A stretch of 64,000 nucleotides of DNA, from NCBI RefSeq assembly GCF_014859355.1, contig NZ_JACUUJ010000001.1, forward strand, positions 124,001 to 188,000. Direction: 5' to 3'. Position numbers and translations under genes: made by a program. This stretch comes from Yoonia sp. Its GTDB lineage: Bacteria; Pseudomonadota; Alphaproteobacteria; Rhodobacterales; Rhodobacteraceae. The notes under the pieces were generated by a model, which saw only the letters and a list, made by a program, of their open reading frames with translations, was not told the origin of the DNA and did not search any database. Below are positions 1 through 64,000 of the stretch, in pieces; position 1 is the first letter of the stretch; each line of letters begins with the position of its first letter.

Positions 1-728
1 CAGAGCTGGCCGATACGTATTTGACTGACGCCGTGCGTGTCCAGGTGAACCCCCCGGGTCAGGCTGTGCAAAAAATCGAACAGTCGGTGCATTTCGTGGC
101 ACAGGCGGCCAAGACAGACCTGCTTGTGGAACTGCTTGATCAACACCGTGACGAATTGGCGCTGGTGTTTGGCCGGACCAAACATGGCTGTGAAAAACTG
201 TTCAAAACCTTGGAAAACAAGGGCTTTGCAGCAGCATCCATCCATGGGAACAAATCCCAAGGTCAGCGTGAACGCGCGATTGAGGCCTTTAAATCTGGCA
301 AGGTTCGCGTGCTGGTCGCCACCGATGTGGCCGCCCGTGGCATTGACATTCCCGGGGTACGTCACGTTTACAACTACGATCTGCCGAATGTGGCGGAAAA
401 TTATGTTCACCGTATTGGCCGCACCGCGCGCGCAGGTGCTGATGGGTGTGCCATCGCTCTGGTTGCACCGGACGAGATGATCGAACTGCAAGACATCGAA
501 AGGGCGATGAAAGAAACGATTCCCGTCGCGTCAGGCCGCCCTTGGGAAATTCAGCCTGGTCAGAAAAAACGGCCGAATGGCGGCGGCGGCGGTGGGCGTC
601 GTGGTGCTGGTGGCGGTGGCCAGCGGACTGGCGGCAAACCAGGGGGCGGTAAGATGGCGCAAGGGCGACCCGCAGGCAACCGTCGGCGTAACGGCGCTGC
701 CAAAGGTGGGCGCAGCAACGCGGCCTGA
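1..728 (+). CDS. DEAD-box ATP-dependent RNA helicase, C-terminal part (5' end cut by window)
   Basis: This is the second RecA-like domain of a DEAD-box helicase, which unwinds short RNA duplexes with ATP, probably in ribosome assembly or RNA turnover. The frame is open from base 3, so the start lies outside the window. Motif V (TDVAARGIDIP) and motif VI (HRIGRTARAG) are intact. About 60 residues at the C-terminus are rich in Gly, Arg and Lys (runs such as GGGGGGRRGAGGGG), a basic RNA-binding tail usual in RhlE-type proteins. RhlE-like is my best guess; the class-defining N-terminal motifs are not visible. Confidence 0.93.
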   Translation, partial: ELADTYLTDAVRVQVNPPGQAVQKIEQSVHFVAQAAKTDLLVELLDQHRDELALVFGRTKHGCEKLFKTLENKGFAAASIHGNKSQGQRERAIEAFKSGKVRVLVATDVAARGIDIPGVRHVYNYDLPNVAENYVHRIGRTARAGADGCAIALVAPDEMIELQDIERAMKETIPVASGRPWEIQPGQKKRPNGGGGGGRRGAGGGGQRTGGKPGGGKMAQGRPAGNRRRNGAAKGGRSNAA

Positions 729-734
729 TATGCT

Positions 735-766
735 GCGGGGCGGGTGATTTGCCCGCCTCGCTTTTC
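735..766 (+). terminator. Rho-independent terminator after the helicase gene
   Basis: A GC-rich hairpin (GCGGGGCGGG pairing with CCCGCCTCGC, one G-T pair) starts 7 nt after the helicase stop codon and is followed by TTTTCC. It also separates the helicase from the convergent chemoreceptor gene. The rest of the gap up to 934 shows no gene. Confidence 0.75.
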
Positions 767-934
767 CTCATAATCGTCGGCGGTGGCTCTTCACAAGTTC
801 GGTGATGCCTGACCCACAGCCTGACCAGCGATATTGGCGCACAGCGTGCAGCGTTGTTTTCTTTGCTGCAGTTTTTTGCACTGCGGTTTTCAGGTTCGTC
901 AGCAGGTAAGGTTGATAGCCGGACGCCATTATCG

Positions 935-2737
935 TCATGCCGCGCGCGTGGCCGCGTATTGTTTGTCGGTGGTCCGAAACTGTTGCAGGGTTGTGGTCAG
1001 GCGTATTGCTTCGGATTTCAGTGTGTCGCTGGCGGCATGCGCCTCTTCGCCCATGGCTGCGTTTTCCTGTGTCAAATTGTCGAGTTGTTGCACCCCGGCA
1101 CTGACTTCGGACTGACCTTTCGCCTGTTCTTTGACGGATAAGGCGATATCCTGGATCAGTGTGCCCATCTGTTCAACCTGGGCCAAGACTTGCCCGAGTG
1201 ACGTGCCGGTGTTCTGAACCAAGACAGTGCCTTCGCTGATTTTGGCCCTGCTTGCTGTAATCAAGGTGCGGATTTCGCGCGCTGATTCTGTTGCGCGCAT
1301 CGACAACCCACGGACCTCTGACGCGACAACGGCAAAGCCTCTGCCCGCCTCACCGGCGCGGGCCGCTTCGACGCCGGCATTCAGGGCAAGCAAGTTGGTC
1401 TGAAATGCTATATCTTCAATAACGGCGATGATCTGGTTGATTTGTCCGGATGATTCCTCGATTTCTTGAATTGCATGGGTCGCATCATCCAGGACCTGGC
1501 GGCTTTGGGTCGATAGGTTCAGGCTTTTTTGGGCCATATCATCGGCATTCTCGGCCTTGTCTGCGATCACCTTGCCAGTCTCGCTGAGGCTGTGCAGTGT
1601 GGAGGATGATTGCGCCAAGGTCGCGGCCTGATTTTCAACTCGCCGCGCCAGCGCATCCGACATGGAGGCAATGCCGGTAGCGGCAGATGTGACCTCTTCA
1701 GCGATGCTGTCAATTTCAGCCATCGTTGCGGCCAGGCTTTCGACAACGGCGTTGAAATCTTCGCGAAGCGCCTCGTAGGTCTGCGGAAAGGGATCATCTA
1801 GTGGAGAGCGTATTCTGTATGTCAGGTCGCGATCTGCCAAACGGCTTAGGCCATGACGCAAAAGTTCCATGACCTTGCCTTGTTCAGCCTGCGCCCTGCG
1901 GCTTTCGGTTTCCAGAACGTGATTGCGTTGCAGGTCCGCCTTGAACATCGTCACACGCGTGGCAATTTCGCCGATTTCATCACTCTTGCCATCGTGCGGA
2001 ACATCAGTTGTCAGATCGCCGCCAGCAATCCGGGCGATAGCGGCGGAGACATCTGCAATGGGGCGCATGAGCCGGGTTGAGAGCAACAAAACGATGATTG
2101 CGCCAAGCACGGTGAAAGCGGCGGATGTCAAAAGCATGGTCTTTTGTTGATTCCGGATGGCGGCATCAATCACGGTGCGTGCAACCCCGACATAAAGTAT
2201 GCCAATTACATCATTGCCGGCACCAAAAACAGGCTGATAGATTGTCAGATATGGCTTGCCTAGAATGACGGCCTCGCCCCGGTAGGTTTCGCCGCGCCTG
2301 ACGGCGGCATATACAGGGTTTTCCCGGCCAAGATAGGTACCCACCGCGCGTTCACCATCAGGTTTGATGATGTTGGTTGTTATGCGTCTGTAGTCGTTTT
2401 CGGCAGGATCCCAAAGAAAGAGTGTTGCCGTTTCGCCAGAAACGCGCCCGATCTGGTCAATGAGATCATGGGATTCGAATGTGGGGATGTCTGCCCATCT
2501 TGCGCGTCTGATCTGGCCATCGGGGGAATAGGTTACGTCAAGCCCGTCAAATTCGTTCTGAAAAACCGCAGCGATGACGCGTAGCGATATATCTTGCCTG
2601 ACTTGGGCATCGTTCAGCATCGTTTGTTTGGTCAGGCGCACAGATGTCAGGGCCAATAACGCGCAAACAGTGATCAGCATGAGGATCATCGCAGCCGCAA
2701 GGCGCAGGCGCATGGAGATATGAGAAAGGCGTTGCAT
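935..2737 (-). CDS. Methyl-accepting chemotaxis protein with periplasmic Cache-type sensor
   Basis: A 600-residue transmembrane chemoreceptor. Helix 1 (about 10-33) and helix 2 (about 199-221) flank a periplasmic domain of about 160 residues resembling the Cache_3/Cache_2 type, which in other receptors binds small organic ligands. A HAMP linker follows, then the signalling domain, with the conserved hairpin tip around residues 430-460 ([19 protein letters not shown]). It would pass ligand signals to CheA/CheW. The start at 2737 is chosen because AGGGG lies 5 nt upstream; the frame stays open to 2827 without a better ribosome site. No che genes are nearby, so it is an orphan receptor. The ligand is unknown. 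Confidence 0.93.
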
Positions 2738-2809
2738 TCGTTTCCCCTGGTTATCAATCGCAACCGGGATAAATCCGAAACAAGAATACTTTGTTAAAAT
2801 GCACCCCGC

Positions 2810-2846
2810 AAAAAGCAAAAAGGCCACATGCGCGCATGTGGCCTTT
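2810..2846 (-). terminator. Terminator of the rplS-rpmE operon
   Basis: A perfect 28-nt palindrome at 2819-2846 (arms AAAGGCCACATGCG and its complement) is followed on the minus strand by two T-runs (TTTTT, G, C, TTTTT). It lies 24 nt after the rpmE stop codon, so it should end the ffh-to-rpmE transcript. It also sits upstream of the chemoreceptor gene and insulates that gene. Confidence 0.9.
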
Positions 2847-2870
2847 GCATTCGAATGATGGGCTGTCTTA

Positions 2871-3092
2871 TCAGAAACCCAGACCGGCGTATTTGTTTTT
2901 GAATTTGGACACGCGACCGCCCGCGTCCATCAAACGCGATGAACCGCCTGTCCACGCAGGGTGCACGGATGGATCGATATCAAGCGACATCTGGTCGCCT
3001 TCCTTGCCCCATGTGGATTTCATTTGCACCACGGTGCCATCGGTCATTTTGACGTCGATGATGTGATAATCTGGGTGAATATCTTTTCTCAT
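2871..3092 (-). CDS. rpmE: 50S ribosomal protein L31
   Basis: A 73-residue L31 of the large ribosomal subunit, of normal length, with the typical start [10 protein letters not shown] and end KNKYAGLGF. It has no cysteine, so it is a zinc-free (C-minus) form lacking the CxxC of zinc-binding L31. It lies 11 nt after rplS on the same strand, with AAGGA 8 nt before its ATG, and is the last gene before the terminator. In bacteria with two L31 forms the zinc-free one can be controlled by Zur; here its place in the rplS operon suggests constitutive expression. Confidence 0.97.
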
Positions 3093-3103
3093 GTCGGCAA
3101 TCC

Positions 3104-3487
3104 TTACGCTTCGGCGCCCTTGGGCGCTTTGTAGTTTGCAACCTCTGCGATACGGGCAGATTTACCACGGCGGTCACGCAAATAATACAGTTTCGCGCGG
3201 CGGACTTTACCACGGCGGACCACTTCGATGCTGTCAATGTTGGTGGAATACAGCGGGAACACACGTTCCACGCCTTCACCAAAGGAAATCTTGCGCACCG
3301 TGAACGACCCGGCAATGCCTTTGCCATTCTTGCGGGCGATGCAGACGCCTTCGTAGTTCTGCACACGGGTGCGTGTGCCTTCGGTCACTTTGTAACCGAC
3401 GCGGATGGTGTCACCCGCCTTGAAATCGGGAATGGTTTTCCCCAGCGCAGCGATTTGCTCCGCTTCGAGTTGTGCAATCAGATCCAT
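3104..3487 (-). CDS. rplS: 50S ribosomal protein L19
   Basis: A 127-residue L19, which sits at the interface of the 30S and 50S subunits. Family hallmarks include [16 protein letters not shown] near the start and [23 protein letters not shown]. The start at 3487 has a strong AAGGAG 6 nt upstream; an in-frame ATG 15 nt earlier has no good ribosome site and overlaps this one. It is preceded by an unusual 244-nt leader after trmD and followed at once by rpmE. Confidence 0.97.
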
Positions 3488-3731
3488 CTGATGCTCCTTC
3501 ATGATACTTGCGGTTTTCCGCAATTTTTGTTTCGCCACCGTGAGAGCTCTTGGTCTTCTTCCGGGTCCGCCGCAGCGCCCGCCAGAGATCAGGTCGTCAT
3601 TCGTTTCGCCGCCTAGCCCTGTCTGGCTACACCGAAGAAAGTGCGGCATAAGACAATACCAACCGAATCCGCGACCCTGTTCAGGATGGCAGACTGGCGT
3701 CGTATAGGCCGCCAAGCCGTGTCGATCAAGG
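3488..3731 (-). promoter_or_regulatory. 244-nt leader between trmD and rplS with a hairpin before the ribosome site
   Basis: Other genes in this cluster overlap or lie close together, but 244 nt separate trmD and rplS and no coding frame is convincing there. On the minus strand TTGCGG-AAAA-CCGCAA (3508-3523) forms a compact hairpin ending about 9 nt before the AAGGAG of rplS. The region may hold a separate promoter, an RNA processing site or an autoregulatory ribosomal-protein leader. Only the spacing and the hairpin are seen; the function is inferred. Confidence 0.45.
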
Positions 3732-4529
3732 TTATTTTTGTTGCTTTGCGGTATATGCAGCCCACAAATCAGGGCGGCGTTCCTGCGTGATCCGTTCGGC
3801 CTGTGCGCGCCGCCACACCGCGATTTTCGCGTGATTGCCGGACATCAGCACATCAGGGACCGGGTGGCCCAGCCAATCGGCGGGTTTGGTGTATTGTGGA
3901 TGTTCCAGCAGCCCGTTGGAATGGCTTTCCTCGACCGCGCTTTCGGCGTTGCCCAACACGCCGGGCAGCAGACGCACGGCGGCGTCGATCATGGCTTGCG
4001 CGGCAATTTCGCCCCCCGTCAGGACGAAATCGCCAAGGCTGACCTCTTGAATGGCAAAGTGTTGCAGCACGCGTTCATCGACACCTTCGAACCGGCCACA
4101 CAACAGCGTCACGCCATCGCCGCGCGCCCAGTTGCGTGCCATGGCCTGATCAAAGCGGCGCCCGCGCGGTGACAGATAGACCAGCGGCATGATCCCGCGC
4201 GCGCCGGCGCGGGCCTCGGCAATGGCGGATGCCACCACATCGGGGCGCAGAACCATGCCCGCGCCGCCGCCTGCGGGCGTGTCATCGACATTGCGGTGCT
4301 TGCCGATGCCGTGACTGCGCAGATCATAGGTTTGCAACTGCCACAGCCCGTCTTGCAGGGCGCGCCCTGTCAGGCTTTCGCCCAGCACGCCGGGAAAGGC
4401 TTGCGGGAACAATGTGATGATCTGCGCGGTCCATGATCCGGCAAGATCGGGGGTGTCAGTGATCAGTTCGCGGGGTTGCAGCATCGGGCGGGCGCTGATC
4501 CGCCCGTGGGATTTGGGCGTGCCTGTCAT
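3732..4529 (-). CDS. trmD: tRNA (guanine-N1-)-methyltransferase TrmD
   Basis: Methylates G37 next to the anticodon with S-adenosylmethionine, which prevents +1 frameshifting. The SPOUT-fold core begins near residue 34 ([20 protein letters not shown]), and the SAM-binding knot region includes [13 protein letters not shown] and [10 protein letters not shown]. About 33 residues precede the usual start; the ATG at 4529 is favoured because it overlaps the rimM stop as ATGA, implying translational coupling. The order rimM-trmD-rplS is the classic bacterial one. Confidence 0.97.
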
Positions 4530-5044
4530 GCGCTGGCGTCGGGGAAAAGCCCCGCAGGCGGGTCGGCAATGATCCGGCCCGTTGCCAGATCGACGGTGGG
4601 CACAGCGGCGCGCGTAAAGGGCAGCAAAATCGTTTCAGACTGCCCCGGCGCGCTGATTTCCAGCAAATCACCCGCGCCATGGTCCATCACATTCTTGACG
4701 GTGCCTAGCGGCGTGCCGCCAGTGTCCAGCACGCTCAGCCCGATCAGGTCGGCATAGTAATATTCGTCATCGGGCAAGGACGGCATAACGTCCCGCGCGG
4801 CATAAAGGCTGACGTTGCGCAGCGCGTCGGCGTCTTCTTTTGTGACGACGCCGTCAAGGCGTGCGGTAAAGCCGTTTTTCATCTGCCCTGTCAGCACGAC
4901 CTGCGCGAAACTGCGCCCGTCCTCGGTATAAAGCGGGGTATAATCGGCGATGGCGGCGGGATCGGCGCAGAACGATTTCAGCCGCACCTCGCCATGGACC
5001 CCAAAGGATCCGCCAATCGCACCAACGATCACGCGGTCAGTCAT
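4526..5044 (-). CDS. rimM: 16S rRNA maturation factor RimM
   Basis: A 172-residue RimM, which assists maturation of the 30S head and binds S19. The N-terminal beta-barrel ([19 protein letters not shown]) and the C-terminal PRC-barrel-like half ([17 protein letters not shown]) are both visible. It overlaps trmD by 4 nt, and its start lies inside the last codons of the small membrane-protein gene upstream, so translation of the whole cluster looks coupled. Confidence 0.96.
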
Positions 5045-5186
5045 TCAGGTCTACTCCCACGCAGATGTTCGAAATCCATAATCCGCCCCCGTTTCGGCAA
5101 ATGTCCTCGGACCTGCCCCGTTCAAACACCATGCCCGCCACAAAGGCAAACATCACAAGGATGAGCGTGCGCAGCAAGCGGAACAT
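5037..5186 (-). CDS. Small single-pass membrane protein between rpsP and rimM (49 aa)
   Basis: An ATG at 5186 opens a 49-codon frame starting [20 protein letters not shown] and ending CVGVDLND. The first 20 residues form one transmembrane helix; the remaining tail has two cysteines (C30, C42). The stop codon lies 6 nt inside rimM, in another frame, an overlap typical of coupled real genes. The ribosome site is weak (CGGAAAA). I do not recognise a named family; its size, overlap and helix argue that it is expressed. The function is unknown. Confidence 0.6.
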
Positions 5187-5247
5187 GCGATTTTCCGACA
5201 AGGGGGGGGCGCGCCGCCCGGCGTGACGCCGGACAACGCAAAGGGTC

Positions 5248-5622
5248 TTATTCTTCGGCAGGTGCGTTGGCGGCTTCTGCCGCAGCGGCAGCTTTGGCGG
5301 CCTTTTCTTCGGCGCGGGCTGTTGCGGCCTTGCCGGGGACGCCTTTTTTCAGGTTCTGGCGGTCCTTTTTGGGCATTACGCCTGCGGCTTCCAGCATGCG
5401 GGCCACACGGTCAGTGGGTTGCGCGCCTTGGCTTAACCAGTGCTGCACGCGATCCATATCCATTTTCACGCGGTCTTCGCTATCTTTGGGCAGCATAGGC
5501 GCATAGATGCCCAGTTTTTCGATGAAACGCCCATCGCGGGGCATGCGGCTGTCGGCGGCGACAATCGCATAATGAGGACGCTTCTTGGAACCGCCACGGG
5601 CGAGCCGGATTTTCATAGCCAT
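5248..5622 (-). CDS. rpsP: 30S ribosomal protein S16
   Basis: A 124-residue S16. The core starts [18 protein letters not shown] and runs to about residue 85. The last 40 residues form an Ala/Lys/Glu-rich tail, common in alphaproteobacterial S16. AAGGAG lies 10 nt before the ATG at 5622. It follows chorismate mutase across a short gap that holds a hairpin element (5653-5670). Confidence 0.97.
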
Positions 5623-5652
5623 TTGGGTTTCTCCTTTAAGATGGCAGGGGCA

Positions 5653-5680
5653 GGTGGATATTAATCCACCCTACGATTGG
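5653..5680 (-). repeat. Dispersed GTAGG-type hairpin element, copy 1
   Basis: On the minus strand ATCGTAGGGTGG leads into a hairpin with 7-nt arms (GGTGGAT and ATCCACC), followed by CTGC. The TAG stop codon of chorismate mutase lies inside the element, so its insertion probably set the C-terminus of that protein. A second copy with matching flanks lies at 11054-11079 between atpB and atpE. Confidence 0.6.
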
Positions 5681-5967
5681 TGTTGTTGATGGTGTTGGAT
5701 CACTTCCTGAATGACGAAATTCAGGAATTTCTTGGCGAATTCGGGGTCAAGATCGGCCCGTTTCGCAAGATCGGTCAGCCGTGCGATCTGGGCGGCTTCG
5801 CGCGCCGGATCGGACGGGGGCAGATTGTGTTCGGCCTTGAGCCGGCCCACGGCCTGCGTGTGCTTGAAACGTTCGCCCAGCGTATAGACAAGGATGGCGT
5901 CAAGCCGGTCGATGCTGTCGCGGTGATCCTTGAGGATCTCTGCCGCACGGGTGGCGGTGTCGGTCAT
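5671..5967 (-). CDS. Chorismate mutase (AroQ type)
   Basis: A 98-residue all-helical chorismate mutase, converting chorismate to prephenate for phenylalanine and tyrosine synthesis. Typical features are the N-terminal helix with the active-site arginine (RDSIDRLDAILVYTLGERF) and the later FAKKFLNFVIQEVI helix. The start at 5967 has an excellent AAGGAG 6 nt upstream. The same frame continues upstream without a stop into the remnant of an acetyltransferase gene, so a 142-residue fusion could also be made. Confidence 0.93.
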   Translation of the reverse strand: MTDTATRAAEILKDHRDSIDRLDAILVYTLGERFKHTQAVGRLKAEHNLPPSDPAREAAQIARLTDLAKRADLDPEFAKKFLNFVIQEVIQHHQQHQS

Positions 5968-6099
5968 GAAGCTCTCCTTGTTCAAAGGTCCATCCATATG
6001 CACAGCACGGTTGCCGGCCATAAAAGCAGCGTAAGCGTCAAAATCGCTGCGCTGGTAGGGGCGCAGGGTCAGCCGATCTATGTGCAGCGTCGGGATCAT
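5968..6099 (-). pseudogene. Remnant of a second GNAT acetyltransferase (first 44 codons only)
   Basis: An ATG at 6099 overlaps the stop of the upstream GNAT gene as ATGA and opens a frame reading LHIDRLTLRPYQRSDFDAY and then MDGPL. This matches the first strand and helix of a GNAT acetyltransferase. After 44 codons the frame runs straight into chorismate mutase, and the acetyl-CoA-binding core is missing. An in-frame internal deletion is the simplest explanation. As I recall, related genomes carry two tandem GNAT genes here; this needs a comparison. Confidence 0.7.
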
Positions 6100-6614
6100 G
6101 CTGCGCCCCCTGGATGCGGGTGGCGATAGACCAGCGAATCGGCGCTTGGGGCCTTGGCGGTATCATCCAGCACTGCGCCCAGTTTCACAGCCAGCCGGAT
6201 CGACCGGGTGTTGCCGGGCCCGATATAGCTGACGGCGGTGTCCCAGCCCAGCACGTCAAAGGCGTGGGTCAGGGCGGCCTGTGCAGCCTCGGTCGCGATG
6301 CCGGTGCCTTCGACACCTTCGGCAAGAATCATCCAGCCGATTTCGGTTTCGGGCCAGTCTGGCGGTGTCCACGGGCCGACAAGGCCCAGTGCCGTGTCAT
6401 CGCCGCGCCGTGTCACGGCCCACATGCCATAGCCGAAAATATCCCAATGGCCCAGTTCGGCGGCAAAGGCGCGCCAGCTTTTGCCAAGGTCACTGTGGCT
6501 GCCAAAGGCGGCAGACCGGTCTGACATCATGAAATCACGAAACGCGGGCCAATCGCCGGCGGCAGGGCGGCGCAGGATCAGCCGCTCTGTGAACAGAGTA
6601 GAGGCAGTTGTCAT
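6096..6614 (-). CDS. GNAT-family N-acetyltransferase (RimJ/RimL-like)
   Basis: A 172-residue acetyltransferase of the Acetyltransf_3 type. It starts near LFTERLILRRPAAGDWPAF, has the middle motif IGWMILAEGVEGTGIATEA that binds acetyl-CoA, and ends with YIGPGNTRSIRLAVKLGA. The substrate cannot be told; many relatives act on ribosomal proteins or small amines. The frame is open to 6668; 6614 is chosen to match the domain start, although no strong ribosome site precedes it. It lies between ffh and chorismate mutase on the same strand. Confidence 0.85.
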   Translation of the reverse strand: MTTASTLFTERLILRRPAAGDWPAFRDFMMSDRSAAFGSHSDLGKSWRAFAAELGHWDIFGYGMWAVTRRGDDTALGLVGPWTPPDWPETEIGWMILAEGVEGTGIATEAAQAALTHAFDVLGWDTAVSYIGPGNTRSIRLAVKLGAVLDDTAKAPSADSLVYRHPHPGGAA

Positions 6615-6642
6615 GACAAAACCGCTGTTCTGGCGCGGGCAA

Positions 6643-6662
6643 ACAAATTTCGCGAAATTTGT
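6643..6662. repeat. AAATTT palindrome, copy 1
   Basis: A perfect 20-nt palindrome, ACAAATTTCGCGAAATTTGT, lies 37 nt after the ffh stop codon and 29 nt before the GNAT start. Two relatives with the same CAAATTT...AAATTTG arms sit just after stop codons at 33284-33305 and 46178-46195. Confidence 0.7.
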
Positions 6663-6699
6663 CGCCACTGGCGTGCGTATTTCGGACAGGATGAAACGG

Positions 6700-8187
6700 T
6701 CATTTCTTTTTTCCGAAGCCCGACAAACCGTGCGGCAGTTGCATGCCGCCGCCTAAGCCGGGCAGCCCAGCGGGCATTTTGCCCTGCATGGCCTTGGCGG
6801 CCTCTTCCATCGCTTTGGGGTCGTTCATGTCGGGCATACCGCCGCCCTTGCCGAACATGCCTTTCATGGCCTGTTTCAGCATCCCACCCTTGCCCATTTT
6901 CTTCATCATATCAGCCATTTGCCGGTGCTGTTTGACCAGCTTGTTCAGCTCTGACACGTCCAGACCTGCACCTTTGGCAATTCGTTTCTTGCGGCTGGCG
7001 GCCAGCAGGTCTGGATTGGCGCGTTCTTTTTTCGTCATGGAATTGATGAGTGCGATCTGGCGTTTCAGGATGCTATCGTCCAGACCTGCCTTGTCCATCT
7101 GGCCCTTCATCTTGCCCATGCCGGGCATCATGCCCATCATACCTTCCATGCCGCCCATCTTTTGCATCTGTTCCAGCTGCATTTTCAGGTCATTCATGTT
7201 GAACCGGCCCTTTTGGAACCGTCTCATCATACGCTCGGCCTGTTCAACCTCGATGGTTTGCTGGGCCTTTTCGACCAGCGCCACGATGTCGCCCATGCCC
7301 AGGATACGGCCAGCGATGCGGTCGGGTTCAAAGGTTTCGATGGCGTCCATCTTTTCGCCGATACCGACAAAACGAATGGGTTTGCCGGTGATCGCGCGCA
7401 TGGACAGGGCCGCACCGCCACGCCCGTCGCCATCCATCCGGGTCAGCACCACGCCGGTCACGCCGATCTTGTCGTCAAATTCCTGCGCGACGTTCACCGC
7501 GTCCTGACCTGTCAGGCCATCAACGACCAGCAACGTTTCGCGCGGGTTGGCGACATCACGCACGGCAGCAGCCTGCGCGATCAGCTCTGCGTCGATGTGC
7601 AAGCGGCCCGCAGTGTCGAGCATGTAGACGTCGTAACCCCCAAGCGAGGCCTGCGTTTTTGCGCGTTTGGCGATCTGCACTGGCGTTTCACCCGGCACGA
7701 TGGCCAGCGTATCCACCCCGATCTGCGCGCCCAGAATGGCCAGCTGTTCCATGGCTGCAGGGCGGTTGATGTCAAGCGAGGCCATCAGCACCCGCTTGCC
7801 TTCGCGTTCTTTCAGCCGCTTGGCCAGTTTGGCGGTTGTTGTGGTTTTACCCGAACCTTGCAAACCGACCATCAGGATCGGCGCGGGCGGGTTATCGATT
7901 TTCAACACGCCGGGGTCTGCATCGCCGGTCAGCACATGCTTCAATTCGTCATGGACGATCTTGACGACCTGCTGGCCGGGGGTGATGGATTTCGTGACGG
8001 CCTGCCCGGTTGCCTTGTCCTGCACCGCCTTGATAAAATCGCGTGCGACCGGCAGCGAAACGTCAGCCTCTAGCAGCGCCACGCGCACCTCGCGCAGGGC
8101 GGTTTTGACGTCATCTTCGGTCAGCGCGCCTTGCTTGGTCAGTTTGTCAAAGACACCTGACAGGCGCTCGGATAGGTTTTCAAACAT
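6700..8187 (-). CDS. ffh: Signal recognition particle protein Ffh (SRP54)
   Basis: The 495-residue GTPase of the signal recognition particle; with the SRP RNA it delivers nascent inner-membrane proteins to FtsY. The N domain starts MFENLSERLSGVFDKL; the G domain has the P-loop GLQGSGKTTTTAKLA, then DTAGRL and TRMDGDGRGG. The C-terminal M domain is very rich in methionine and binds signal peptides and RNA. It is the first gene of the cluster running to rpmE. No SRP RNA gene is seen beside it. Confidence 0.98.
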   Translation of the reverse strand: MFENLSERLSGVFDKLTKQGALTEDDVKTALREVRVALLEADVSLPVARDFIKAVQDKATGQAVTKSITPGQQVVKIVHDELKHVLTGDADPGVLKIDNPPAPILMVGLQGSGKTTTTAKLAKRLKEREGKRVLMASLDINRPAAMEQLAILGAQIGVDTLAIVPGETPVQIAKRAKTQASLGGYDVYMLDTAGRLHIDAELIAQAAAVRDVANPRETLLVVDGLTGQDAVNVAQEFDDKIGVTGVVLTRMDGDGRGGAALSMRAITGKPIRFVGIGEKMDAIETFEPDRIAGRILGMGDIVALVEKAQQTIEVEQAERMMRRFQKGRFNMNDLKMQLEQMQKMGGMEGMMGMMPGMGKMKGQMDKAGLDDSILKRQIALINSMTKKERANPDLLAASRKKRIAKGAGLDVSELNKLVKQHRQMADMMKKMGKGGMLKQAMKGMFGKGGGMPDMNDPKAMEEAAKAMQGKMPAGLPGLGGGMQLPHGLSGFGKKK

Positions 8188-8521
8188 AGGCCATGGCCCC
8201 TTACGTCGTTTTGGTTGCCCGGACTATATAACAAGCCGGGGCCGAATACAGTAGCGCCCCCCTTGGGCGTTATCCCAAAGCAGCGCGCCCCCGTGGGCGC
8301 GACGCGCTGACGGAGGGCGATCCCCTGCTATCGGGGACCGGACGGCAGATGCAATCCGGGTGTTGGTTTGCACTTATGCCTGTCCGGTGGCCGAGTCAAC
8401 AACCCAGGATTCGGGCCGTATTATGGGGCTAATATTGTATCCTGTTCACCTATCTTTCTTGCCTTGACGCACGAAATGTTGCATTTGTGCGCTTAGTGTT
8501 TGCCATCGCACAGGAGTGACA
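8188..8521. other. 334-nt gap between divergent ffh and the LysR gene
   Basis: No convincing gene. It holds several GC-rich inverted repeats near 8255-8340 (for example CGCCCCCTTGGGCG and CCCCTGCTATCGGGG) and the promoters of two divergent genes. A TATATA sequence about 40 nt before ffh may be its -10 region. There is no GGAAGGAAGC-type SRP RNA loop. Confidence 0.5.
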
Positions 8522-9400
8522 ATGGATAACTGGGATGAAATCCGCACTGCCTATCAGGTTGCACGAAACGGCACTGTCAGTGGCGCCGCCGAGGTGTTGG
8601 GCGTGCATCATGCGACGGTTATCCGGCATATCGACGCGCTCGAACAGCGGTTGGGGGTAAAGTTGTTTCAGCGGCACGCGCGCGGCTATACAGCAACCGA
8701 AGCGGGGCAGGATCTGTTGCAGGTGGCGCAGGCTACCGATGACCAGTTCACGCAACTGGCGGGGCGGATCAAGGGGCAGGGCGAAGGCGTTTCAGGTGAT
8801 CTTGTGATCACATCGTTGGGGCAAGTTTCACGGTTGCTGACGCCTATTCTGGTGGCATTTCAGGCCGAACACCCTGACTTGCGGATCCGCTATCGCACGG
8901 GTGCGCGATTGTTTCGGCTGGAATATGGTGAAGCGCATGTTGCCATCCGTGCAGGTGCAATGCCCGAAGAACCTGATAATGTCGTGCAGCCATTTATACA
9001 GCAGCAGATGGCGCTGGTGGCGTCAGATGCATATATCGCGCGATATGGTCTGCCGCGGGATGAGGAAGATCTGAAAAACCATCGTTTTGTGTCACATGAC
9101 GACGATAGCAACCGCGCCCCGTTTACCAAATGGCTGCATCGGACGGTGAGCCAGGACAAGCTGATGTATCGTGGGACTGACAGTCGAAACATGATGGACG
9201 CAATCATCGCCGGGGCGGGAATCGGGTTTGTCATCGCGCAGGAATTGCCCCAGCACCCCACGCTGAAAGAGGTTATTCCCAGGCAGGATAGCTGGTCAGC
9301 CCCGCTGTGGTTGGTCACGCATGTTGATTTGCACCGCACGACAAAAGTGCAGGCCTTTTTGAAGTTTCTCAAGGAGCATGTGAAAGGGATGGTCGACTGA
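8522..9400 (+). CDS. LysR-family transcriptional regulator
   Basis: A 292-residue LysR-type regulator. The N-terminal winged helix (about residues 1-60) includes GTVSGAAEVLGVHHATVIRHI, and the rest forms the effector-binding domain of two periplasmic-binding-like halves. The start at 8522 has AGGAG 5 nt upstream. It stands alone, divergent from ffh and convergent with the ArsR gene, so no target is suggested by its neighbours. The HxxT recognition helix resembles the group often called LysR/CrgA-like. The effector is unknown. Confidence 0.92.
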   Translation: MDNWDEIRTAYQVARNGTVSGAAEVLGVHHATVIRHIDALEQRLGVKLFQRHARGYTATEAGQDLLQVAQATDDQFTQLAGRIKGQGEGVSGDLVITSLGQVSRLLTPILVAFQAEHPDLRIRYRTGARLFRLEYGEAHVAIRAGAMPEEPDNVVQPFIQQQMALVASDAYIARYGLPRDEEDLKNHRFVSHDDDSNRAPFTKWLHRTVSQDKLMYRGTDSRNMMDAIIAGAGIGFVIAQELPQHPTLKEVIPRQDSWSAPLWLVTHVDLHRTTKVQAFLKFLKEHVKGMVD

Positions 9401-9421
9401 ACCTGCGCCGCCGCACGAAGG

Positions 9422-9757
9422 TCACGGGGTCTCGGGCGGGTCTAACTGCTCGCGCAAGTAATCCTCGAACGCGTCCAGGTCGATCGACTCCATTTGGCCA
9501 AAGGCCTGCATCCAGACCGACGCCGCATGCAGGGCATCGGGTTCAAGCTGGCACCATTTCACGCGGCCACGTTTTTCCTGACTGACCAGCCCCGCCGCTG
9601 TCAGCACGCCAAGGTGCTTGGAAATCGCAGCCAGTGACATGGTAAAGGGCGCGGCCACATCCGTGACGGCCATGTCATCCTCCAGCAGCATCGACAAGAT
9701 CGCGCGGCGGGTCGGGTCGGCGAGCGCCGCAAAAATTTGGTCAAGTGTCGCGGTCAT
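9422..9757 (-). CDS. ArsR-family transcriptional regulator (SRPBCC-linked type)
   Basis: A 111-residue winged-helix repressor. DPTRRAILSML and SLAAISKHLGVLTAAGLV are the ArsR-type DNA-binding helices. It lacks the ELCVCDL metal site of arsenic sensors and resembles the ArsR group usually paired with an AHSA1/SRPBCC protein gene; no such partner is next to it here. A perfect inverted repeat lies 32 nt upstream of its start (9789-9804), suggesting autorepression. It is convergent with the LysR gene, 21 nt apart. Confidence 0.88.
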   Translation of the reverse strand: MTATLDQIFAALADPTRRAILSMLLEDDMAVTDVAAPFTMSLAAISKHLGVLTAAGLVSQEKRGRVKWCQLEPDALHAASVWMQAFGQMESIDLDAFEDYLREQLDPPETP

Positions 9758-9788
9758 ACCTGCGATTAACGGTCAATCAGGATGAACG

Positions 9789-9804
9789 TCAACCAGATGG
9801 TTGA
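9789..9804. promoter_or_regulatory. Candidate operator of the ArsR-family gene
   Basis: TCAACCA-GA-TGGTTGA is a perfect inverted repeat with 7-nt arms in the divergent region between the ArsR gene and atpI. The CAACCA...TGGTTG form is what I would expect for this ArsR subgroup. Seen: the repeat and its position. Inferred: binding by the adjacent regulator. Confidence 0.5.
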
Positions 9805-9964
9805 ATATCACAAAGGGCACATTGTGGTGATTTCACTGACTATCCACGCGATCATATGCTGTAAATAACATTTAAAAACAATGATCTAATGCGATATCAC
9901 GGATGCTTGACTCTGTGCCTTGCCCGCCATAGACCTCTGCCATATCCGAAAGGGCCGAAGCCTG

Positions 9965-10306
9965 ATGTCTGACCCGCAAGATGCCGACCGCCTTAAGGCG
10001 CTGGAAGCAAAGATTGCGGCGCTTAAGACACCTTCAAAGGTGAAGGACCACTCGGAGGAACATTATTCGCAAGCGCAGCTTGCCTGGCGGATGGTGATAG
10101 AGCTTGTGGCCGGTCTCGCGATTGGCTTTGGCATTGGATACGGTTTGGATACCTTGTTTGGGACCATGCCAATTTTTCTGGTGCTGTTCATATTTTTTGG
10201 CCTCGCAGCCGGTGTTCTGACCATGATGCGATCCGCCAAAGAGGTGCAGTTGAAGCAGCAACGCGCTGCGCAAGATGAGGGTGACAAACGTGGCGACAGA
10301 GACTGA
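9965..10306 (+). CDS. atpI: ATP synthase accessory protein AtpI
   Basis: A 113-residue AtpI-like membrane protein with two transmembrane helices (about residues 45-65 and 72-92) containing [20 protein letters not shown]. AtpI-type proteins aid assembly of the c-ring and may carry Mg2+. It is the first gene of the F0 operon, overlapping atpB. The start at 9965 ([13 protein letters not shown]) follows a GGGCCGAAG sequence. Confidence 0.9.
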
Positions 10307-11048
10307 CGCACATTCCGGAGGTGGATTGGTTTTTCATCCGCTGGACCAGTTCATCGTCAAGCCGCTTTTCGGTGATGGTCCGGTGCATTGGTATACGCCG
10401 ACAAACGTGACGCTGTGGATGGCCATCGGCCTGTTGTGCATCGTTGGTCTGTTTGTTCTGGGCGGGCGGGGCCGCGCGATCGTTCCGACGCGGGTTCAGT
10501 CGATTGGTGAACTGATCTATGGATTCATCTACAAGATGGTTGAAGATGTCACCGGTAAGGATGGGGTCAAATATTTCCCCTACATCATGACGCTGTTCGT
10601 ATTTATTCTGTTTGCCAACTATCTCGCGCTGTTGCCGATGTCCTACAGCCCCACATCAATGATTGCAGTGACCGCCGTTCTGGGTTTTGGCGTGTTCATC
10701 GCGGTAACGATTCTTGGGTTTGTCAAGAATGGCGCATCATTTCTGGCCTTGTTCTGGATGTCGGATGCGCCGCTGGTCCTGCGACCCATTATCGCCATTA
10801 TCGAGGTGATTTCCTATTTCGTACGCCCTGTCAGCCATTCCATTCGTTTGGCGGGCAACATCATGGCAGGTCACGCAGTGATCAAGGTGTTTGCAGGCTT
10901 TGCCGCGCTGACGCTGGTGTCACCGGTCGCGATCCTGGGTATTACGGCAATCTATGGGCTTGAGGTGCTGGTTGCCGGCATTCAGGCCTATGTTTTCACG
11001 ATCCTGACGTGTGTCTATCTGAAAGACGCGCTTCATCCGCATCACTAA
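10290..11048 (+). CDS. atpB: ATP synthase F0 subunit a
   Basis: Subunit a of the proton channel in the inner membrane. It has the conserved helix with the essential arginine ([14 protein letters not shown]) and the C-terminal helix [17 protein letters not shown]. The GTG at 10290 (product start [11 protein letters not shown]) is favoured because GAGGGT lies upstream and it fits family starts; an ATG at 10275 in the same frame is possible. It overlaps the end of atpI. Confidence 0.95.
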
Positions 11049-11053
11049 TCGCA

Positions 11054-11079
11054 GATGGGTGACATCACCCATCCTACAA
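11054..11079 (-). repeat. Dispersed GTAGG-type hairpin element, copy 2
   Basis: Between atpB and atpE the arms GATGGGTGA and TCACCCATC form a 9-nt inverted repeat around CA. On the minus strand the flanks read ATTGTAGGATGG before and CTGC after, matching the copy at 5653-5680. In E. coli the atpB-atpE gap controls high c-subunit translation; whether this hairpin plays a part here is unknown. Confidence 0.6.
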
Positions 11080-11108
11080 TCAACTTCCAATCGTAAGGAG
11101 AATTTCAC

Positions 11109-11333
11109 ATGGAAGGCGAACTCGCACATATCGGCGCTGGTCTGGCTGCAATCGGTTCTGGTGCCGCTGCTATCGGTGTTGGCACCGTGGCAGGCAACTA
11201 TCTGGCTGGCGCATTGCGCAACCCGTCCGCTGCTGCATCGCAGACAGCAACATTGTTCATCGGCCTGGCATTCGCCGAAGCCTTGGGGATCTTCGCATTC
11301 CTCGTGTCGCTTCTGCTGATGTTCGCTGTCTAA
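11109..11333 (+). CDS. atpE: ATP synthase F0 subunit c
   Basis: A 74-residue c-subunit of two helices. The Gly/Ala-rich first helix ([14 protein letters not shown]) and the second helix with the proton-carrying glutamate E57 in [11 protein letters not shown] are clear. A strong AAGGAG stands 7 nt before the ATG, as expected for the most abundant F0 subunit. Confidence 0.97.
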
Positions 11334-11410
11334 GAACACGACCCATATCCTTACGGCTGGCAGGTCATTCGTGACCTGCCAGTAAACTTTCAAGGTATTC
11401 GGGGGCCAAC

Positions 11411-11959
11411 ATGGCAACAGAAATAAACGACGCCGTCGCAGGGGCCTGTTTGGATGCAGGGGGCTCTGCCCTTGGGATGCCGCAGCTTTGCGCGGATTGG
11501 ATCCCTAACCAGATTTTTTGGCTACTGATCACACTCGCCGCTATCTATTTCGTGATGTCGCGTATCGCGTTGCCTCGTATTGCGTCGGTTCTTGCAGAAC
11601 GGTCCGGCACGATCACGAACGATCTGGCTGCTGCTGAAGATTTCAAGATCAAGGCCAAAGAGGCCGAAGCGACATATCAGCAGGCCTTGCGCGATGCCCG
11701 GGCCGAGGCTGACGCAATCATCGCGGAAGCAAAGGCCAGCATCAACAGTGACCTGGCTGTTGAATTGGCCAAGGCTGACGCTCAGATCGCCGAAAAGACG
11801 GCTGAAAGTGAAAAAGCCATTGCAGCAATCCGCGAAAGCGCGATGGAAAGCGTAGCGGTCATTGCAAATAACACGGCCAAGGAATTGGTTGCTGTAATCG
11901 GCGGGAATGCCGATGCGAAGACGATTACCGCCGCCGTCAACGCGCAGATGAAAGGATAA
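11411..11959 (+). CDS. atpX: ATP synthase F0 subunit b'
   Basis: A 182-residue b'-type stator subunit: one N-terminal helix (about 31-50, [20 protein letters not shown]) and a long charged coiled coil rich in Ala, Glu and Lys. Photosynthetic bacteria and Rhodobacterales have separate b and b' genes, and this one precedes b. GGGGGCC stands before its ATG. It joins F0 to F1 as a heterodimer with b. Confidence 0.93.
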
Positions 11960-11964
11960 GACAC

Positions 11965-12522
11965 ATGAGACTTCTCGTCGGTTTCTTTTTCGCGCTGATC
12001 GCAAGCCCGGCACTCGCGGCGGGTGATGTTTTCTTTTCCCTTGGAAATACAGACTTCGTCGTCATCATCGCCTTTTTAATCTTTGTCGGCATTCTGGTTT
12101 ACTACAAAGTCCCCGGATTGGTTGGCGGCATGCTTGACAAGCGCGCCGACAGCATTTCTGCCGAACTGGCCGAGGCGCGCGCGCTGCGGGATGAGGCGCA
12201 AGCCTTGCTTGTGAGCTATGAGCGCAAGAAAAAAGAAGTGCAGGAACAGGCTGACCGCATCGTCGCCACAGCCAAGGCCGAGGCGATGCAAGCTGCCGAA
12301 GCCGCCAAAGCCGATATCACCAGTTCGATTGCACGTCGTCTTGCCGCTGCAGAAGAACAGATTGCCAGCGCGCAAGGGGCTGCCATCAAGGATGTGCGCG
12401 ACGAAGCCATTCGTGTTGCCGTTGCTGCCGCCAAAGCTGTGATTGCCGACCAAATGGATGCAAAGTCTGCCAGCGCTTTGATTGACGATTCAATTGCCGT
12501 AGTTGGTGACAAGATGCACTAA
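11965..12522 (+). CDS. atpF: ATP synthase F0 subunit b
   Basis: A 185-residue stator subunit, 5 nt after atpX. It has an N-terminal signal-like segment ending ALAAG, a transmembrane helix (VVIIAFLIFVGILVYYKVPG), then a coiled coil with ELAEARALRDEAQALL. It pairs with b' to form the peripheral stalk. It ends the F0 operon; the F1 genes are not in the window. Confidence 0.95.
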   Translation: MRLLVGFFFALIASPALAAGDVFFSLGNTDFVVIIAFLIFVGILVYYKVPGLVGGMLDKRADSISAELAEARALRDEAQALLVSYERKKKEVQEQADRIVATAKAEAMQAAEAAKADITSSIARRLAAAEEQIASAQGAAIKDVRDEAIRVAVAAAKAVIADQMDAKSASALIDDSIAVVGDKMH

Positions 12523-12560
12523 AAACCGTCGTCCCTGCACACGGTTGATCACGACAAGAT

Positions 12561-12600
12561 AAGGCCCGCATCTTCTCAGGATGGCGGGCCTTTTATTTTT
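12561..12600 (+). terminator. Terminator of the F0 operon
   Basis: AAGGCCCGC pairs with GCGGGCCTT across a loop of about 14 nt and is followed by TTATTTTTT. It lies 38 nt after the atpF stop codon. Confidence 0.9.
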
Positions 12601-12659
12601 TGGCAAAAGAGGCGGCTGGCGCGAATCAGACTGACGGCGCACACATTTCGCGGCTCGTC

Positions 12660-13427
12660 TTACCTGCTCACGACGTGCTCATAGCGTTTTTGCGCAAACG
12701 CTTCATTGCGGTCTGACTTTTGCTGATCAGACAATGACTTTTCAACAAAGTTCAAATGCCGTTCCACCGCCGCCCGCGCACTTGCGGCATCGCGTGCCTG
12801 TAATGCCGCGTTTATGGCGCGGTGCTGGCCCAGCAAGGTATCACGCGTCGTGCGTTGCTTGAACATGACCTGCCGGTTATAAAACACGCCTTCACGCAAC
12901 AAATCATACATCGAACGCATCATATGCAGCATGATCATGTTATGGCTGGCTTCGATGATCGACAGATGAAAATCGGCATCCAGCCGCGCCTCATCTGCGG
13001 GGTTACGTTTTTCGTGAGCGGCTTCCATTTTTGAAAAAACGGTATTGATCACCTTGAGGTCGGTATCCGTGCCGCGTTGCGCCGCACGCTCTGCGGCTAA
13101 ACCTTCCATGTCACGCCGAAAGCTGATGTAGTCAAACAGAGCTTCGTCGTGGCTGGCAAAAAGCGTGATGAGCGCGGGTGAAAAAGCAGATCCCAACACG
13201 TCGGCGACGTAAACGCCTGCCCCAGCCTTGGTTGTCAGCAATCCTCGGTCCTGAAGGTCGGCCAAGGCTTCGCGTAGCGACGGACGCGAAACGCCCATCC
13301 GCTCGCTCAGTTCGCGTTCCGGCGGAAGCCGTTCACCAGGTCGCAAGATGCCCCGCAAGATCAAACCTTCGACCTGACGCACCACGCCATGTGACAGTTT
13401 CTCGGGCTGAATCCGCTCAAACGGCAT
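12660..13427 (-). CDS. GntR-family regulator with FCD domain, candidate regulator of glcDEF
   Basis: A 255-residue FadR-subfamily regulator. The winged helix (about 12-75) contains LPPERELSERMGVSRPSLREAL; the all-helical FCD domain (about 100-225) binds a small acid, usually with a metal held by Asp/His residues such as DADFHLSI and GQHRAI. The family includes PdhR, LldR and GlcC. An inverted repeat 18 nt before its start closely matches one before glcD 30 kb away, so I infer that it regulates itself and glycolate oxidase. GAGG stands 7 nt before the ATG. Confidence 0.9.
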   Translation of the reverse strand: MPFERIQPEKLSHGVVRQVEGLILRGILRPGERLPPERELSERMGVSRPSLREALADLQDRGLLTTKAGAGVYVADVLGSAFSPALITLFASHDEALFDYISFRRDMEGLAAERAAQRGTDTDLKVINTVFSKMEAAHEKRNPADEARLDADFHLSIIEASHNMIMLHMMRSMYDLLREGVFYNRQVMFKQRTTRDTLLGQHRAINAALQARDAASARAAVERHLNFVEKSLSDQQKSDRNEAFAQKRYEHVVSR

Positions 13428-13445
13428 TATTTTCCTCGTCCAGTT

Positions 13446-13462
13446 GGTCAGAATATATGACC
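13446..13462. promoter_or_regulatory. Candidate autoregulatory operator of the GntR/FCD gene
   Basis: GGTCAGAATATATGACC is an inverted repeat with 5-nt arms, 18 nt before the start codon. It matches GGTAATAATATATTACC upstream of glcD at 14 of 17 positions with the same length and centre. Confidence 0.65.
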
Positions 13463-13483
13463 GGAAAAATTAATTCACAACAA

Positions 13484-13512
13484 AAATAAAGGGCCGCGAA
13501 ATCGCGGCCCTT
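13484..13512 (-). terminator. Terminator of the OmpA-like lipoprotein gene
   Basis: AAGGGCCGCGA and its complement form a strong hairpin (13489-13512) that on the minus strand is followed by TATTTTTG. It begins 24 nt after the stop codon of the OmpA-like gene. Confidence 0.85.
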
Positions 13513-13535
13513 GGTCTTTGGGTTCCAGCGAAAGA

Positions 13536-14198
13536 TCAGTTTGGCGTGATAATGATTTCGACCCGGCGGTTTGCCTGACGGCCCGCAGCGTTCAGGTTGC
13601 TTGCAATCGGCTGATCTTCGCCCCGGCCGATCGACCGGATCCGCGATGGTGCGACGCCGCCGCCAATCAGCACAGATGCCACGGCCTGTGCACGCCGTTG
13701 CGACAGGTCAAGATTATAAGCGGCGCTGCCGACGTTGTCGGTGTGGCCCAACACGTTGACCGTAGTGTTGGGATAGCGGTTCAGCGATTGTGCGACGACG
13801 GCCAGTTCGTTACGCGACACGCCTGACAAGGCGGTGCTGTCCGTTGCGAACAGCAAGTCTTGTGACAGGACGACGACCAGATTCTTGCCGTTGTTGGAAA
13901 CGCCGACATCACTGCGCAACGTCCGGCGCAATTCCTCGGCTTGTTTGTCAAGGTTGTTGCCTATGGCGGCACCAGCGCCTGCGCCCAGTGCAGCACCAAT
14001 CAGCGCGGACCGATTACGGTCACGGTTGCTGCCATCATTGTTTGCAACAGCGCCAATAGCCGCACCACCCAGCGCGCCAATAAGTGCGCCCTGCTGTGTC
14101 TTTTGATATTCGTTTGGACCGCCCGGGTCGCAGGCCGCGACCAAAGTCAATGAAGCCGCAGCAGCGACAAGCGTAAATTTAGAAAACATCATGGTCAT
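13536..14198 (-). CDS. OmpA-family outer-membrane lipoprotein (YiaD/Pal-like)
   Basis: A 220-residue lipoprotein. The signal peptide ends in the lipobox LVAAC (Cys at about 23). Next come glycine-zipper segments (GALIGALGGAAIGAV, ALIGAALGAGAGAAIG), then an OmpA_C peptidoglycan-binding domain with LLFATDS, NVLGHTDNVGSAAYN and NRRVEI. It should be anchored in the outer membrane and grip the cell wall. A strong terminator follows, so it is probably a single-gene transcript. Confidence 0.92.
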   Translation of the reverse strand: MTMMFSKFTLVAAAASLTLVAACDPGGPNEYQKTQQGALIGALGGAAIGAVANNDGSNRDRNRSALIGAALGAGAGAAIGNNLDKQAEELRRTLRSDVGVSNNGKNLVVVLSQDLLFATDSTALSGVSRNELAVVAQSLNRYPNTTVNVLGHTDNVGSAAYNLDLSQRRAQAVASVLIGGGVAPSRIRSIGRGEDQPIASNLNAAGRQANRRVEIIITPN

Positions 14199-14304
14199 TG
14201 TTCCATTCGATAGGCAGCGCCCAATGCGCGTCTTGATGCCCTCTTATGCCTTATTTTCGGATGATATCCAATAACGTTGCGCAACCCAGCGTGTATTTGC
14301 TGCA

Positions 14305-15153
14305 TTATGCCTGTCGATCAACCGCCTCTGCGCGGGCAGTTTCCCAAGCCAGCATGGCCCGTTTGATCGGCAGGCCCCAATGATACCCACCCAAAGCGCC
14401 GGATTTGCGCAAGGCACGGTGGCAAGGAATCAGCCAGCCAACCGGGTTACGCCCCACGGCCGTGCCGACAGCGCGCACCGCTTTTGGCCTGCCGATCGCC
14501 AAGGCGATTTCAGAATAGGTTGTTACATGGCCCGAAGGTATCGCCAACAGCGCCTCCCAAACCTTGATCTGAAAAGGTGCGCCGATCATATGCAACTGTG
14601 CCTGCCCGTGCATACCCAGTGCGGCCGTGGCCCAAAGGCGCAGGGCGTCTGCGTCATGGATAAAACGCGCCTTTGGCCAACGCGCGGTCAGATCCGCCAT
14701 TGCGGCGTTTGTTCCGGTTTCCGCAGCAAAGGCCAGCCCGCAGATACCCCTTTCGGTTCCCATGATCAGCGCAGGGCCGAAATGGCTGTCAAACCAGCCC
14801 CAGTAAATTGACAGCCCGGCCCCGTCGCGGGCATAGTCCCCCGGGCTCATGGCTTCCCAGCGCAGAAAAAGATCGTGCAATCGCCCGCTGCCTGACAGCC
14901 CCACCTCGTGTGCGGTATCCAAGGTGGTGAACCGATCGCGCAACAACACCTTCGCATGGCCAAGGGTCAAATACTGTTGATACCGCTTTGGTGATACGCC
15001 AACCCAGTTGGAAAACACACGCTGGAAATGCGCGGGGCTCATCTGCATTTCTGCCGCCAGCTCTGTCAGCGACAGGGGTTTATCGCCTGCTGCGTCAATC
15101 GCATCGATCGCGCGGCGGATCACCTGATAATGATATGTGTCTGACAGGTCCAT
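14305..15153 (-). CDS. Ada-like protein: AraC-type DNA-binding domain fused to O6-methylguanine-DNA methyltransferase
   Basis: A 282-residue repair protein. The N-terminal half is an AraC-type helix-turn-helix (SLTELAAEMQMSPAHFQRVF); the C-terminal half is the alkyltransferase with the acceptor cysteine in the PCHR motif (near residue 244) and GHVTTYSEIA. It transfers methyl groups from O6-methylguanine to itself. The N-terminal zinc domain of E. coli Ada, which senses methylphosphotriesters, is absent. The start at 15153 (MDLSDTYHY) is preferred over upstream codons. It is divergent from nth, making a small DNA-repair pair. Confidence 0.9.
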   Translation of the reverse strand: MDLSDTYHYQVIRRAIDAIDAAGDKPLSLTELAAEMQMSPAHFQRVFSNWVGVSPKRYQQYLTLGHAKVLLRDRFTTLDTAHEVGLSGSGRLHDLFLRWEAMSPGDYARDGAGLSIYWGWFDSHFGPALIMGTERGICGLAFAAETGTNAAMADLTARWPKARFIHDADALRLWATAALGMHGQAQLHMIGAPFQIKVWEALLAIPSGHVTTYSEIALAIGRPKAVRAVGTAVGRNPVGWLIPCHRALRKSGALGGYHWGLPIKRAMLAWETARAEAVDRQA

Positions 15154-15247
15154 GGCGCCCAGATTAGGGGCATTCCGCATGGCATACGACCCGAAAATTG
15201 CGCATCTGGCCCTTGCCCATGGATGCCGGCCCGGGCATATGGACACA

Positions 15248-15892
15248 ATGGTAAAACAGCTTGATTATCATACGATCCACGCGATCTTTGAACGGTTCCA
15301 CGCGGCCGAGCCTGAACCAAAGGGCGAGCTTGAGCATGTGAATGCCTATACGCTTCTGGTGGCTGTCGCCTTGTCGGCCCAGGCAACCGATGTCGGCGTA
15401 AACAAGGCCACGCGCGCGCTGTTCAAGCTGGCCGACACACCACAAAAAATGCTGTGCCTTGGGCTTGAGGGGCTGACCGAACATATCAGGACGATCGGTC
15501 TGTATCGGCAAAAGGCAAAGAACGTCATCAAAATGAGCCAGATTTTGGTGGATGATTACGACGGCCAAGTGCCCTGTTCGCGCGCCGCATTGCAATCGCT
15601 GCCGGGTGTCGGGCGTAAAACCGCAAACGTCGTGCTGAACATGTGGTGGCAACAGCCCGCGCAGGCCGTGGATACCCATATCTTTCGGGTGTGCAACCGC
15701 ATCGGCATTGCCCCCGGCAAGACGGTGGACGCCGTCGAACGCGCGATTGAAGATCACGTGCCGGCTGTTTTTCAACACCATGCTCACCACTGGCTGATAC
15801 TGCATGGCCGCTACACCTGTGTCGCCCGCAAGCCAAAATGTGGCGCCTGCCTGATCGCTGATTTGTGCCAATTTGAGGATAAGACCCCATGA
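15248..15892 (+). CDS. nth: Endonuclease III
   Basis: A 214-residue DNA glycosylase and AP lyase for oxidised pyrimidines. The helix-hairpin-helix with the catalytic lysine (LPGVGRKTANVVL) and the catalytic aspartate in AVDTHIFRV are present. So is the [4Fe-4S] loop with spacing C-x6-C-x2-C-x5-C (CVARKPKCGACLIADLC). The start is MVKQLDYHTI at 15248; an in-frame ATG at 15239 is an alternative. It overlaps the next gene as ATGA. Confidence 0.96.
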   Translation: MVKQLDYHTIHAIFERFHAAEPEPKGELEHVNAYTLLVAVALSAQATDVGVNKATRALFKLADTPQKMLCLGLEGLTEHIRTIGLYRQKAKNVIKMSQILVDDYDGQVPCSRAALQSLPGVGRKTANVVLNMWWQQPAQAVDTHIFRVCNRIGIAPGKTVDAVERAIEDHVPAVFQHHAHHWLILHGRYTCVARKPKCGACLIADLCQFEDKTP

Positions 15893-16881
15893 AAAAATAT
15901 CAGGTCGTCGGGATCGGCAACGCGATGGTGGATGTTCTGGCCCGGGCCGATGACGTGTTTCTTGCGGATGCGAAAATCGAAAAAGGGATCATGCAGCTGA
16001 TCGACATGGATCGCGCGGTGTCGCTTTACGCCAGCGTGGGACCGGCCAAGGAAATCAGCGGTGGATCGGCGGCCAACACGATCGCAGGCATAGCGCATCT
16101 TGGCGGGCGCACCGCCTATGTCGGCAAGGTCAAGAATGACCAGCTCGGCGCGATCTTTGCCCATGATTTGCGGGCGCAGGGCGCAGATTACGCCACTGTC
16201 ATGGCCCCTTCGACAGCGGCGGCTGAAACCGGCCGCTGCATTGTGATCGTCACCCCTGACGGCGAAAGATCAATGAACACCTATCTGGGTGTCACAGAAT
16301 TTCTGTCGCCTGATGATATCGACGTGGCACAGATGGCGCAGACAGAATGGATTTATCTGGAAGGTTATCGTTTCGACGGCCCCGAAAGCCACGCGGCTTT
16401 TGCTAAGGCGATCACGGCCTGCAAAGGGGCGGGCGGGCGTGTGGCGCTGACACTGTCGGACCCGTTCTGCATCGCCCGGCATCGCGCCGCGTTTCACGAT
16501 ATGATCCGGGATCATGTTGACCTGCTGTTCTGCAACCGGGCAGAAATTCTGTCGATGTATCAGAATGACGGTTTCGACACCGCGCTTGCCAAGGCAGCAT
16601 CGGATGTTGCGATCGTCGCCTGCACAGACAGTGAAAATGGCGTGCATATCCGCGCGGATGGCAAGCACTGGCATGTGCCTGCGGTGCCAACGCAGATCGT
16701 CGATGCAACCGGCGCGGGCGACTTGTTCGCGGGGGCGTTTTTGTGGGCGCTGACGCAGGGCCACGATCTGGAAACCTGTGGCCGGATGGGCAATCTTGCC
16801 GCGTCGGAGGTGATCAGTCACATCGGTGCACGGCCCGAGGCAGACTTGACCGGTTTGTTCAGATCTCACGGATTGCTTTGA
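15889..16881 (+). CDS. PfkB-family sugar/nucleoside kinase (adenosine kinase-like)
   Basis: A 330-residue ribokinase-fold kinase. The glycine-rich substrate region (GGSAANTIAGIAHLGG) and the C-terminal anion hole with catalytic aspartate (DATGAGDLFAGAF, about 271-283) are intact. Alphaproteobacterial members of this type are usually annotated as adenosine kinase; substrate specificity cannot be fixed from sequence alone. It is translationally coupled to nth, and its last 23 nt overlap the end of the convergent gene. Confidence 0.92.
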   Translation: MKKYQVVGIGNAMVDVLARADDVFLADAKIEKGIMQLIDMDRAVSLYASVGPAKEISGGSAANTIAGIAHLGGRTAYVGKVKNDQLGAIFAHDLRAQGADYATVMAPSTAAAETGRCIVIVTPDGERSMNTYLGVTEFLSPDDIDVAQMAQTEWIYLEGYRFDGPESHAAFAKAITACKGAGGRVALTLSDPFCIARHRAAFHDMIRDHVDLLFCNRAEILSMYQNDGFDTALAKAASDVAIVACTDSENGVHIRADGKHWHVPAVPTQIVDATGAGDLFAGAFLWALTQGHDLETCGRMGNLAASEVISHIGARPEADLTGLFRSHGLL

Positions 16882-17566
16882 GCCATTGCGCATCAAGCGC
16901 ATCTATGGCGGCAACGTCAAAGCGATCTTCCTCTTTCCAGTATTTGCCGGATGGGACGTAATAGGCCAGACTTTGTTCTTGCGTCAGCGCGCTTTTCACA
17001 TGTGTCTGGTTTACTGGCGCGGGTGCGGCGCTTGCGACGGTCTCAGGTGTGGCGCGCGGGAAAACCAGACGGCTTTCATCCTGTGACAGGTTGACCATCG
17101 CGCAGCCCTGCGCGGCGGCAAGCGCCATCAAGCGTGCTGATTTCGCTTCAAGCGACCGCAAGGTGACATCTGCACGCAACGGATCCGCTGTGCCTTGCCC
17201 GTAAAAATGCGTTTGGTGACCTGCCGAATAAACCATATCGCACCCCAGCACTGCAATCACGCGTGGTTTCAGCGCCGCCAGCGCCCAATAAGATGCGGTA
17301 AAGGCCATGGTACCGCCGGCATAGACAAACCCGCCAAATGTGTTTTGCAGCGGAACATAATCACCCGATCTGATGAAACGCTGCGGTGGGGCAATATCCA
17401 CCGGCTGCCGCGCTTGTGGGAAATCATCAGGGAAAATAAGGTCATCCCAGTCTGGCCGGACGGCCCAGGCATTGTTGATGGTCACAATCCGGTCAAACGG
17501 TTCGCGCGGCCAGTCCCTGCACGCCGTCACATTGGGACCACTGCCCAGAAGCAAAACAATCGACAT
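16859..17566 (-). CDS. Hypothetical protein, possible glycosyltransferase/DUF115-like fold
   Basis: A 235-residue protein of no family that I can name with confidence. It opens MSIVLLLGSGPNVTACRDWP followed by FDRIVTINNAWAVRPDWDDLIFPDD. This resembles the nucleotide-binding start of DUF115 or family-29-like glycosyltransferases, which begin with a GSGPS-type loop and a conserved Asn. A later VIAVLGCDMVYS strand and HFYG also fit. AAGGG lies 6 nt before its ATG. Its 3' end overlaps that of the kinase gene by 23 nt. It borders the sulfur island. Confidence 0.7.
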   Translation of the reverse strand: MSIVLLLGSGPNVTACRDWPREPFDRIVTINNAWAVRPDWDDLIFPDDFPQARQPVDIAPPQRFIRSGDYVPLQNTFGGFVYAGGTMAFTASYWALAALKPRVIAVLGCDMVYSAGHQTHFYGQGTADPLRADVTLRSLEAKSARLMALAAAQGCAMVNLSQDESRLVFPRATPETVASAAPAPVNQTHVKSALTQEQSLAYYVPSGKYWKEEDRFDVAAIDALDAQWLKAIREI

Positions 17567-17833
17567 CTGCCACCCTTCATTTCTGTTTGATCAAATATAA
17601 GGCAGGGTGCGTTCCGGTCGAGTAGATCAAAAACTTTTATGCCGCCGGCAGGGATGTCGTTCAGGCTAAAATGATTTAATAACAATGTATTTATTTGTTT
17701 ATTGTGCAGCGGAGCCACGGGTGCGTGCATCACATTGATTTTGAACGTTTCGTCTGCCTGCCTTGCTGTATCGCGCAGACATCAAAAATGGCAGCGTGAA
17801 TTCTACGGATGCACACCGTTAAAAACAGAAAGA

Positions 17834-19189
17834 TTACCGGAGGACCAGCCCGGCGAGCGCACAGCCGACAAGGACCGTCACGGGGCCCAGCCTGAAGTGG
17901 AACACCGCAACGAGGGCTGCCAGCATGAGGCCGAGCGCCGGCAGGTTAAGTGTGGACCAGACCGGCAGATCTATTTGGAGCCAATAGGCGGTGACTGTCC
18001 GCACCTCATGAAAAACCACATGCAGCCCGAACCAGACAGCGAGGTTGAGGATCACGCCGACTACCGCGGCGGTGACGGCTGTCAGCGCCGCTGTCAGGAC
18101 TTTGTTGTCACGCAAACGCTCGATGAAGGGCGCCCCGAGGAATATCCACAGAAAACAGGGTGTGAAAGTTACCCATGTCGTCAGCAGCCCGCCCAGCGTT
18201 GCCGCCATCAGAGGCGACATGTCGCCCGCGTCGCGGAAGGCACCCATGAAGCCCACGAACTGCGTCACCATGATCAGCGGTCCCGGTGTGGTTTCTGCCA
18301 TGCCAAGGCCGTCGAGCATTTCGCCGGGGGCAAGCCAGCCGAAATTCTGCACCGCCTCCTGTGCGACATAGGCGAGCACCGCGTAGGCGCCGCCGAAGGT
18401 TACCACGGCCATGACGCTGAAGAAGCCCGCGATCTGCGCAAAGACGTTGGCAGGGCCAAGTGCCCCGAACAACAGGGCGACCGGTGCGAGCCAGAAGACA
18501 ATGAAAATCGCCGAGACTCGGAAGGCGTAACTGCGGCTGACCTCAGCGTGGCCGGGGGTTTCCTCGCCCAGCAGCGTATCAGCATCAGCAACATTGACGT
18601 TGCCCACCCTGCCGTGCCCGCCGCCGCCATCAAACGCGGGCAGGCCTGCTTTGGCCCCGACAAGGCCGATCAGGCCAGCCAAAAGAATGATCAGCGGGAA
18701 CGGCACGGCAAAGCCGAAGATCGCCACGAAGGAGGCGGCGGCGATGGTGATCATTGCGCCGTTCTTCAAGGCGCGCGACCCGATGCGGATGACCGCCTGC
18801 ACCACGATGGCCAGCACCGCGGCCTTGAGCCCGAAAAAGAGCGCCTCGACCGGCCCGACATTGCCGTAGAGCGCATAGATCCAGCTGAGCGCCATGATCG
18901 ACACGACACCGGGCAGCACGAACAGGACGCCCGCGATGATCCCGCCCAGCGTCCGGTGCATCAACCAGCCGATATAAACGGCAAGCTGCATCGCCTCGGG
19001 CCCCGGCAGAAGCATGCAGTAGTTGAGCGCATGGAGGAACCGCTTTTCGCCCAGCCAGCGCTGCTCCTCGACCAGGATGCGATGCATGAGCGCAATTTGC
19101 CCTGCCGGCCCGCCGAAGCTTAGCATGCCGATGCGGGCCCAGATGCGGGTGGCATCTGCCACAGTAGGATAGGCGCGGTCTTGCATCAC
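17834..19189 (-). CDS. chrA: Chromate transporter ChrA
   Basis: A 451-residue long-chain CHR-family exporter built of two homologous halves. The first half has GMLSFGGPAGQIALMHRILVE and LPGPEAMQLAVYIGW; the second has VVTFGGAYAVLAYVAQEAV and TTPGPLIMVTQFVGF. Such proteins expel chromate, a sulfate analogue that enters through sulfate transporters. It overlaps a chrB remnant as ATGA and follows a sulfate/thiosulfate transporter operon on the same strand, which makes sense if transporter and exporter are expressed together. Confidence 0.95.
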   Translation of the reverse strand: MMQDRAYPTVADATRIWARIGMLSFGGPAGQIALMHRILVEEQRWLGEKRFLHALNYCMLLPGPEAMQLAVYIGWLMHRTLGGIIAGVLFVLPGVVSIMALSWIYALYGNVGPVEALFFGLKAAVLAIVVQAVIRIGSRALKNGAMITIAAASFVAIFGFAVPFPLIILLAGLIGLVGAKAGLPAFDGGGGHGRVGNVNVADADTLLGEETPGHAEVSRSYAFRVSAIFIVFWLAPVALLFGALGPANVFAQIAGFFSVMAVVTFGGAYAVLAYVAQEAVQNFGWLAPGEMLDGLGMAETTPGPLIMVTQFVGFMGAFRDAGDMSPLMAATLGGLLTTWVTFTPCFLWIFLGAPFIERLRDNKVLTAALTAVTAAVVGVILNLAVWFGLHVVFHEVRTVTAYWLQIDLPVWSTLNLPALGLMLAALVAVFHFRLGPVTVLVGCALAGLVLR

Positions 19190-19479
19190 GCTAGCCCCGG
19201 CTTGTTGGCGGGCCAGGTGTGGGGCGCCTCGGCGGCGTCCCGCGCTTTACGATAGAAGCCGTCAAAGAACTGTATTCCGGTGTCCCGCTGCGCCAGACCG
19301 TCGCGCAGGAACAATCCGCAGGGCGTTCCGGTGATGTGGTTGCGCTTGGCGGATAAAATCGCATTGGTCGCAGGCACGCGCGTTCCTCCGTCGCCGAGGT
19401 TGAAAAGGAACGCGATCTTTGGCTGGCCCCGCGTGGGCCGTCGCAAATCCCGTTCGAACAACTTCGTTTGAACATGCAC
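19186..19479 (-). pseudogene. Probable remnant of chrB (C-terminal end only)
   Basis: A 97-codon frame from a GTG, overlapping chrA as ATGA. Only its last 40 residues look familiar: GIQFFDGFYRKARDAAEAP followed by HTWP aligns by eye with the end of ChrB chromate-resistance regulators (pattern G-x3-YDALY-x3-RDA-x-E-x2-HTW). The N-terminal two thirds of ChrB are missing, and the upstream 200 nt contain no supporting frame. A decayed chrB that still couples translation to chrA is the best reading. A small unrelated protein is the alternative. Confidence 0.5.
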
Positions 19480-19682
19480 CTTTTGTCAATGGCTGTGCGG
19501 TCAGCGGTGCCGGCATGACGCGCCAGCCTGATTGATCCGCCTGTGGGCGCCGATGATGAAGACAGTGCGAACGGTCGCGTTGTCCGCTGGGGGCGGCGCC
19601 CTCGGATGTGGCCGCGCTACCGACCCGCATACGCAGCGGCCGGGCCACCCTGGCCGGCGCGATCACGGGAAAATCAGTCACG

Positions 19683-20513
19683 TCAGCCGGCCTTTCTGCC
19701 TTCGAGAACCGCTTTTACCAAAAGTGCAACGATGGCGATCAGCGTCAGCGTCGAGGCCGCGGCGAAGGCACCGACTGCATTCAGGTCGTTGAACAGCAGC
19801 TCTACGTGCAGCGGCAGGGTGTTGGTCTGACCGCGGATGTTGCCCGAGACGACAGACACCCCGCCAAACTCGCCGACGGCCCGCGCAGTGCATAGGACCG
19901 CGCCATAAAGCAGCGCCCATTTGATGTTGGGCAGGGTTACGCGGGTAAAGATCTGCCAGCCATTCGCGCCCAGCGTGACGGCGGCCTCCTCCTGCTCGGT
20001 GCCTTGGGCCTGCATCAAAGGCAGCACCTCGCGCGCGACAAAGGGCGCGGTCACGAACATCGTGACCAGCACGATGCCGGGCAGGGCGAACATCACCTGT
20101 AGGTCGTTGGCCTGAAGCCACGGCCCCAGCAGACCTTGCCGCCCGTAGAGGAGAAGATAGCAGATGCCGGCAATGATCGGCGAGATCGAAAAGGGGATTT
20201 CGATCATAGTGACGAGGATGCCGCGCCCCGGGAAGCGGTGCTTGGCCACCGCCCAAGCGGCGGCGATGCCGAAGGCCACGTTCAGCGGCACGACAATGAT
20301 CGCGGTGATTGTGGTCAGCCAGATCGCATGCAGCGTCATCGGATGCAGGATGTTCGCTGCGTAAACTTCCCACCCGCGCGAAAAGGCACGGGCGAAGATG
20401 AACGCAAGCGGGGCTGCGATGAACAGCAGCGACAGGCTGACGGCGAGGCCGATGAGCAGCCGTTCGCCCCGGCGGGACTGGCCGGGCAGATGGGTCAGGG
20501 TGGTGACGGTCAT
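19683..20513 (-). CDS. cysW: Sulfate/thiosulfate ABC transporter permease CysW (operon 1)
   Basis: A 276-residue inner-membrane permease with about six helices and the EAA coupling loop EEAAVTLGANGWQIFTRVTLP that docks onto CysA. It pairs with the adjacent CysT; the two genes overlap by 4 nt. It is the last transporter gene of operon 1 (cysA-cysP-cysT-cysW). Confidence 0.95.
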   Translation of the reverse strand: MTVTTLTHLPGQSRRGERLLIGLAVSLSLLFIAAPLAFIFARAFSRGWEVYAANILHPMTLHAIWLTTITAIIVVPLNVAFGIAAAWAVAKHRFPGRGILVTMIEIPFSISPIIAGICYLLLYGRQGLLGPWLQANDLQVMFALPGIVLVTMFVTAPFVAREVLPLMQAQGTEQEEAAVTLGANGWQIFTRVTLPNIKWALLYGAVLCTARAVGEFGGVSVVSGNIRGQTNTLPLHVELLFNDLNAVGAFAAASTLTLIAIVALLVKAVLEGRKAG

Positions 20514-21364
20514 CGGCTGACCTCGTGGTAGCGAGAGGCCCAGAACTGCAACAGGTTCGAGACCAGAAGGAGGATCAAAGCGAAGCCCAGCAGCACCAGC
20601 GCAATAGCCGCCGCGCCGTTGTAGTCGAACTCCTCTAGCCGGATGTAGGCCAGTAGGGCCGCGATTTCGGTCTTGAAGGGCAGGTTGCCGGCGATGAATA
20701 CGATGGCGCCGAATTCGCCAAGGGACCGGGCAAAGGCCGTCGTGCAGCCGGCCAGCCAGGCGGGTAGGATCGCGGGGAATACCACACGGCTAAAGATCGC
20801 CCAAGGGCGCGCGCCCAGTGTGACAGCGGCCTGTTCAAGCGCCGGGTCCATGTCTTCCAGCACGGGCTGCACAGTGCGCACCACAAACGGCACCGAAGTA
20901 AATGCCATCGCCATCGCGATCCCCCAGATCGTATAGACCACCGGAATGCCTGCCGGGTGCAGCACCGTCCCGAACCAACCGTTGGCGGAAAAAAGCGCGG
21001 TCAGCGACAGCCCTGCCACTGCCGTCGGCAACGCGAAAGGCACATCCATCAGCGCGTCAAGCAGGCGCTTGCCGGGAAAGTCATAGCGCACCAAAACCCA
21101 AGCCATCAGCAGCCCGTAGACCGCATTAAAGACTGTGGCGATGGCTGCCGCAGTCAATGTGATCTGGAAGGCCGCCACCGCGCGCGGGCTGGATATGATG
21201 CGCCAGAACCGATCAGGGCCGATTTCTGCTCCTTTCAGGATCAGCGCCGCCACCGGAATCAGCACGATCAGCGTCAGATACAGCAGCGTCGTGCCAAGGC
21301 TGAGCGTAAAGCCCGGCAGGACGCGCTTGGCGCGGATCGGCGGATCGAATGTTGCGGTGCTCAT
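20510..21364 (-). CDS. cysT: Sulfate/thiosulfate ABC transporter permease CysT/CysU (operon 1)
   Basis: A 284-residue permease. Conserved stretches are DVPFALPTAVAGLSLTALF and the coupling loop LEQAAVTLGARPWAIFSRV, then RSLGEFGAIVFIAGNLP. It starts 4 nt after the cysP stop codon without a clear ribosome site, which implies translational coupling, and overlaps cysW. Confidence 0.95.
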   Translation of the reverse strand: MSTATFDPPIRAKRVLPGFTLSLGTTLLYLTLIVLIPVAALILKGAEIGPDRFWRIISSPRAVAAFQITLTAAAIATVFNAVYGLLMAWVLVRYDFPGKRLLDALMDVPFALPTAVAGLSLTALFSANGWFGTVLHPAGIPVVYTIWGIAMAMAFTSVPFVVRTVQPVLEDMDPALEQAAVTLGARPWAIFSRVVFPAILPAWLAGCTTAFARSLGEFGAIVFIAGNLPFKTEIAALLAYIRLEEFDYNGAAAIALVLLGFALILLLVSNLLQFWASRYHEVSR

Positions 21365-21368
21365 CTGA

Positions 21369-22367
21369 TCACTGGTTCACGAAGACATTATCAAGACGCG
21401 CACCTTCGGCGAAGTGGTTTTCCTGAATGGCGTCCCACCCGCCGAAAACGTCATCGACCGTCACCAAACGCACATCGGGCAGTTGGTCGGCGAATTCGGC
21501 TGATACGCCCTCATCGGCCACGCGGTAGTAGTTCTGCGCCACGATGCGCTGCGCGTCCTCGGTGTAAAGCCATTCAAGATAGGCGGTGGCCAGTTCGCTG
21601 GTGCCGTTACGTTCGGCGACTTCGGACACGACCGCAACGGGGAAGGCCGCGAACAGGCTGACCGAAGGGGTAATCCGTTCCAGACCCTGATCGGCATAGG
21701 CGGCGGCGATCCCGCCGGTCTCGGCCTCGAACGTCACCAGAACATCACCAATGTTGCGCTCGGCAAAGGTTTGGGTTGCGCCGCGCCCGCCTGTGTCGAA
21801 CACGGGCACATTGTCGAAGATGGCTCTTACGAAGGCTTCGGCAGCGTCTTCGTCCCCGTCATTCTGTTCCAGCGCATAGGCGAATGCGGCAAGATAGGTA
21901 TAGCGTGCGTTGCCGCTGGTGCGCGGGTTGGGGAAGATAACCGAGACATCGGCGCGGGCAAGATCATCCCAGTCCTGAATGTTCAACGGATTGCCGTCGC
22001 GTACCAGGAAGGCAGGCAGCGAATACCAGGGCGAGGCGCCATTGGGCAGGGCATCGCGCCAGTCGGCGGACAAAAGCCCCCCGGCGGCCAGCACGTCGAT
22101 ATCGGTTTCCTGATTGAAGGTCACGATATCGGCACGCAACCCTTCAAGGATTGCGCGAGCCTGACGCGACGAGCCGCCATGGCTCATGTCGATCGTGATG
22201 GTGCGCCCTGTGGTTTCCTGCCAATGGTCGGCAAAGACCGGGTTGAGCGCCTCGAACAATTCGCGCGCCACGTCATAGCTGGTGTTGAGCAGGCTGTCCT
22301 GCGCGGCGGCCGGGCTTGCGGCGAGTGCCGCAGCCACAAGGGCGGTTCGTATAAAGGGAATGGTCAT
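21369..22367 (-). CDS. cysP: Periplasmic sulfate/thiosulfate-binding protein, CysP type (operon 1)
   Basis: A 332-residue periplasmic binding protein with signal peptide MTIPFIRTALVAAALAASPAAA. Signature segments follow CysP of E. coli rather than Sbp: LLNTSYDVARELFEALNP, VTFNQETDIDVL, NPRTSGNARYTYLAAF and FDTGGRGATQTFAERNIGDV. It should capture thiosulfate and sulfate for the CysTWA channel. AGGAGG stands 8 nt before the ATG, and the ATG overlaps the cysA stop. Confidence 0.94.
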   Translation of the reverse strand: MTIPFIRTALVAAALAASPAAAQDSLLNTSYDVARELFEALNPVFADHWQETTGRTITIDMSHGGSSRQARAILEGLRADIVTFNQETDIDVLAAGGLLSADWRDALPNGASPWYSLPAFLVRDGNPLNIQDWDDLARADVSVIFPNPRTSGNARYTYLAAFAYALEQNDGDEDAAEAFVRAIFDNVPVFDTGGRGATQTFAERNIGDVLVTFEAETGGIAAAYADQGLERITPSVSLFAAFPVAVVSEVAERNGTSELATAYLEWLYTEDAQRIVAQNYYRVADEGVSAEFADQLPDVRLVTVDDVFGGWDAIQENHFAEGARLDNVFVNQ

Positions 22368-23473
22368 TGTCTGGCCTCCTGTATGGAAATTGATGCGGGT
22401 TGGGCGGTGGTTGCGGTCGCAGCCTTCCGGCCGTCGGGAAAAATCGTTCCGAACGCGATGCGCAGGCGCACGGGTGCATCGACCACCAACGCATCGGCGG
22501 CAGTCGCTCGGCGCGGTGTGTCGACCTCTGCCTCGCCAAGATCGGGATGGCGCAGCACAAGGCGCAGATTGGCCCCGTTCGAAGTGCGTGTGACGATCCG
22601 CCAAGGCGCTTTCGGGTCTGGCAGAGCGACAATATCCTCGGGGCGCGTAAACAGCCGCGCGGGGCCATCCCCAAGCGCCCGCCGGGGCAGGGCGGCCAGG
22701 TCCAGCCCCGCACCTTCGGCCCTGCCAGCAAGGAGCGTCACCGGCAGTTCGACAGTGGCGCCCATGAAGCGGGCGACAAACGGGGTGGCAGGATGGTCGT
22801 GGATTGCGTCGGCATGGCCTATCTGCTCTATCTTTCCTTCGCCCATCACCACCACACGGTCGGCCAGTTCGAAAGCTTCCTCCTGGTCGTGCGTGACGAA
22901 GATGGTTGTGGATCCTGTCGCCTCGTGCACACCGCGCAACCACCGGCGCAGGTCGCGTCGGATTGCGGCATCGAGCGCGCCAAAGGGTTCGTCCAGCAGC
23001 AGCACATTCGGTTCGATGGCCAGTGCACGACCCAGCGCAACGCGCTGGCGCTGGCCGCCCGACAATTGCGTCGGATAGCGGTCGGCCAGATGGGCGATTT
23101 GCAGGAAGTGCAGCAGTTCATCGACCTTGGCCGTGATGACTGCCTTGCCCGGTCGTTCGTTGCGGGGCCGGACTGCCAAGCCGAAGGCGAGGTTGTCGCG
23201 CACGCTCATGTGCGGGAACAGCGCATAGTGCTGGAACACAAAACCGATGCGGCGGTCCTGTGCTGCCAGTTGCAGCCAGTCGGCCCCGTCCACCAAGAGC
23301 TGTCCGGCATCAGGCCATTCCAGCCCCGCGATGATCTTCAGAAGGGTTGTCTTGCCAGAACCAGAGGGGCCCAAAAGTGCCACCAACTCGCCCTTCTCGA
23401 CGCCCAGATCGATCCCGCGTAGAACATCCGTCTGTCCGAACCGTTTGGTCAGCCCTGAAATACTGATGGACAT
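22364..23473 (-). CDS. cysA: Sulfate/thiosulfate ABC transporter ATPase CysA (operon 1, full length)
   Basis: A 369-residue ATPase. Walker A is GPSGSGKTT, the signature is [15 protein letters not shown], and Walker B is [12 protein letters not shown] with the switch THDQEEAFELAD. About 130 further residues after the nucleotide-binding domain form the usual TOBE-type regulatory part, unlike the short cysA at 25511. It is the first gene of operon 1, with AAAGG before the ATG. Confidence 0.96.
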   Translation of the reverse strand: MSISISGLTKRFGQTDVLRGIDLGVEKGELVALLGPSGSGKTTLLKIIAGLEWPDAGQLLVDGADWLQLAAQDRRIGFVFQHYALFPHMSVRDNLAFGLAVRPRNERPGKAVITAKVDELLHFLQIAHLADRYPTQLSGGQRQRVALGRALAIEPNVLLLDEPFGALDAAIRRDLRRWLRGVHEATGSTTIFVTHDQEEAFELADRVVVMGEGKIEQIGHADAIHDHPATPFVARFMGATVELPVTLLAGRAEGAGLDLAALPRRALGDGPARLFTRPEDIVALPDPKAPWRIVTRTSNGANLRLVLRHPDLGEAEVDTPRRATAADALVVDAPVRLRIAFGTIFPDGRKAATATTAQPASISIQEARQ

Positions 23474-23898
23474 GGGGGCACCTTTCTAAATCAAATCGAC
23501 GAACTAAGGCGGGTTTCTCTGGGCGACAAGCTGACGGCCCATGGTGCGCTGCAACTCGCGACGAAAGTCGTTCCGCGAACATGCAAGGGAGGGCAACAGC
23601 AGCTGTCGCGGACGGCCCTTGCGTGGACGGAAGATGGGAAATTTCGCGACAAATCGGGAAACTTTCCTTATTGTTCGACATCGGCCTGATTATGCGGGAA
23701 TCCCTTCCCGGCGGAACAGTGTCTTTGACTACCACGGTGCCCCTATCCATAGGGCAAGGGCCACGATACAATTGGCGATCGGACCGGCTGTATTGATAAC
23801 CTGAGGGCCGGTACGTTCCTGTCATCATCATCGGCCGGTTCGGCGTCGTAGGCGGCAAGCCGGCAAGATCTGGTTTTGTTTCTGTCCAACATGTTGCG
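23474..23898. other. 425-nt gap upstream of cysA (operon 1)
   Basis: No convincing gene on either strand. It should contain the promoter of operon 1, which reads leftward. A perfect small inverted repeat, CGGGAA-TCCC-TTCCCG, lies near 23696. I see no known riboswitch architecture. Confidence 0.45.
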
Positions 23899-24102
23899 TC
23901 ACTTCCCGACTTGCGCATTTGGCGGTGGCGCGACGAACATGCCCTGCGGAGCGAATGTCACCGCCAGGATCCCGACATAGGCCACAAGGAAGAGCGCAAG
24001 CGCAAAGAGATGGTTCCAACGGTCTGAGACGATCATGCGCGGCCGCACAGCCCGCGGTGCAGAGCCGCGCATCAGAATGCCCACCGCTCTGCCGAAACGC
24101 AT
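23899..24102 (-). CDS. Small hypothetical membrane protein
   Basis: A 67-residue frame with one clear transmembrane helix (HLFALALFLVAYVGILAVTFA) followed by a short proline-rich tail. AAGG stands about 11 nt before the ATG at 24102, and the gene overlaps the end of the upstream hydrolase by 31 nt. I recognise no family. The helix and overlap give modest support that it is real; the N-terminal 22 residues are basic. Confidence 0.4.
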   Translation of the reverse strand: MRFGRAVGILMRGSAPRAVRPRMIVSDRWNHLFALALFLVAYVGILAVTFAPQGMFVAPPPNAQVGK

Positions 24103-24653
24103 TTCCGGGACCTTGGCATGACATAGGCCCGAGAATGGCGTGCTAGCGCATCGCGCAGTTCCAATCCCTGTGACCACGGGCCAAAACCGCTGGCGATATT
24201 GATGTGACCGGCCCTGCCCATATCGACAAGAGCGGCACCCCAGTCATGGGCAAGATCGCAGGCATCTTCGAATGGCAGCAAAGGGTCGTTTCGGCTGGCA
24301 ACGACTGTAACCGGCACGGGCAATTCTGTGCGCGGTGTGTGCATAAAACGGCGCAACCGGTCGCAACGGGCGGGATCGACAGGTGCCACCAAAAGCGCGC
24401 CTGCGATGTTCAGATGCGGCCAGATCGCCAGCAATCGCGCGACCACAAGGCAACCCAGCGAATGCGCCACCAGTATCGCACCGGGGTGCTGCAAAACGGC
24501 GCCTGCGACCTCGGCTTCCCATGCTTCGGGCGACGGGTTTGACCAATCGTCCTGGTCCACGGTCAGCGCCATCGGATCATTCTTCTGCCACCACGCCTGC
24601 CAATGCGGGTCAGGCGAGCCGTCAATACCGGGGATAAGCAAGGTGCGGGTCAT
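24072..24653 (-). CDS. Alpha/beta hydrolase of the RBBP9/YdeN family
   Basis: A 193-residue serine-hydrolase-like protein. GIDGSPDPHWQAWW at the start, the nucleophile elbow VAHSLGCLVVARL and the histidine region MGRAGHINIASGFGPW are diagnostic of RBBP9/YdeN. Substrates of bacterial members are poorly known. The final 16 or so residues after LRDALARHSRAY look unlike the family and may mark a recombination joint. AAGGAAG precedes the ATG. It lies downstream of an Lrp regulator between two sulfur transporters. Confidence 0.87.
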   Translation of the reverse strand: MTRTLLIPGIDGSPDPHWQAWWQKNDPMALTVDQDDWSNPSPEAWEAEVAGAVLQHPGAILVAHSLGCLVVARLLAIWPHLNIAGALLVAPVDPARCDRLRRFMHTPRTELPVPVTVVASRNDPLLPFEDACDLAHDWGAALVDMGRAGHINIASGFGPWSQGLELRDALARHSRAYVMPRSRKCVSAERWAF

Positions 24654-24747
24654 GCGGTCTTCCTTTCTAATCTACCTAAACACTACCATGTTTATCGTGT
24701 TTTTAGTGTTCGTTTTTTGCATGATTTAGAGAATATCGTTCTCTGCT

Positions 24748-25242
24748 TCAGACCGTCACGATGTCGATCGGCAGCAAGCTGGTGGCCTTGATCCCTTCCA
24801 TCGAGAACTTCGATGTGATGTTCCGGCAGGGCAGTTTGCGGGTCAGATCAAGATAAAAGGCGTCATAGGAATCCATGTCGGGTACCATCACCTTTAGCAG
24901 ATAGTCCACCTCGCCTGCCATACGATGCGCCTCTATGATCTGGGGATAGGCGGTAATCACTGTCGCGAAAGCATCGCGCCATTCAAACGAATGATCGGCC
25001 GCCTCGATTTCGACAAAGACGGTCAGGCCCAGCCCGATCTTTTCGGGTGCGACCAGCGCCACACGACCGGTGATCACGCCTGCCGCCTCCAGCTTCTGGA
25101 CGCGTTTCCAGCAAGGGGTTTGTGAAAGGCCCACGCGTTCGGCAAGTTGCGCCACGGGCAGAGTGGAGTCCTGCATGAGTTCGTGCAGGATTTTTCGGTC
25201 GATCCGGTCGAGGCTTGGCAGGTTGGCGTTAAACTCACTCAT
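24748..25242 (-). CDS. Lrp/AsnC-family transcriptional regulator
   Basis: A 164-residue feast/famine regulator. The helix-turn-helix (LDRIDRKILHELMQDSTL, QLAERVGLSQTPCWKRVQKLE) is followed by a RAM ligand-binding domain (VFVEIEAADHS, MAGEVDYLLKVMVPDMDSY). Relatives sense amino acids, some of them sulfur compounds. GGGGAA lies 6 nt before the start chosen at 25242. Its position between two sulfur transport operons suggests, but does not prove, a sulfur amino acid as ligand. Confidence 0.92.
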   Translation of the reverse strand: MSEFNANLPSLDRIDRKILHELMQDSTLPVAQLAERVGLSQTPCWKRVQKLEAAGVITGRVALVAPEKIGLGLTVFVEIEAADHSFEWRDAFATVITAYPQIIEAHRMAGEVDYLLKVMVPDMDSYDAFYLDLTRKLPCRNITSKFSMEGIKATSLLPIDIVTV

Positions 25243-25510
25243 CGTCGGTTCCCCAAGCTTGCTTCGCGACCGGCGCCATCTGTCAGACACGCGCCCGTCG
25301 TCGGTATTGACCACAACTGCCCGGACGAAGCCGGCACACCCGGTTCGGGCGGGGTGATGCCAGACGAAACCACCAGCCGCCCCCTTTCGCTTGTCAAAGC
25401 GCGGCTCTCTCGGTGAGGGACAGAACGGTTGGAAGCGTGAGGCGGGGTGTTCAACGCACCCGACCCGGCAGTTTGGCAGGGCCGCGTCCGGTCAATTTTG
25501 CATTCCCGCC

Positions 25511-26230
25511 TCATGCCGTTATGAACTCGCGCACGAAATCGGTCTTCGGCCGGGCGCGGATGTCTTCGGGCTTGCCTACCTGTTCGATGCGGCCAATCGA
25601 CATTACGACCACCAGGTCGGCCAGTTCCATCGCCTCTTCCTGATCGTGGGTTACGAACACCGTGGTCAGGCCTGTTGTGTCATGGATATCGCGCAGGCCA
25701 TGCCGAAGTTCCTTGCGCACCTTGGCGTCAAGCGCGCCGAAGGGTTCATCAAGCAGCAGCATGCGCGGCTGGATCGCCAGCGCGCGGGCCAGCGCCACGC
25801 GCTGGCGCTGGCCCCCGGAAAGCTGGTTGGGATAGCGCGCACCAATATCGGGTAGTTTGATCAGCTCCAGCAGTTTCGTTACCCGCCGGGCAATTTCAGG
25901 CGTTGTGGGCCGTGATTTGCGCGGGCGGGCGCGCAGCCCGTAGGCGATGTTGTCAAACACCGTCATGTGCCGGAACAGCGCGTAGGACTGAAAGACGAAC
26001 CCCGCGCGGCGTTCCTGCACGCTAAGGCCAGTGGCGTCAGAGCCATCAAACAACACGCGCCCCGCCGTGGGAAACTCCAGCCCGCCGAGAATACGCAACA
26101 GCGTCGTCTTGCCTGACCCTGACGGCCCCAGAAGCGCCACCAGCGTGCCCGAAGGGATGGACAGCGACACGGGAAGCAGCGCGGCGGTGGTGCCAAAATC
26201 CTTGGAAATCTCCTCGATCTCTATGTTCAT
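25511..26230 (-). CDS. cysA: Sulfate ABC transporter ATPase CysA (operon 2), lacking the C-terminal regulatory domain
   Basis: A 239-residue ATPase with all catalytic motifs: Walker [10 protein letters not shown], signature [15 protein letters not shown], Walker [13 protein letters not shown] and [12 protein letters not shown]. The protein stops at VREFITA, directly after the nucleotide-binding domain, whereas CysA proteins normally continue for about 100 residues with a TOBE domain. GGAGGA precedes the ATG at 26230. It is last in operon 2 (sbp-cysT-cysW-cysA), so a 3' truncation could have arisen without polar effects. Confidence 0.93.
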
Positions 26231-26241
26231 TGCGTCCTCCG

Positions 26242-27120
26242 TTAATGGCGGTGGGTGGCGGCAAGCTGGTCGGCGTATCGCCATTCCAGAGCCGATTTCA
26301 GGGTAAGGGTGACAAAGGCCAGGAGCGCCAGAACGCCAGCCATCGTGAAGGCCGCGACCGAAAGATACTCGTTGTAAAACATCTCGATCATCAGCGGCAT
26401 GGTGGTGGTCTGGCCCCGGATCTTGCCGGAAACGACGGCCACCGCGCCAAATTCGCCCATGGCACGGGCGTTGCAAAGCAAGACACCATACAGTAGCGCC
26501 CAGCGAATGTTCGGCAGCGTGACGGTCATGAACACTCGCCAGCCCGAGGCACCGAGCGTGAGCGCGGCCTCTTCCTCGGCGCGGCCCTGTTCCAGCATCA
26601 TCGGGATCAGTTCGCGCGCCACAAACGGGAAGGTGATGAACAGCGTCGCCAGCACGATTCCCGGCACGGCGAAGACGACCGGAAAGCCATTTGCCACCAG
26701 CCAGACCCCAAGTGCCGAATTGGCCCCGAACATCAGCACAAACAGAAGGCCTGCCACGACTGGCGAAACTGAAAATGGCAGGTCGATCATCGTGATGACC
26801 CAAGCCTTGCCGCGCCAGTCGAACTTGGTGATTGCCCATGCAGCGGCGATACCGAAAGTGGCGTTCAGCGGCACGGTGATTGCTGCCACCAACACCGTAA
26901 GCCGGATTGCCGCCTGCGCGTCAGGTTCGGATAGTGACGCCAGTGCAAAGGCCCAGCCGCGGCGCAACGCTTCGTCGAAAACGGCGATCAGTGGGGCGAA
27001 CAGCAAAACGGTCAGCACAGCAAGGCACAGCCCGATCAGCAACCACTTAACGAGGGTGGGTTCCGAGGTTGCAGACCGCAAGCGACGCCTGCGTGCGGGG
27101 ATAATCATAGCGTTGGTCAT
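26242..27120 (-). CDS. cysW: Sulfate ABC transporter permease CysW (operon 2)
   Basis: A 292-residue permease with [19 protein letters not shown] and the coupling loop [19 protein letters not shown]. It is clearly diverged from the operon 1 CysW, so the two are not a recent duplication. GAGGA precedes the ATG. It lies 13 nt after cysT and 11 nt before cysA. Confidence 0.95.
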
Positions 27121-27133
27121 GGGGTCCTCTTCC

Positions 27134-27985
27134 TCAGACCGCGCCCATGCGGCGGCGGCTCCAGATCTGGATCAGGTTGATGGCTAACAGCAACGCGAAG
27201 GAAATCGCCAGCATCGCGATGGCGATGGCGACGGCACCGTCATAGTCGAACTCCTCTAGCCGGATGACAATCAGCAGCGGCGCGATCTCGGTCACGTTTG
27301 GCAGATTGCCCGCGATGAAGATGACGGAACCGTATTCACCGACCGACCGCGCAAGCGCCAAAGCAAAGCCTGTCAACGCGGCGGGGGCCAGCATCGGCAG
27401 GACCACGTGGGTCAGCGTGCGCAGGCGGCTCGCGCCGAGTGTGGCCGATACCTCCTCCGTTTCGTGGTCGATCTCTTCGATCACCGGCTGGACAGTGCGC
27501 ACGACAAAGGGCAGGCCCACGAAGATCAGTGCGATCCAGATGCCAAGCTCGGTATAAGCCACGCGGATCCCGAAGGTCTGCGTTATGACCGATCCAAACA
27601 CGCCATTGGGTGCATAGATCGCGGTCAGCGCGATCCCGGCCACCGCAGTGGGCAGGGCAAAGGGCAGATCTACTGCCGCGTCTACAATCCTCTTGCCGGG
27701 GAAGCGGTAGCGCACCAGCACCCAGGCAAGAAGCACGCCGAAGGCAAGGTTGAAAAGCGAGGCGACAAATGCGGCCCGAAAACTGAGCGCCAATGCGTTC
27801 CAAACGCGGTTGCGGTTCACCACGTCCCACATCGCGGCCGCGCCGAAGTCGACAAAACCCCGCCAGAGCAGAACGGCCATGGGGATCAGCACGACGACTG
27901 AAATCATCGTCAGCATTATGCCAAATGAAAGCCCCCACCCCGGCATCGGGGTGGGCGCCTTGAGCGTAAAGGAACGCACGGCCAT
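27134..27985 (-). CDS. cysT: Sulfate ABC transporter permease CysT (operon 2)
   Basis: A 283-residue permease; DLPFALPTAVAGIALTAIY and the loop EEVSATLGASRLRTLTHVV are typical. The start at 27985 has AGGAGTAAG upstream, and the frame also extends to 28030 inside sbp. The stop of sbp lies in that ribosome site, so the genes are tightly coupled. Confidence 0.95.
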   Translation of the reverse strand: MAVRSFTLKAPTPMPGWGLSFGIMLTMISVVVLIPMAVLLWRGFVDFGAAAMWDVVNRNRVWNALALSFRAAFVASLFNLAFGVLLAWVLVRYRFPGKRIVDAAVDLPFALPTAVAGIALTAIYAPNGVFGSVITQTFGIRVAYTELGIWIALIFVGLPFVVRTVQPVIEEIDHETEEVSATLGASRLRTLTHVVLPMLAPAALTGFALALARSVGEYGSVIFIAGNLPNVTEIAPLLIVIRLEEFDYDGAVAIAIAMLAISFALLLAINLIQIWSRRRMGAV

Positions 27986-27992
27986 TGCGATC

Positions 27993-29081
27993 TTACTCCT
28001 GATAGATCTGGTCAAAAATGCCGCCATCACCGAAATGCAGGGGCTGTGCTTCGGCCCAACCGCCGAAATGCTGGATAGTCAGCCGATTGACCTCTGGAAA
28101 GCGGGCCACGTCTTCGGGATCAGCAGCCGAGGTATCCCACGCGCGATAGTAATGGCGCAGCGCCATGGCTTGCGCTTCAGGGCTGTAAAGCTGCTCCAGA
28201 TAGGCCGTCGCCAGCGCGTGCAGGTTGTCATCCGTCACGTTGCCGGGCACCAGTGCCACCGGCGGCTCTGCCAGAACCGAAACGGAGGGCACGACGATAT
28301 CGAACTGATCCTCGCCCAGTTCGGCCAGCGCCAGATAGGCCTCATTCTCCCATGCCAGCAGCACGTCACCCAGCCCGCGCTGCACGAAAGTAGTCGTCGA
28401 ACCGCGCGCGGCGGTGTCAAGCACCGGCACATTGCGATAGATCTGGCCCACGAATTCCTGCGGGTCGAGGCCGTTGGCTTCGGCATAGGCCCAGGCTGCC
28501 AGATAATTCCAGCGCGCCCCGCCCGAGGTCTTGGGGTTGGGGGTGATCACTTCGACACCGTCGCGCACCAGATCATCCCAGTCTTGAATGTTCTGCGGAT
28601 TTCCCTCTCGCACCAGAAAAACGATGGTCGACGTATAGGGTGATGCGTTTTGCGGCAACCGGCTTTGCCAGTCTTCCGCGATCAGGTCGGTCCGGGTGGC
28701 GATGGCGTCGATGTCACCTGCGAGCGCCAGCGTCACCACATGCGCAGCCAATCCATCGATCACCGCGCGCGCCTGCGCCCCCGAACCACCGTGTGATGTC
28801 TGGATTGTCGGGCGTGGGTTACCCTGCGCCTCCCACCAGTCGGCAAACCAAGCGTTATATTCGCGATAAAGCTCGCGCGTGGGGTCGTAACTGACATTCA
28901 GCAGTGTCAGGCCCTGCGCCTGAGCTTGCGGCGCCGGCGCCAGCGTCACGCCGATTGCCAGCGCACCGGTTGCCATCATCGGCCAGAAGCGAAGCCGCCG
29001 CGAGGGTTGTTCTGCATAGACGGGTGCAGGCACCAGTGTCAGCCGTTTGAGCCGTGCGGCGAGAGTCTGATAAAGCGACAT
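27993..29081 (-). CDS. sbp: Periplasmic sulfate-binding protein, Sbp type (operon 2)
   Basis: A 362-residue binding protein with a long N-terminal region before a signal-type helix ending APQAQAQ (about residue 55). Signature segments follow Sbp rather than CysP: LLNVSYDPTRELYREYN, VVTLALAGDIDAIA, TSTIVFLVREGNP, ITPNPKTSGGARWNYLAAW and ENEAYLAL. It should bind sulfate. AAAGGAAA precedes the ATG. First transporter gene of operon 2, downstream of an Rrf2 regulator and a small frame. Confidence 0.94.
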   Translation of the reverse strand: MSLYQTLAARLKRLTLVPAPVYAEQPSRRLRFWPMMATGALAIGVTLAPAPQAQAQGLTLLNVSYDPTRELYREYNAWFADWWEAQGNPRPTIQTSHGGSGAQARAVIDGLAAHVVTLALAGDIDAIATRTDLIAEDWQSRLPQNASPYTSTIVFLVREGNPQNIQDWDDLVRDGVEVITPNPKTSGGARWNYLAAWAYAEANGLDPQEFVGQIYRNVPVLDTAARGSTTTFVQRGLGDVLLAWENEAYLALAELGEDQFDIVVPSVSVLAEPPVALVPGNVTDDNLHALATAYLEQLYSPEAQAMALRHYYRAWDTSAADPEDVARFPEVNRLTIQHFGGWAEAQPLHFGDGGIFDQIYQE

Positions 29082-29159
29082 GGGGTTTCCTTTGTTTTTG
29101 GGTCGAGGCGTAACGTTAAATTTGATTCCGGTCCGGTGGCCTTCGCCGTGTGTGACCGT

Positions 29160-29354
29160 TCAACCGTATTGCCGCAGCGCAACTTGTGCGCAGCGATCTA
29201 CAAGCCAGGTGTTCTGATGGGGCATCATGATCGCGGGATGCATCTGGCGATCCTGGTCAACGGGCGTGCCACAGTCCATCGCATGTGGCATCCCGGACAG
29301 CCAATCGCTGGGAATCACAGCTCGTCCGTTAGGGAAACTGTCATGTGCGAACAT
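29160..29354 (-). CDS. Small hypothetical protein between the Rrf2 gene and sbp (64 aa)
   Basis: An ATG at 29354 with a near-ideal ribosome site (AGGAGGA, 5 nt spacing) opens a 64-codon frame, beginning MFAHDSFPNGRAVIPSDW and ending CAQVALRQYG. It contains two cysteines, three histidines and several methionines, but no membrane helix. No family is recognised. It lies 78 nt before sbp on the same strand and could be the first cistron of operon 2. Confidence 0.45.
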   Translation of the reverse strand: MFAHDSFPNGRAVIPSDWLSGMPHAMDCGTPVDQDRQMHPAIMMPHQNTWLVDRCAQVALRQYG

Positions 29355-29526
29355 CTCGTCCTCCTGTCAGAGTGAAGGCACTTTGCCCTCATGCCGATAA
29401 TAACGACAGGATTAATCGTGAAAAGCAACGGAATAATCACGTCAAAACTTATCGTGGAAAGAGATGATTATTCTCCGGGTGGATACCCGATAGCAAGAAT
29501 ACGCCTTGCAGCGGAATCAGAGATGT
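29355..29526 (-). promoter_or_regulatory. AT-rich promoter region between the Rrf2 gene and operon 2
   Basis: This stretch is clearly more AT-rich than the surrounding genes. On the minus strand it carries TTGACG and repeated short motifs (AATAATCATC, GTGATTATTCC, CGATTAATCC, GTTATTATCGG). These could hold the operon 2 promoter and binding sites for the adjacent Rrf2 protein. Boundaries of promoter elements are not clear. Confidence 0.4.
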
Positions 29527-29991
29527 TCAGAAGCCGATTCGGCGGGCAGTGTCCGCGGCCACGCCGGCGGCAGGACGCTCGACCAAATCGGCCAGCGTCA
29601 GCGAGTCAATCAGCAGAAGATATGACCAGAACACTTGCCCGAAAACCTCGCGCAGCTTGCAGGCACCTTCGTCAGGGCAATCCTCGCACCGTTGATAGGC
29701 ACGGCGTGACAGGCAGGGAAGCGGCGCGATCGGCCCGTCGATCAGCCGCATCAATTCGCTTAGCGGCACTTCCCGGGGCTCTTTTATCAGCACATAGCCA
29801 CCATGGCGCCCCCGCGTCGAGGCGATGAAGCCCACATTGCGGATTTCAAGCAATATATGCTCCAGAAACCGCTTCGGCGTGCCTGACCGTGTTGCGATTT
29901 CCTCGATCCGTAAAGGCTTGCCTTCGCCCGCCCGCTCGGCGGCGAGTTCCATCAGAGCCTTGAGCGCATATTTCATCTTTTGTGTGATCAT
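29527..29991 (-). CDS. Rrf2-family transcriptional regulator with cysteine cluster
   Basis: A 154-residue winged-helix regulator. KMKYALKALMELA and TRSGTPKRFLEHILLEIRNVG are Rrf2 hallmarks, followed by the wing STRGRHGGYVL. Four cysteines at about 93, 102, 105 and 111 (C-x8-C-x2-C-x5-C) lie where IscR and RirA bind an Fe-S cluster, but the spacing is their own. Regulators of this type at the head of sulfate transporter operons control sulfur uptake, as CymR does in Firmicutes. The start at 29991 follows AGGG; an upstream codon at 30015 is possible. Confidence 0.9.
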   Translation of the reverse strand: MITQKMKYALKALMELAAERAGEGKPLRIEEIATRSGTPKRFLEHILLEIRNVGFIASTRGRHGGYVLIKEPREVPLSELMRLIDGPIAPLPCLSRRAYQRCEDCPDEGACKLREVFGQVFWSYLLLIDSLTLADLVERPAAGVAADTARRIGF

Positions 29992-30374
29992 AGCCCTGAA
30001 TACGCTGCCGGGCACGACTCCTCAACTGAAATCCCGCATGTTGAAGTCGTGTATTGTGGGATTTCGGGTCCGGATAATGCGCCGGGGACTCAATTGGCTG
30101 GAAAACCTGTTGGCGAGATGCAGGATCGCTACGCATGTCACCTTTCCTGTGACCGCCGTGGTCGATCACCCCGCAGAAAAGGTGGCCTTGATTCTTCGAC
30201 AAATTTCATGCCGCACAATGCGTTGGCATGGGTTTCATTGTCACCGCTGATCCCTGATGGTGACCAGACAGCGAAATCCACATTCCATATCAGAATACGT
30301 GATGCCGGCACACCTGACCTGATTGGATTCAGCCCCATCCGGACCGCTGGCGCGCGAGGGGGCAGACAGCCCCC
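29992..30374. other. 383-nt gap at the head of the sulfur island
   Basis: Several open frames cross this gap, but none has a ribosome site or recognisable domain and they conflict on both strands. It may be scar sequence at the island edge. A GC-rich element, GCGAGGGGGCAGACAGCCCCC, ends it near 30375, just after the stop codon of the sulfotransferase gene. Confidence 0.4.
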
Positions 30375-31193
30375 TTAATCACGCAGTTTCGTATGCACTT
30401 CGTCCAGATCAATCTCGGCTGTTGGCATCTTTCTGGCAGGGTCGCTGGCATCGTATTTGAACAGGTTGAAATCTTTTTTGTAGATTTCATACATCAGATG
30501 GATCGCCAGATCGTCAAAGTAATCCGCAACAGGGTGAAGTCGCTTTGGTCCGTGGCCTTCGCTTTCGTTGAAACGGGGTATCTTGGCCAGATCGACCGGA
30601 TGGGGCGTCTGGATCGCATTCAAGACATTTTGCATGCCATCATCAAAGGTTTCGGTCCAGAAAATGTTGTCGTAACGGCCGCCATTCGCGATGAGTGTGG
30701 CGATGTGGCCTGACATGCCCGACCAGTGAATGTCCGGCTCCATCGGTCGCCGCCACCGGATCGTATCGCGCGCGAAAAGCAGGAAACGGCGAAAGGATTT
30801 GATCTGGTCAAATTCAAAGCCGTTGTCGGGGTCTCCGACCTCAATCCCGTATTTCTGGATCAGCAGTGGCACCAGATTGCCACGATAACGGTTGCCGTTG
30901 CGCTGAATGCCGCAGATTTTGTCAAAAAATGACGAAAGGATCCGTGTATAGGGGTTTCGCACACAGGTAAAAGCATAACTTTGATGCGCTTTGACGTTCT
31001 GTTCTATCAACGGTTGGCTGTCGGGCAGGGCCCATTTGTGCATGCCGGTGTTCGCATCATGGATGTCGCCTTCAAAGAACGCTCCATGGTCTGAATAATA
31101 CATGATCTGGCCAATGGTCGAACAGGCGCATTTGGGCACAACCCGGTAAACGACACTTTGGCTCGTTGTCATCCATGTGCCGGGAAAACCCAT
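30375..31193 (-). CDS. Sulfotransferase family 2 protein (PAPS-dependent)
   Basis: A 272-residue Golgi-type sulfotransferase-fold protein. VVPKCACSTIGQIMYY is the 5'-phosphosulfate loop (K-C-[AG]-[CS]-[ST] pattern of Sulfotransfer_2), and SYAFTCVRNPYTRILSSFFD is the 3'-phosphate motif with the conserved R and S. It would move sulfate from PAPS to a sugar. AAAGGAAA lies 7 nt before the ATG. It is divergent from a branching glycosyltransferase, so the two probably build a sulfated surface glycan. Confidence 0.88.
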   Translation of the reverse strand: MGFPGTWMTTSQSVVYRVVPKCACSTIGQIMYYSDHGAFFEGDIHDANTGMHKWALPDSQPLIEQNVKAHQSYAFTCVRNPYTRILSSFFDKICGIQRNGNRYRGNLVPLLIQKYGIEVGDPDNGFEFDQIKSFRRFLLFARDTIRWRRPMEPDIHWSGMSGHIATLIANGGRYDNIFWTETFDDGMQNVLNAIQTPHPVDLAKIPRFNESEGHGPKRLHPVADYFDDLAIHLMYEIYKKDFNLFKYDASDPARKMPTAEIDLDEVHTKLRD

Positions 31194-31335
31194 TCATGTT
31201 TCCTTTGCTGGCAAAACTGCGCAAGCTGACTTTATAATCGGTTTGATAAAGACCAAAGAAAGCCTGTTTATTCAACGGCTATTTACGGTATGGGCTGTGA
31301 AACAAGATTACCAACCGGGGACGTTGGCGGCTGAT

Positions 31336-32913
31336 ATGGCCAGAATTGCCTTTATTCTACTTTGCCACAAAAATCCTGCGGCCATCGTGCAACAGGCGCA
31401 ACAACTGACGTCTGTTGGGGATTATGTCGCCATCCACTTCGATGCATCGTCGCCTGCCGCAGATTACACGGCCATTCAAGACGCATTGGCTGACAATCCC
31501 AATGTGGCCTTTGCCGCGCCGCGCATCAAATGCGGTTGGGGCGCGTGGAGCCTTGTGCAGGCGACACTGCATACGATCAGTGTGGCGTTGAATGCCTTTC
31601 CGCGTGCCAGTCATTTTTATCTGGTATCGGGCGATTGCATGGCGATCAAATCGGCGGTGTTTGCCCATGCCGTTCTGGATGCCAAAGACTGCGACTATAT
31701 CGAAAGTCACGATTTTTTTGAAAGTAACTGGATCAAGACAGGTTTCAAAGAAGAGCGGCTGATTTACCGGCATTTCTTCAATGAACGCAGCCAGACGCGG
31801 TTGTTTTACACGTCATTGGCCGTGCAACGGAAACTGCATTTGACGCGGGATGTTCCCAGCGATTTGCAAATGATGATCGGCAGTCAGTGGTGGTGTCTGC
31901 GCCGCGCAACGCTAGAGAAGATCTTTGACTTTCTGGCCGGGCGCCGCGATGTGGTGCGGTTTTTCAAAACGACCTGGATCCCGGATGAGACATTTTTTCA
32001 AACGCTCGTCCGACACTTGGTGCCGGGGCAAGAGATTGCAAACAAAACGCTGACTTTTCTGATGTTCAGTGATTACGGGCAGCCGGTAACATTCCATAAT
32101 GACCAATTCGATTTACTGGTCGAGCGAGACGCGCTTTTTGCCCGCAAGATCAGCAGCGATGCGCATCGCTTGCGTGACAGGCTGGGCCAGCTTTACGCCT
32201 GCGACCGGATGGATTTTCCGGTTTCAGACCAAGGGCGCAACATCTTCCAATACGTGACGGGCAAGGGCCGGAGAGGGCGGCGTTTTGCGCCCCGTTTCTG
32301 GGAAACGGGCGGCACTGTCGGGCGGGACCGTGACTTGCTGGTGATCCTCTGCAAGAAATGGCATGTTGCAAAACGGCTTGTGCAGCACATTCAGGAAAGA
32401 ACTGACATTCCGGCCGTCACTTATCTGTTCAACGAAGCGAAGTCCGGTCTTCCTGATCTGGGGGGCATCGAAAAAACGGTTGATAAACGGTTGCGCCATC
32501 GGCGGGCTTTTTTGCGGATGGTTTTTTCTGCTTTCGGACAGGACCGGTTGGTCATTTGTCTGGATCCGGCGGATATCGATCTGCTGCATGATCTTATGGT
32601 CGACCAACCTGCCATCCGCCTGCTGGAAATCGTATGCAAGTTTGACGATGACTACCTGCTGGCCCATGCTGGGCGCATTGGTCTGGTCGGGGAAAATAGC
32701 AATGCGGCGACAGTTGCCCCGCTTTTGCCGATGATCCGCAGTGATCTGATGGATGAACGCGACCGTCTGCGTGACGCCAGCTTTGCCAACGTATTTGTCA
32801 TGCAGGAAGGGGGCAGTCTTGCTGAAAATGCCGCAGCCCTTGCTCGTTTCCTGTGTCTGAGCGATGATATAGCGCTGGCACTGGCCCAAACGCCGGATCT
32901 TTTCAATGACTGA
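31336..32913 (+). CDS. Core-2/I-branching type glycosyltransferase with extra C-terminal domain
   Basis: A 525-residue protein. The N-terminal 270 residues resemble family-14 branching N-acetylglucosaminyl/xylosyltransferases: ARIAFILLCHKNP, IHFDASSP, FYLVSGDCMAIKS, SQWWCLRRATLEKI and WIPDETFFQTLV. From about residue 300 a second domain with its own Rossmann-like strands (DLLVILCKKWHVAKRLVQHI, RLVICLDPADIDLLHDL) follows; I recall such extensions only in Rhodobacterales. The start MARIAFILL at 31336 lacks a strong ribosome site; the frame is open to 31177. The acceptor glycan is unknown. Confidence 0.83.
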   Translation: MARIAFILLCHKNPAAIVQQAQQLTSVGDYVAIHFDASSPAADYTAIQDALADNPNVAFAAPRIKCGWGAWSLVQATLHTISVALNAFPRASHFYLVSGDCMAIKSAVFAHAVLDAKDCDYIESHDFFESNWIKTGFKEERLIYRHFFNERSQTRLFYTSLAVQRKLHLTRDVPSDLQMMIGSQWWCLRRATLEKIFDFLAGRRDVVRFFKTTWIPDETFFQTLVRHLVPGQEIANKTLTFLMFSDYGQPVTFHNDQFDLLVERDALFARKISSDAHRLRDRLGQLYACDRMDFPVSDQGRNIFQYVTGKGRRGRRFAPRFWETGGTVGRDRDLLVILCKKWHVAKRLVQHIQERTDIPAVTYLFNEAKSGLPDLGGIEKTVDKRLRHRRAFLRMVFSAFGQDRLVICLDPADIDLLHDLMVDQPAIRLLEIVCKFDDDYLLAHAGRIGLVGENSNAATVAPLLPMIRSDLMDERDRLRDASFANVFVMQEGGSLAENAAALARFLCLSDDIALALAQTPDLFND

Positions 32914-32918
32914 GGTGC

Positions 32919-33284
32919 ATGATGCAATTCGACTATGACGACCAGAACATCTTTGCCAAAATTCTGCGCGGCGAAATCCCGAACAAGACCGTTTTTGAAA
33001 ACGATTACGCGTTAGCGTTTCATGACATCCAGCCGCAGGCCCCTGTGCACGTGCTGGTGATTCCCAAAGGGGCTTATGTCAGTCTTGATCATTTCGCGCG
33101 CGATGCCGCGCCTGACGAACAGGCCGGGTTCATGCAGGCGGTGGCCGAAGTTTGCCGCCTGACCGGTGTGGATGCCGGGTTTCGCGCCATTGCGAACACC
33201 CGCACCTATGGGGTGCAGGATGTGCCGCATTTTCATTTGCATATCATTGGTGGCAAACAGCTTGGCCGGATGCTGCAGGGCTAA
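32919..33284 (+). CDS. HIT-family (histidine triad) nucleotide hydrolase
   Basis: A 121-residue Hint-type protein: FAKILRGEIPNKTVFEN, FHDIQPQAPVHVLVIPK and the triad HFHLHIIGG with the catalytic histidines. Such enzymes cleave purine nucleoside phosphoramidates. GAGG is 4 nt before the first ATG. It starts 5 nt after the glycosyltransferase stop, so it may be co-transcribed. Its stop codon is part of an AAATTT palindrome. Confidence 0.95.
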   Translation: MMQFDYDDQNIFAKILRGEIPNKTVFENDYALAFHDIQPQAPVHVLVIPKGAYVSLDHFARDAAPDEQAGFMQAVAEVCRLTGVDAGFRAIANTRTYGVQDVPHFHLHIIGGKQLGRMLQG

Positions 33285-33305
33285 TCAAATTTTGCAAAAT
33301 TTGAT
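33284..33305. repeat. AAATTT palindrome, copy 2
   Basis: A perfect 22-nt palindrome with arms ATCAAATTTTG and the complement begins at the last base of the HIT stop codon. It separates the HIT gene from the convergent ABC ATPase gene and may act as a weak bidirectional terminator. Related copies lie at 6643 and 46178. Confidence 0.7.
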
Positions 33306-33332
33306 CGCGGTGAACGATGTGCCGCATGACAT

Positions 33333-34262
33333 TCACTGGCCCGACGTCAACGAAAGAAACACATCCTCCAGATCGGCCTGTTGTGTTTTCACGTCCTTGA
33401 TCGTGATTCCTGCCAAGCGGACCAGTGACAGGATGACATCAGCCGAGGTCCTGCCGCTTTGGTAGGTGAATGTCAGCGTGCCGTCATCCTGTTTTTGCCC
33501 TGTGATGCCTGCGGGCAGTGCGGGCATGTCGGCAGGTGCGTCAGGCGTGATCACCAGTGTCTTGCTGTCGATCCGCCCCAGCAGGTTTTCGGTGCTGTCG
33601 CGGATAATCACCGCGCCATGGTTGATGATGGCGATATCGTCGCACATCTGTTCGGCCTCTTCGAGGTAATGCGTCGTCAGGATGATCGTCATCCCCTGAT
33701 CATTCAGCTTGCGGACGTTTTGCCACAGCATGTTGCGCAATTCGATATCGACGCCCGCTGTGGGCTCGTCCAGCACCAGAATTTGCGGGGCATGCACCAA
33801 CGCCTTACCCAGCAATAGCCTGCGGCGCATTCCTCCAGACAGTGACCGGGCATAGGCGTCGGCCTTGTCGGTCAACCCGATCATTTCCAGAATTTCTGCC
33901 GTCTTGCGTTGCGATTTCGGCACGCCATACAGCCCCGCCTGCACATCAAGCGACCCTTTGGGGGTAAAAAACGGATCGAGGTGTGGTTCTTGCGGCATGA
34001 CCCCGATGGCGGCGCGCGATTGCCGCGGGTTCACATCCTGATCAAAGCCCCAGATTTTCACGGTCCCGGCTGATTTCACCACCAGCCCTGCCAGAATATT
34101 GATTAGCGTGGATTTTCCTGCACCGTTCGGCCCCAGCAGGCCAAAGATGCACCCGCGCGGGATGTTCAGATCAATGCCCTTCAGTGCCTCTTTTGCGGGG
34201 CTGCGGCCAGTGGCGGCATAGGTCTTTTTCAACCCGGAAATTTCTATGGCATTGTCGGTCAT
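33333..34262 (-). CDS. ABC transporter ATP-binding protein (ABC-2 export type, no permease adjacent)
   Basis: A 309-residue ATPase: Walker [10 protein letters not shown], signature [12 protein letters not shown], Walker [13 protein letters not shown] and [11 protein letters not shown], with a C-terminal extension typical of ABC-2 (NodI/CcmA-like) exporters. Its neighbours on both sides are unrelated, so the permease must be elsewhere or the protein has another role. Start at 34262 follows AAGGGGAAAG; the frame extends to 34304. Confidence 0.92.
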
Positions 34263-34348
34263 GCTGGTCTTTCCCCTTGCCCGCAGCTGCGATATGTTTC
34301 CCACATCTAAGGCGGGCCGTGCCCCGCGACAACCAGACAGGATATTTC

Positions 34349-34528
34349 ATGACCACACCCGCCCCCGAGACCCGCATCGTGCATGACTGGCGTGTGGCCT
34401 GTGACGGCGGTGAAGGTGCATTAGGCCATCCGCGCATCTGGCTGCAAATCCCGCAGGACAAGGGCTGGATCGAATGCCCCTATTGCGATGCCAAGCTGAT
34501 CCACAAGGATTTTGAAGGCAAAGTCTGA
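34349..34528 (+). CDS. CHCC zinc-finger protein (NDUFS6-like)
   Basis: A 59-residue protein with the ligands C18, H27, C43 and C46 (C-x8-H-x15-C-x2-C) of the zf-CHCC family. The mitochondrial homologue NDUFS6 is an accessory subunit of complex I, and alphaproteobacteria carry this short form. AGGA precedes the ATG. It lies between an ABC ATPase (divergent) and polA. Confidence 0.9.
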
Positions 34529-34588
34529 TCTGGCAGAACCCTGCTGATCGTGGCAAACCAGACGCAAACCGCGCGCAAGGAGCCACCG

Positions 34589-37405
34589 ATGACAACCCAA
34601 TTTGGCAAAGGCTGCCATCTGCACCTGATTGACGGATCGGCGTTTATCTTTCGCGCCTATCACGCGCTGCCCCCGCTGACGCGCAAATCCGATGGGCTGC
34701 CCATCGGGGCAGTCAGCGGCTTTGTGAACATGTTGCAGCGTTATATTGATGGTAACAACGGTGATGATGCGGCAACCCATGTTGCAGTGATTTTCGACAA
34801 GGGCAGCCATACCTTTCGCAATGATCTGTATGATCAATACAAGGCCAACCGCGAAGCGATGCCAGAGGATCTGCGCCCCCAGATCCCCCTGACCCGTGAT
34901 GCGACACGCGCGTTCAACATCGCCTGCGAGGAAATTGAAGGGTTCGAAGCGGATGACATCATCGCCACGCTGGCCTGTCAGGCGCGCAAGGCGGGGGGGC
35001 GTGTGACGATCGTGTCGTCGGACAAGGATTTGATGCAACTGGTCGGCGACGGTGTGGAAATGCTGGACCCGATGAAGAACAAACGCATCGACCGCGAAGG
35101 CGTGATCGAAAAATTCGGCGTGCCGCCCGAACGCGTTGTCGATGTGCAGGCGCTGGCCGGCGATTCGGTTGATAACGTGCCCGGCGCGCCGGGAATCGGG
35201 ATCAAGACCGCTGCATTGTTGATCAACGAATATGGTGATCTGGATACGCTGCTGGCCCGCGCAGGGGAAATCAAGCAACCCAAGCGCCGCGAAACGCTGA
35301 TTGAAAAGCGTGACCAGATCGTATTGTCGAAAAAGCTGGTGCAGCTGGATTGCACCATGGACCTGCCCTTTGATCTGAACGATCTGGAGGTCAAGGAACC
35401 GGACATCGATACGCTGATGGCCTTCCTGACCAAGATGGAGTTCCGCACCGCCAGTAGACGGATCGCTGAAAAACTTGGCGTTGATGCCCCGGTGATCGAG
35501 GTTGCAGCACCCGCCGCCCAAGAGCTTGCCGCGCCAGAGGCGGTGCCGTTCGACCCTGATGGCTATGAATGCGTGGCGGACGCCGCCGCGTTGCAAGTCT
35601 GGATCGACCGGATATGGGAAAGCGGGGTTGTGGCGGTAGATACTGAAACCACCGGATTGAACGAAATGATTGCCGATCTGGTGGGCATATCGCTTTGTGT
35701 TGAATCCGGTCAGGCCTGTTACATTCCGTTGACGCACAAGGCCGCAACGTCGGACGATCTGTTCGGGTCGGATGATATTGCTGCGGGGCAGATGGATTTT
35801 GATCTTTGCCTGAAAATGCTCAAACCCGTGTTGGAGGATGCAAGCATTCTGAAAATCGGGCAGAACATGAAATACGACGCCAAGATTTTCGCCCGCCTTG
35901 GCATTAACGTTGCCCCTATCGACGATACCATGCTGCTGTCTTACGCGATGCACGCAGGCCTGCACGGGCATGGTATGGATACGCTTTCGGAACGGTATCT
36001 GGGGCACCAGCCGATCCCGATCAAACCGCTGTTGGGCAATGGCAAATCGGCGATCACATTCGACCGTGTGCCCATTGTGGATGCGGTAAAATACGCCGCC
36101 GAAGATGCCGACATCACCCTGCGGCTGTGGCGGATGTTCAAACCGCAACTGCACGTGAACAAGGTCACGACCGTTTATGAAACGCTGGAACGCCCGCTGG
36201 TGCCGGTGCTGGCGCAGATGGAAATGGCGGGCATCAAGGTGGACCGCGATGCGCTGTCGCGCATGTCCAACGCATTCGCCCAGAAAATGGCCGGGCTGGA
36301 AGATGAGATTTATGAACTGGCGGGGCGGAAATTCAACGTGGGTTCGCCCAAGCAGTTGGGTGAAATCCTGTTCGATGAGATGAACCTTGAAATGCCCGAT
36401 GGCAAGAAACCGTCCAAGGGAAAAACCGGGGCCTATTCCACCGGCGCTGACGTGCTAGAGGATCTGGCCACCATCCACGATCTGCCCCGTCGAATTCTGG
36501 ACTGGCGGCAACTGGCCAAGCTGAAATCAACCTACACAGATGCTTTGCAGGACCATATCAACCCCGACACGGGGCGGGTGCATACATCTTATTCTATCGC
36601 CGGGGCGATCACGGGGCGGCTGGCTTCGACCGATCCGAACCTGCAAAACATCCCGATCCGGTCCGAAGATGGCCGCCGCATCCGCGAAGCCTTTGTCGCG
36701 GAACCCGGCAAGGTGATTGTCAGCCTTGACTATTCCCAGATCGAACTGCGCATTCTGGCCCATATCGCCGACATCGACGCGCTGAAACAGGCATTTGCGG
36801 ATGGGCATGACATTCACGCAATGACCGCATCTGAAATGTTTGATGTGCCGCTTGATGAAATGACGCCCGATATCCGGCGGCAGGCCAAGGCGATCAACTT
36901 TGGTGTAATCTACGGCATTTCCGGCTTTGGCCTTGCGCGAAACCTGCGGATTCCGCGCAGCGAGGCGCAGGGGTTCATCGACCGCTATTTCGAACGGTTC
37001 CCTGGCATTCGCAAATATATGGATGACACCGTCGCATTTGCCAAGGAACTTGGCTATGTGCAAACGCTGTTCGGGCGCAAGATCAACACGCCAGAGATCA
37101 ACGCCAAAGGCCCGCAAGCCGGTTTTGCCAAACGCGCTGCGATCAATGCACCCATTCAAGGCACCGCTGCGGATGTCATCCGCCGTGCGATGATCAGGAT
37201 GCCCGATGCAATAGCTGGATTTCCGGCGAAAATGTTGCTACAAGTTCATGATGAACTGTTGTTCGAAGTTAACGAGGATGCGGCCGAAAAATTAATTTTG
37301 GTCGCGAAAGATGTCATGGAGCAGGCAAGCGTTCCGGCGGTCAAACTGGATGTGAAACTGGTTGTCGAAGCGGGGAAAGGCGCAAACTGGTCCAAGGCAC
37401 ATTAA
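34589..37405 (+). CDS. polA: DNA polymerase I
   Basis: A 938-residue polymerase for repair and Okazaki fragment processing, with three domains. The 5'-3' exonuclease (about 1-300) begins LHLIDGSAFIFRAYHALPPL. The 3'-5' exonuclease keeps its acidic residues (VAVDTETTGLN near 347), so proofreading is likely active. The polymerase has motif A VSLDYSQIELR (near 710), motif B RRQAKAINFGVIYGISGFG (near 763) and motif C LLQVHDELLFEV (near 884). AAGGAG lies 6 nt before the ATG at 34589. Confidence 0.98.
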   Translation: MTTQFGKGCHLHLIDGSAFIFRAYHALPPLTRKSDGLPIGAVSGFVNMLQRYIDGNNGDDAATHVAVIFDKGSHTFRNDLYDQYKANREAMPEDLRPQIPLTRDATRAFNIACEEIEGFEADDIIATLACQARKAGGRVTIVSSDKDLMQLVGDGVEMLDPMKNKRIDREGVIEKFGVPPERVVDVQALAGDSVDNVPGAPGIGIKTAALLINEYGDLDTLLARAGEIKQPKRRETLIEKRDQIVLSKKLVQLDCTMDLPFDLNDLEVKEPDIDTLMAFLTKMEFRTASRRIAEKLGVDAPVIEVAAPAAQELAAPEAVPFDPDGYECVADAAALQVWIDRIWESGVVAVDTETTGLNEMIADLVGISLCVESGQACYIPLTHKAATSDDLFGSDDIAAGQMDFDLCLKMLKPVLEDASILKIGQNMKYDAKIFARLGINVAPIDDTMLLSYAMHAGLHGHGMDTLSERYLGHQPIPIKPLLGNGKSAITFDRVPIVDAVKYAAEDADITLRLWRMFKPQLHVNKVTTVYETLERPLVPVLAQMEMAGIKVDRDALSRMSNAFAQKMAGLEDEIYELAGRKFNVGSPKQLGEILFDEMNLEMPDGKKPSKGKTGAYSTGADVLEDLATIHDLPRRILDWRQLAKLKSTYTDALQDHINPDTGRVHTSYSIAGAITGRLASTDPNLQNIPIRSEDGRRIREAFVAEPGKVIVSLDYSQIELRILAHIADIDALKQAFADGHDIHAMTASEMFDVPLDEMTPDIRRQAKAINFGVIYGISGFGLARNLRIPRSEAQGFIDRYFERFPGIRKYMDDTVAFAKELGYVQTLFGRKINTPEINAKGPQAGFAKRAAINAPIQGTAADVIRRAMIRMPDAIAGFPAKMLLQVHDELLFEVNEDAAEKLILVAKDVMEQASVPAVKLDVKLVVEAGKGANWSKAH

Positions 37406-37422
37406 ATGGTAAAGGCTTGTTT

Positions 37423-37782
37423 ATGTTACGGATTTTGGTTATTCTCTCTGCTTTTTATGCGGGGAGCGCGTTCGCACAGAACCAAAGATTTCTCTCAGCC
37501 GATGGCACAGTATTTGACTATGCGCAAAACCGGCATGGGGTGGTTCTGACAGTTGTTGAACAAGGAAGCGACATTTTTGTCGTGAATGCCGATTCGCCCC
37601 CAGACAGGGGCACCCAAGAAGAAATATATCTTGGCAGAGGCTGTGAAGCTTACAGCCGCAAGTTTGGTGACGGCAGTTGGCACGAGACCACAGGCGGTTT
37701 TTGGGTGAAATTTACCAACACCACCATCATTTTCCCAGGTCAGATCATCGACGCAGGGCGTGGCGCGGACTGCGGCCCCTAA
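37423..37782 (+). CDS. Hypothetical secreted protein
   Basis: A 119-residue protein with a signal peptide MLRILVILSAFYAGSAFA and a mature part of about 100 residues with two cysteines (GRGCEAYS and GADCGP). These probably form a disulfide in the periplasm. No family is recognised. It starts 17 nt after polA with AAAGG upstream and may be co-transcribed with it. Confidence 0.7.
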   Translation: MLRILVILSAFYAGSAFAQNQRFLSADGTVFDYAQNRHGVVLTVVEQGSDIFVVNADSPPDRGTQEEIYLGRGCEAYSRKFGDGSWHETTGGFWVKFTNTTIIFPGQIIDAGRGADCGP

Positions 37783-37802
37783 ACGGGCATCCAGCGGCGA
37801 CA

Positions 37803-37832
37803 GCAAAACGGGCGGGACGCAAGCCCGCCCGC
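37803..37832 (-). terminator. Terminator of the small heat-shock gene
   Basis: CGGGCGGG pairs with CCCGCCCG across a 7-nt loop (37809-37831); on the minus strand it is followed by TTTTG. It lies 20 nt after the heat-shock gene stop and faces the convergent secreted-protein gene. Confidence 0.65.
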
Positions 37833-37851
37833 CGTTTGGGGCGTTTCGCGA

Positions 37852-38319
37852 TCAATTGACCGATTTTTGTTCCACAAGGTTCGCATTTGTGCGACCGGCA
37901 GAAGTAATCGCGATCCTGCGTGGCTTTAGCGCCTCTGGCACTTCACGCGTCAGGTCGATATGCAGCATGCCGTTTTCATGGCTGGCACCTGTCACACGCA
38001 CATGATCTGCCAGATGGAAGCGGCGTTCGAATGCGCGCGTTGCAATGCCGCGATGCAGATAGGTGCGGTTGCTGTCATCTTCGCCCCTGCGCGCCGTGAC
38101 ATGAAGCGACCGGTCCTTCACTTCGATTGAAAGGTCGTCATCGGAAAAACCTGCCACGGCAATCGAAATGCGCCAAGCATCATCGGCGGTCTTTTCGATA
38201 TTGTAAGGCGGATAAGTGTTCTGGCCAACATCATTGGCAAGTGCGCGATCCATCAGATCGGCAATCTGGTCGAAACCGACGGTGGCACGATATAGCGGTG
38301 TAAGGTCGAAATTACGCAT
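37852..38319 (-). CDS. Small heat-shock protein, Hsp20/IbpA family
   Basis: A 155-residue ATP-independent holdase chaperone. The alpha-crystallin domain spans about 38-135 (YNIEKTADDAWRISIAVAGF, NRTYLHRGIATRAFERRFHL, NGMLHIDLTREVPEA), and the C-terminal anchor PRRIAI carries the I-x-I-like motif. The upstream region shows both an RpoH-like promoter and a ROSE-like RNA thermometer covering the ribosome site (AAGGATGA), so it should be induced by heat at two levels. Confidence 0.95.
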   Translation of the reverse strand: MRNFDLTPLYRATVGFDQIADLMDRALANDVGQNTYPPYNIEKTADDAWRISIAVAGFSDDDLSIEVKDRSLHVTARRGEDDSNRTYLHRGIATRAFERRFHLADHVRVTGASHENGMLHIDLTREVPEALKPRRIAITSAGRTNANLVEQKSVN

Positions 38320-38410
38320 GTCTGGTCATCCTTCATCAAGCGATAACAGGTGTCATGCCTTCCCATCAGGGACAGGCCGTTTATGCGGAACCCATATGTG
38401 GCGTTCCTTG
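38320..38410 (-). ncRNA. ROSE-like RNA thermometer in the hsp20 leader
   Basis: On the minus strand the 5' leader folds into three successive hairpins: 38387-38407 (GGAAC...GTTCC plus CC/GG), 38357-38377 (GCCT, TCCC, loop TGA, GGGA, AGGC) and 38325-38347. In the last, GUUAUCGCUU pairs with AAGGAUGAC across a GAUG loop, with a single bulged G in the UCGCU segment opposite the Shine-Dalgarno AAGGA. The U(U/C)GCU motif with its bulged G facing the SD is the hallmark of ROSE elements of rhizobial heat-shock genes. Pairing was done by eye. Confidence 0.65.
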
Positions 38411-38416
38411 GAAACA

Positions 38417-38444
38417 GGTAGGTCAGGGTTTCGCGCGTTTCAAG
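38417..38444 (-). promoter_or_regulatory. RpoH (sigma-32)-like promoter of hsp20
   Basis: On the minus strand CTTGAAA (38444-38438) and CCTACC (38422-38417) are separated by 15 nt, close to sigma-32 spacing and to its CTTGAAA -35 consensus. A transcript would begin near 38410, just before the first leader hairpin. Confidence 0.6.
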
Positions 38445-38466
38445 ACCCTTGCGCGGACAGCGGCAG

Positions 38467-39276
38467 CTAGTCTGCGCTGATAAATTTCGCACCCGTGTCG
38501 TTGCGCTGGCCAATGCTGATCATGCGTTGCGGGCCGCCGGGGCGGGCTGGCCCCTGACTGGCAAAATGCGCCAAAAGTGCGGATAAAGGCCCTTCCAGTG
38601 ATGTGCCAAGCGCCACCTTTTGCCCATCGACCATCGCCATCGCGGACACGACAGAGGCGATCCGCGTTTGTCCGTCCCGAAGCGTGAAAACGGGCGATCC
38701 GCTGGACCCGTATTCCACATCGCAGGTCATGACGATGACGCCTGTCTGTCGGCCCAAGACGCTGCACACCTCTTGCAGGCTGGGTGCGTCTTCTCGACCG
38801 CGACCATAAGATACAACGCCCACCTTGTCGCCCGTCAGCGGGCGCGCGGCGATCAGATAGGGCCGGATGCGCGTCGTCCTGATCGGTCGGTCCAGCTCCA
38901 GCACGGCAATATCCATGGCCACCGATGCCGCGTCTGTTGCATCGCCATTGTGCTGGTATTGCGGGTGCGCAACAGCGCGGGATACGGCGCGCGTTGCCTC
39001 TGCGCGGCCATCGCGCAGACCGGCTTGAAATGCGAAACGATCCGGCGCGATCAAGCTGCCATTGGTATCAAATAAACAATGCGCTGCTGTCAGGATCAGC
39101 CGCTCACGGATCAGGGCCGCGGTGCAAAACCCCTTGCCTGCAATATCGAGCCGCCCCACGGCCTCCCAGCCTTGGCTGTCTTGCCGGGTTTGCAGGGTCA
39201 CCAAACCTGTTTCCTGCCCAAAGCTGGCCAGCGCAGATGCGCACCACACCATGACTGAAATGACCAGATAACGCAT
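38467..39276 (-). CDS. Secreted trypsin-like serine protease (S1 family)
   Basis: A 269-residue protease with signal peptide MRYLVISVMVWCASALA. The catalytic triad is intact: His in LTAAHCLF, Asp in MDIAVLELD and Ser in GSSGSPVF. Paired cysteines frame the His region and the VCSVLGRQ...MTCDVEYG region. It acts outside the cytoplasm on unknown proteins. AGGAG precedes the ATG chosen at 39276. It lies downstream of glcF with a 55-nt gap. Confidence 0.9.
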   Translation of the reverse strand: MRYLVISVMVWCASALASFGQETGLVTLQTRQDSQGWEAVGRLDIAGKGFCTAALIRERLILTAAHCLFDTNGSLIAPDRFAFQAGLRDGRAEATRAVSRAVAHPQYQHNGDATDAASVAMDIAVLELDRPIRTTRIRPYLIAARPLTGDKVGVVSYGRGREDAPSLQEVCSVLGRQTGVIVMTCDVEYGSSGSPVFTLRDGQTRIASVVSAMAMVDGQKVALGTSLEGPLSALLAHFASQGPARPGGPQRMISIGQRNDTGAKFISAD

Positions 39277-39331
39277 TCCTGCTCCTATAAGTGGTGGCAT
39301 CATGCCTGATCCCTGCGGCAGGATTATGACG

Positions 39332-40651
39332 TTACCGCAAGATTGGCACCGCTGGCGCACGTTTTCCGGGCGCGGTCAGCGCCGGTGGCTGTGGCCCGCC
39401 CGTGGCCCAATCCAGCAGTTCGACCGTATGGACAATCGGCACTTCGGTGCCGCCGCCGATCTGCATCATGCAGCCGATATTGCCTGCGGCGATGATATCG
39501 GGCGTCAGTGCTTCCAGCGTTTTGACCTTGCGCGTCTTAAGCTGTTTGGAAATCTCGGGCTGCATCAGGTTATAGGTGCCCGCCGAACCACAGCACAGAT
39601 GGCTGTCGGCGGGTTCCAGCACGGTAAAGCCCGCACGTTTCAGCAAATCCTTTGGAAATGTCTTGATCTTCTGGCCGTGTTGCAGCGAACAGGCGGCGTG
39701 ATAGGCGACCTTGGTGCCTTTGTCGGCGCCTTTGGGCAGGTCGAGTTTCATCAGCACTTCGGACACATCCAGCGCAATGGCCGACACCCGCGCGGCATCC
39801 GCCGCCAGCGGGTCGTTGCGAAACATATGCCCGTAATCCTTGACCGTGGTGCCGCAACCGGATGTGTTGATCACAATCGCATCCAGCCCGCCTGCGTCCA
39901 TTTCCCTGACCCACGCACGGATGTTCCTTGCCGCTGTCGCGTGGCTTTCCTTTTCCTTGCCCATGTGATGGGTCAGCGCACCACAGCATCCGGCACCTTC
40001 GGCCACCACCACCTCTGCGCCCAGACGGGTCAAAAGGCGGATCGTCGCATCGTTGATATCGGTGTTCAGCGCGCGTTGCGCACAACCGGTCATCAACGCG
40101 ACGCGCATTTTCTTTCCCACTGCCGGAAAGGTCTGCGGGTCATCATTTCGGCTGACCGGCGGGATCGTTTTAGGGGCCATCTCCAGCATCGCGCGCAGGC
40201 GGGCATCCGGCATCAGGCGGGCAAAGGGCCGCCCGATCTTGGCGCCCAGCAGCGCCAGCCGGAACCGCGTGGGGTAAGGCAGGATCTGCGCCAGTACCCA
40301 GCGCAGGGCGCGGTCTGTTAAGGGCCGGTCATAATTCTTTTCGATATAGGCGCGGGCATGATCCACCAGATGCATGTAATGCACGCCAGACGGGCAGGTG
40401 GTCATGCAGGCAAGACACGACAGGCAGCGATCAATATGCTTGACCGTCGTTTCATCCGGTGTGCGGTTATTTTCCAGCATGTCCTTGATCAGGTAAATGC
40501 GCCCGCGCGGACTATCCAGTTCATCACCCAAGACCTGATATGTGGGGCAGGTCGCCGTGCAAAACCCGCAATGCACACAGGCGCGCAGGATTTCATTGGC
40601 CCGCGCGGTGCCGGGGTCTTTCAACTGTTCAGGTGTAAATGTCGTCTGCAT
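39332..40651 (-). CDS. glcF: Glycolate oxidase iron-sulfur subunit GlcF
   Basis: A 439-residue electron-transfer subunit. Two [4Fe-4S] motifs (CVHCGFCTATCP and CLSCLACMTTCP) are followed by two CCG-type repeats (GCCGALTHHMG and CCGSAGTYNL). It accepts electrons from the GlcDE flavoproteins as glycolate is oxidised to glyoxylate at the membrane. Its start overlaps the glcE stop. Confidence 0.96.
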   Translation of the reverse strand: MQTTFTPEQLKDPGTARANEILRACVHCGFCTATCPTYQVLGDELDSPRGRIYLIKDMLENNRTPDETTVKHIDRCLSCLACMTTCPSGVHYMHLVDHARAYIEKNYDRPLTDRALRWVLAQILPYPTRFRLALLGAKIGRPFARLMPDARLRAMLEMAPKTIPPVSRNDDPQTFPAVGKKMRVALMTGCAQRALNTDINDATIRLLTRLGAEVVVAEGAGCCGALTHHMGKEKESHATAARNIRAWVREMDAGGLDAIVINTSGCGTTVKDYGHMFRNDPLAADAARVSAIALDVSEVLMKLDLPKGADKGTKVAYHAACSLQHGQKIKTFPKDLLKRAGFTVLEPADSHLCCGSAGTYNLMQPEISKQLKTRKVKTLEALTPDIIAAGNIGCMMQIGGGTEVPIVHTVELLDWATGGPQPPALTAPGKRAPAVPILR

Positions 40652-41733
40652 CAGGTCATCATCCCGGGGTTAAGAATGCCACGTGGGTCGAATTTGGCGC
40701 GCAGGCCCGCTGAAATCGCAGCGAGCGGTGCCGCTTGGGGCTGGAACGTCGGCGCATCGACATCGCCACGGATCAGCGTCGCGTGGCCGTTAAATTCACC
40801 CAGCCGCGCGCGCAGATCGCCGCCGTCGCTTAGCGCCCAGATCAACCCGCCGCCCCAGTCATATTGCACCGCGCGGGCATCCATCTTTGCGACCAACGCC
40901 GCAGCATCGGACGGTTTCACAGAAATTCGCCAGACTTCGCCGGGCTTGTCGGCAAAGGCCGTCACATCGCGGATTGTGGCCCAGTCGGTGTCTACTTCGG
41001 CTGCCGTGCCGAACCGCGCCAGCACCCGGCCCAAAGCCTCTGCGCGGTAGGTCACCGAACTTTCAAATCCTTCCAGTCGGAACCGCGTCTTGCCTGTTGC
41101 AGGGTCATGTGCCACGCCTGTCACCTCGTAAGGCGATGATAGCGCCGCTGACATCGCCGCAATCGCTGTGGCATCATCAAGGCCATCCAGCGTCAGGGTC
41201 ATCTGTGCTGCAACATCGGGCAATACCTTCAGCGCCACCTCGGTCAGAACCCCCAACGTGCCATAGGCGCCGGTCATCAAGCGCACCAGATCATAGCCGG
41301 TGACATTCTTCATCACGCGACCGCCGTTTTTCACGATATGGCCCGCCCCATCGACAAACCGTACACCCAGCATGAAATCACGCGCGGCCCCCACGGAAAT
41401 CCGCCGCGGGCCGGATACATTGGCGGCCACAACGCCGCCAATCGTCGGCACGCCCTGCGTGCCCAGCAGGGCACGATGATCCATCGGTTCAAACGCCAGA
41501 CGCTGGTTTTCAGCGGCCAGCGCTGTTTCAATCTCGGCCAAGGGCGTGCCCGCCTGCGCCACAATCGTCAACGCGCCCGGTTCATACAGCGTGATGCCCG
41601 ACAGGCCCGTTGTGCGCAACACCGCGCCCGTGCTGCGCCCGATGGGCCGCGTGCCACCACCGACAATCCGCAATGGGCCGTCGGCCTCTTTGATCAACTG
41701 CGCAAGCGCGTCTTCTGTTTCTGGCGTCATCAT
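40651..41733 (-). CDS. glcE: Glycolate oxidase FAD-binding subunit GlcE
   Basis: A 360-residue PCMH-type FAD-binding subunit with IVGGGTRPIGRS and GTLGVLTEVALKVLP. It is smaller than GlcD and lacks its full oxidase cap, as usual for GlcE. Part of its ribosome site (GAAGAAGCG before ATG) is supplied by a dispersed repeat element in the glcD-glcE gap. Confidence 0.95.
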   Translation of the reverse strand: MMTPETEDALAQLIKEADGPLRIVGGGTRPIGRSTGAVLRTTGLSGITLYEPGALTIVAQAGTPLAEIETALAAENQRLAFEPMDHRALLGTQGVPTIGGVVAANVSGPRRISVGAARDFMLGVRFVDGAGHIVKNGGRVMKNVTGYDLVRLMTGAYGTLGVLTEVALKVLPDVAAQMTLTLDGLDDATAIAAMSAALSSPYEVTGVAHDPATGKTRFRLEGFESSVTYRAEALGRVLARFGTAAEVDTDWATIRDVTAFADKPGEVWRISVKPSDAAALVAKMDARAVQYDWGGGLIWALSDGGDLRARLGEFNGHATLIRGDVDAPTFQPQAAPLAAISAGLRAKFDPRGILNPGMMT

Positions 41734-41735
41734 CG

Positions 41736-41792
41736 CTTCTTCCGCGTAAAAATATCCTGGGGGGAGGGCGCAGCCCGGAGGGCAAAGCCCCC
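41736..41792 (-). repeat. Dispersed CCGGAG/AAGAAG element, copy A (glcD-glcE gap)
   Basis: The 59-nt gap is filled by a GC-rich inverted stretch (GGAGGGCGCAGCCC, GGGCAAAGCCCCC) followed on the minus strand by AGGATATTTTTACGCGGAAG and AAGCG. Its end matches the elements at 46141-46170 and 48965-49022. It supplies the Shine-Dalgarno region of glcE. Confidence 0.55.
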
Positions 41793-43226
41793 TTACGCGG
41801 CGCGCCGCGTTTGGGACGACGCCAATGGAAACACCTTGGCGGGGTTAAGCAGCCATCTTGGATCAAAAACATCCTTGACGGCCATCTGTGCCTCCAGATC
41901 GGCAGGGGCGAATTGCACGGTCATCAAATCGCGTTTTTCAATCCCGACCCCATGTTCGCCGGTCAGACATCCGCCCACCTCGACACATAGCTTCAGGATC
42001 TCGGCGCCGAATTCCTCGCACAGTTCCAGATCGCCCGGTTTGTTGGCGTCAAACAGGATCAGCGGGTGCATGTTGCCATCACCGGCGTGAAACACATTGC
42101 CGACATCCAGACCAAATTCCTTTGACATCTCGCCGATGCGTTTCAGCACGAAAGGCAACGATGACACGGGGATCGTGCCGTCAAGGCACATGTAGTCGTT
42201 GATCTGACCCATGGCGCCAAAGGCCGATTTGCGGCCCAGCCAGATGCGCCCCGCCTCGTCAGCGTCCTTTGCTTCGCGCAGTTCTACAGGGTTATGCTTG
42301 CGCGCGATGTCCATGATCAGCGCCAGCTGATGGTCAATCTCGGCGTCCGAGCCTTCGACTTCCACGATCAATAGCGCCTCGCACATCGGATACCCCGCAT
42401 GGGCAAAGGCTTCGGTCGCCTCGATGCAGGGGCGGTCCATGAATTCAATCGCCACCGGCAGCACGCCGGCTTTGATAATGTCGGTTACGACCTGCCCTGC
42501 CACTTCGGAACTGTCGTAGCCCATCAGCACGGGCCGCGCGCCTTCAGGTTTTGGCAAAATACGCAGCGTTGCTTCGGTCACAACGCCCAACTGCCCTTCT
42601 GACCCGCAAATTACCCCCAGCAGATCCAGCCCGCCCGCATCCAGATGCGCGCCACCGATTTCGACCACGGTGCCATCCATCAGCACCATCGTCACGCCCA
42701 GCAGGTTGTTGGTGGTCACGCCGTATTTCAGGCAGTGCGCCCCGCCGGAATTCATCGCGATATTGCCGGCAATCGCACAGGCCAACTGGCTGGACGGATC
42801 GGGCGCATAGAAAAACCCGTCCTGTTCCACCGCCCCGGTGACAGACAGGTTTGTGCGGCCCGTTTGCACACGAATATAGCGGTCGTCATAATTCGTCTCG
42901 ATCACGCCGTTCATGCGCGCCACGCCCAGAATGACGCAATCAGCCGTTGGCAGCGCCCCTCCGGCCAATGATGTGCCCGACCCGCGTGGCACTACTGGCA
43001 CGCCCATGTCATGACATATCCGCAGAACGGCGGCGACGTCCTGTGTGTTTGACGGCAGCACAGCACACATCGGTGGACAACGATAGGCCGTCAGCCCGTC
43101 GCATTCATAGGCTTTGGTTTCTGCAACATCTGAAATCACGGCATCCGGTCGCAAAACCCTTTGCAGTTCAGCGACAACCTGATCTTTCCGGGATATCACT
43201 GCGGTGCTGGGTGCGGGCATTTCCAT
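41793..43226 (-). CDS. glcD: Glycolate oxidase catalytic subunit GlcD
   Basis: A 477-residue FAD-linked oxidase. VVPRGSGTSLAGGALP binds the FAD pyrophosphate; the C-terminal cap includes VFHAGDGNMHPLILFD and GCLTGEHGVGIEKR with catalytic histidines. It oxidises glycolate (and some D-lactate) to glyoxylate, letting marine bacteria use algal glycolate. AAGGAGG precedes the ATG. An operator-like palindrome lies 24 nt upstream. Confidence 0.96.
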   Translation of the reverse strand: MEMPAPSTAVISRKDQVVAELQRVLRPDAVISDVAETKAYECDGLTAYRCPPMCAVLPSNTQDVAAVLRICHDMGVPVVPRGSGTSLAGGALPTADCVILGVARMNGVIETNYDDRYIRVQTGRTNLSVTGAVEQDGFFYAPDPSSQLACAIAGNIAMNSGGAHCLKYGVTTNNLLGVTMVLMDGTVVEIGGAHLDAGGLDLLGVICGSEGQLGVVTEATLRILPKPEGARPVLMGYDSSEVAGQVVTDIIKAGVLPVAIEFMDRPCIEATEAFAHAGYPMCEALLIVEVEGSDAEIDHQLALIMDIARKHNPVELREAKDADEAGRIWLGRKSAFGAMGQINDYMCLDGTIPVSSLPFVLKRIGEMSKEFGLDVGNVFHAGDGNMHPLILFDANKPGDLELCEEFGAEILKLCVEVGGCLTGEHGVGIEKRDLMTVQFAPADLEAQMAVKDVFDPRWLLNPAKVFPLASSQTRRAA

Positions 43227-43249
43227 CAGATACCTCCTTCAAGGGATAT

Positions 43250-43272
43250 ATTGGTAATAATATATTACCAAT
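43250..43272. promoter_or_regulatory. Candidate operator for glcDEF (GntR/FCD type)
   Basis: A 23-nt inverted repeat with 10-nt arms (ATTGGTAATA and TATTACCAAT) around ATA lies between divergent glcD and the DUF599 gene. Its core GGTAATAATATATTACC matches the repeat before the GntR/FCD gene at 13446-13462 at 14 of 17 positions. Confidence 0.7.
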
Positions 43273-43317
43273 TTTGCGATATGGCAAGTCTATTGATGAA
43301 ACGCTAAGAGAGAACTC

Positions 43318-44016
43318 ATGACAATGATGGATCACCTCAGCCTGCTAACCCTACTGGATTGGTGCGCACTGGCATTGATGCTGGTGGCATGGTTCGGAAT
43401 CGGATGGTGGATCGAACACCCCGGGGTGCGTTGGCCGTCGGTGACAACGTTGATTGCGCAACGCCGGCGCGACTGGATGCGTGTTTTCGTGGCCCGTGAC
43501 CCGCGTATCTTTGACAGCCAGTTGTTGGCCAGTCTGCGCCAGGGCACGGCCTTCTTTGCTTCGACCAGCTTGCTTGCGATCGGGGGTGTCCTTGCACTGT
43601 TGGGTAATACAGATCCCCTGCGCGGTTTCGCCGCAGAGGTTAGCAGCGCGCAGGTGCCCGCACTTGTTTGGCAAGTCAAGCTGGGTCTGGTGGCACTTCT
43701 TCTGACAAACGCGTTTCTGAAATTTGTCTGGGCGAATCGGGTTTTCGGATATTGTGCCGTCGTCATGGGATCGGTCCCCAACGATCCGGCCGATCCCAGC
43801 GCCTATCCACTTGCCGCACAGGCCGGCGAATTGAACGTGCGGGCGGCGCTCAATTTCAACCGGGGCCTGCGGGCAATTTATTTCGCATTGGGCGCTGTGG
43901 CATGGCTTTTGGGGGCCGTGCCCTTGATGATCGCAACCGTGATCGTGGTCTGGACCGTTTGGTCGCGTGAATTTGCCTCGATCCCGCGCAGCATCCTGTT
44001 GCGCAATAAACTCTGA
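43318..44016 (+). CDS. DUF599 family membrane protein
   Basis: A 232-residue integral membrane protein with about four helices. DWCALALMLVAWFGIGWWIEH, RQGTAFFASTSLLAIGG, FGYCAVVMGSVPND and FNRGLRAIYFALGAVAWLLG match DUF599. The function of the family is unknown. It is divergent from glcD and shares the candidate operator region, so it could be co-regulated with glycolate oxidation. Confidence 0.87.
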   Translation: MTMMDHLSLLTLLDWCALALMLVAWFGIGWWIEHPGVRWPSVTTLIAQRRRDWMRVFVARDPRIFDSQLLASLRQGTAFFASTSLLAIGGVLALLGNTDPLRGFAAEVSSAQVPALVWQVKLGLVALLLTNAFLKFVWANRVFGYCAVVMGSVPNDPADPSAYPLAAQAGELNVRAALNFNRGLRAIYFALGAVAWLLGAVPLMIATVIVVWTVWSREFASIPRSILLRNKL

Positions 44017-44060
44017 CATCCCGCAGACCGCCGCTCTGGCGTAAAGCGCGGGCGCAACGC

Positions 44061-46127
44061 TCAGCGTCGCCCTTCGCGTAGCCACGCCCCGATCATGAGA
44101 ATTGCGGCAATCAGAAGAAATGCCCAGGCAGGCAGAACTGGTATAATATTGATCTCGGCCGTGCGGTAGGCCCCTCGCGGGGTGATCCCGATCCATCCCC
44201 GACCGGTCGCAGGGCGGCCTTCGCGCACGCTGCGAATGGCGACATCACCGTCAGATATTGCCATCACCCCACCGCCCGAACCTGCCACGACCGGTGCAAG
44301 GGTTTCTGCGCTGGCAATGGTTTGTTCAAATTCTCGCGGGGCAGATGGCCCCAGTGCGATGACGGCTGATTTATACCCGTCGTCGATTCGGTAAAGTCCA
44401 ATTTCCGGCGCGTCCCACAGGGTTTCAAAGCGCCCCGGCGCCACGTCTTCCAGCGTCAGAACGGTTTCGGTGCCATCCGGATGCGTCACGGTCACATCGC
44501 CGGTGTTGGACCCCAGCGTGCGCCGGATGATGCGCATGGTCTGTCCGACAGGTTCGACCCTCAGTGCCTCTTCCTCCAGCTCGGGTTCTTTCATCATCCA
44601 ATGGGCCAAACGCCGCAGCAATTCCAACTGTGGCCCGCCGCCTTCGAACCCGCGGTCCCATAGCCAGCTATGATCCGACGCGAGCAACGACACCCGCCCT
44701 TCACCGATCCTGTCCAACACCAGCAGCGGGCGATTATCCAGACCGGACATAACCGTCGTCGCTGTGTCCGACACCAAAACATCAACCAAACGGAACCAGC
44801 GTCCCCAACCAGGACCGTCGCCGTCCGGGGTGGGCGCATAGCTGTCCAACCCCGCGGTCACCGGATGCCGTTGCCCCAGATCGGTGATTTGCGGTGTGAA
44901 CCCCTGTTCAAAGACCCGCGCAGTCGGTGCGCCGGGCAGAATATCACCCAAAGGCGAGCGATAGATACTTTCTGCTGCGCCATATTCCGGCCCGGATGAA
45001 ATCAGCACGGCACCGCCCTGTTCCACATAATTGCGGATGTTTTCCAGATATGCGCTGGGCAGGATGCCGCGCCTGCGGTAGCGATCAAAGATGATCAGGT
45101 CGAAATCATGGATCTTTTCCAAAAAAAGTTCGCGCGTCGGGAAGGCAATCAACGACAACTCACTGACCGGCACACCGTCCTGCTTTTCGGGAGGGCGCAA
45201 AATGGTGAAATGCACCAGATCGACCGATGCGTCCGATTTCAGCAGATTGCGCCATGTCCGTTCCCCCGGGTGCGGTTCGCCCGAGACAAGCAGCACTCGC
45301 AACCTGTCACGCACACCGTTGATCTGAACGACCGCGCTGTTGTTGCGGTCGGTCAGCTCGCCCTCGGCTTGTGGAATGCTGAACTGTAACACGTTCATCC
45401 CCCCGCGTGGCAGCGTCAGCGGCAGCCTTATATCTTGCCCGATGGGCACCGGCAGGGTCAACGGGGCTTCACCGTCAATCGACACAGACAAAGGCACGGT
45501 TTGTGTGCGCGGCGCGGCGCCCTGATCCTCGATCCGCAAGGTCAGAACGACCTCTTCCCCCAGGATGGCAAAGGCAGGGGCATTGGACACCACCAGCCGC
45601 CGGTCCCAGTCATCCGGTTGACCGGTCAGCAAAGTATGCAGCGGCGCCGGCAAGGCAGGGGTGCGGTCCAGATCATGCAGGCGCCCGTCGGTTGCAAGGA
45701 TGATCCCGGCGATGCGCCCGCGCGGTTCATCAGCCAAGGCTTGCGACAGGGCGGTCATCAGGGTCGTGCCAGTATCACCGGCACCATCGCCGACGGTGAC
45801 TATCCGCAACTCTGTGTCCGGTTGCCGGGCCAGTTCTTCTTGGATATTGGCGATCGCGGCGGCGTTTTGTAAGGGCCGGTCGCCGATCTGCTGGCTGGCG
45901 CTTTCGTCGACGACCAGTATGACAATATCACTGAGCGTTTCGCGGTCTTCACGCTGGATTGCGGGGTTCGCCATGGCGGCCAGCAGGGCCAGCGCCGCCA
46001 ATCCGCGCAGCCACCAGCCTGATAGGCGACGCCAGATCGCAAGCGCCAACCCCAAGGACGCAAGTGCGATCACCGCGTAGAGCGCCAACAGCGGGATCAG
46101 CGGATCCAGGATCAGGGTTCCGGTCAC
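44061..46127 (-). CDS. Membrane protein with vWA-like and glutamine-amidotransferase-like domains
   Basis: A 688-residue protein. Two N-terminal helices are followed by a von Willebrand A-like domain with MIDAS residues (VVDESASQ, TGTTLMTAL, LATDGRLHD). A region like class-I glutamine amidotransferase/ThuA folds comes next (LIIFDRYRRRG, YVEQGGAVLISSGPEYG), and one helix ends the protein. It is the last gene of the moxR operon. The likely start is GTG at 46127 with GAAAGG upstream. It probably acts in envelope integrity with the MoxR ATPase; the exact role is unknown. Confidence 0.85.
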   Translation of the reverse strand: MTGTLILDPLIPLLALYAVIALASLGLALAIWRRLSGWWLRGLAALALLAAMANPAIQREDRETLSDIVILVVDESASQQIGDRPLQNAAAIANIQEELARQPDTELRIVTVGDGAGDTGTTLMTALSQALADEPRGRIAGIILATDGRLHDLDRTPALPAPLHTLLTGQPDDWDRRLVVSNAPAFAILGEEVVLTLRIEDQGAAPRTQTVPLSVSIDGEAPLTLPVPIGQDIRLPLTLPRGGMNVLQFSIPQAEGELTDRNNSAVVQINGVRDRLRVLLVSGEPHPGERTWRNLLKSDASVDLVHFTILRPPEKQDGVPVSELSLIAFPTRELFLEKIHDFDLIIFDRYRRRGILPSAYLENIRNYVEQGGAVLISSGPEYGAAESIYRSPLGDILPGAPTARVFEQGFTPQITDLGQRHPVTAGLDSYAPTPDGDGPGWGRWFRLVDVLVSDTATTVMSGLDNRPLLVLDRIGEGRVSLLASDHSWLWDRGFEGGGPQLELLRRLAHWMMKEPELEEEALRVEPVGQTMRIIRRTLGSNTGDVTVTHPDGTETVLTLEDVAPGRFETLWDAPEIGLYRIDDGYKSAVIALGPSAPREFEQTIASAETLAPVVAGSGGGVMAISDGDVAIRSVREGRPATGRGWIGITPRGAYRTAEINIIPVLPAWAFLLIAAILMIGAWLREGRR

Positions 46128-46140
46128 AGTGACGCCTTTC

Positions 46141-46170
46141 CGCTTCTTTCAAGCATAAATATCTCTGCCG
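46141..46170 (-). repeat. Dispersed CCGGAG/AAGAAG element, copy B
   Basis: On the minus strand CGGCAGAGATATTTATGCTT is followed by GAAAGAAGCG. This matches the TATTT-(T/A)-(T/G) ... AAGAAGCG pattern of the glcE-leader copy. It lies between the DUF4159 gene and the vWA gene, next to an AAATTT palindrome. Confidence 0.5.
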
Positions 46171-46177
46171 GAGGCAT

Positions 46178-46195
46178 CAAATTTCTAGAAATTTG
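46178..46195. repeat. AAATTT palindrome, copy 3
   Basis: CAAATTTCTAGAAATTTG is a perfect 18-nt palindrome 5 nt after the DUF4159 stop codon. Its arms are identical to those of the copy at 6643. Confidence 0.7.
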
Positions 46196-46200
46196 TTCCA

Positions 46201-48960
46201 TCATTGCCCCAATCTGTCCAGCAGGTCGGGCACATGCACCTGATCGGATTTATAATTGCCAGTCAGCACATGCATGATCACATTGACACCAAAGCGCAGC
46301 GCGATTTCGCGCTGCCGTTCACCTGCGGTGCCTCGCCCGACGGGAAACATCCGGTTGCCATTGCGGTCAACGGCCCAAGCGCGCGCCCAGTCGTTGCCGC
46401 CAATGATCACCGGCGTCACACCGTCATTCAGTGCGCGGAACGGCATCCCTTCGGCCCGTGCTGCCCCTGGTGGCGCCGCTTCGACCCAGACATCGCGGCT
46501 GGAAAATCGACCTGGAAAATCCTGCAACAGATAAAACGTGCGTGTCAGCACGTGATCTGACGGGATCGGTTCAAGTGCCGGAATGTCTAGCGACCGGGCA
46601 ATCGCCTGCAATTTGCGCCCCGCGGGCGAACCCGAGCCGAAACGGGCCGTGTCTGCGTCGCGGGTGTCGAACATGATCATGCCGCCGCTGCGCAGATAGC
46701 GGTTCAGTTTGGCATAAGCGTCTCGGCTTGGCAGCGGTTGGTCGGCGGTGATGGGCCAGTAAAGAAACGGAAAAAACGCCAGTTCATCGGATTCAAGGTT
46801 CACGCCAAGCGGTTCGCCGGGTTCGATGGATGTCCGCCGGAAAAGCGTTTGTGACAGCCCGCGCAGCCCGGCCGCTGTCACGTCATCGGTTTGTTGGTCA
46901 CCGGTCAGCACATGGCCCAGCACCACCTCGGATGTGGCGCGGATGGCAAAGTCATCGCCTTGCACAGGTTGTGCTTGTGCATCCGGCACGGCCAGCGACA
47001 TCAGAAAAATAGCAGCCGCCAGATCGGCACGCGGACCACGCAGCCGCCCGCCCAAGGCAAGCGATGCAATCACATCAATCAGCAACAGGCCGATAGCCGC
47101 AGCCAACAGCCAGCCTTTCAAAGCGGTCTCACGCAGGGTCGTCATCCCCTCAACAGCTATTCGCGCGGGCCATTGGGCGACTTCCAGTGCCGTATCGGGG
47201 CCAATCACGTTGACGGCCAGTTGCCTGTCCGTGCCGGTATAAAGACCTGGTTGCAGCTCTGGCCCGGCGGTGGCCTCGGCCAGCCGTTCACCGGGCACAC
47301 CGGATTGCGCGCTGGCGTCGTTCAGCCGCCCGAACGCATCAAGCAGCTTGCCGGGCATCCATGTCGTGCCTTCCAGTGCGGCGGCATCCGGCGTGGCAGG
47401 CCGCGTCGACACGGCGAGCCTTTCCAGCATTTGCACAAAAAGCCCCGACAGCGGCAAGGTAGACCATTCGGCATTTGCCGTCACATGGAACAGCACGATC
47501 TGCCCTTCTCCGGCCACCTTGCGCGTGACCAGCGGTGTGCCGTCAGCCAGTTGCGCGACGACACGTTCGGCCAGCGTTGGGTCGGGTTGGGCCATGACCT
47601 GACTGGTGACGGCGACATCGGCAGGCACGGGAAGGCCGAAAAACGGGCTGCTGGTTTCAAAAGGCGCCAGCGATTTCGGCTCTCCCCAACTCATTGTGCC
47701 GCCAACACTGCGCCCGCCAGACCGCAGCCGCACCGGCAAAAGCGGGTCTTCGGTATTGCGCCCCAGATCAGAGGCCGCCAACCTTGGCCCGGCAAACCGC
47801 AAGAGCAATCCACCGTTTTCCACCCATGTCAGAACGGCATCAGCTTCGCCGGCCGCCAGCGTGGCCACATCGGCCAGCACAAGAACATCAGGGTTTGCCA
47901 AAAGAATATCCGCCAAGCTGCCCGCGATCAGGTCGGCGGTAGGGTCGAGTGCCTCGCGCAGGTAATAAAGTGGCGACAGCAGTTCCAGCGTTTCGCGGTT
48001 TTCGTCGCCAGCGATCAGCGCCACCTTGCGCCGTTTCAGCGCATCATCTGTCAGGCTGACGGCCCCCGCCGAGCGCAGGCCGCTGATTTCAAACCGCGTG
48101 ATCCGGTTGCGTAATTCGGGAGGTAAAACCATGGCGGTTCCGCCTGCCGCGTCACCCGCCGCGATCGTCAAAGGCACCGTCGCGAGTTGCCGTTCGACGC
48201 CCGCAGGGTCCAGCCCGATGGCGTTGATTGACGTTTCAACCGGATTGCCCAAAGGTGTGCGCACTGCTGAAATCTGCACCTGTCCATCGACAAACCGGGC
48301 AGGGCGGATGCCAAGGATTTGGCGCGGGGTTTGGAACACCGTCACTGGCCCGGCGGATTCAACCGTGTTCAGAAGGTCGGTGCGTCCGGGGTAATCCAGC
48401 CCGTCAGACAGCCAATAGGTTTCGAACTGACCGGTCCGGCTGGCAAAATATTCTGCCGGATCTTGGGGTTGCCACGGATTGGGCGCAAGGTTGGGCAGGC
48501 GATTGCGCCATGTTCCGGGGGCCGCAAAGGGCAAATCTTCGGTTGGTAAATCGGTCAGGTTTACCACAGCGACCCGCCGGTCAGAAAGGGCGGCTTCAGC
48601 GAGCAACCTGTCGATCTGGTCGCGCCTGGCCTGCCAGTCTGCCGCACCGGCCCATGATCCATCCAACATAATGACCAAATCGCCGCGCCCGTCGCGGGTT
48701 TCTTGCGGGTTCAGAACAGGACCGGCAAAACCTATGATCACCGCCGCAACGGCAAGCATCCGCAACAGCAAAAGCCACCAAGGCGTCCGGTCGGATTGGG
48801 CTTCGTCATCGGTCAGCCCCAAAAGCAGCGCCACGCCGGGAAAGCGTCGCCGGACAGGGGCGGGGGGCACGGCGCGGAGCAGGATCCACAGGACCGGCAG
48901 GGCGATCAGGGCCAGCAGGAGTAGAGGGGCAGTAAAGCCAAGGGAGCCAATGATCCACAT
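46201..48960 (-). CDS. DUF4159 protein with N-terminal BatA-like domain
   Basis: A 919-residue membrane protein. The N-terminus (LGFTAPLLLLALIALPVLWILL, FPGVALLLGL) is the BatA aerotolerance-type start with two helices. A degenerate vWA-like part follows (VIMLDGSWAGA). One or two further helices (about 640-690) precede a C-terminal DUF4159 domain (DELAFFPFLYWPIT, YLRSGGMIMFDTRDAD, HVLTRTFYLLQDFPG). It belongs to the MoxR-DUF58 operon, thought to act in envelope or metal-cofactor protein maturation. The ATG at 48960 follows AGGGG. Confidence 0.88.
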   Translation of the reverse strand: MWIIGSLGFTAPLLLLALIALPVLWILLRAVPPAPVRRRFPGVALLLGLTDDEAQSDRTPWWLLLLRMLAVAAVIIGFAGPVLNPQETRDGRGDLVIMLDGSWAGAADWQARRDQIDRLLAEAALSDRRVAVVNLTDLPTEDLPFAAPGTWRNRLPNLAPNPWQPQDPAEYFASRTGQFETYWLSDGLDYPGRTDLLNTVESAGPVTVFQTPRQILGIRPARFVDGQVQISAVRTPLGNPVETSINAIGLDPAGVERQLATVPLTIAAGDAAGGTAMVLPPELRNRITRFEISGLRSAGAVSLTDDALKRRKVALIAGDENRETLELLSPLYYLREALDPTADLIAGSLADILLANPDVLVLADVATLAAGEADAVLTWVENGGLLLRFAGPRLAASDLGRNTEDPLLPVRLRSGGRSVGGTMSWGEPKSLAPFETSSPFFGLPVPADVAVTSQVMAQPDPTLAERVVAQLADGTPLVTRKVAGEGQIVLFHVTANAEWSTLPLSGLFVQMLERLAVSTRPATPDAAALEGTTWMPGKLLDAFGRLNDASAQSGVPGERLAEATAGPELQPGLYTGTDRQLAVNVIGPDTALEVAQWPARIAVEGMTTLRETALKGWLLAAAIGLLLIDVIASLALGGRLRGPRADLAAAIFLMSLAVPDAQAQPVQGDDFAIRATSEVVLGHVLTGDQQTDDVTAAGLRGLSQTLFRRTSIEPGEPLGVNLESDELAFFPFLYWPITADQPLPSRDAYAKLNRYLRSGGMIMFDTRDADTARFGSGSPAGRKLQAIARSLDIPALEPIPSDHVLTRTFYLLQDFPGRFSSRDVWVEAAPPGAARAEGMPFRALNDGVTPVIIGGNDWARAWAVDRNGNRMFPVGRGTAGERQREIALRFGVNVIMHVLTGNYKSDQVHVPDLLDRLGQ

Positions 48961-48964
48961 TATT

Positions 48965-49022
48965 GCATCCCCTGGGGCGCTGCCCCAGACCCCGGAGTTT
49001 TTGGGCCAAGATGAAGATGAAG
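48965..49022 (+). repeat. Dispersed CCGGAG/AAGATGAAG element, copy C
   Basis: A GC-rich inverted stretch (CCTGGGGCGCTGCCCCAG) is followed by ACCCCGGAGTTTTTGGGCC and AAGATGAAGATGAAGC on the plus strand. It fills the gap between DUF58 and DUF4159 genes, in the opposite orientation to copies A and B. Confidence 0.55.
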
Positions 49023-49024
49023 CA

Positions 49025-49897
49025 TCATCTGTGCTGTTCCAGCGCGCCATAAAGCCAAAGAAGGGCTTTTGTCGCGCTGTCATTGGTGTGGTGGGTCTGA
49101 AACTGCCAACCGGTTGTCTGCACCAGATGGGTCAGCCGGTCTTTGCGTTCCGCCAGCCGGTCGAGATAGCGTTGTTTCAGATCGCCGGCTTTCAGTGTTT
49201 CGTGCTGCAGGCTGCCGGACATGCTTTGGAATATGGTGCGCCCATCGAAAGGAAAGGTTTCCTCTTGTGGGTCAAGCACCTGGACCAGCGCGCCGCGCAC
49301 GCCCCTGTCGGCTGCACGCAGCAGGGCATCAGCGATGGGTTGAAGGTCGCCCAGGAAATCGGAGATGAAAATTGCGCGGGAATGCGGCAGCATCCCTTGG
49401 GTCGTCGGGGTGCCGTAATCGGCATCGTCATCCACCGACAAGAGCTGCGCCATCTGCACCACCTGTGCCGCGCCACGGCGCGGGGGCAGGCGCAAACCTG
49501 TCAGGCCGACCCGTTCGCCGCCACGGATCAGCAAGATCGCGCAGGCCAGCCCCAGCACGCGGGCGCGCTGCGCCTTGGAGGGCAGATTGGAGTCAGAGCT
49601 GAAGGACATTGCGGCGGCCTGATCGACCCAAAGGATGATGGATTGGGCGATCTGCCATTCCTTGTCTTGCACGAAATTGACATCTGACCGTGCCGACCGC
49701 CGCCAGTCGATGCTGCGGGCCTCGTCATGGGTCTGGGCGGGGCGGTATTGCCAGAAAGTATCCCCCGTGCCCGCCCGCTTGCGCCCGTGTTCGCCCAACA
49801 ATACCGTTGTCGCAAGACGCTCTGCCTCGACCAGGAGGGCGGGCATGGGGGCGGCCAGCGATTCCGCCTTTGAGCGCAGGACAAGCGGTTGGGTCAC
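49025..49897 (-). CDS. DUF58 domain protein
   Basis: A 290-residue protein with the DUF58 core: RPAQTHDEARSIDWRRSARSD, then a vWA-like stretch with WVDQAAAMSF and AIFISDFLGDL. DUF58 proteins nearly always sit beside a MoxR ATPase, as here, overlapping it by 4 nt. No membrane helix is evident. It is presumed to be a MoxR client or adaptor at the membrane. Confidence 0.92.
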   Translation of the reverse strand: MTQPLVLRSKAESLAAPMPALLVEAERLATTVLLGEHGRKRAGTGDTFWQYRPAQTHDEARSIDWRRSARSDVNFVQDKEWQIAQSIILWVDQAAAMSFSSDSNLPSKAQRARVLGLACAILLIRGGERVGLTGLRLPPRRGAAQVVQMAQLLSVDDDADYGTPTTQGMLPHSRAIFISDFLGDLQPIADALLRAADRGVRGALVQVLDPQEETFPFDGRTIFQSMSGSLQHETLKAGDLKQRYLDRLAERKDRLTHLVQTTGWQFQTHHTNDSATKALLWLYGALEQHR

Positions 49898-50898
49898 GCC
49901 GCAGCCTCGACCTGTGTGATCCGGGTGGCGACGGTGTTGATGATGTGCTGGATGTTTTCGCCGCGTGCGCGGGCGGCAAAGGACAGCGCCATGCGGTGTT
50001 CCAGCACTGGCACAGCCATGGCGCGCAGGTCTTCGGCAGAGGGCGCAAGCCGCCCGTCCAGCAGCGCCTGCGCGCGCACGGTCAGCATCAGGGCCTGCGC
50101 GGCACGGGGGCCCGGCCCCCAGCTGACGTTCTGGCGAATGATATCGGGGGCGTCATCGTCAGGGCGGCAGGCGCGCACCAGATCAAGGATCATGTCAACG
50201 ATGCCGTCACCGACGGGCATGCGGCGCAGCAGGGTTTGCGCATCCAGCAACTCCTGCGCGGTAAACACGGGTTTCGACACCGCGTCTTCCACACCGGTGG
50301 TGGCGATCAGGATATCCTTTTCGGTGTCGCGATCGGGGTAGGGGACGTCGATCTGCACCAGAAAACGGTCCAGCTGCGCCTCTGGCAGGGGGTAGGTGCC
50401 TTCCTGTTCGATGGGGTTTTGCGTAGCCAGCACATGAAACGGCACGCCAAGGGGCCGGTGCTGGCCTGCGATTGTCACCTCTTTTTCCTGCATCGCTTGC
50501 AACAGCGCCGATTGTGTGCGTGGCGAGGCGCGGTTGATTTCATCGGCCATCAGAAGCTGGCAAAAGATCGGCCCTTCGATAAAGCGGAAATTGCGCGTGC
50601 CGTCGGCGGATGTTTCCAGCACCTCTGACCCCAGGATATCGGCGGGCATCAGGTCGGGCGTGAACTGGATGCGGTTGCCATGCAGGCCCATCACGGTTGA
50701 CAGCGTATCGACCAAACGCGTCTTTCCCAGCCCGGGCAGCCCGATCAGCACAGCGTGCCCGCCGCAGATCAGCGCTGTCAGCGTCAGGTCAACGACCCGC
50801 GGCTGGCCGATGAAACGGGCGGCGATACTGCTGCGTGCCGCTTGCAGCTTAGCGCCCAAAATTTCGATCTGGGCGACAAGATCGGCATCGCTGGACAT
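49894..50898 (-). CDS. moxR: MoxR-family AAA+ ATPase
   Basis: A 334-residue ATPase. Walker A is GLPGLGKTRLV, Walker B LLMADEINRASP, sensor 1 ATQNPIEQEGTYPLPEAQLDRF. MoxR proteins act as chaperones that assemble or activate protein complexes with vWA partners. GGAGGA precedes the ATG at 50898. First gene of the operon moxR-DUF58-DUF4159-vWA. Confidence 0.94.
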   Translation of the reverse strand: MSSDADLVAQIEILGAKLQAARSSIAARFIGQPRVVDLTLTALICGGHAVLIGLPGLGKTRLVDTLSTVMGLHGNRIQFTPDLMPADILGSEVLETSADGTRNFRFIEGPIFCQLLMADEINRASPRTQSALLQAMQEKEVTIAGQHRPLGVPFHVLATQNPIEQEGTYPLPEAQLDRFLVQIDVPYPDRDTEKDILIATTGVEDAVSKPVFTAQELLDAQTLLRRMPVGDGIVDMILDLVRACRPDDDAPDIIRQNVSWGPGPRAAQALMLTVRAQALLDGRLAPSAEDLRAMAVPVLEHRMALSFAARARGENIQHIINTVATRITQVEAAA

Positions 50899-50968
50899 GG
50901 CATTCCTCCGAGTGAACTCTATCTGTGATATACCATCAGATATAGCGACAGACCCCAATGGCAAAAAC

Positions 50969-51544
50969 ATGACGACACAAAAGATTGTGACCCCTTCCGC
51001 AGAAAGCCTTGCCCAAAGCGCCCGTGCCGCCCAAAAAGGCGGCTTGCCGCCGGTGCATTTGTGGAATCCGCCGTTTTGCGGAGATATTGACATGCGGATC
51101 GCACGGGACGGCACGTGGTTTTATCTTGGTACCCCGATTGGACGGCCCGCATTGGTCAAGCTGTTTTCGACGATTCTGCGCAAGGATGATGATGCTTATT
51201 TTCTGGTCACGCCTGTCGAAAAGGTCGGGATTACCGTTGATGATGCGCCTTTCGTTGCGGTGGATTTCAATCACCACGGCGACGGGCTGATGTTCCAGAC
51301 GAATGTGGGTGACAGCTTTGTCGCAGGGCCTGACCATCCGATCCGGGTGGTGCGCGATCCGGCCACGGGCGAACCTTCACCCTATGTTCTGGTGCGTCGC
51401 AATCTGGAGGCGCTGATTGATCGCAAGTCATTTTACCGTCTGGTGGATATTGGCGCCTATGCTGACCATGAGGGCGAAAGCTGGTTTGGCGTTTGGTCGC
51501 AGGGCGCGTTTTTTCCGATTGTTCCATCTGCCGATCTGGAATGA
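50969..51544 (+). CDS. DUF1285 domain protein
   Basis: A 191-residue cytoplasmic protein; PPVHLWNPPFCGDIDMRIARDGTW, followed by GTPIGRPALVKLFSTILRKD and DRKSFYRLVDIG, match DUF1285. Its function is unknown; the fold resembles a small ligand- or nucleic acid-binding barrel. It is divergent from moxR, an arrangement I recall as common in this order. The ATG at 50969 has no strong ribosome site. Confidence 0.88.
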   Translation: MTTQKIVTPSAESLAQSARAAQKGGLPPVHLWNPPFCGDIDMRIARDGTWFYLGTPIGRPALVKLFSTILRKDDDAYFLVTPVEKVGITVDDAPFVAVDFNHHGDGLMFQTNVGDSFVAGPDHPIRVVRDPATGEPSPYVLVRRNLEALIDRKSFYRLVDIGAYADHEGESWFGVWSQGAFFPIVPSADLE

Positions 51545-51704
51545 ATGTCAGATTTTTGGTGTCCGACAGTGTGATACCGGGCCATACTTGCCGCAAACTT
51601 GATCAGTTTTTGATTTTTTATTGATCATCAGCAAGGTTTCCGGGCTTGAAACCTGCGTGAATATTGCGAAGTACATCCGGACCCACCAAAAAAGAAGTAT
51701 TGTC

Positions 51705-51929
51705 ATGATCCCCGCCCGATTTGCCAACGTCCTGTTTGGCTTTCTTTTGTCCGGCATGATGTCGCTGATCGTATCCGGTATTTCGACGTTTCGCGCAGCG
51801 GGGCTGAGCGACGGGTTGTTCGGGCTATGGATGTCATCTTGGGCCCCAAGCTGGATGGTCGCCTTTCCAAGCGTTTTGTTGGTGGCGCCCTTTACGCGCC
51901 GTCTGGTTGCGCGGCTGATCAAGCCGTAA
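51705..51929 (+). CDS. DUF2798 family small membrane protein
   Basis: A 74-residue protein with two transmembrane helices; FANVLFGFLLSGMMSLIVSGIS and WMVAFPSVLLVAPFTRRLV fit DUF2798. Function unknown. AAGAAG stands about 8 nt before the ATG. It is convergent with znuA. Confidence 0.8.
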   Translation: MIPARFANVLFGFLLSGMMSLIVSGISTFRAAGLSDGLFGLWMSSWAPSWMVAFPSVLLVAPFTRRLVARLIKP

Positions 51930-51964
51930 GCCGCATGACGCCGGCTTGATCAATGTTTGATGTA

Positions 51965-52936
51965 TTACAGGCAATCCGCCAGCGTGGTGGCAAGGTTGCG
52001 GATCATCCTTGGGTAAAGGCCAGCACCTGGTTCCAGATCGGACCCCAGCGGGTCAAGCACTGCAGTTTGCGCGCCCGAACCATCCAGCACCAGTGCAACA
52101 CGGCCCGGGTTGAATTGTGGTTCTGACAAGATGCAGGTCACATCACGGTCAGCGATAATACCTCTGATTTCGGCGATCCGCGCCGGGCTGGGTTCACGCG
52201 CATCTGACATGGAAATGGCCCCGGTTGCGGGAAAATCGAAGGCTTGTTCAAAATACTGATAAGCATCGTGAAACACGATGAAATTCCGGTCTTGCAGGGG
52301 ATCAAGAATGTTTGCTACCTCGGCTGACAGGGTCGCCAATTCGGCGCGGCCCGCTGCCGCATTGGCGAAATATGCCCCGGCATTATCGGGGTCTGCCGCT
52401 GACAGGGATGCTGCAATGGTATTCAGCCAGACTGCTGCGTTATCTGGCGACAACCATGCATGAGGGTCAGCAGCGCCATGATCATGGTCATCGTGATCGG
52501 CTTCATCTGCGTGGTCGTCATGATCATCTTCATCCGCGTGGTCGTCGTTCGCATCATTGCCGTGATCATGCGCCTCGAACAAGGCGCCTTCACGGAAGGG
52601 CAATACGCGGGTGCCTGGGATGTCCAGAAATGTGACGCTTTGCGCGTCGCCCGCAAGGGCTGCGATGGCCCCGTCAAGCCACGGTGTCAGGTCGGGGCTG
52701 ACCCAAAAAACAATGTCCGCGTTTTGCAGCGCCGCCGCCTGCGACGGGCGCAGCGCGTATTCATGCGGTGACGCGCCGGAATCGATAATCAGGTCGGGTG
52801 CGCCTAACCCGTCCATGACCCTTGCGACCAGTGAATGCACGGGTGCGATGTCTGCTGCGACGCGCGGCACGTCAGCCAATGCGGTTCCGGCCAGCAAAGA
52901 TGCCGCAATCGTAAGGGAAATGAGTTTTCTGGACAT
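51965..52936 (-). CDS. znuA: High-affinity zinc-binding periplasmic protein ZnuA
   Basis: A 323-residue periplasmic metal-binding lipo-less SBP with signal peptide ending TALA. A long His/Asp-rich loop (about 120-160, for example HADEDDHDDHADEADHDDHD) is diagnostic of zinc-specific ZnuA. Metal ligands are likely in IAPVHSLVARV, ASPHEYALRPSQ, FHDAYQYFE and near EPQF. It feeds ZnuBC. GGAGA precedes the ATG at 52936. It is divergent from zur-znuC-znuB across a shared regulatory gap. Confidence 0.95.
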   Translation of the reverse strand: MSRKLISLTIAASLLAGTALADVPRVAADIAPVHSLVARVMDGLGAPDLIIDSGASPHEYALRPSQAAALQNADIVFWVSPDLTPWLDGAIAALAGDAQSVTFLDIPGTRVLPFREGALFEAHDHGNDANDDHADEDDHDDHADEADHDDHDHGAADPHAWLSPDNAAVWLNTIAASLSAADPDNAGAYFANAAAGRAELATLSAEVANILDPLQDRNFIVFHDAYQYFEQAFDFPATGAISMSDAREPSPARIAEIRGIIADRDVTCILSEPQFNPGRVALVLDGSGAQTAVLDPLGSDLEPGAGLYPRMIRNLATTLADCL

Positions 52937-52946
52937 TGCTGTCTCC

Positions 52947-52963
52947 ATGTGATTTTATAACAT
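52947..52963. promoter_or_regulatory. Candidate Zur box between znuA and zur
   Basis: ATGTGATTTTATAACAT is an imperfect palindrome (arms ATGTGAT and ATAACAT) 10 nt before the znuA start. It resembles the TGTTAT...ATAACA type of Zur sites. A weaker relative (TGAAATAACA) lies about 20 nt further right near zur. Zinc-bound Zur would repress both divergent units. Confidence 0.5.
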
Positions 52964-53034
52964 TTGGTGACTGCTATATGAAATGAAATAACATGACAAG
53001 TCGAATATCTCGGCCCACTGAAAATGCGCCTGAA

Positions 53035-53511
53035 ATGCTTGGATTTGAAAAACATGACCACAGCCATTGCGTCCAGACTGCCATTCAGTCGGCTGAAATC
53101 TTTTGCGCGGACAAGGGGCTGCGGTTCACGCCCGTCCGGCGCAAGGTGCTGGAGTTATTGTTGCAGGAACACCGCGCGCTGGGCGCTTACGATATTCTGG
53201 ACCGCCTGCGTGATGCCGGTTTTGGTGCGCAGCCGCCCGTCGCCTATCGGGCGCTGGATTTTCTTGTCAGTCACGGCTTTGCGCACAAGATTGAACGGTT
53301 GAACGCCTTTATTGCCTGCGCGCATCCCGGCGCGCCCCATTCCCCCGCGTTCATGATCTGCCGGATCTGCGATTCGGTTGCCGAGGCGCAGTCGATGTCA
53401 GCCACGGGTGCGTTTGGCGATGCGGCCCGCCATGCCGGTTTTCAGATCGAACGCACGGTCGTCGAAGCCGAAGGCCTGTGCCCCACCTGTGTGAAACAGG
53501 CCGATAAATGA
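53035..53511 (+). CDS. zur: Zinc uptake regulator Zur (Fur family)
   Basis: A 158-residue Fur-family repressor. The winged helix includes GLRFTPVRRKVLELLLQEHRALGAYDI; the dimer domain has CAHPGAPHSPAFMICRICD and CPTC, whose CxxC pairs form the structural zinc site. The start MLGFEKHDHSHC at 53035 is preferred by family length; the frame opens at 52993. It is overlapped by znuC as ATGA, so the regulator and transporter are made together. Confidence 0.93.
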   Translation: MLGFEKHDHSHCVQTAIQSAEIFCADKGLRFTPVRRKVLELLLQEHRALGAYDILDRLRDAGFGAQPPVAYRALDFLVSHGFAHKIERLNAFIACAHPGAPHSPAFMICRICDSVAEAQSMSATGAFGDAARHAGFQIERTVVEAEGLCPTCVKQADK

Positions 53512-54260
53512 GCCTGATCACACTTGAAAACCTATCCGTCCGCTATGGTGGGCAGACAGTGCTGCGCGATGTGAACCTGGCAATTGCGCCGGGCGAAATT
53601 GTCACAATCGTTGGCCCGAACGGGTCTGGAAAAACCAGCCTGCTGCGCGCGATCATTGGCGCGACCCGGCCCGCAACAGGCCGTGTGACCCATCAAAAGG
53701 GACTAAAAATCGGATATGTCCCGCAAAAGCTGCATATCGATCCGACCTTGCCGATGACGGTGGAACGGTTCTTGCGCTTGCCCGGTGGCTTTCCGCGCGC
53801 CGATTGTGCCGCGGCATTGGACCAGGCCGAGGTGCCGGACCTGTCAAAACAGCAGATGACGTCGCTGTCTGGGGGGCAGTTCCAGCGGGTTCTTCTGGCA
53901 CGGGCACTGATCAACCGGCCGGATGTCCTGCTGCTGGACGAGGCGACACAGGGGTTGGACCAGCCCGGCTCTGCCGCATTTTACCGCCGGATCGCGCAGG
54001 TTCGGGCGCAAACCGGATGTGCCGTTCTGATGATCAGCCACGAATTGCATGTGGTGATGAGCGCATCAGACAGGGTTATTTGCCTGAACGGTCATGTCTG
54101 CTGTGAAGGCACCCCTGAAATTGTGTCGTCCGCGCCAGAATATCGCGCCTTGTTCGGGACTGGCACAGGGGGTGCGCTGGCGCTGTATCGGCACGAACAC
54201 GACCACGCCCATGATGCCAATTGCGCGCACGAACACGAGACGGAAAAGGCAGCGGAATGA
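53508..54260 (+). CDS. znuC: Zinc ABC transporter ATPase ZnuC
   Basis: A 250-residue ATPase with Walker A GPNGSGKTS, signature LSGGQFQRVLLARAL and Walker B VLLLDEATQGLD. The last 20 residues are rich in His (HEHDHAHDANCAHEHE), a metal-binding tail seen in some ZnuC proteins. It overlaps zur and znuB by 4 nt each. Confidence 0.96.
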   Translation: MSLITLENLSVRYGGQTVLRDVNLAIAPGEIVTIVGPNGSGKTSLLRAIIGATRPATGRVTHQKGLKIGYVPQKLHIDPTLPMTVERFLRLPGGFPRADCAAALDQAEVPDLSKQQMTSLSGGQFQRVLLARALINRPDVLLLDEATQGLDQPGSAAFYRRIAQVRAQTGCAVLMISHELHVVMSASDRVICLNGHVCCEGTPEIVSSAPEYRALFGTGTGGALALYRHEHDHAHDANCAHEHETEKAAE

Positions 54261-55054
54261 TGCTGGACGATTTTATGATCCGCGCAACACTGGCCGGTAT
54301 CGGCGTCGCCTTTGCAGCGGCCCCGTTGGGCAGTTTTGTGGTCTGGCGGCGCATGGCCTATTTTGGCGATGCCACTGCCCATGCCGCCATTCTGGGGGTG
54401 GCCCTGTCACTGGCTTTCCAGATGTCGATTTTTGCCGGAACGATGGCCGTTTCGCTGGTGATGGCTCTGACGGTGACGATGCTCACCGGCCGGGGATATG
54501 CCATGGATACCCTGTTGGGGGTGCTGGCGCATTCGGCGCTGGCTTTCGGGTTGGTGGCCGTTTCGTTTTTGTCAGGCGTGCGCATCGACCTGATGGCCTA
54601 TCTTTTTGGCGATATTCTATCGGTATCCCGAGGTGATCTTGCAGTGATCTGGGGGGGGGCGGCCTTGGTTGTTGTGCTGATCGGCTGGCGCTGGTCATCG
54701 TTGTTGACGGCAACCCTAAGCGACGATCTTGCCTATGCCAGTGGCATCAACCCCAAACGCGAACAACTGATCCTGACACTGTCGCTGGCCATCACGGTTG
54801 CGGTGGCCATTAAGGTGGTAGGTGTCCTGCTGATCGCCGCCATGCTGATCATTCCGGCGGCAGCAGCCCGCCCGATGTCCCGCAGCCCCGAAATGATGGC
54901 GGTCATGGCCGCTGTGATTGGTGCCGTGGCGGCCATAACCGGGCTGCGTGCGGCCTATGTATTCGACACCCCGGCGGGGCCGTCGATTGTGTGTGTGGCC
55001 GCGCTCATTTTTTTGGGCAGCAGTCTGTTATCCGGACGCAGAGGTGTATCTTGA
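54257..55054 (+). CDS. znuB: Zinc ABC transporter permease ZnuB
   Basis: A 265-residue ABC-3 family permease with about eight helices; RRMAYFGDATAHAAILGVAL and VKVVGVLLIAAMLIIPAAAARP-type segments mark the family. It forms the zinc channel with ZnuC. The ATG at 54257 overlaps the znuC stop. Confidence 0.95.
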   Translation: MMLDDFMIRATLAGIGVAFAAAPLGSFVVWRRMAYFGDATAHAAILGVALSLAFQMSIFAGTMAVSLVMALTVTMLTGRGYAMDTLLGVLAHSALAFGLVAVSFLSGVRIDLMAYLFGDILSVSRGDLAVIWGGAALVVVLIGWRWSSLLTATLSDDLAYASGINPKREQLILTLSLAITVAVAIKVVGVLLIAAMLIIPAAAARPMSRSPEMMAVMAAVIGAVAAITGLRAAYVFDTPAGPSIVCVAALIFLGSSLLSGRRGVS

Positions 55055-55082
55055 GGGCGGGAAGACGGCGCGTCAGGGGCCG

Positions 55083-55100
55083 CTGTTACAAAACCGTTAG
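55083..55100 (+). promoter_or_regulatory. Candidate Pho box upstream of phoU-phoB
   Basis: CTGTTAC-AAAA-CCGTTAG forms two 7-nt direct repeats 11 nt apart, like the CTGTCAT-n4-CTGTCAT Pho box. AT-rich sequence (TATCATATAG) that could hold a -10 element follows about 7-10 nt downstream. It suggests that PhoB activates its own operon. Confidence 0.5.
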
Positions 55101-55232
55101 ATAAGTATCATATAGGCTTTACAAAAATGCAGTAACTCCTGGCGCCATAAGTCTGACGTGATGACTGTTTTTTGCGGGGCGACTCTGTGGATTTGGTGTT
55201 GCGGAAAATGCAGTCGTATCTGGACCATCGAA

Positions 55233-55952
55233 ATGAATGACAAGCATATTTTCAGGTCATTTGATCGTGACCTGGAATCGATTCAGGCCAGGGTGCTGCG
55301 GCTTGGCGGCTTGGTGGAAGTCGCCCTGGAACAGGCGGCAAAAGCATTGCAAACCCATGATGTTTCACTTGCTGAAACGGTGCGCAAAGGTGATTGCCAC
55401 GTTGATGACCTTGATCACGCGATCAGGGTTGACGCTGCGCGCCTTCTGGCCATGTGGTCGCCGACCGCCAGTGATCTGCGCAGCATCTTGTGTGTAATGG
55501 ACATCAGCTCACATCTGGAACGCTGCGGCGATCATGCCAGGAATATTGCAAGGCGCACGATCATCATGGCTGAAGAAGGTAACTTGCATGGCCCGCTTCT
55601 GGCGCTGCGACGGATGTCACGGTTTGTGAAAACGATGCTTGGCGATGCGCTGGATGCCTATGTCCAGCGCGACCTGGTAAAAGCCCGGGATGTTATCGCG
55701 CGCGATATCGAGGCGGATCAGTTTTATGATACGATTTTCAGGTCGTTGTTGATGCATATGATGGAAAATCACCGTAATGTCGAAGTGGGCATGCACCTGC
55801 ACTTTATCGCCAAGCATATTGAACGGGTCGGTGATCATGCCACTGCAATCGCTGAACAGACGATATATCTGGTAACGGGTGGGCGTCCTGCCGATGATCG
55901 CCCGAAACATACCATCATGACGCCAGAAATTCAAGAAAGTGTGCGCATATGA
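55233..55952 (+). CDS. phoU: Phosphate signalling protein PhoU
   Basis: A 239-residue protein of two three-helix bundles with the metal-binding repeats DISSHLERCGDHARNIA and HFIAKHIERVGDHATAIAE. PhoU links the Pst transporter to PhoR and dampens the Pho response. The start at 55233 (MNDKHIFRSFD) is chosen by domain alignment; the upstream gap is otherwise without a gene. It overlaps phoB by 4 nt. No pst genes are in the window. Confidence 0.95.
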   Translation: MNDKHIFRSFDRDLESIQARVLRLGGLVEVALEQAAKALQTHDVSLAETVRKGDCHVDDLDHAIRVDAARLLAMWSPTASDLRSILCVMDISSHLERCGDHARNIARRTIIMAEEGNLHGPLLALRRMSRFVKTMLGDALDAYVQRDLVKARDVIARDIEADQFYDTIFRSLLMHMMENHRNVEVGMHLHFIAKHIERVGDHATAIAEQTIYLVTGGRPADDRPKHTIMTPEIQESVRI

Positions 55953-56638
55953 CAGAAATGCAACCATCGGTTCTGATCGTCGAGGATGAACCGGCACAAC
56001 GGGAAATGCTGGCCTATAACCTTGAAAGTGAAGGGTTTCGTGTGATCAAGGCGGCTGACGGCAACGAAGCGCTACTTCTCGTCGAAGAAGAAAACCCAGA
56101 CCTGATTTTGCTTGACTGGATGTTGCCCGGCACATCAGGCATCGAAATTTGCCGCCAGATCAAAGTGCGGCCTGCTTTTCGCATGACCCCGGTCATCATG
56201 CTGTCGGCGAGGTCGGAAGAGGTAGATAAAGTGCGCGGGCTGGAAATTGGTGCGGACGACTACATCGTCAAACCCTATTCGGTCGTCGAACTGCTGGCCC
56301 GTGTAAAGGCGCATCTGCGTCGGACCCGCCCAGCAAGTTTGGGGGAACGTCTGACTTTTGACGATATCGTGCTGGATGCGGAAACGCACAAGGTTTTTCG
56401 TGGCGAACATGAACTTAAACTCGGGCCGACCGAATTTCGTTTGCTGTCAACATTCATGGAAAAACCGGGCCGGGTCTGGGGGCGCGAGCAGCTGTTGGAC
56501 AGGGTCTGGGGCCGTGATATTTACGTGGATACCCGCACAGTTGACGTCCATGTCGGGCGCCTGCGAAAAGTCCTGAGCAGCCACGGCGGTGAAGACCTGA
56601 TCAGAACGGTGCGCGGCTCTGGATACGCCTTGGGATGA
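55949..56638 (+). CDS. phoB: Phosphate regulon response regulator PhoB
   Basis: A 229-residue OmpR-type regulator. The receiver domain has the acidic pocket IVEDEP, the phosphorylation site in LILLDWMLPG (about D55) and VKPYSVVELLARV. The winged helix starts near 130 and includes LGPTEFRLLSTFMEKPGRVW and VDVHVGRLRKVL. It activates phosphate-starvation genes. A sensor kinase phoR is not adjacent. Confidence 0.95.
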   Translation: MTEMQPSVLIVEDEPAQREMLAYNLESEGFRVIKAADGNEALLLVEEENPDLILLDWMLPGTSGIEICRQIKVRPAFRMTPVIMLSARSEEVDKVRGLEIGADDYIVKPYSVVELLARVKAHLRRTRPASLGERLTFDDIVLDAETHKVFRGEHELKLGPTEFRLLSTFMEKPGRVWGREQLLDRVWGRDIYVDTRTVDVHVGRLRKVLSSHGGEDLIRTVRGSGYALG

Positions 56639-56712
56639 AATGGTTGTGTGGCGTTATTGCGCCAGACCCGGCTGTGATGATGTCACAGACGGATCAGGCA
56701 AACAGCTTTCAA

Positions 56713-57570
56713 TCATCGCATGATCAGAACGGGCACACGGCACGACCTGATCATTTCTGTCGTGGTTGATCCGATGATCAGCGCACGCACCCGCGAATGG
56801 CCATAGGCCCCCATGACAAGCAATTCATGTTCCTCGGCTTTTGTGATTTGTGCCAATACCTTTTCCGGCTCGCCGCTATGCACAATGACTTCAGCCTGGA
56901 ACCCACCCGCCTTGAGCGATGCAGCGGCAGAATCCAGCGTTTTGCGGATGTCGGGCGTATCATTACCAGCAAAAACCAGCGAAACGGCCAGCCCTTTAAA
57001 TAGCGGGCTACGCGAAATGTAGTCAACCGCCTTAAGCGATGACGGTCCGCCATCAAATGCCACCAGCACCTTTTGCACCGGCTTGAACGCGCGGTTGGCG
57101 ATGAAAACAGGCTTGCTACTGGATCGCACGACGCGTTCCAGATTGGACCCAAGGTGTTCCATCGCCATGCCTGCGGCCTCGCCCCGTTTGCCGATGACGA
57201 TCATGTCGCCCTGATCTTCCTTGGCGGTGACGGTTTCGATCAGATCACCCTGACGCAGGCGGGTTTCAACATCGGTCAGGCCATCTGCAACAACGATTGC
57301 CTTTGCATCTGCCAAAATCGCGCGCCCGTGTTCGTGGGCCAACTTGGCACGTTCGGCGTCAAGGTCTGCCAACTGGTTCATCAGCGCGGTGCGTGCGCCC
57401 AGCTTGATCGCACCGGACAGGTCTTGCTTTTCGACTCCGGCACGGCGGCCCATCACGTGATAAATCTTGACCTTCCAGTCATTTTTACCAGCGATCCACG
57501 CCGCATGGCGGCAAACGCTTTCGGAATAGGCGGACCCATCCACCAATGCGATAAGTGTTTTCGTTGTCAT
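56713..57570 (-). CDS. Universal stress protein with two tandem UspA domains
   Basis: A 285-residue cytoplasmic protein with two UspA folds. The first holds MIVIGKRGEAAGMAMEHLGS, the second LLVMGAYGHSRVRALIIGST, both near the G-x2-G-x9-G-S/T ATP-binding pattern. GGGAGG precedes the ATG. It lies 14 nt after the SulP transporter gene on the same strand, so the two form an operon and the protein may modulate transport. Confidence 0.93.
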   Translation of the reverse strand: MTTKTLIALVDGSAYSESVCRHAAWIAGKNDWKVKIYHVMGRRAGVEKQDLSGAIKLGARTALMNQLADLDAERAKLAHEHGRAILADAKAIVVADGLTDVETRLRQGDLIETVTAKEDQGDMIVIGKRGEAAGMAMEHLGSNLERVVRSSSKPVFIANRAFKPVQKVLVAFDGGPSSLKAVDYISRSPLFKGLAVSLVFAGNDTPDIRKTLDSAAASLKAGGFQAEVIVHSGEPEKVLAQITKAEEHELLVMGAYGHSRVRALIIGSTTTEMIRSCRVPVLIMR

Positions 57571-57584
57571 GTTCGTTTCCTCCC

Positions 57585-59093
57585 TTAATGGCTCATCAGC
57601 TTGTCCATCGCGCCAGGCTTGTCATGGATGGCAAGCTTGTCAACGATGGTTTCCGATGCTTTGTTCAGGCCGATGATTTCCACCTCTGCACCCTCACGCC
57701 GGAACTTGAGCACAGCCATGTCCAGTGCCGCAACCGAAGAAATATCCCAGATGTGCGCACGGGTAACGTCGATGGTGACTTTTTCGGGGGCTTCCTTGAA
57801 ATCGAAGGCTTTCATGAAATCCTCGGATGACGCAAAGAACAATTGGCCTTCGATGTAATAGATCCGGTGACTGCCCGAGGCGGTGATTTCCGTCCGCACC
57901 CGGAAAAGTTGTGAGATTTTCCAAGCAAAGAACAGGCCGGACAACAACACGCCAACCATCACGCCGATGGCAAGGTTGTGGGTGTAGACCACGAAAAACA
58001 CCGTTGCCACCATCACGATAGAGGAAGATGTGGGATGGTCGCGCAAATTTTTGATCGACGACCACGAAAATGTCCCGATCGCCACCATGATCATGATCGC
58101 CACCAAGGCGGCCATCGGCACCATCGCCACGATATCGCCGATCACAACGACCATGATCAACAGGTAAACGCCGGCGGCTAAGCTGGACAACCGTCCGCGC
58201 CCGCCGGATTTCACGTTGATGATGGACTGGCCGATCATCGCGCAGCCCGCCATGCCGCCAATGAAACCGGTGGCAGTGTTCGAAATACCTTGACCAATGC
58301 ATTCCTGATTGCGGTTCGATGTCGTGTCAGTCAGATCATCCACGATGGTCTGGGTCATCAGACTTTCCAACAGGCCCACAACCGCGACGGCCATTGCATA
58401 GGGAAAGATGATCGACAGGGTTTCGAAATTCAAAGGGATGTCGGGGATCAGGAAAATCGGCAATGTATCGGGTAAATCGCCCATATCGCCCACCGTGCGC
58501 ACATCCCAGCCCATGACAAATGTCAGAACCGTCAGCACGACAATCGTCACCAGCGGTGACGGAATTGCCTTGGTCAGCAGCGGGAACAGATAAATGATCG
58601 CCAGACCGCCAGCGACAAGGAAATAGGTCAGCACAGGCACCGCATTTGGGTCAAGTTCGGGCAATTGCGCCATGAAAATCAGGATCGCCAGCGCGTTGAC
58701 AAAGCCTGTCATGACCGATTTTGACACGAACCGCATGACAAAACCCAGTTTGAACACCCCGGCAGCGATCTGCAACAGGCCCGCCAGAATGGTGGTCGCC
58801 AACAGATATTGCAACCCGTGATCCTTGACCAAGGTAATCATCAGAACGGCTGTCGCGGCGGTCGCCGCGGAAATCATGCCGGGGCGCCCCCCGGTGATGG
58901 CGATAATGACCGAGATCGCGAAAGAAGCGTAAAGCCCCACCTTTGGATCGACCCCCGCGATAATGGAAAAGGCAATCGCTTCGGGAATCAGCGCAAGTGC
59001 CACGACGATGCCGGCAAGCAGATCACCGCGGATATTGTCCGTCCACTGACGGCGATATTGAGAGAGAGAGATCATAAACAGTTCTGTATCCAT
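57585..59093 (-). CDS. SulP/SLC26-family anion transporter with STAS domain
   Basis: A 502-residue secondary transporter with ten or more helices. [25 protein letters not shown] and [22 protein letters not shown] are the SulP signatures. A cytoplasmic STAS domain fills about 410-500 ([17 protein letters not shown]). Substrates in the family are sulfate or bicarbonate (BicA-like); the sequence alone does not decide. MDTELFM at 59093 is taken as the start, with alternatives at 59102 and 59075. Confidence 0.92.
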
Positions 59094-59402
59094 AGGCCGC
59101 AAGCAATGACCTGCGGTCTTTTTTCATTTCGTATCGGATTAATCCGGCGGGTAGGCGGCCGGAAGAGCCAGCCAGGGGGCAGCCCCCGACTCCTGTGCGA
59201 TGAGGCGCGGCATAACCGCACGCGCCCGGAAAGCCAAGACACCGTTCCTGCATCTGCTCCAATTATTCAAAAACAATGTTCTGGATGCGATGACATGTGT
59301 AAATTTGCCCATAAATCGGGCTAAATGCGACTGTCTTGAATATTTTGGCACTTGATGACAGCGCCTTTGCTGCGGTTTGGCTGTGCGGCCATGCCATTGG
59401 AT
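59094..59402. other. Gap between gabD and the SulP gene
   Basis: No gene seen. It contains the SulP promoter region and a GC-rich inverted stretch (GGGGGCAGCCCCC near 59176), then AT-rich sequence at 59255-59345. Confidence 0.45.
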
Positions 59403-59440
59403 AGGGTGCCGGGATATTTGATCATCCCGGCACCCTTTTG
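59403..59440. terminator. Hairpin terminator after gabD
   Basis: A 13-bp perfect stem (AGGGTGCCGGGAT and ATCCCGGCACCCT) with an 8-nt loop lies 9 nt after the gabD stop. The T-run (TTTTG) is on the plus strand, while the minus strand has only a short T stretch, so termination of gabD may rest on stem strength. Confidence 0.65.
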
Positions 59441-59444
59441 ACTG

Positions 59445-60923
59445 TTAGATGGATGTGCAGATGTATTTCATCTCGGTGTAGTCATCGATCCCGTGGGATG
59501 ATCCTTCGCGGCCTAGGCCTGATTGTTTGACCCCGCCAAAAGGCGCGACTTCGGTCGAGATGATGCCGGTATTCACGCCGACGATCCCATATTCCAAAGC
59601 TTCGGACACTTTGATCACGCGGCTGATATCCTTGGCATAGAAATAGGACGCAAGGCCAAAGATCGTATCATTCGCCTGATAGATCACGTCGTCTTCGTCT
59701 TCGAACATGAACAAGGGCGCGAAGGGGCCGAATGTTTCATCGGTGCTGACCAGCATATCCTTGGTCGCATTGGTCACGATCGTCGGTTCAAAAAATTGCC
59801 CGCCCAGATCGTGCGGCTTGCCGCCGGTCAGAACACTGCCGCCTTTGTCCAGTGCATCGTCCAGGTGTTCTTGCACCTTTTTCACTGCCGCAGGTTCGAT
59901 CAGCGGGCCAAGTGTGGTGCCATCGGACAGCCCGTCACCGACGCGCAGATTTTCAACGGCAACCTTCAGCTTGGCGGCAAATTCATCGTAAACGCCCTTT
60001 TGCACGTAAATCCGGTTGGCGCAGACGCAGGTCTGGCCGTTGTTGCGGAATTTGCAGGCAATCGCGCCTTCGACGGCGGCATCCAGATCGGCATCATCGA
60101 ACACGATGAACGGCGCATTACCGCCCAGCTCCATGCTGCACTTCATGACCTGATCGGCGGCCTGTTTCAGCAGGATGCGCCCGACTTCGGTGGACCCCGT
60201 AAAGGTCAGTTTGCGCACGATGGGGTTTTCGCAAAATTCCTTGCCGACTTCGGAAGAAGAGGTCGATGTCACGACAGAAAACAGCCCCTTCGGCACGCCC
60301 GCCTCTTCGGCCAGTTTCGCCATGGCCAGCGCCGACAGCGGTGTCAGCGACGCGGGCCGGATCACAAAGGCACAGCCGGCCGCCAGCGCAGGGGCGACCT
60401 TGCGGGCGATCATCGCATTGGGAAAATTCCATGGCGTGATGCCTGCGGCCACGCCGATGGGCTGGCGGATCACGGTGATCCGCTTGTCGGCCATATGGCC
60501 GGGGATGGTTTCGCCGTAGATGCGTTTGGCCTCTTCGCCGAACCATTCGATAAAACTGGCACCATAGGCGACTTCACCGCGCGCTTCGGCCAGTGGTTTG
60601 CCCTGTTCGGCTGTCATGATGATGGCCAGATCTTCCTGATTTTCCATCATCAGATCATACCATTTGCGCAGCACGCGGGCGCGATCCTTGGCGGCCAGTG
60701 CGGCCCATGGTTTCTGTGCCTTTTGTGCGGTTTCGATGGCGCCTGCCACTTCTGCGCGCGACAGATCGGGGACGCGCGCGATCACGTCGCCGCGCGCAGG
60801 GTTTGTCACGTTGAATGTCTTGCCACTAGCGGCCTGCACCCAGTCGCCCGAGACAAACGCCGCCTCGCAGACCAGATCGGGGCGGGACAGCAGCGATTTG
60901 AGGTTGGTGGTTTCGTCAAGCAT
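59445..60923 (-). CDS. gabD: NAD(P)-dependent succinate-semialdehyde dehydrogenase
   Basis: A 492-residue aldehyde dehydrogenase. The general base glutamate is in MELGGNAPFIVFDDADLD and the catalytic cysteine in NNGQTCVCANRIYVQ (near 298), the form usual for succinate-semialdehyde and glutarate-semialdehyde dehydrogenases. It feeds GABA-derived carbon into the TCA cycle. GGAGG precedes the ATG at 60923. No gabT is adjacent, so glutarate semialdehyde is an alternative substrate. Confidence 0.93.
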   Translation of the reverse strand: MLDETTNLKSLLSRPDLVCEAAFVSGDWVQAASGKTFNVTNPARGDVIARVPDLSRAEVAGAIETAQKAQKPWAALAAKDRARVLRKWYDLMMENQEDLAIIMTAEQGKPLAEARGEVAYGASFIEWFGEEAKRIYGETIPGHMADKRITVIRQPIGVAAGITPWNFPNAMIARKVAPALAAGCAFVIRPASLTPLSALAMAKLAEEAGVPKGLFSVVTSTSSSEVGKEFCENPIVRKLTFTGSTEVGRILLKQAADQVMKCSMELGGNAPFIVFDDADLDAAVEGAIACKFRNNGQTCVCANRIYVQKGVYDEFAAKLKVAVENLRVGDGLSDGTTLGPLIEPAAVKKVQEHLDDALDKGGSVLTGGKPHDLGGQFFEPTIVTNATKDMLVSTDETFGPFAPLFMFEDEDDVIYQANDTIFGLASYFYAKDISRVIKVSEALEYGIVGVNTGIISTEVAPFGGVKQSGLGREGSSHGIDDYTEMKYICTSI

Positions 60924-60988
60924 GTTAGCCTCCGTTTTGATTGGATGCTTTGTGGACCCATTGGGGTGCTGGCGTAAAGGGGAAGACG

Positions 60989-61756
60989 ATGGAATTGGAT
61001 GATGCCTATGCCAACGCGGCCTATATTCCGGGAGGCGATGCCTATCCTGACAAATGGGCGGGGCTGGCAGCCGCATTTCGTGCCCAAGCCGCTTGCGAAC
61101 TGGATTTGCCATATGGGGAATCGCCGCGGCAGCGGTTTGACCTGTTTCACCCGCCACGGCTGGCCAAAGGTGTCGTGATCTTTGTGCACGGCGGCTATTG
61201 GCTGCGGTTCGATAAATCGTTCTGGTCGCATCTGGCGGCGGGTCCGCTGGCGCAGGGCTGGGCGGTGGCGATGCCGTCTTATGACCTGTGCCCGGATGTG
61301 CGGATCACGCAGATCGGGGAACAGGTTGCCGATGCGATCGGCGTGATCGCTGATAGGGTGCCTGGCCTGATACGTCTGGTCGGGCATTCGGCCGGCGGCC
61401 AGTTGGTGGCGCGGGTGGTGGTCCGCCGCACCCGCTGGCGGGACCGCGTGGCGCGGGTTGTGCCAATTTCGCCGGTGGCCGATCTGGCGCCTTTGATGCA
61501 GACAACCATGAATATGGACCTGCGGGTTGACCCGGCGGAGGCTGTATCCGAAAGCCCTGTTCATTTGCCTGCCCCCGATCTGCCCGTCACGGTCTGGGTG
61601 GGCGGTGCTGAACGCCCGGCATTTCTGGAACAGGCCGCAGCCCTGTCCCGGTTATGGGGCTGCGCCTGCATCGTGTCACCTGACCAACATCATTTCAATG
61701 TTGTCGAAGATTTGGCAGATCCCGAAAGCGCCCTGACCCGCGCCATTCTGGTCTGA
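60989..61756 (+). CDS. Alpha/beta hydrolase, kynurenine formamidase-like esterase
   Basis: A 255-residue hydrolase. The oxyanion motif HGGYW, the nucleophile elbow GHSAGGQL and the late histidine (PDQHHFNVVEDL) give a full catalytic triad. HGGYW with this length matches the BNA7/KynB-like arylformamidase group, but no tryptophan genes are nearby. GGGGAAG precedes the ATG at 60989. Divergent from gabD. Confidence 0.87.
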   Translation: MELDDAYANAAYIPGGDAYPDKWAGLAAAFRAQAACELDLPYGESPRQRFDLFHPPRLAKGVVIFVHGGYWLRFDKSFWSHLAAGPLAQGWAVAMPSYDLCPDVRITQIGEQVADAIGVIADRVPGLIRLVGHSAGGQLVARVVVRRTRWRDRVARVVPISPVADLAPLMQTTMNMDLRVDPAEAVSESPVHLPAPDLPVTVWVGGAERPAFLEQAAALSRLWGCACIVSPDQHHFNVVEDLADPESALTRAILV

Positions 61757-61885
61757 CCGAGGGCAAAGGGTATTAACGCCTTTACCATCAAAACCGTATA
61801 GACAGGGCGGGGGTCGGAAATTATCTTGGCAAAAATTTGAACTATGGTAAGGCATTTTACGACAATAAAAATGATTGGTTGAAAT

Positions 61886-62188
61886 ATGATGAGATCAGTT
61901 TTGGTCGGGCTTTCGATTGTTGCGCTGGCAGGTTGTGAGGTAGTGCCGGGGCAAAAAAGTATCGTTGATCGCGGCTTTGATTCCGCACTGTTGGAAGACG
62001 GGCGTGCCAACATCTGGATTGACCCGGATGGCTGTCAGCACTGGTGGATTGATGACGGTGTGGAAGGGTATATGTCCCCACGCCTGAACCGTGACGGAAC
62101 GCCGCGCTGTCAAGATGAACGGAACGCTGTGACATTGAAGGATGGCACGGTCGTTATTGCCGATCCAGAGCCGACAAACCCCGTCTGA
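61886..62188 (+). CDS. Hypothetical lipoprotein
   Basis: A 100-residue protein with a lipoprotein signal (LSIVALAGC, Cys at 17). The mature part has NIWIDPDGCQHWWIDDGVEGYMSPRL, suggesting a small disulfide-bonded domain. I do not know a function. It is probably anchored in the inner or outer membrane. Weak ribosome site before tandem ATG codons. Confidence 0.72.
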   Translation: MMRSVLVGLSIVALAGCEVVPGQKSIVDRGFDSALLEDGRANIWIDPDGCQHWWIDDGVEGYMSPRLNRDGTPRCQDERNAVTLKDGTVVIADPEPTNPV

Positions 62189-62227
62189 CCCAAGGCGTGC
62201 GACCAGCGGCAGGTGCCCGGTGATCAG

Positions 62228-62256
62228 ATGGCCCTACCCCGGTTGGGTGGGGCCAT
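62228..62256. terminator. Strong hairpin between convergent lipoprotein and RNase T2 genes
   Basis: ATGGCCCTACCC and GGGTGGGGCCAT form a 12-bp stem (one G-T pair) with a 5-nt loop, 39 nt after one stop codon and 28 nt after the other. There is no T-run, so it may block readthrough by structure only. Confidence 0.45.
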
Positions 62257-62284
62257 GCTGCATTGGACCTACAGACAGCCCATC

Positions 62285-62914
62285 TCAACGCATCGGTGTC
62301 AGCAGGGCATCGCGTAAGCTGCAGTCGCGAATCACGTCTGCGCCGCAGGTCCGAAACACCAAATCACGGGTCAGGCAAATCCGCGCTTCCTGAATATAGC
62401 CTTGTTTGCAGGTGATCGTGATCTGGTCTGCGGTCAGACCGGGGTTGTCGCGCAAGAATGCGTCTTCGATCACGGATGCCGGCAAGGTGATATCGCGGGT
62501 GATCCGGCGCAGCACGGCTGGACGGTTGATCTTGTTGAAGGCGGCACGCGCCTGCGCGAAATAGCGCGCGGCAGGCAAACCTGTGCAAGACCCATGTTTG
62601 CGCCATTGATACCACGCCAGCCCTGAGGTGCCCATGATTTCGGCCATCGCGGCAGTTTCGGCCTGGCTGGGTGGGCGCTGGCTGGTTTGGCAATGAGAAG
62701 GATAGCCCGTAGCGTATTGCGGCCATAACCCGTGCAAGACCCAATCGAAATCTGCCGCCGCGTCGCATTGCGGGGAATTGCGTGCATCGCCTTCCAGCGC
62801 GCACCAATTCGCTGACCACGACAAGGACAAGATATAATAATCAAACGCGTCAGCGCGATCATCGGCTCGGACAGGGCTGGCAAACAGGCAAAGAACGGCA
62901 AAAAGGCGGCGCAT
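62285..62914 (-). CDS. Ribonuclease T2 family protein
   Basis: A 209-residue secreted RNase with signal peptide MRRLFAVLCLFASPVRA. Both active-site segments are intact: WVLHGLWPQY (CAS I) and WYQWRKHGSCTG (CAS II), plus several cysteines for disulfides. It cuts single-stranded RNA through a 2',3'-cyclic intermediate, probably for phosphate or nucleotide scavenging outside the cytoplasm. Confidence 0.93.
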   Translation of the reverse strand: MRRLFAVLCLFASPVRADDRADAFDYYILSLSWSANWCALEGDARNSPQCDAAADFDWVLHGLWPQYATGYPSHCQTSQRPPSQAETAAMAEIMGTSGLAWYQWRKHGSCTGLPAARYFAQARAAFNKINRPAVLRRITRDITLPASVIEDAFLRDNPGLTADQITITCKQGYIQEARICLTRDLVFRTCGADVIRDCSLRDALLTPMR

Positions 62915-63042
62915 TTTGATCTTTCATCTTGTCATTTGGCGCATTATATACTTTGCAAGTTCCCCGACAATGCGAACCCGGCCCACAGTGGTCTGCCCCT
63001 GAAGGGCGCGGGAAAGGCTTGTCCGTTGAAATGGAGACAACG

Positions 63043-63804
63043 ATGTCTGAGAAACCGATTATGGCCAAGGCGACCGCCGTCTGGCTTTGCGATAATACAA
63101 CGCTGACGTTCAAGCAGATTGCCGATTTTTGCGGTTTTCACGAGCTTGAGGTGCAAGGCATTGCCGATGGCGATGTTGCCGTCGGGGTCAAGGGTTTTGA
63201 CCCGATCGCCAATAATCAGCTGACCCAAGAAGAGCTGGACAAGGGCATTGACGATCCGTCTTACAAGCTGAAACTCAAGTATAACGCTGCAGCCCAAGGC
63301 GAGGAAAAACGCCGCGGCCCGCGCTATACCCCCTTGTCAAAACGTCAGGACCGCCCGGCGTCGATCTATTGGCTCGTGAAATTCCATCCCGAACTCAACG
63401 ATGGCCAGATCAGCAAATTGGTCGGCACAACCAAGCCGACAATCCAGGCCATCCGTGAACGGACCCATTGGAACATCAACAACCTTGATCCGATCGACCC
63501 TGTCGCCCTGGGCTTGTGCAAACAGTCGGAGCTGGACGCCGCCGTGCAGAAAGCCAACGCCAAAAAGGCCCGTGAAGGTGGGGCGATGTCCGACGATGAG
63601 CGGCGCAAACTGGTCGGCACAGAACAATCGCTTGGTATGGCGCCAGAACCGAGAATGCCCAGTTCGATGGAAGGGCTGGAAACATTCAGCCTGTCCGATC
63701 CGCGTGCCGATCACGAAGAGGAAGAAGACAAGCGCGACGTGTCCGACGCCAACAGCTTTTTTAATCTGCCGGATGATGACGACGAAGACGACGACGATCG
63801 TTAA
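63043..63804 (+). CDS. trcR: Cell cycle transcriptional regulator TrcR (DUF1013)
   Basis: A 253-residue cytoplasmic regulator conserved in alphaproteobacteria. The N-terminal helix-turn-helix-like part (VWLCDNTTLTFKQIADFCGFHELEVQGIAD), a second one (LNDGQISKLVGTTKPTIQAIRERTHWN) and the acidic C-terminal tail (DDDDEDDDD) are characteristic. It is linked to control of cell-cycle genes with CtrA in Rhodobacterales. GGAGA precedes the ATG at 63043. Confidence 0.93.
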   Translation: MSEKPIMAKATAVWLCDNTTLTFKQIADFCGFHELEVQGIADGDVAVGVKGFDPIANNQLTQEELDKGIDDPSYKLKLKYNAAAQGEEKRRGPRYTPLSKRQDRPASIYWLVKFHPELNDGQISKLVGTTKPTIQAIRERTHWNINNLDPIDPVALGLCKQSELDAAVQKANAKKAREGGAMSDDERRKLVGTEQSLGMAPEPRMPSSMEGLETFSLSDPRADHEEEEDKRDVSDANSFFNLPDDDDEDDDDR

Positions 63805-63822
63805 GCGTCAAACCTGGATCCG

Positions 63823-63853
63823 AAAAAGCGTCACTTTGCGGTGGCGCTTTTTT
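63823..63853. terminator. Bidirectional terminator between trcR and recR
   Basis: AAAAAGCGTCAC and GTGGCGCTTTTT pair with one G-T wobble; T-runs are present on both strands, fitting the two convergent genes on either side. Confidence 0.9.
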
Positions 63854-63875
63854 CATTTCTGGCGACTGGCCAGTG

Positions 63876-64000
63876 TCAAAGCGCCTTGCGTGCATTGAGA
63901 GCTGCCGTGATTGTGCCGTCATCCAGATAATCCAGTTCACCCCCGACAGGCACACCTTGTGCCAATGATGTGACCGTAACACCCGGCAGTTGGTCGGCGA
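63876..64000 (-). CDS. recR: Recombination protein RecR, C-terminal end (5' end cut by window)
   Basis: The last 40 codons are readable on the minus strand, ending [20 protein letters not shown], then [20 protein letters not shown] and a stop. LAQG[19 protein letters not shown] is the conserved end of RecR, which acts with RecF and RecO in loading RecA at gaps. The rest lies outside the window. Confidence 0.9.

Follow-up and report, generated by a model that had tools for sequence, protein, structure and literature searches.

A probable ROSE-type RNA thermometer in the hsp20/ibpA leader of a Yoonia-group bacterium

The hsp20 locus and its promoter

The window (the whole stretch of DNA analysed here, 64,000 nucleotides) carries on its minus strand a gene for a small heat-shock protein of the Hsp20/IbpA type, the product of which is 48% identical to E. 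coli IbpA. It is preceded by a leader with three hairpins and by promoter-like elements. The features of the locus are the following (the unpaired G of each hairpin stands in square brackets):

37805-37830, minus strand: probable intrinsic terminator 3' of hsp20, GGGCGGG-loop-CCCGCCC-GTTTT (by eye)
37852-38319, minus strand: Hsp20/IbpA-like gene (hsp20/ibpA), 155 aa (PF00011, E 2.2e-18)
38319-38317, minus strand: start codon AUG of hsp20 (read from the sequence)
38318-38413, minus strand: whole element as matched by the covariance models R1 and R3
38325-38347, minus strand: hairpin 3, GUUAUC[G]CUU-GAUG-AAGGAUGAC, the presumed thermosensing hairpin, with the anti-Shine-Dalgarno motif UCGCU and an unpaired G at 38341 (RNAalifold)
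38329-38333, minus strand: Shine-Dalgarno sequence AAGGA, paired within hairpin 3, 9 nt upstream of the AUG (sequence)
38357-38377, minus strand: hairpin 2, GCCU[G]UCCC-UGAU-GGGAAGGC, unpaired G at 38373 (RNAalifold on A2)
38387-38407, minus strand: hairpin 1, core GGAAC[G]CC-ACAUAU-GGGUUCC, unpaired G at 38402 (RNAalifold on A2)
38416-38422, minus strand: -10-like element CCTACCT, after a 15-nt spacer at 38437-38423 (sequence; the family form is CCCANAT, with the spacing shared)
38438-38444, minus strand: -35-like element CTTGAAA of the RpoH type (sequence and conservation among orthologous leaders)

In hairpin 3, GUUAUCGCUU pairs with AAGGAUGAC across the GAUG loop and leaves one unpaired G opposite the Shine-Dalgarno (SD) sequence. 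The initial annotation had placed three hairpins here, the last with this loop and with the unpaired G facing the SD, and all of them are present in the sequence where it had put them; to its account we add that hairpins 1 and 2 contain an unpaired G as well. The leader resembles ROSE elements in several respects. Hsp20 lies directly downstream and the element ends at the start codon, that is, in the 5' UTR of a small heat-shock gene; the 3'-proximal hairpin contains a U(U/C)GCU anti-SD motif that pairs with the SD (UCGCU with AGGA); the base opposite the SD (G38341), which is unpaired or non-canonical, is a G in 100 of 100 model-aligned leaders; and three hairpins are packed into about 90 nt, ROSE elements having two to four hairpins in 60 to over 100 nt (PMC10474464).

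The terminator candidate at 37805-37830 was absent from the list produced by a terminator-scanning program, and the sigma-70 and terminator scans returned nothing bearing on the hsp20 leader. Elsewhere in the window, two RNAs on the minus strand scored above their gathering scores, a sul1 RNA (RF03058) at 59138-59196 with 51.5 bits and an ffh RNA (RF01793) at 8284-8331 with 50.9 bits.

CTTGAAA and CCTACC with a 15-nt spacer, described in the initial annotation as an RpoH-type promoter, were read directly from the sequence in that form. Of the 195 orthologous leaders (described below), 190 have CTTGA within 190 nt, compared to an average of 22 in shuffled leaders, and CTTGAA was invariant across the 56 leaders from the genus. 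A -10 element matching the family form CCCANAT at five or more of six positions accompanied CTTGA in 167 of the 195 leaders (shuffled average 1.05), and the -35/-10 spacing was 15 nt in 142 of those 167 (shuffled average 0.05). The copy in the window, CCTACCT, is a weaker -10 that agrees with CCCANAT at 4/6 positions. The RpoH assignment is supported in that a -35 with TTG and a correctly spaced -10 are conserved upstream of the leader far above the level of shuffled leaders.

The genome itself contains one RpoH above the curated cut-off (G000:C72:9198-10010; 369.9 bits, cut-off 323.1). A second match to the RpoH model (G000:C94:78923-79729) scores 277.8 bits, below the cut-off, and may be a second RpoH or an RpoH paralog; a third (142.3 bits, 661-aa frame) is more probably a different sigma factor. 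We take the Rhodobacter tag RSP_1572 to be the hsp20 gene. This tag is listed under protein folding in the RpoHI regulon, and several of the TTG bases of the -35 matter to both R. sphaeroides RpoH factors (PMC3441632).

Conservation and covariation of the leader

A match to the protein at E 1e-30 was found in 56/56 genomes of the genus and in 146/149 genomes of the family. We read 195 orthologous leaders, 56 from the genus and 139 from other genera. Nine of the 149 family genomes gave no readable orthologous leader: three had no match, five of the 146 had a best match between 5.0e-36 and 7.4e-31 and were left out, and at one locus (L196) the leader lay off the contig end. The motif U[UC]GCU was present within 45 nt of the start codon in 194/195 orthologous leaders, the exception being L121. 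When the covariance model R1 was run on a second batch of leaders, 39 of 40 orthologous leaders were matched. The remaining one, L194 (G072), has AUCGCUC/GAGGGU, and its hairpins 1 and 2 look degraded by eye.

Paralog loci (L002, L198-L200) were kept separate from the orthologous leaders. The second hsp20 of the genome (L002, G000:C27, outside the window) has a short two-hairpin ROSE-like leader, as in Pseudomonas ibpA, with the hairpins GGUCGCC..GGGGCC and GGCAGUCGCUU..AAGGGCAUGUC. Among paralog leaders (L002, L198-L200, L336-L355), U[UC]GCU was found near the start in 24/24 and CTTGATC upstream in 22/24, a simple pattern of the first hairpin fitted 18/24, and R1 gave weak matches at best on the four on which it was run. 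In the locus around an hsp20 relative, an FMN riboswitch (RF00050) scored 113 bits (L055:359-497, G124).

Covariation was counted on three alignments: A2, 45 leaders aligned by MAFFT without structure; A3, 100 family leaders aligned to R1, which matched all 100 sources, 11 of them belonging to the R1 training set and also being rows of A2; and A4, 26 loci from alphaproteobacteria outside the family. The alignments A3 and A4 were fitted to the structure of the model and are biased in its favour, unlike A2. From A2, RNAalifold predicted the three hairpins with their three unpaired G; the structure counted on A2 was drawn by hand from the window and differs from the RNAalifold structure by one pair at each end of hairpin 1. 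In A2, 95.6% of the cells pair and double changes occur in 14/26 pairs (8.2 ± 1.2 after shuffling), with a covariation score of 0.291, compared to 0.136 ± 0.008 for shuffles and to at most 0.134 for slid versions of the structure, a comparison in which a structure drawn from one row tends to win for that reason alone. Double changes rose to 21/26 pairs in A3 (covariation score 0.416, shuffles 0.172 ± 0.006) and were seen in 19/26 pairs in A4 (0.609, shuffles 0.243 ± 0.015). In each of A2, A3 and A4, the observed score was reached by 0/500 shuffles, which leave the relatedness among the leaders in place.

All three hairpins contributed. Double changes were found in 6/9 (A2) and 8/9 (A3) pairs of hairpin 1 and in 5/8 (A2) and 7/8 (A3) pairs of hairpin 2, and in the SD hairpin, hairpin 3, in 3/9 (A2), 6/9 (A3) and 5/9 (A4) pairs; in the lower part of hairpin 3, pairing in A3 is limited to 74% of the cells. 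Covariation of the SD-pairing helix in relatives, on which the initial annotation had staked its reading, was thus found in part: the outer and loop-side pairs covary, but the core pairs opposite AGGA change too little to be informative.

Covariance models gave a similar picture. R1, whose training set includes the window sequence, scored the site at 81.6 bits. R3 was trained only on 26 loci outside the family, and these loci were collected with the family model R2, so that their selection is linked to the family but their sequence is not; R3 found the window site with 55.0 bits (E 1.8e-12 over 64 kb), the next match having E 3.1. R2 matched all three hairpins in the ibpA leader of E. coli K-12 (41.6 bits, E 4e-8 over 15,001 bases), which R3 scored at 34.6 bits, and gave one match in the own genome. 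The ROSE-like element proposed in the initial annotation is supported by covariation, by a model built from other families and by the match of three hairpins to the E. coli ibpA leader.

Model searches of many genomes (over 40) scored few candidates per genome, and their counts are lower bounds. R2 matched at least 193 of the 196 order genomes, including some on which it had been trained, with three genomes giving no match, and at least 72 of 289 genomes of the class at E 0.01 (at least 63 at E 0.001), 68 of the 72 lying outside the family. R3 matched at least 82 of 398 genomes of the phylum; eight of these were outside the class and one of the eight was inspected. Among the best matches, Hsp20 stood directly behind the element in 40/40 loci (L284-L323, 26 of them outside the family) and, in a further set of best matches, in 24/24 loci (L356-L379).

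Heat opening and alternative roles of the leader

We consider, with a probability of about 0.92, that the 5' leader of hsp20/ibpA holds an RNA thermometer of the ROSE type, with heat opening assigned to it by homology. In the proposed mechanism, heat would raise RpoH activity and transcription would begin just before hairpin 1, as judged from the position of the promoter. At growth temperature, hairpin 3 would pair the anti-SD UCGCU with AAGGA and block ribosome binding. The unpaired G opposite the SD would keep this hairpin weak, so that warming would open it and translation would depend on temperature, as homology with tested ROSE elements suggests. Hairpins 1 and 2, which are more stable, would stay folded and probably aid the folding of hairpin 3 or protect the mRNA. 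The outcome would be two layers of heat control, one on transcription and one on translation.

Hairpin 3 is predicted to be the weakest of the three, with a median MFE at 37 °C of -4.9 kcal/mol over 100 leaders versus -13.5 and -10.2 kcal/mol for the other hairpins. Nearest-neighbour folding of the window leader yielded no melting step: between 15 and 50 °C the MFE fold kept all three hairpins, and the predicted probability of a fully open AAGGA climbed only gradually, being 9.7e-6 at 20 °C and 3.2e-4 at 42 °C. When the unpaired G was removed in silico, this probability dropped to 1.9e-7 at 42 °C; a control with a scrambled anti-SD was nearly as closed through other pairings (7.7e-4 at 42 °C). 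In the MFE fold of the window leader, the start codon pairs with GCAU after hairpin 1.

In a tested ROSE-like element, the SD hairpin melts and the first hairpin is unaffected (PMC3669281). As far as their available text goes, the published studies give no uniform picture of what the unpaired G does by itself. In P. putida, deletion of the G opposite the SD slightly lowered the level at 25 °C and made induction higher, and shut-off was obtained only with U38C (PMC3669281); in P. stuartii oppF, deletion of the G lowered induction, and its combination with U43C abolished it (PMC11342760). A stabilised SD pairing (G deletion plus a U-to-C change) abolished the heat response of the tested ROSE-like RNAs (PMC3669281, PMC11342760).

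Could the hairpin resemble a ROSE element by chance? We reject this explanation and give it next to no weight. The bare motif of the last hairpin (U[UC]GCU pairing with AGG[AG], at least three outer pairs and ATG/GTG 5-12 nt downstream) is weak evidence by itself: it occurs once in the 64-kb window, compared to 0.28 times on average in 60 first-order Markov windows, and 14 of these 60 random windows had at least one. That the hairpin is beyond chance follows not from the bare motif but from its conservation in the leaders (194/195) and from the R3 match (E 1.8e-12), obtained with a model from other families. Nor does it seem at all probable that the RpoH promoter alone provides the heat control, with the hairpins serving mRNA stability or nothing. 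Such an arrangement would agree with the conservation of the promoter (190/195) and with folding software that predicts no sharp melting, but it is at odds with a conserved anti-SD with its unpaired G, with compensatory changes in hairpin 3 and with a homology to the E. coli ibpA leader that extends across all three hairpins.

The conserved bases of the upstream hairpins bear on a further explanation, in which the leader acts mainly in autorepression: Hsp20/IbpA would bind its own 5' UTR and repress until titrated by denatured protein, and heat melting would be secondary. In the model-aligned leaders, the unpaired G is kept in 99/100 cases in hairpin 1 (CG in the remaining row), in 90/100 in hairpin 2 (U in six, two letters in four) and in 100/100 in hairpin 3. 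In each hairpin it adjoins near-invariant pairs, [G]CC/GG in hairpin 1, [G]NCC/GGN in hairpin 2 and [G]CU/AG in hairpin 3, while the remaining parts of the stems drift and covary from Rhodobacteraceae to E. coli. This tendency of hairpins 1 and 2 to keep the unpaired G and the adjacent C-G pairs, which are superfluous for hiding the SD, would suit autorepression. E. coli IbpA represses its own translation via the ibpA 5' UTR and needs R93 to do so, and the two residues R93 and Y34 show good conservation among the IbpAs of alphaproteobacteria (PMC10474464). In the window Hsp20, R and Y stand at the aligned places. On the other hand, the available text of the same paper suggests a role in alphaproteobacteria and reports no test there (PMC10474464), autorepression is compatible with a thermometer, and the architecture of U[UC]GCU and SD is explained by a thermometer alone. 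We therefore regard autorepression as an unlikely main role and retain the ROSE-type thermometer as the preferred reading.

As the G of the two upstream hairpins can have no part in hiding the SD, these hairpins may be recognised, by IbpA in autorepression or in a tertiary packing through which hairpin 3 would open cooperatively. Parts of this pattern of unpaired G are already visible in the Rfam consensus structures, in hairpin 1 (RF00435, RF02523), in the equivalent of hairpin 2 (RF01832) and in the last hairpin (all three families). The Rhodobacteraceae form has hairpins 1 and 2 together, as does E. coli according to R2; ROSE and ROSE_3 keep hairpin 1 and the ROSE_2 model keeps hairpin 2. 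It is a tentative idea, and one we hold to be doubtful, that a single recognition unit, present in three copies, underlies the hairpins and that the three ROSE families of Rfam are pieces of one lineage running from alpha- to gammaproteobacteria. The conserved G of the upstream hairpins offers a handle on the role of these hairpins and on whether IbpA autorepression and heat opening share one RNA.

Relation to known ROSE elements

Within the 64-kb window, none of the Rfam models RF00435 (ROSE), RF01832 (ROSE_2) and RF02523 (ROSE_3) gave a match at its gathering score. In 38200-38600, RF00435 (gathering score 45) and RF02523 (gathering score 43) had no match at E up to 10, and RF01832 scored the site at 21.1 bits, below its gathering score of 65. 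Membership of the site in any of the three families, as Rfam now defines them by gathering score, was thus rejected. As a positive control, ROSE_2 scored the E. coli ibpA leader at 100.4 bits. In direct scans of 60 family loci (40 at gathering score and 20 by E-value) and of 20 loci from other families of alphaproteobacteria, all three models stayed below their cut-offs. Of the 20 family leaders scanned by E-value, 9 gave sub-threshold ROSE matches (22.8 to 30.9 bits); those of ROSE_3, in 3 of the 20, were sub-threshold only (25.3-28.8 bits, gathering score 43).

In the genome draws, RF00435 matched at least 1 of 149 family genomes and at least 8 of 289 class genomes, with one match over the cut-off in each draw. 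RF01832 matched at least 2 of 149 family genomes, both on the orthologous leader and neither over the cut-off, and 0 of 289 class genomes in a search that scored few candidates per genome. The only family genome of the draw with an RF00435 match over the cut-off, G156, carries it (L281:1501-1592) before a divergent Hsp20 (PF00011, E 2.7e-14), which tblastn with the two Hsp20 proteins of the own genome missed at 1e-5.

In alpha- and gammaproteobacteria, ROSE elements upstream of small heat-shock genes are well documented, with more than 40 cited (PMC4166951). In the same Roseobacter clade, and before the same type of gene, ibpA and hspD of Nautella sp. R11 have typical ROSE-like motifs; unlike the present analysis, the 2011 genome paper, in its available text, mentions them in one sentence without structure analysis (PMC3230580). 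Neither a structural nor a covariation analysis of the Rhodobacterales element turned up in the literature searched, which included few subscription papers. The short ROSE-like elements of Pseudomonas ibpA share the U(U/C)GCU anti-SD, the G opposite the SD, an SD hairpin at the 3' end and an unpaired AUG, but have two hairpins instead of three (PMC3669281).

The leader also shares parts with each of the Rfam families, for none of which a clan is shown. The first hairpin of ROSE_3, CGgGAU[G]CCGAAgUCGGGUCcCG, corresponds to hairpin 1, and ROSE_3 likewise ends in an anti-SD hairpin with C[G]CU; in contrast to the leader described here, it has two hairpins, without an equivalent of hairpin 2. The ROSE consensus (RF00435) has hairpin 1 with its unpaired G (gcc[G]CC/GGggC) and a last hairpin with UU[G]CUC/GAGGA, and likewise stands before Hsp20, but its middle hairpin is longer and the base of its last hairpin is extended; R2 also matched all nine of the loci tried that have RF00435 matches. 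R2 and R3 thus bridge at least RF00435 and RF01832, and a wider model of this kind, R2 or R3, would annotate the Rhodobacterales element. Its mechanism would be that of an ordinary regulator, yet one that Rfam leaves unnamed.

A close likeness is also seen to the gammaproteobacterial ROSE_2 (RF01832) of E. coli ibpA. According to R2, E. coli has three hairpins in the same order; hairpin 2, GCCUGUCC/GGAAGGC, has the unpaired G and hairpin 3 has UCGCU/AGGA, and there, too, the element precedes ibpA and has CTTGAAA upstream. The difference lies in the Rfam model, which spans only the equivalents of hairpins 2 and 3. The Yoonia leader is a clear member of a known family of bacterial RNA thermometers, of the E. 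coli ibpA kind, that Rfam misses.
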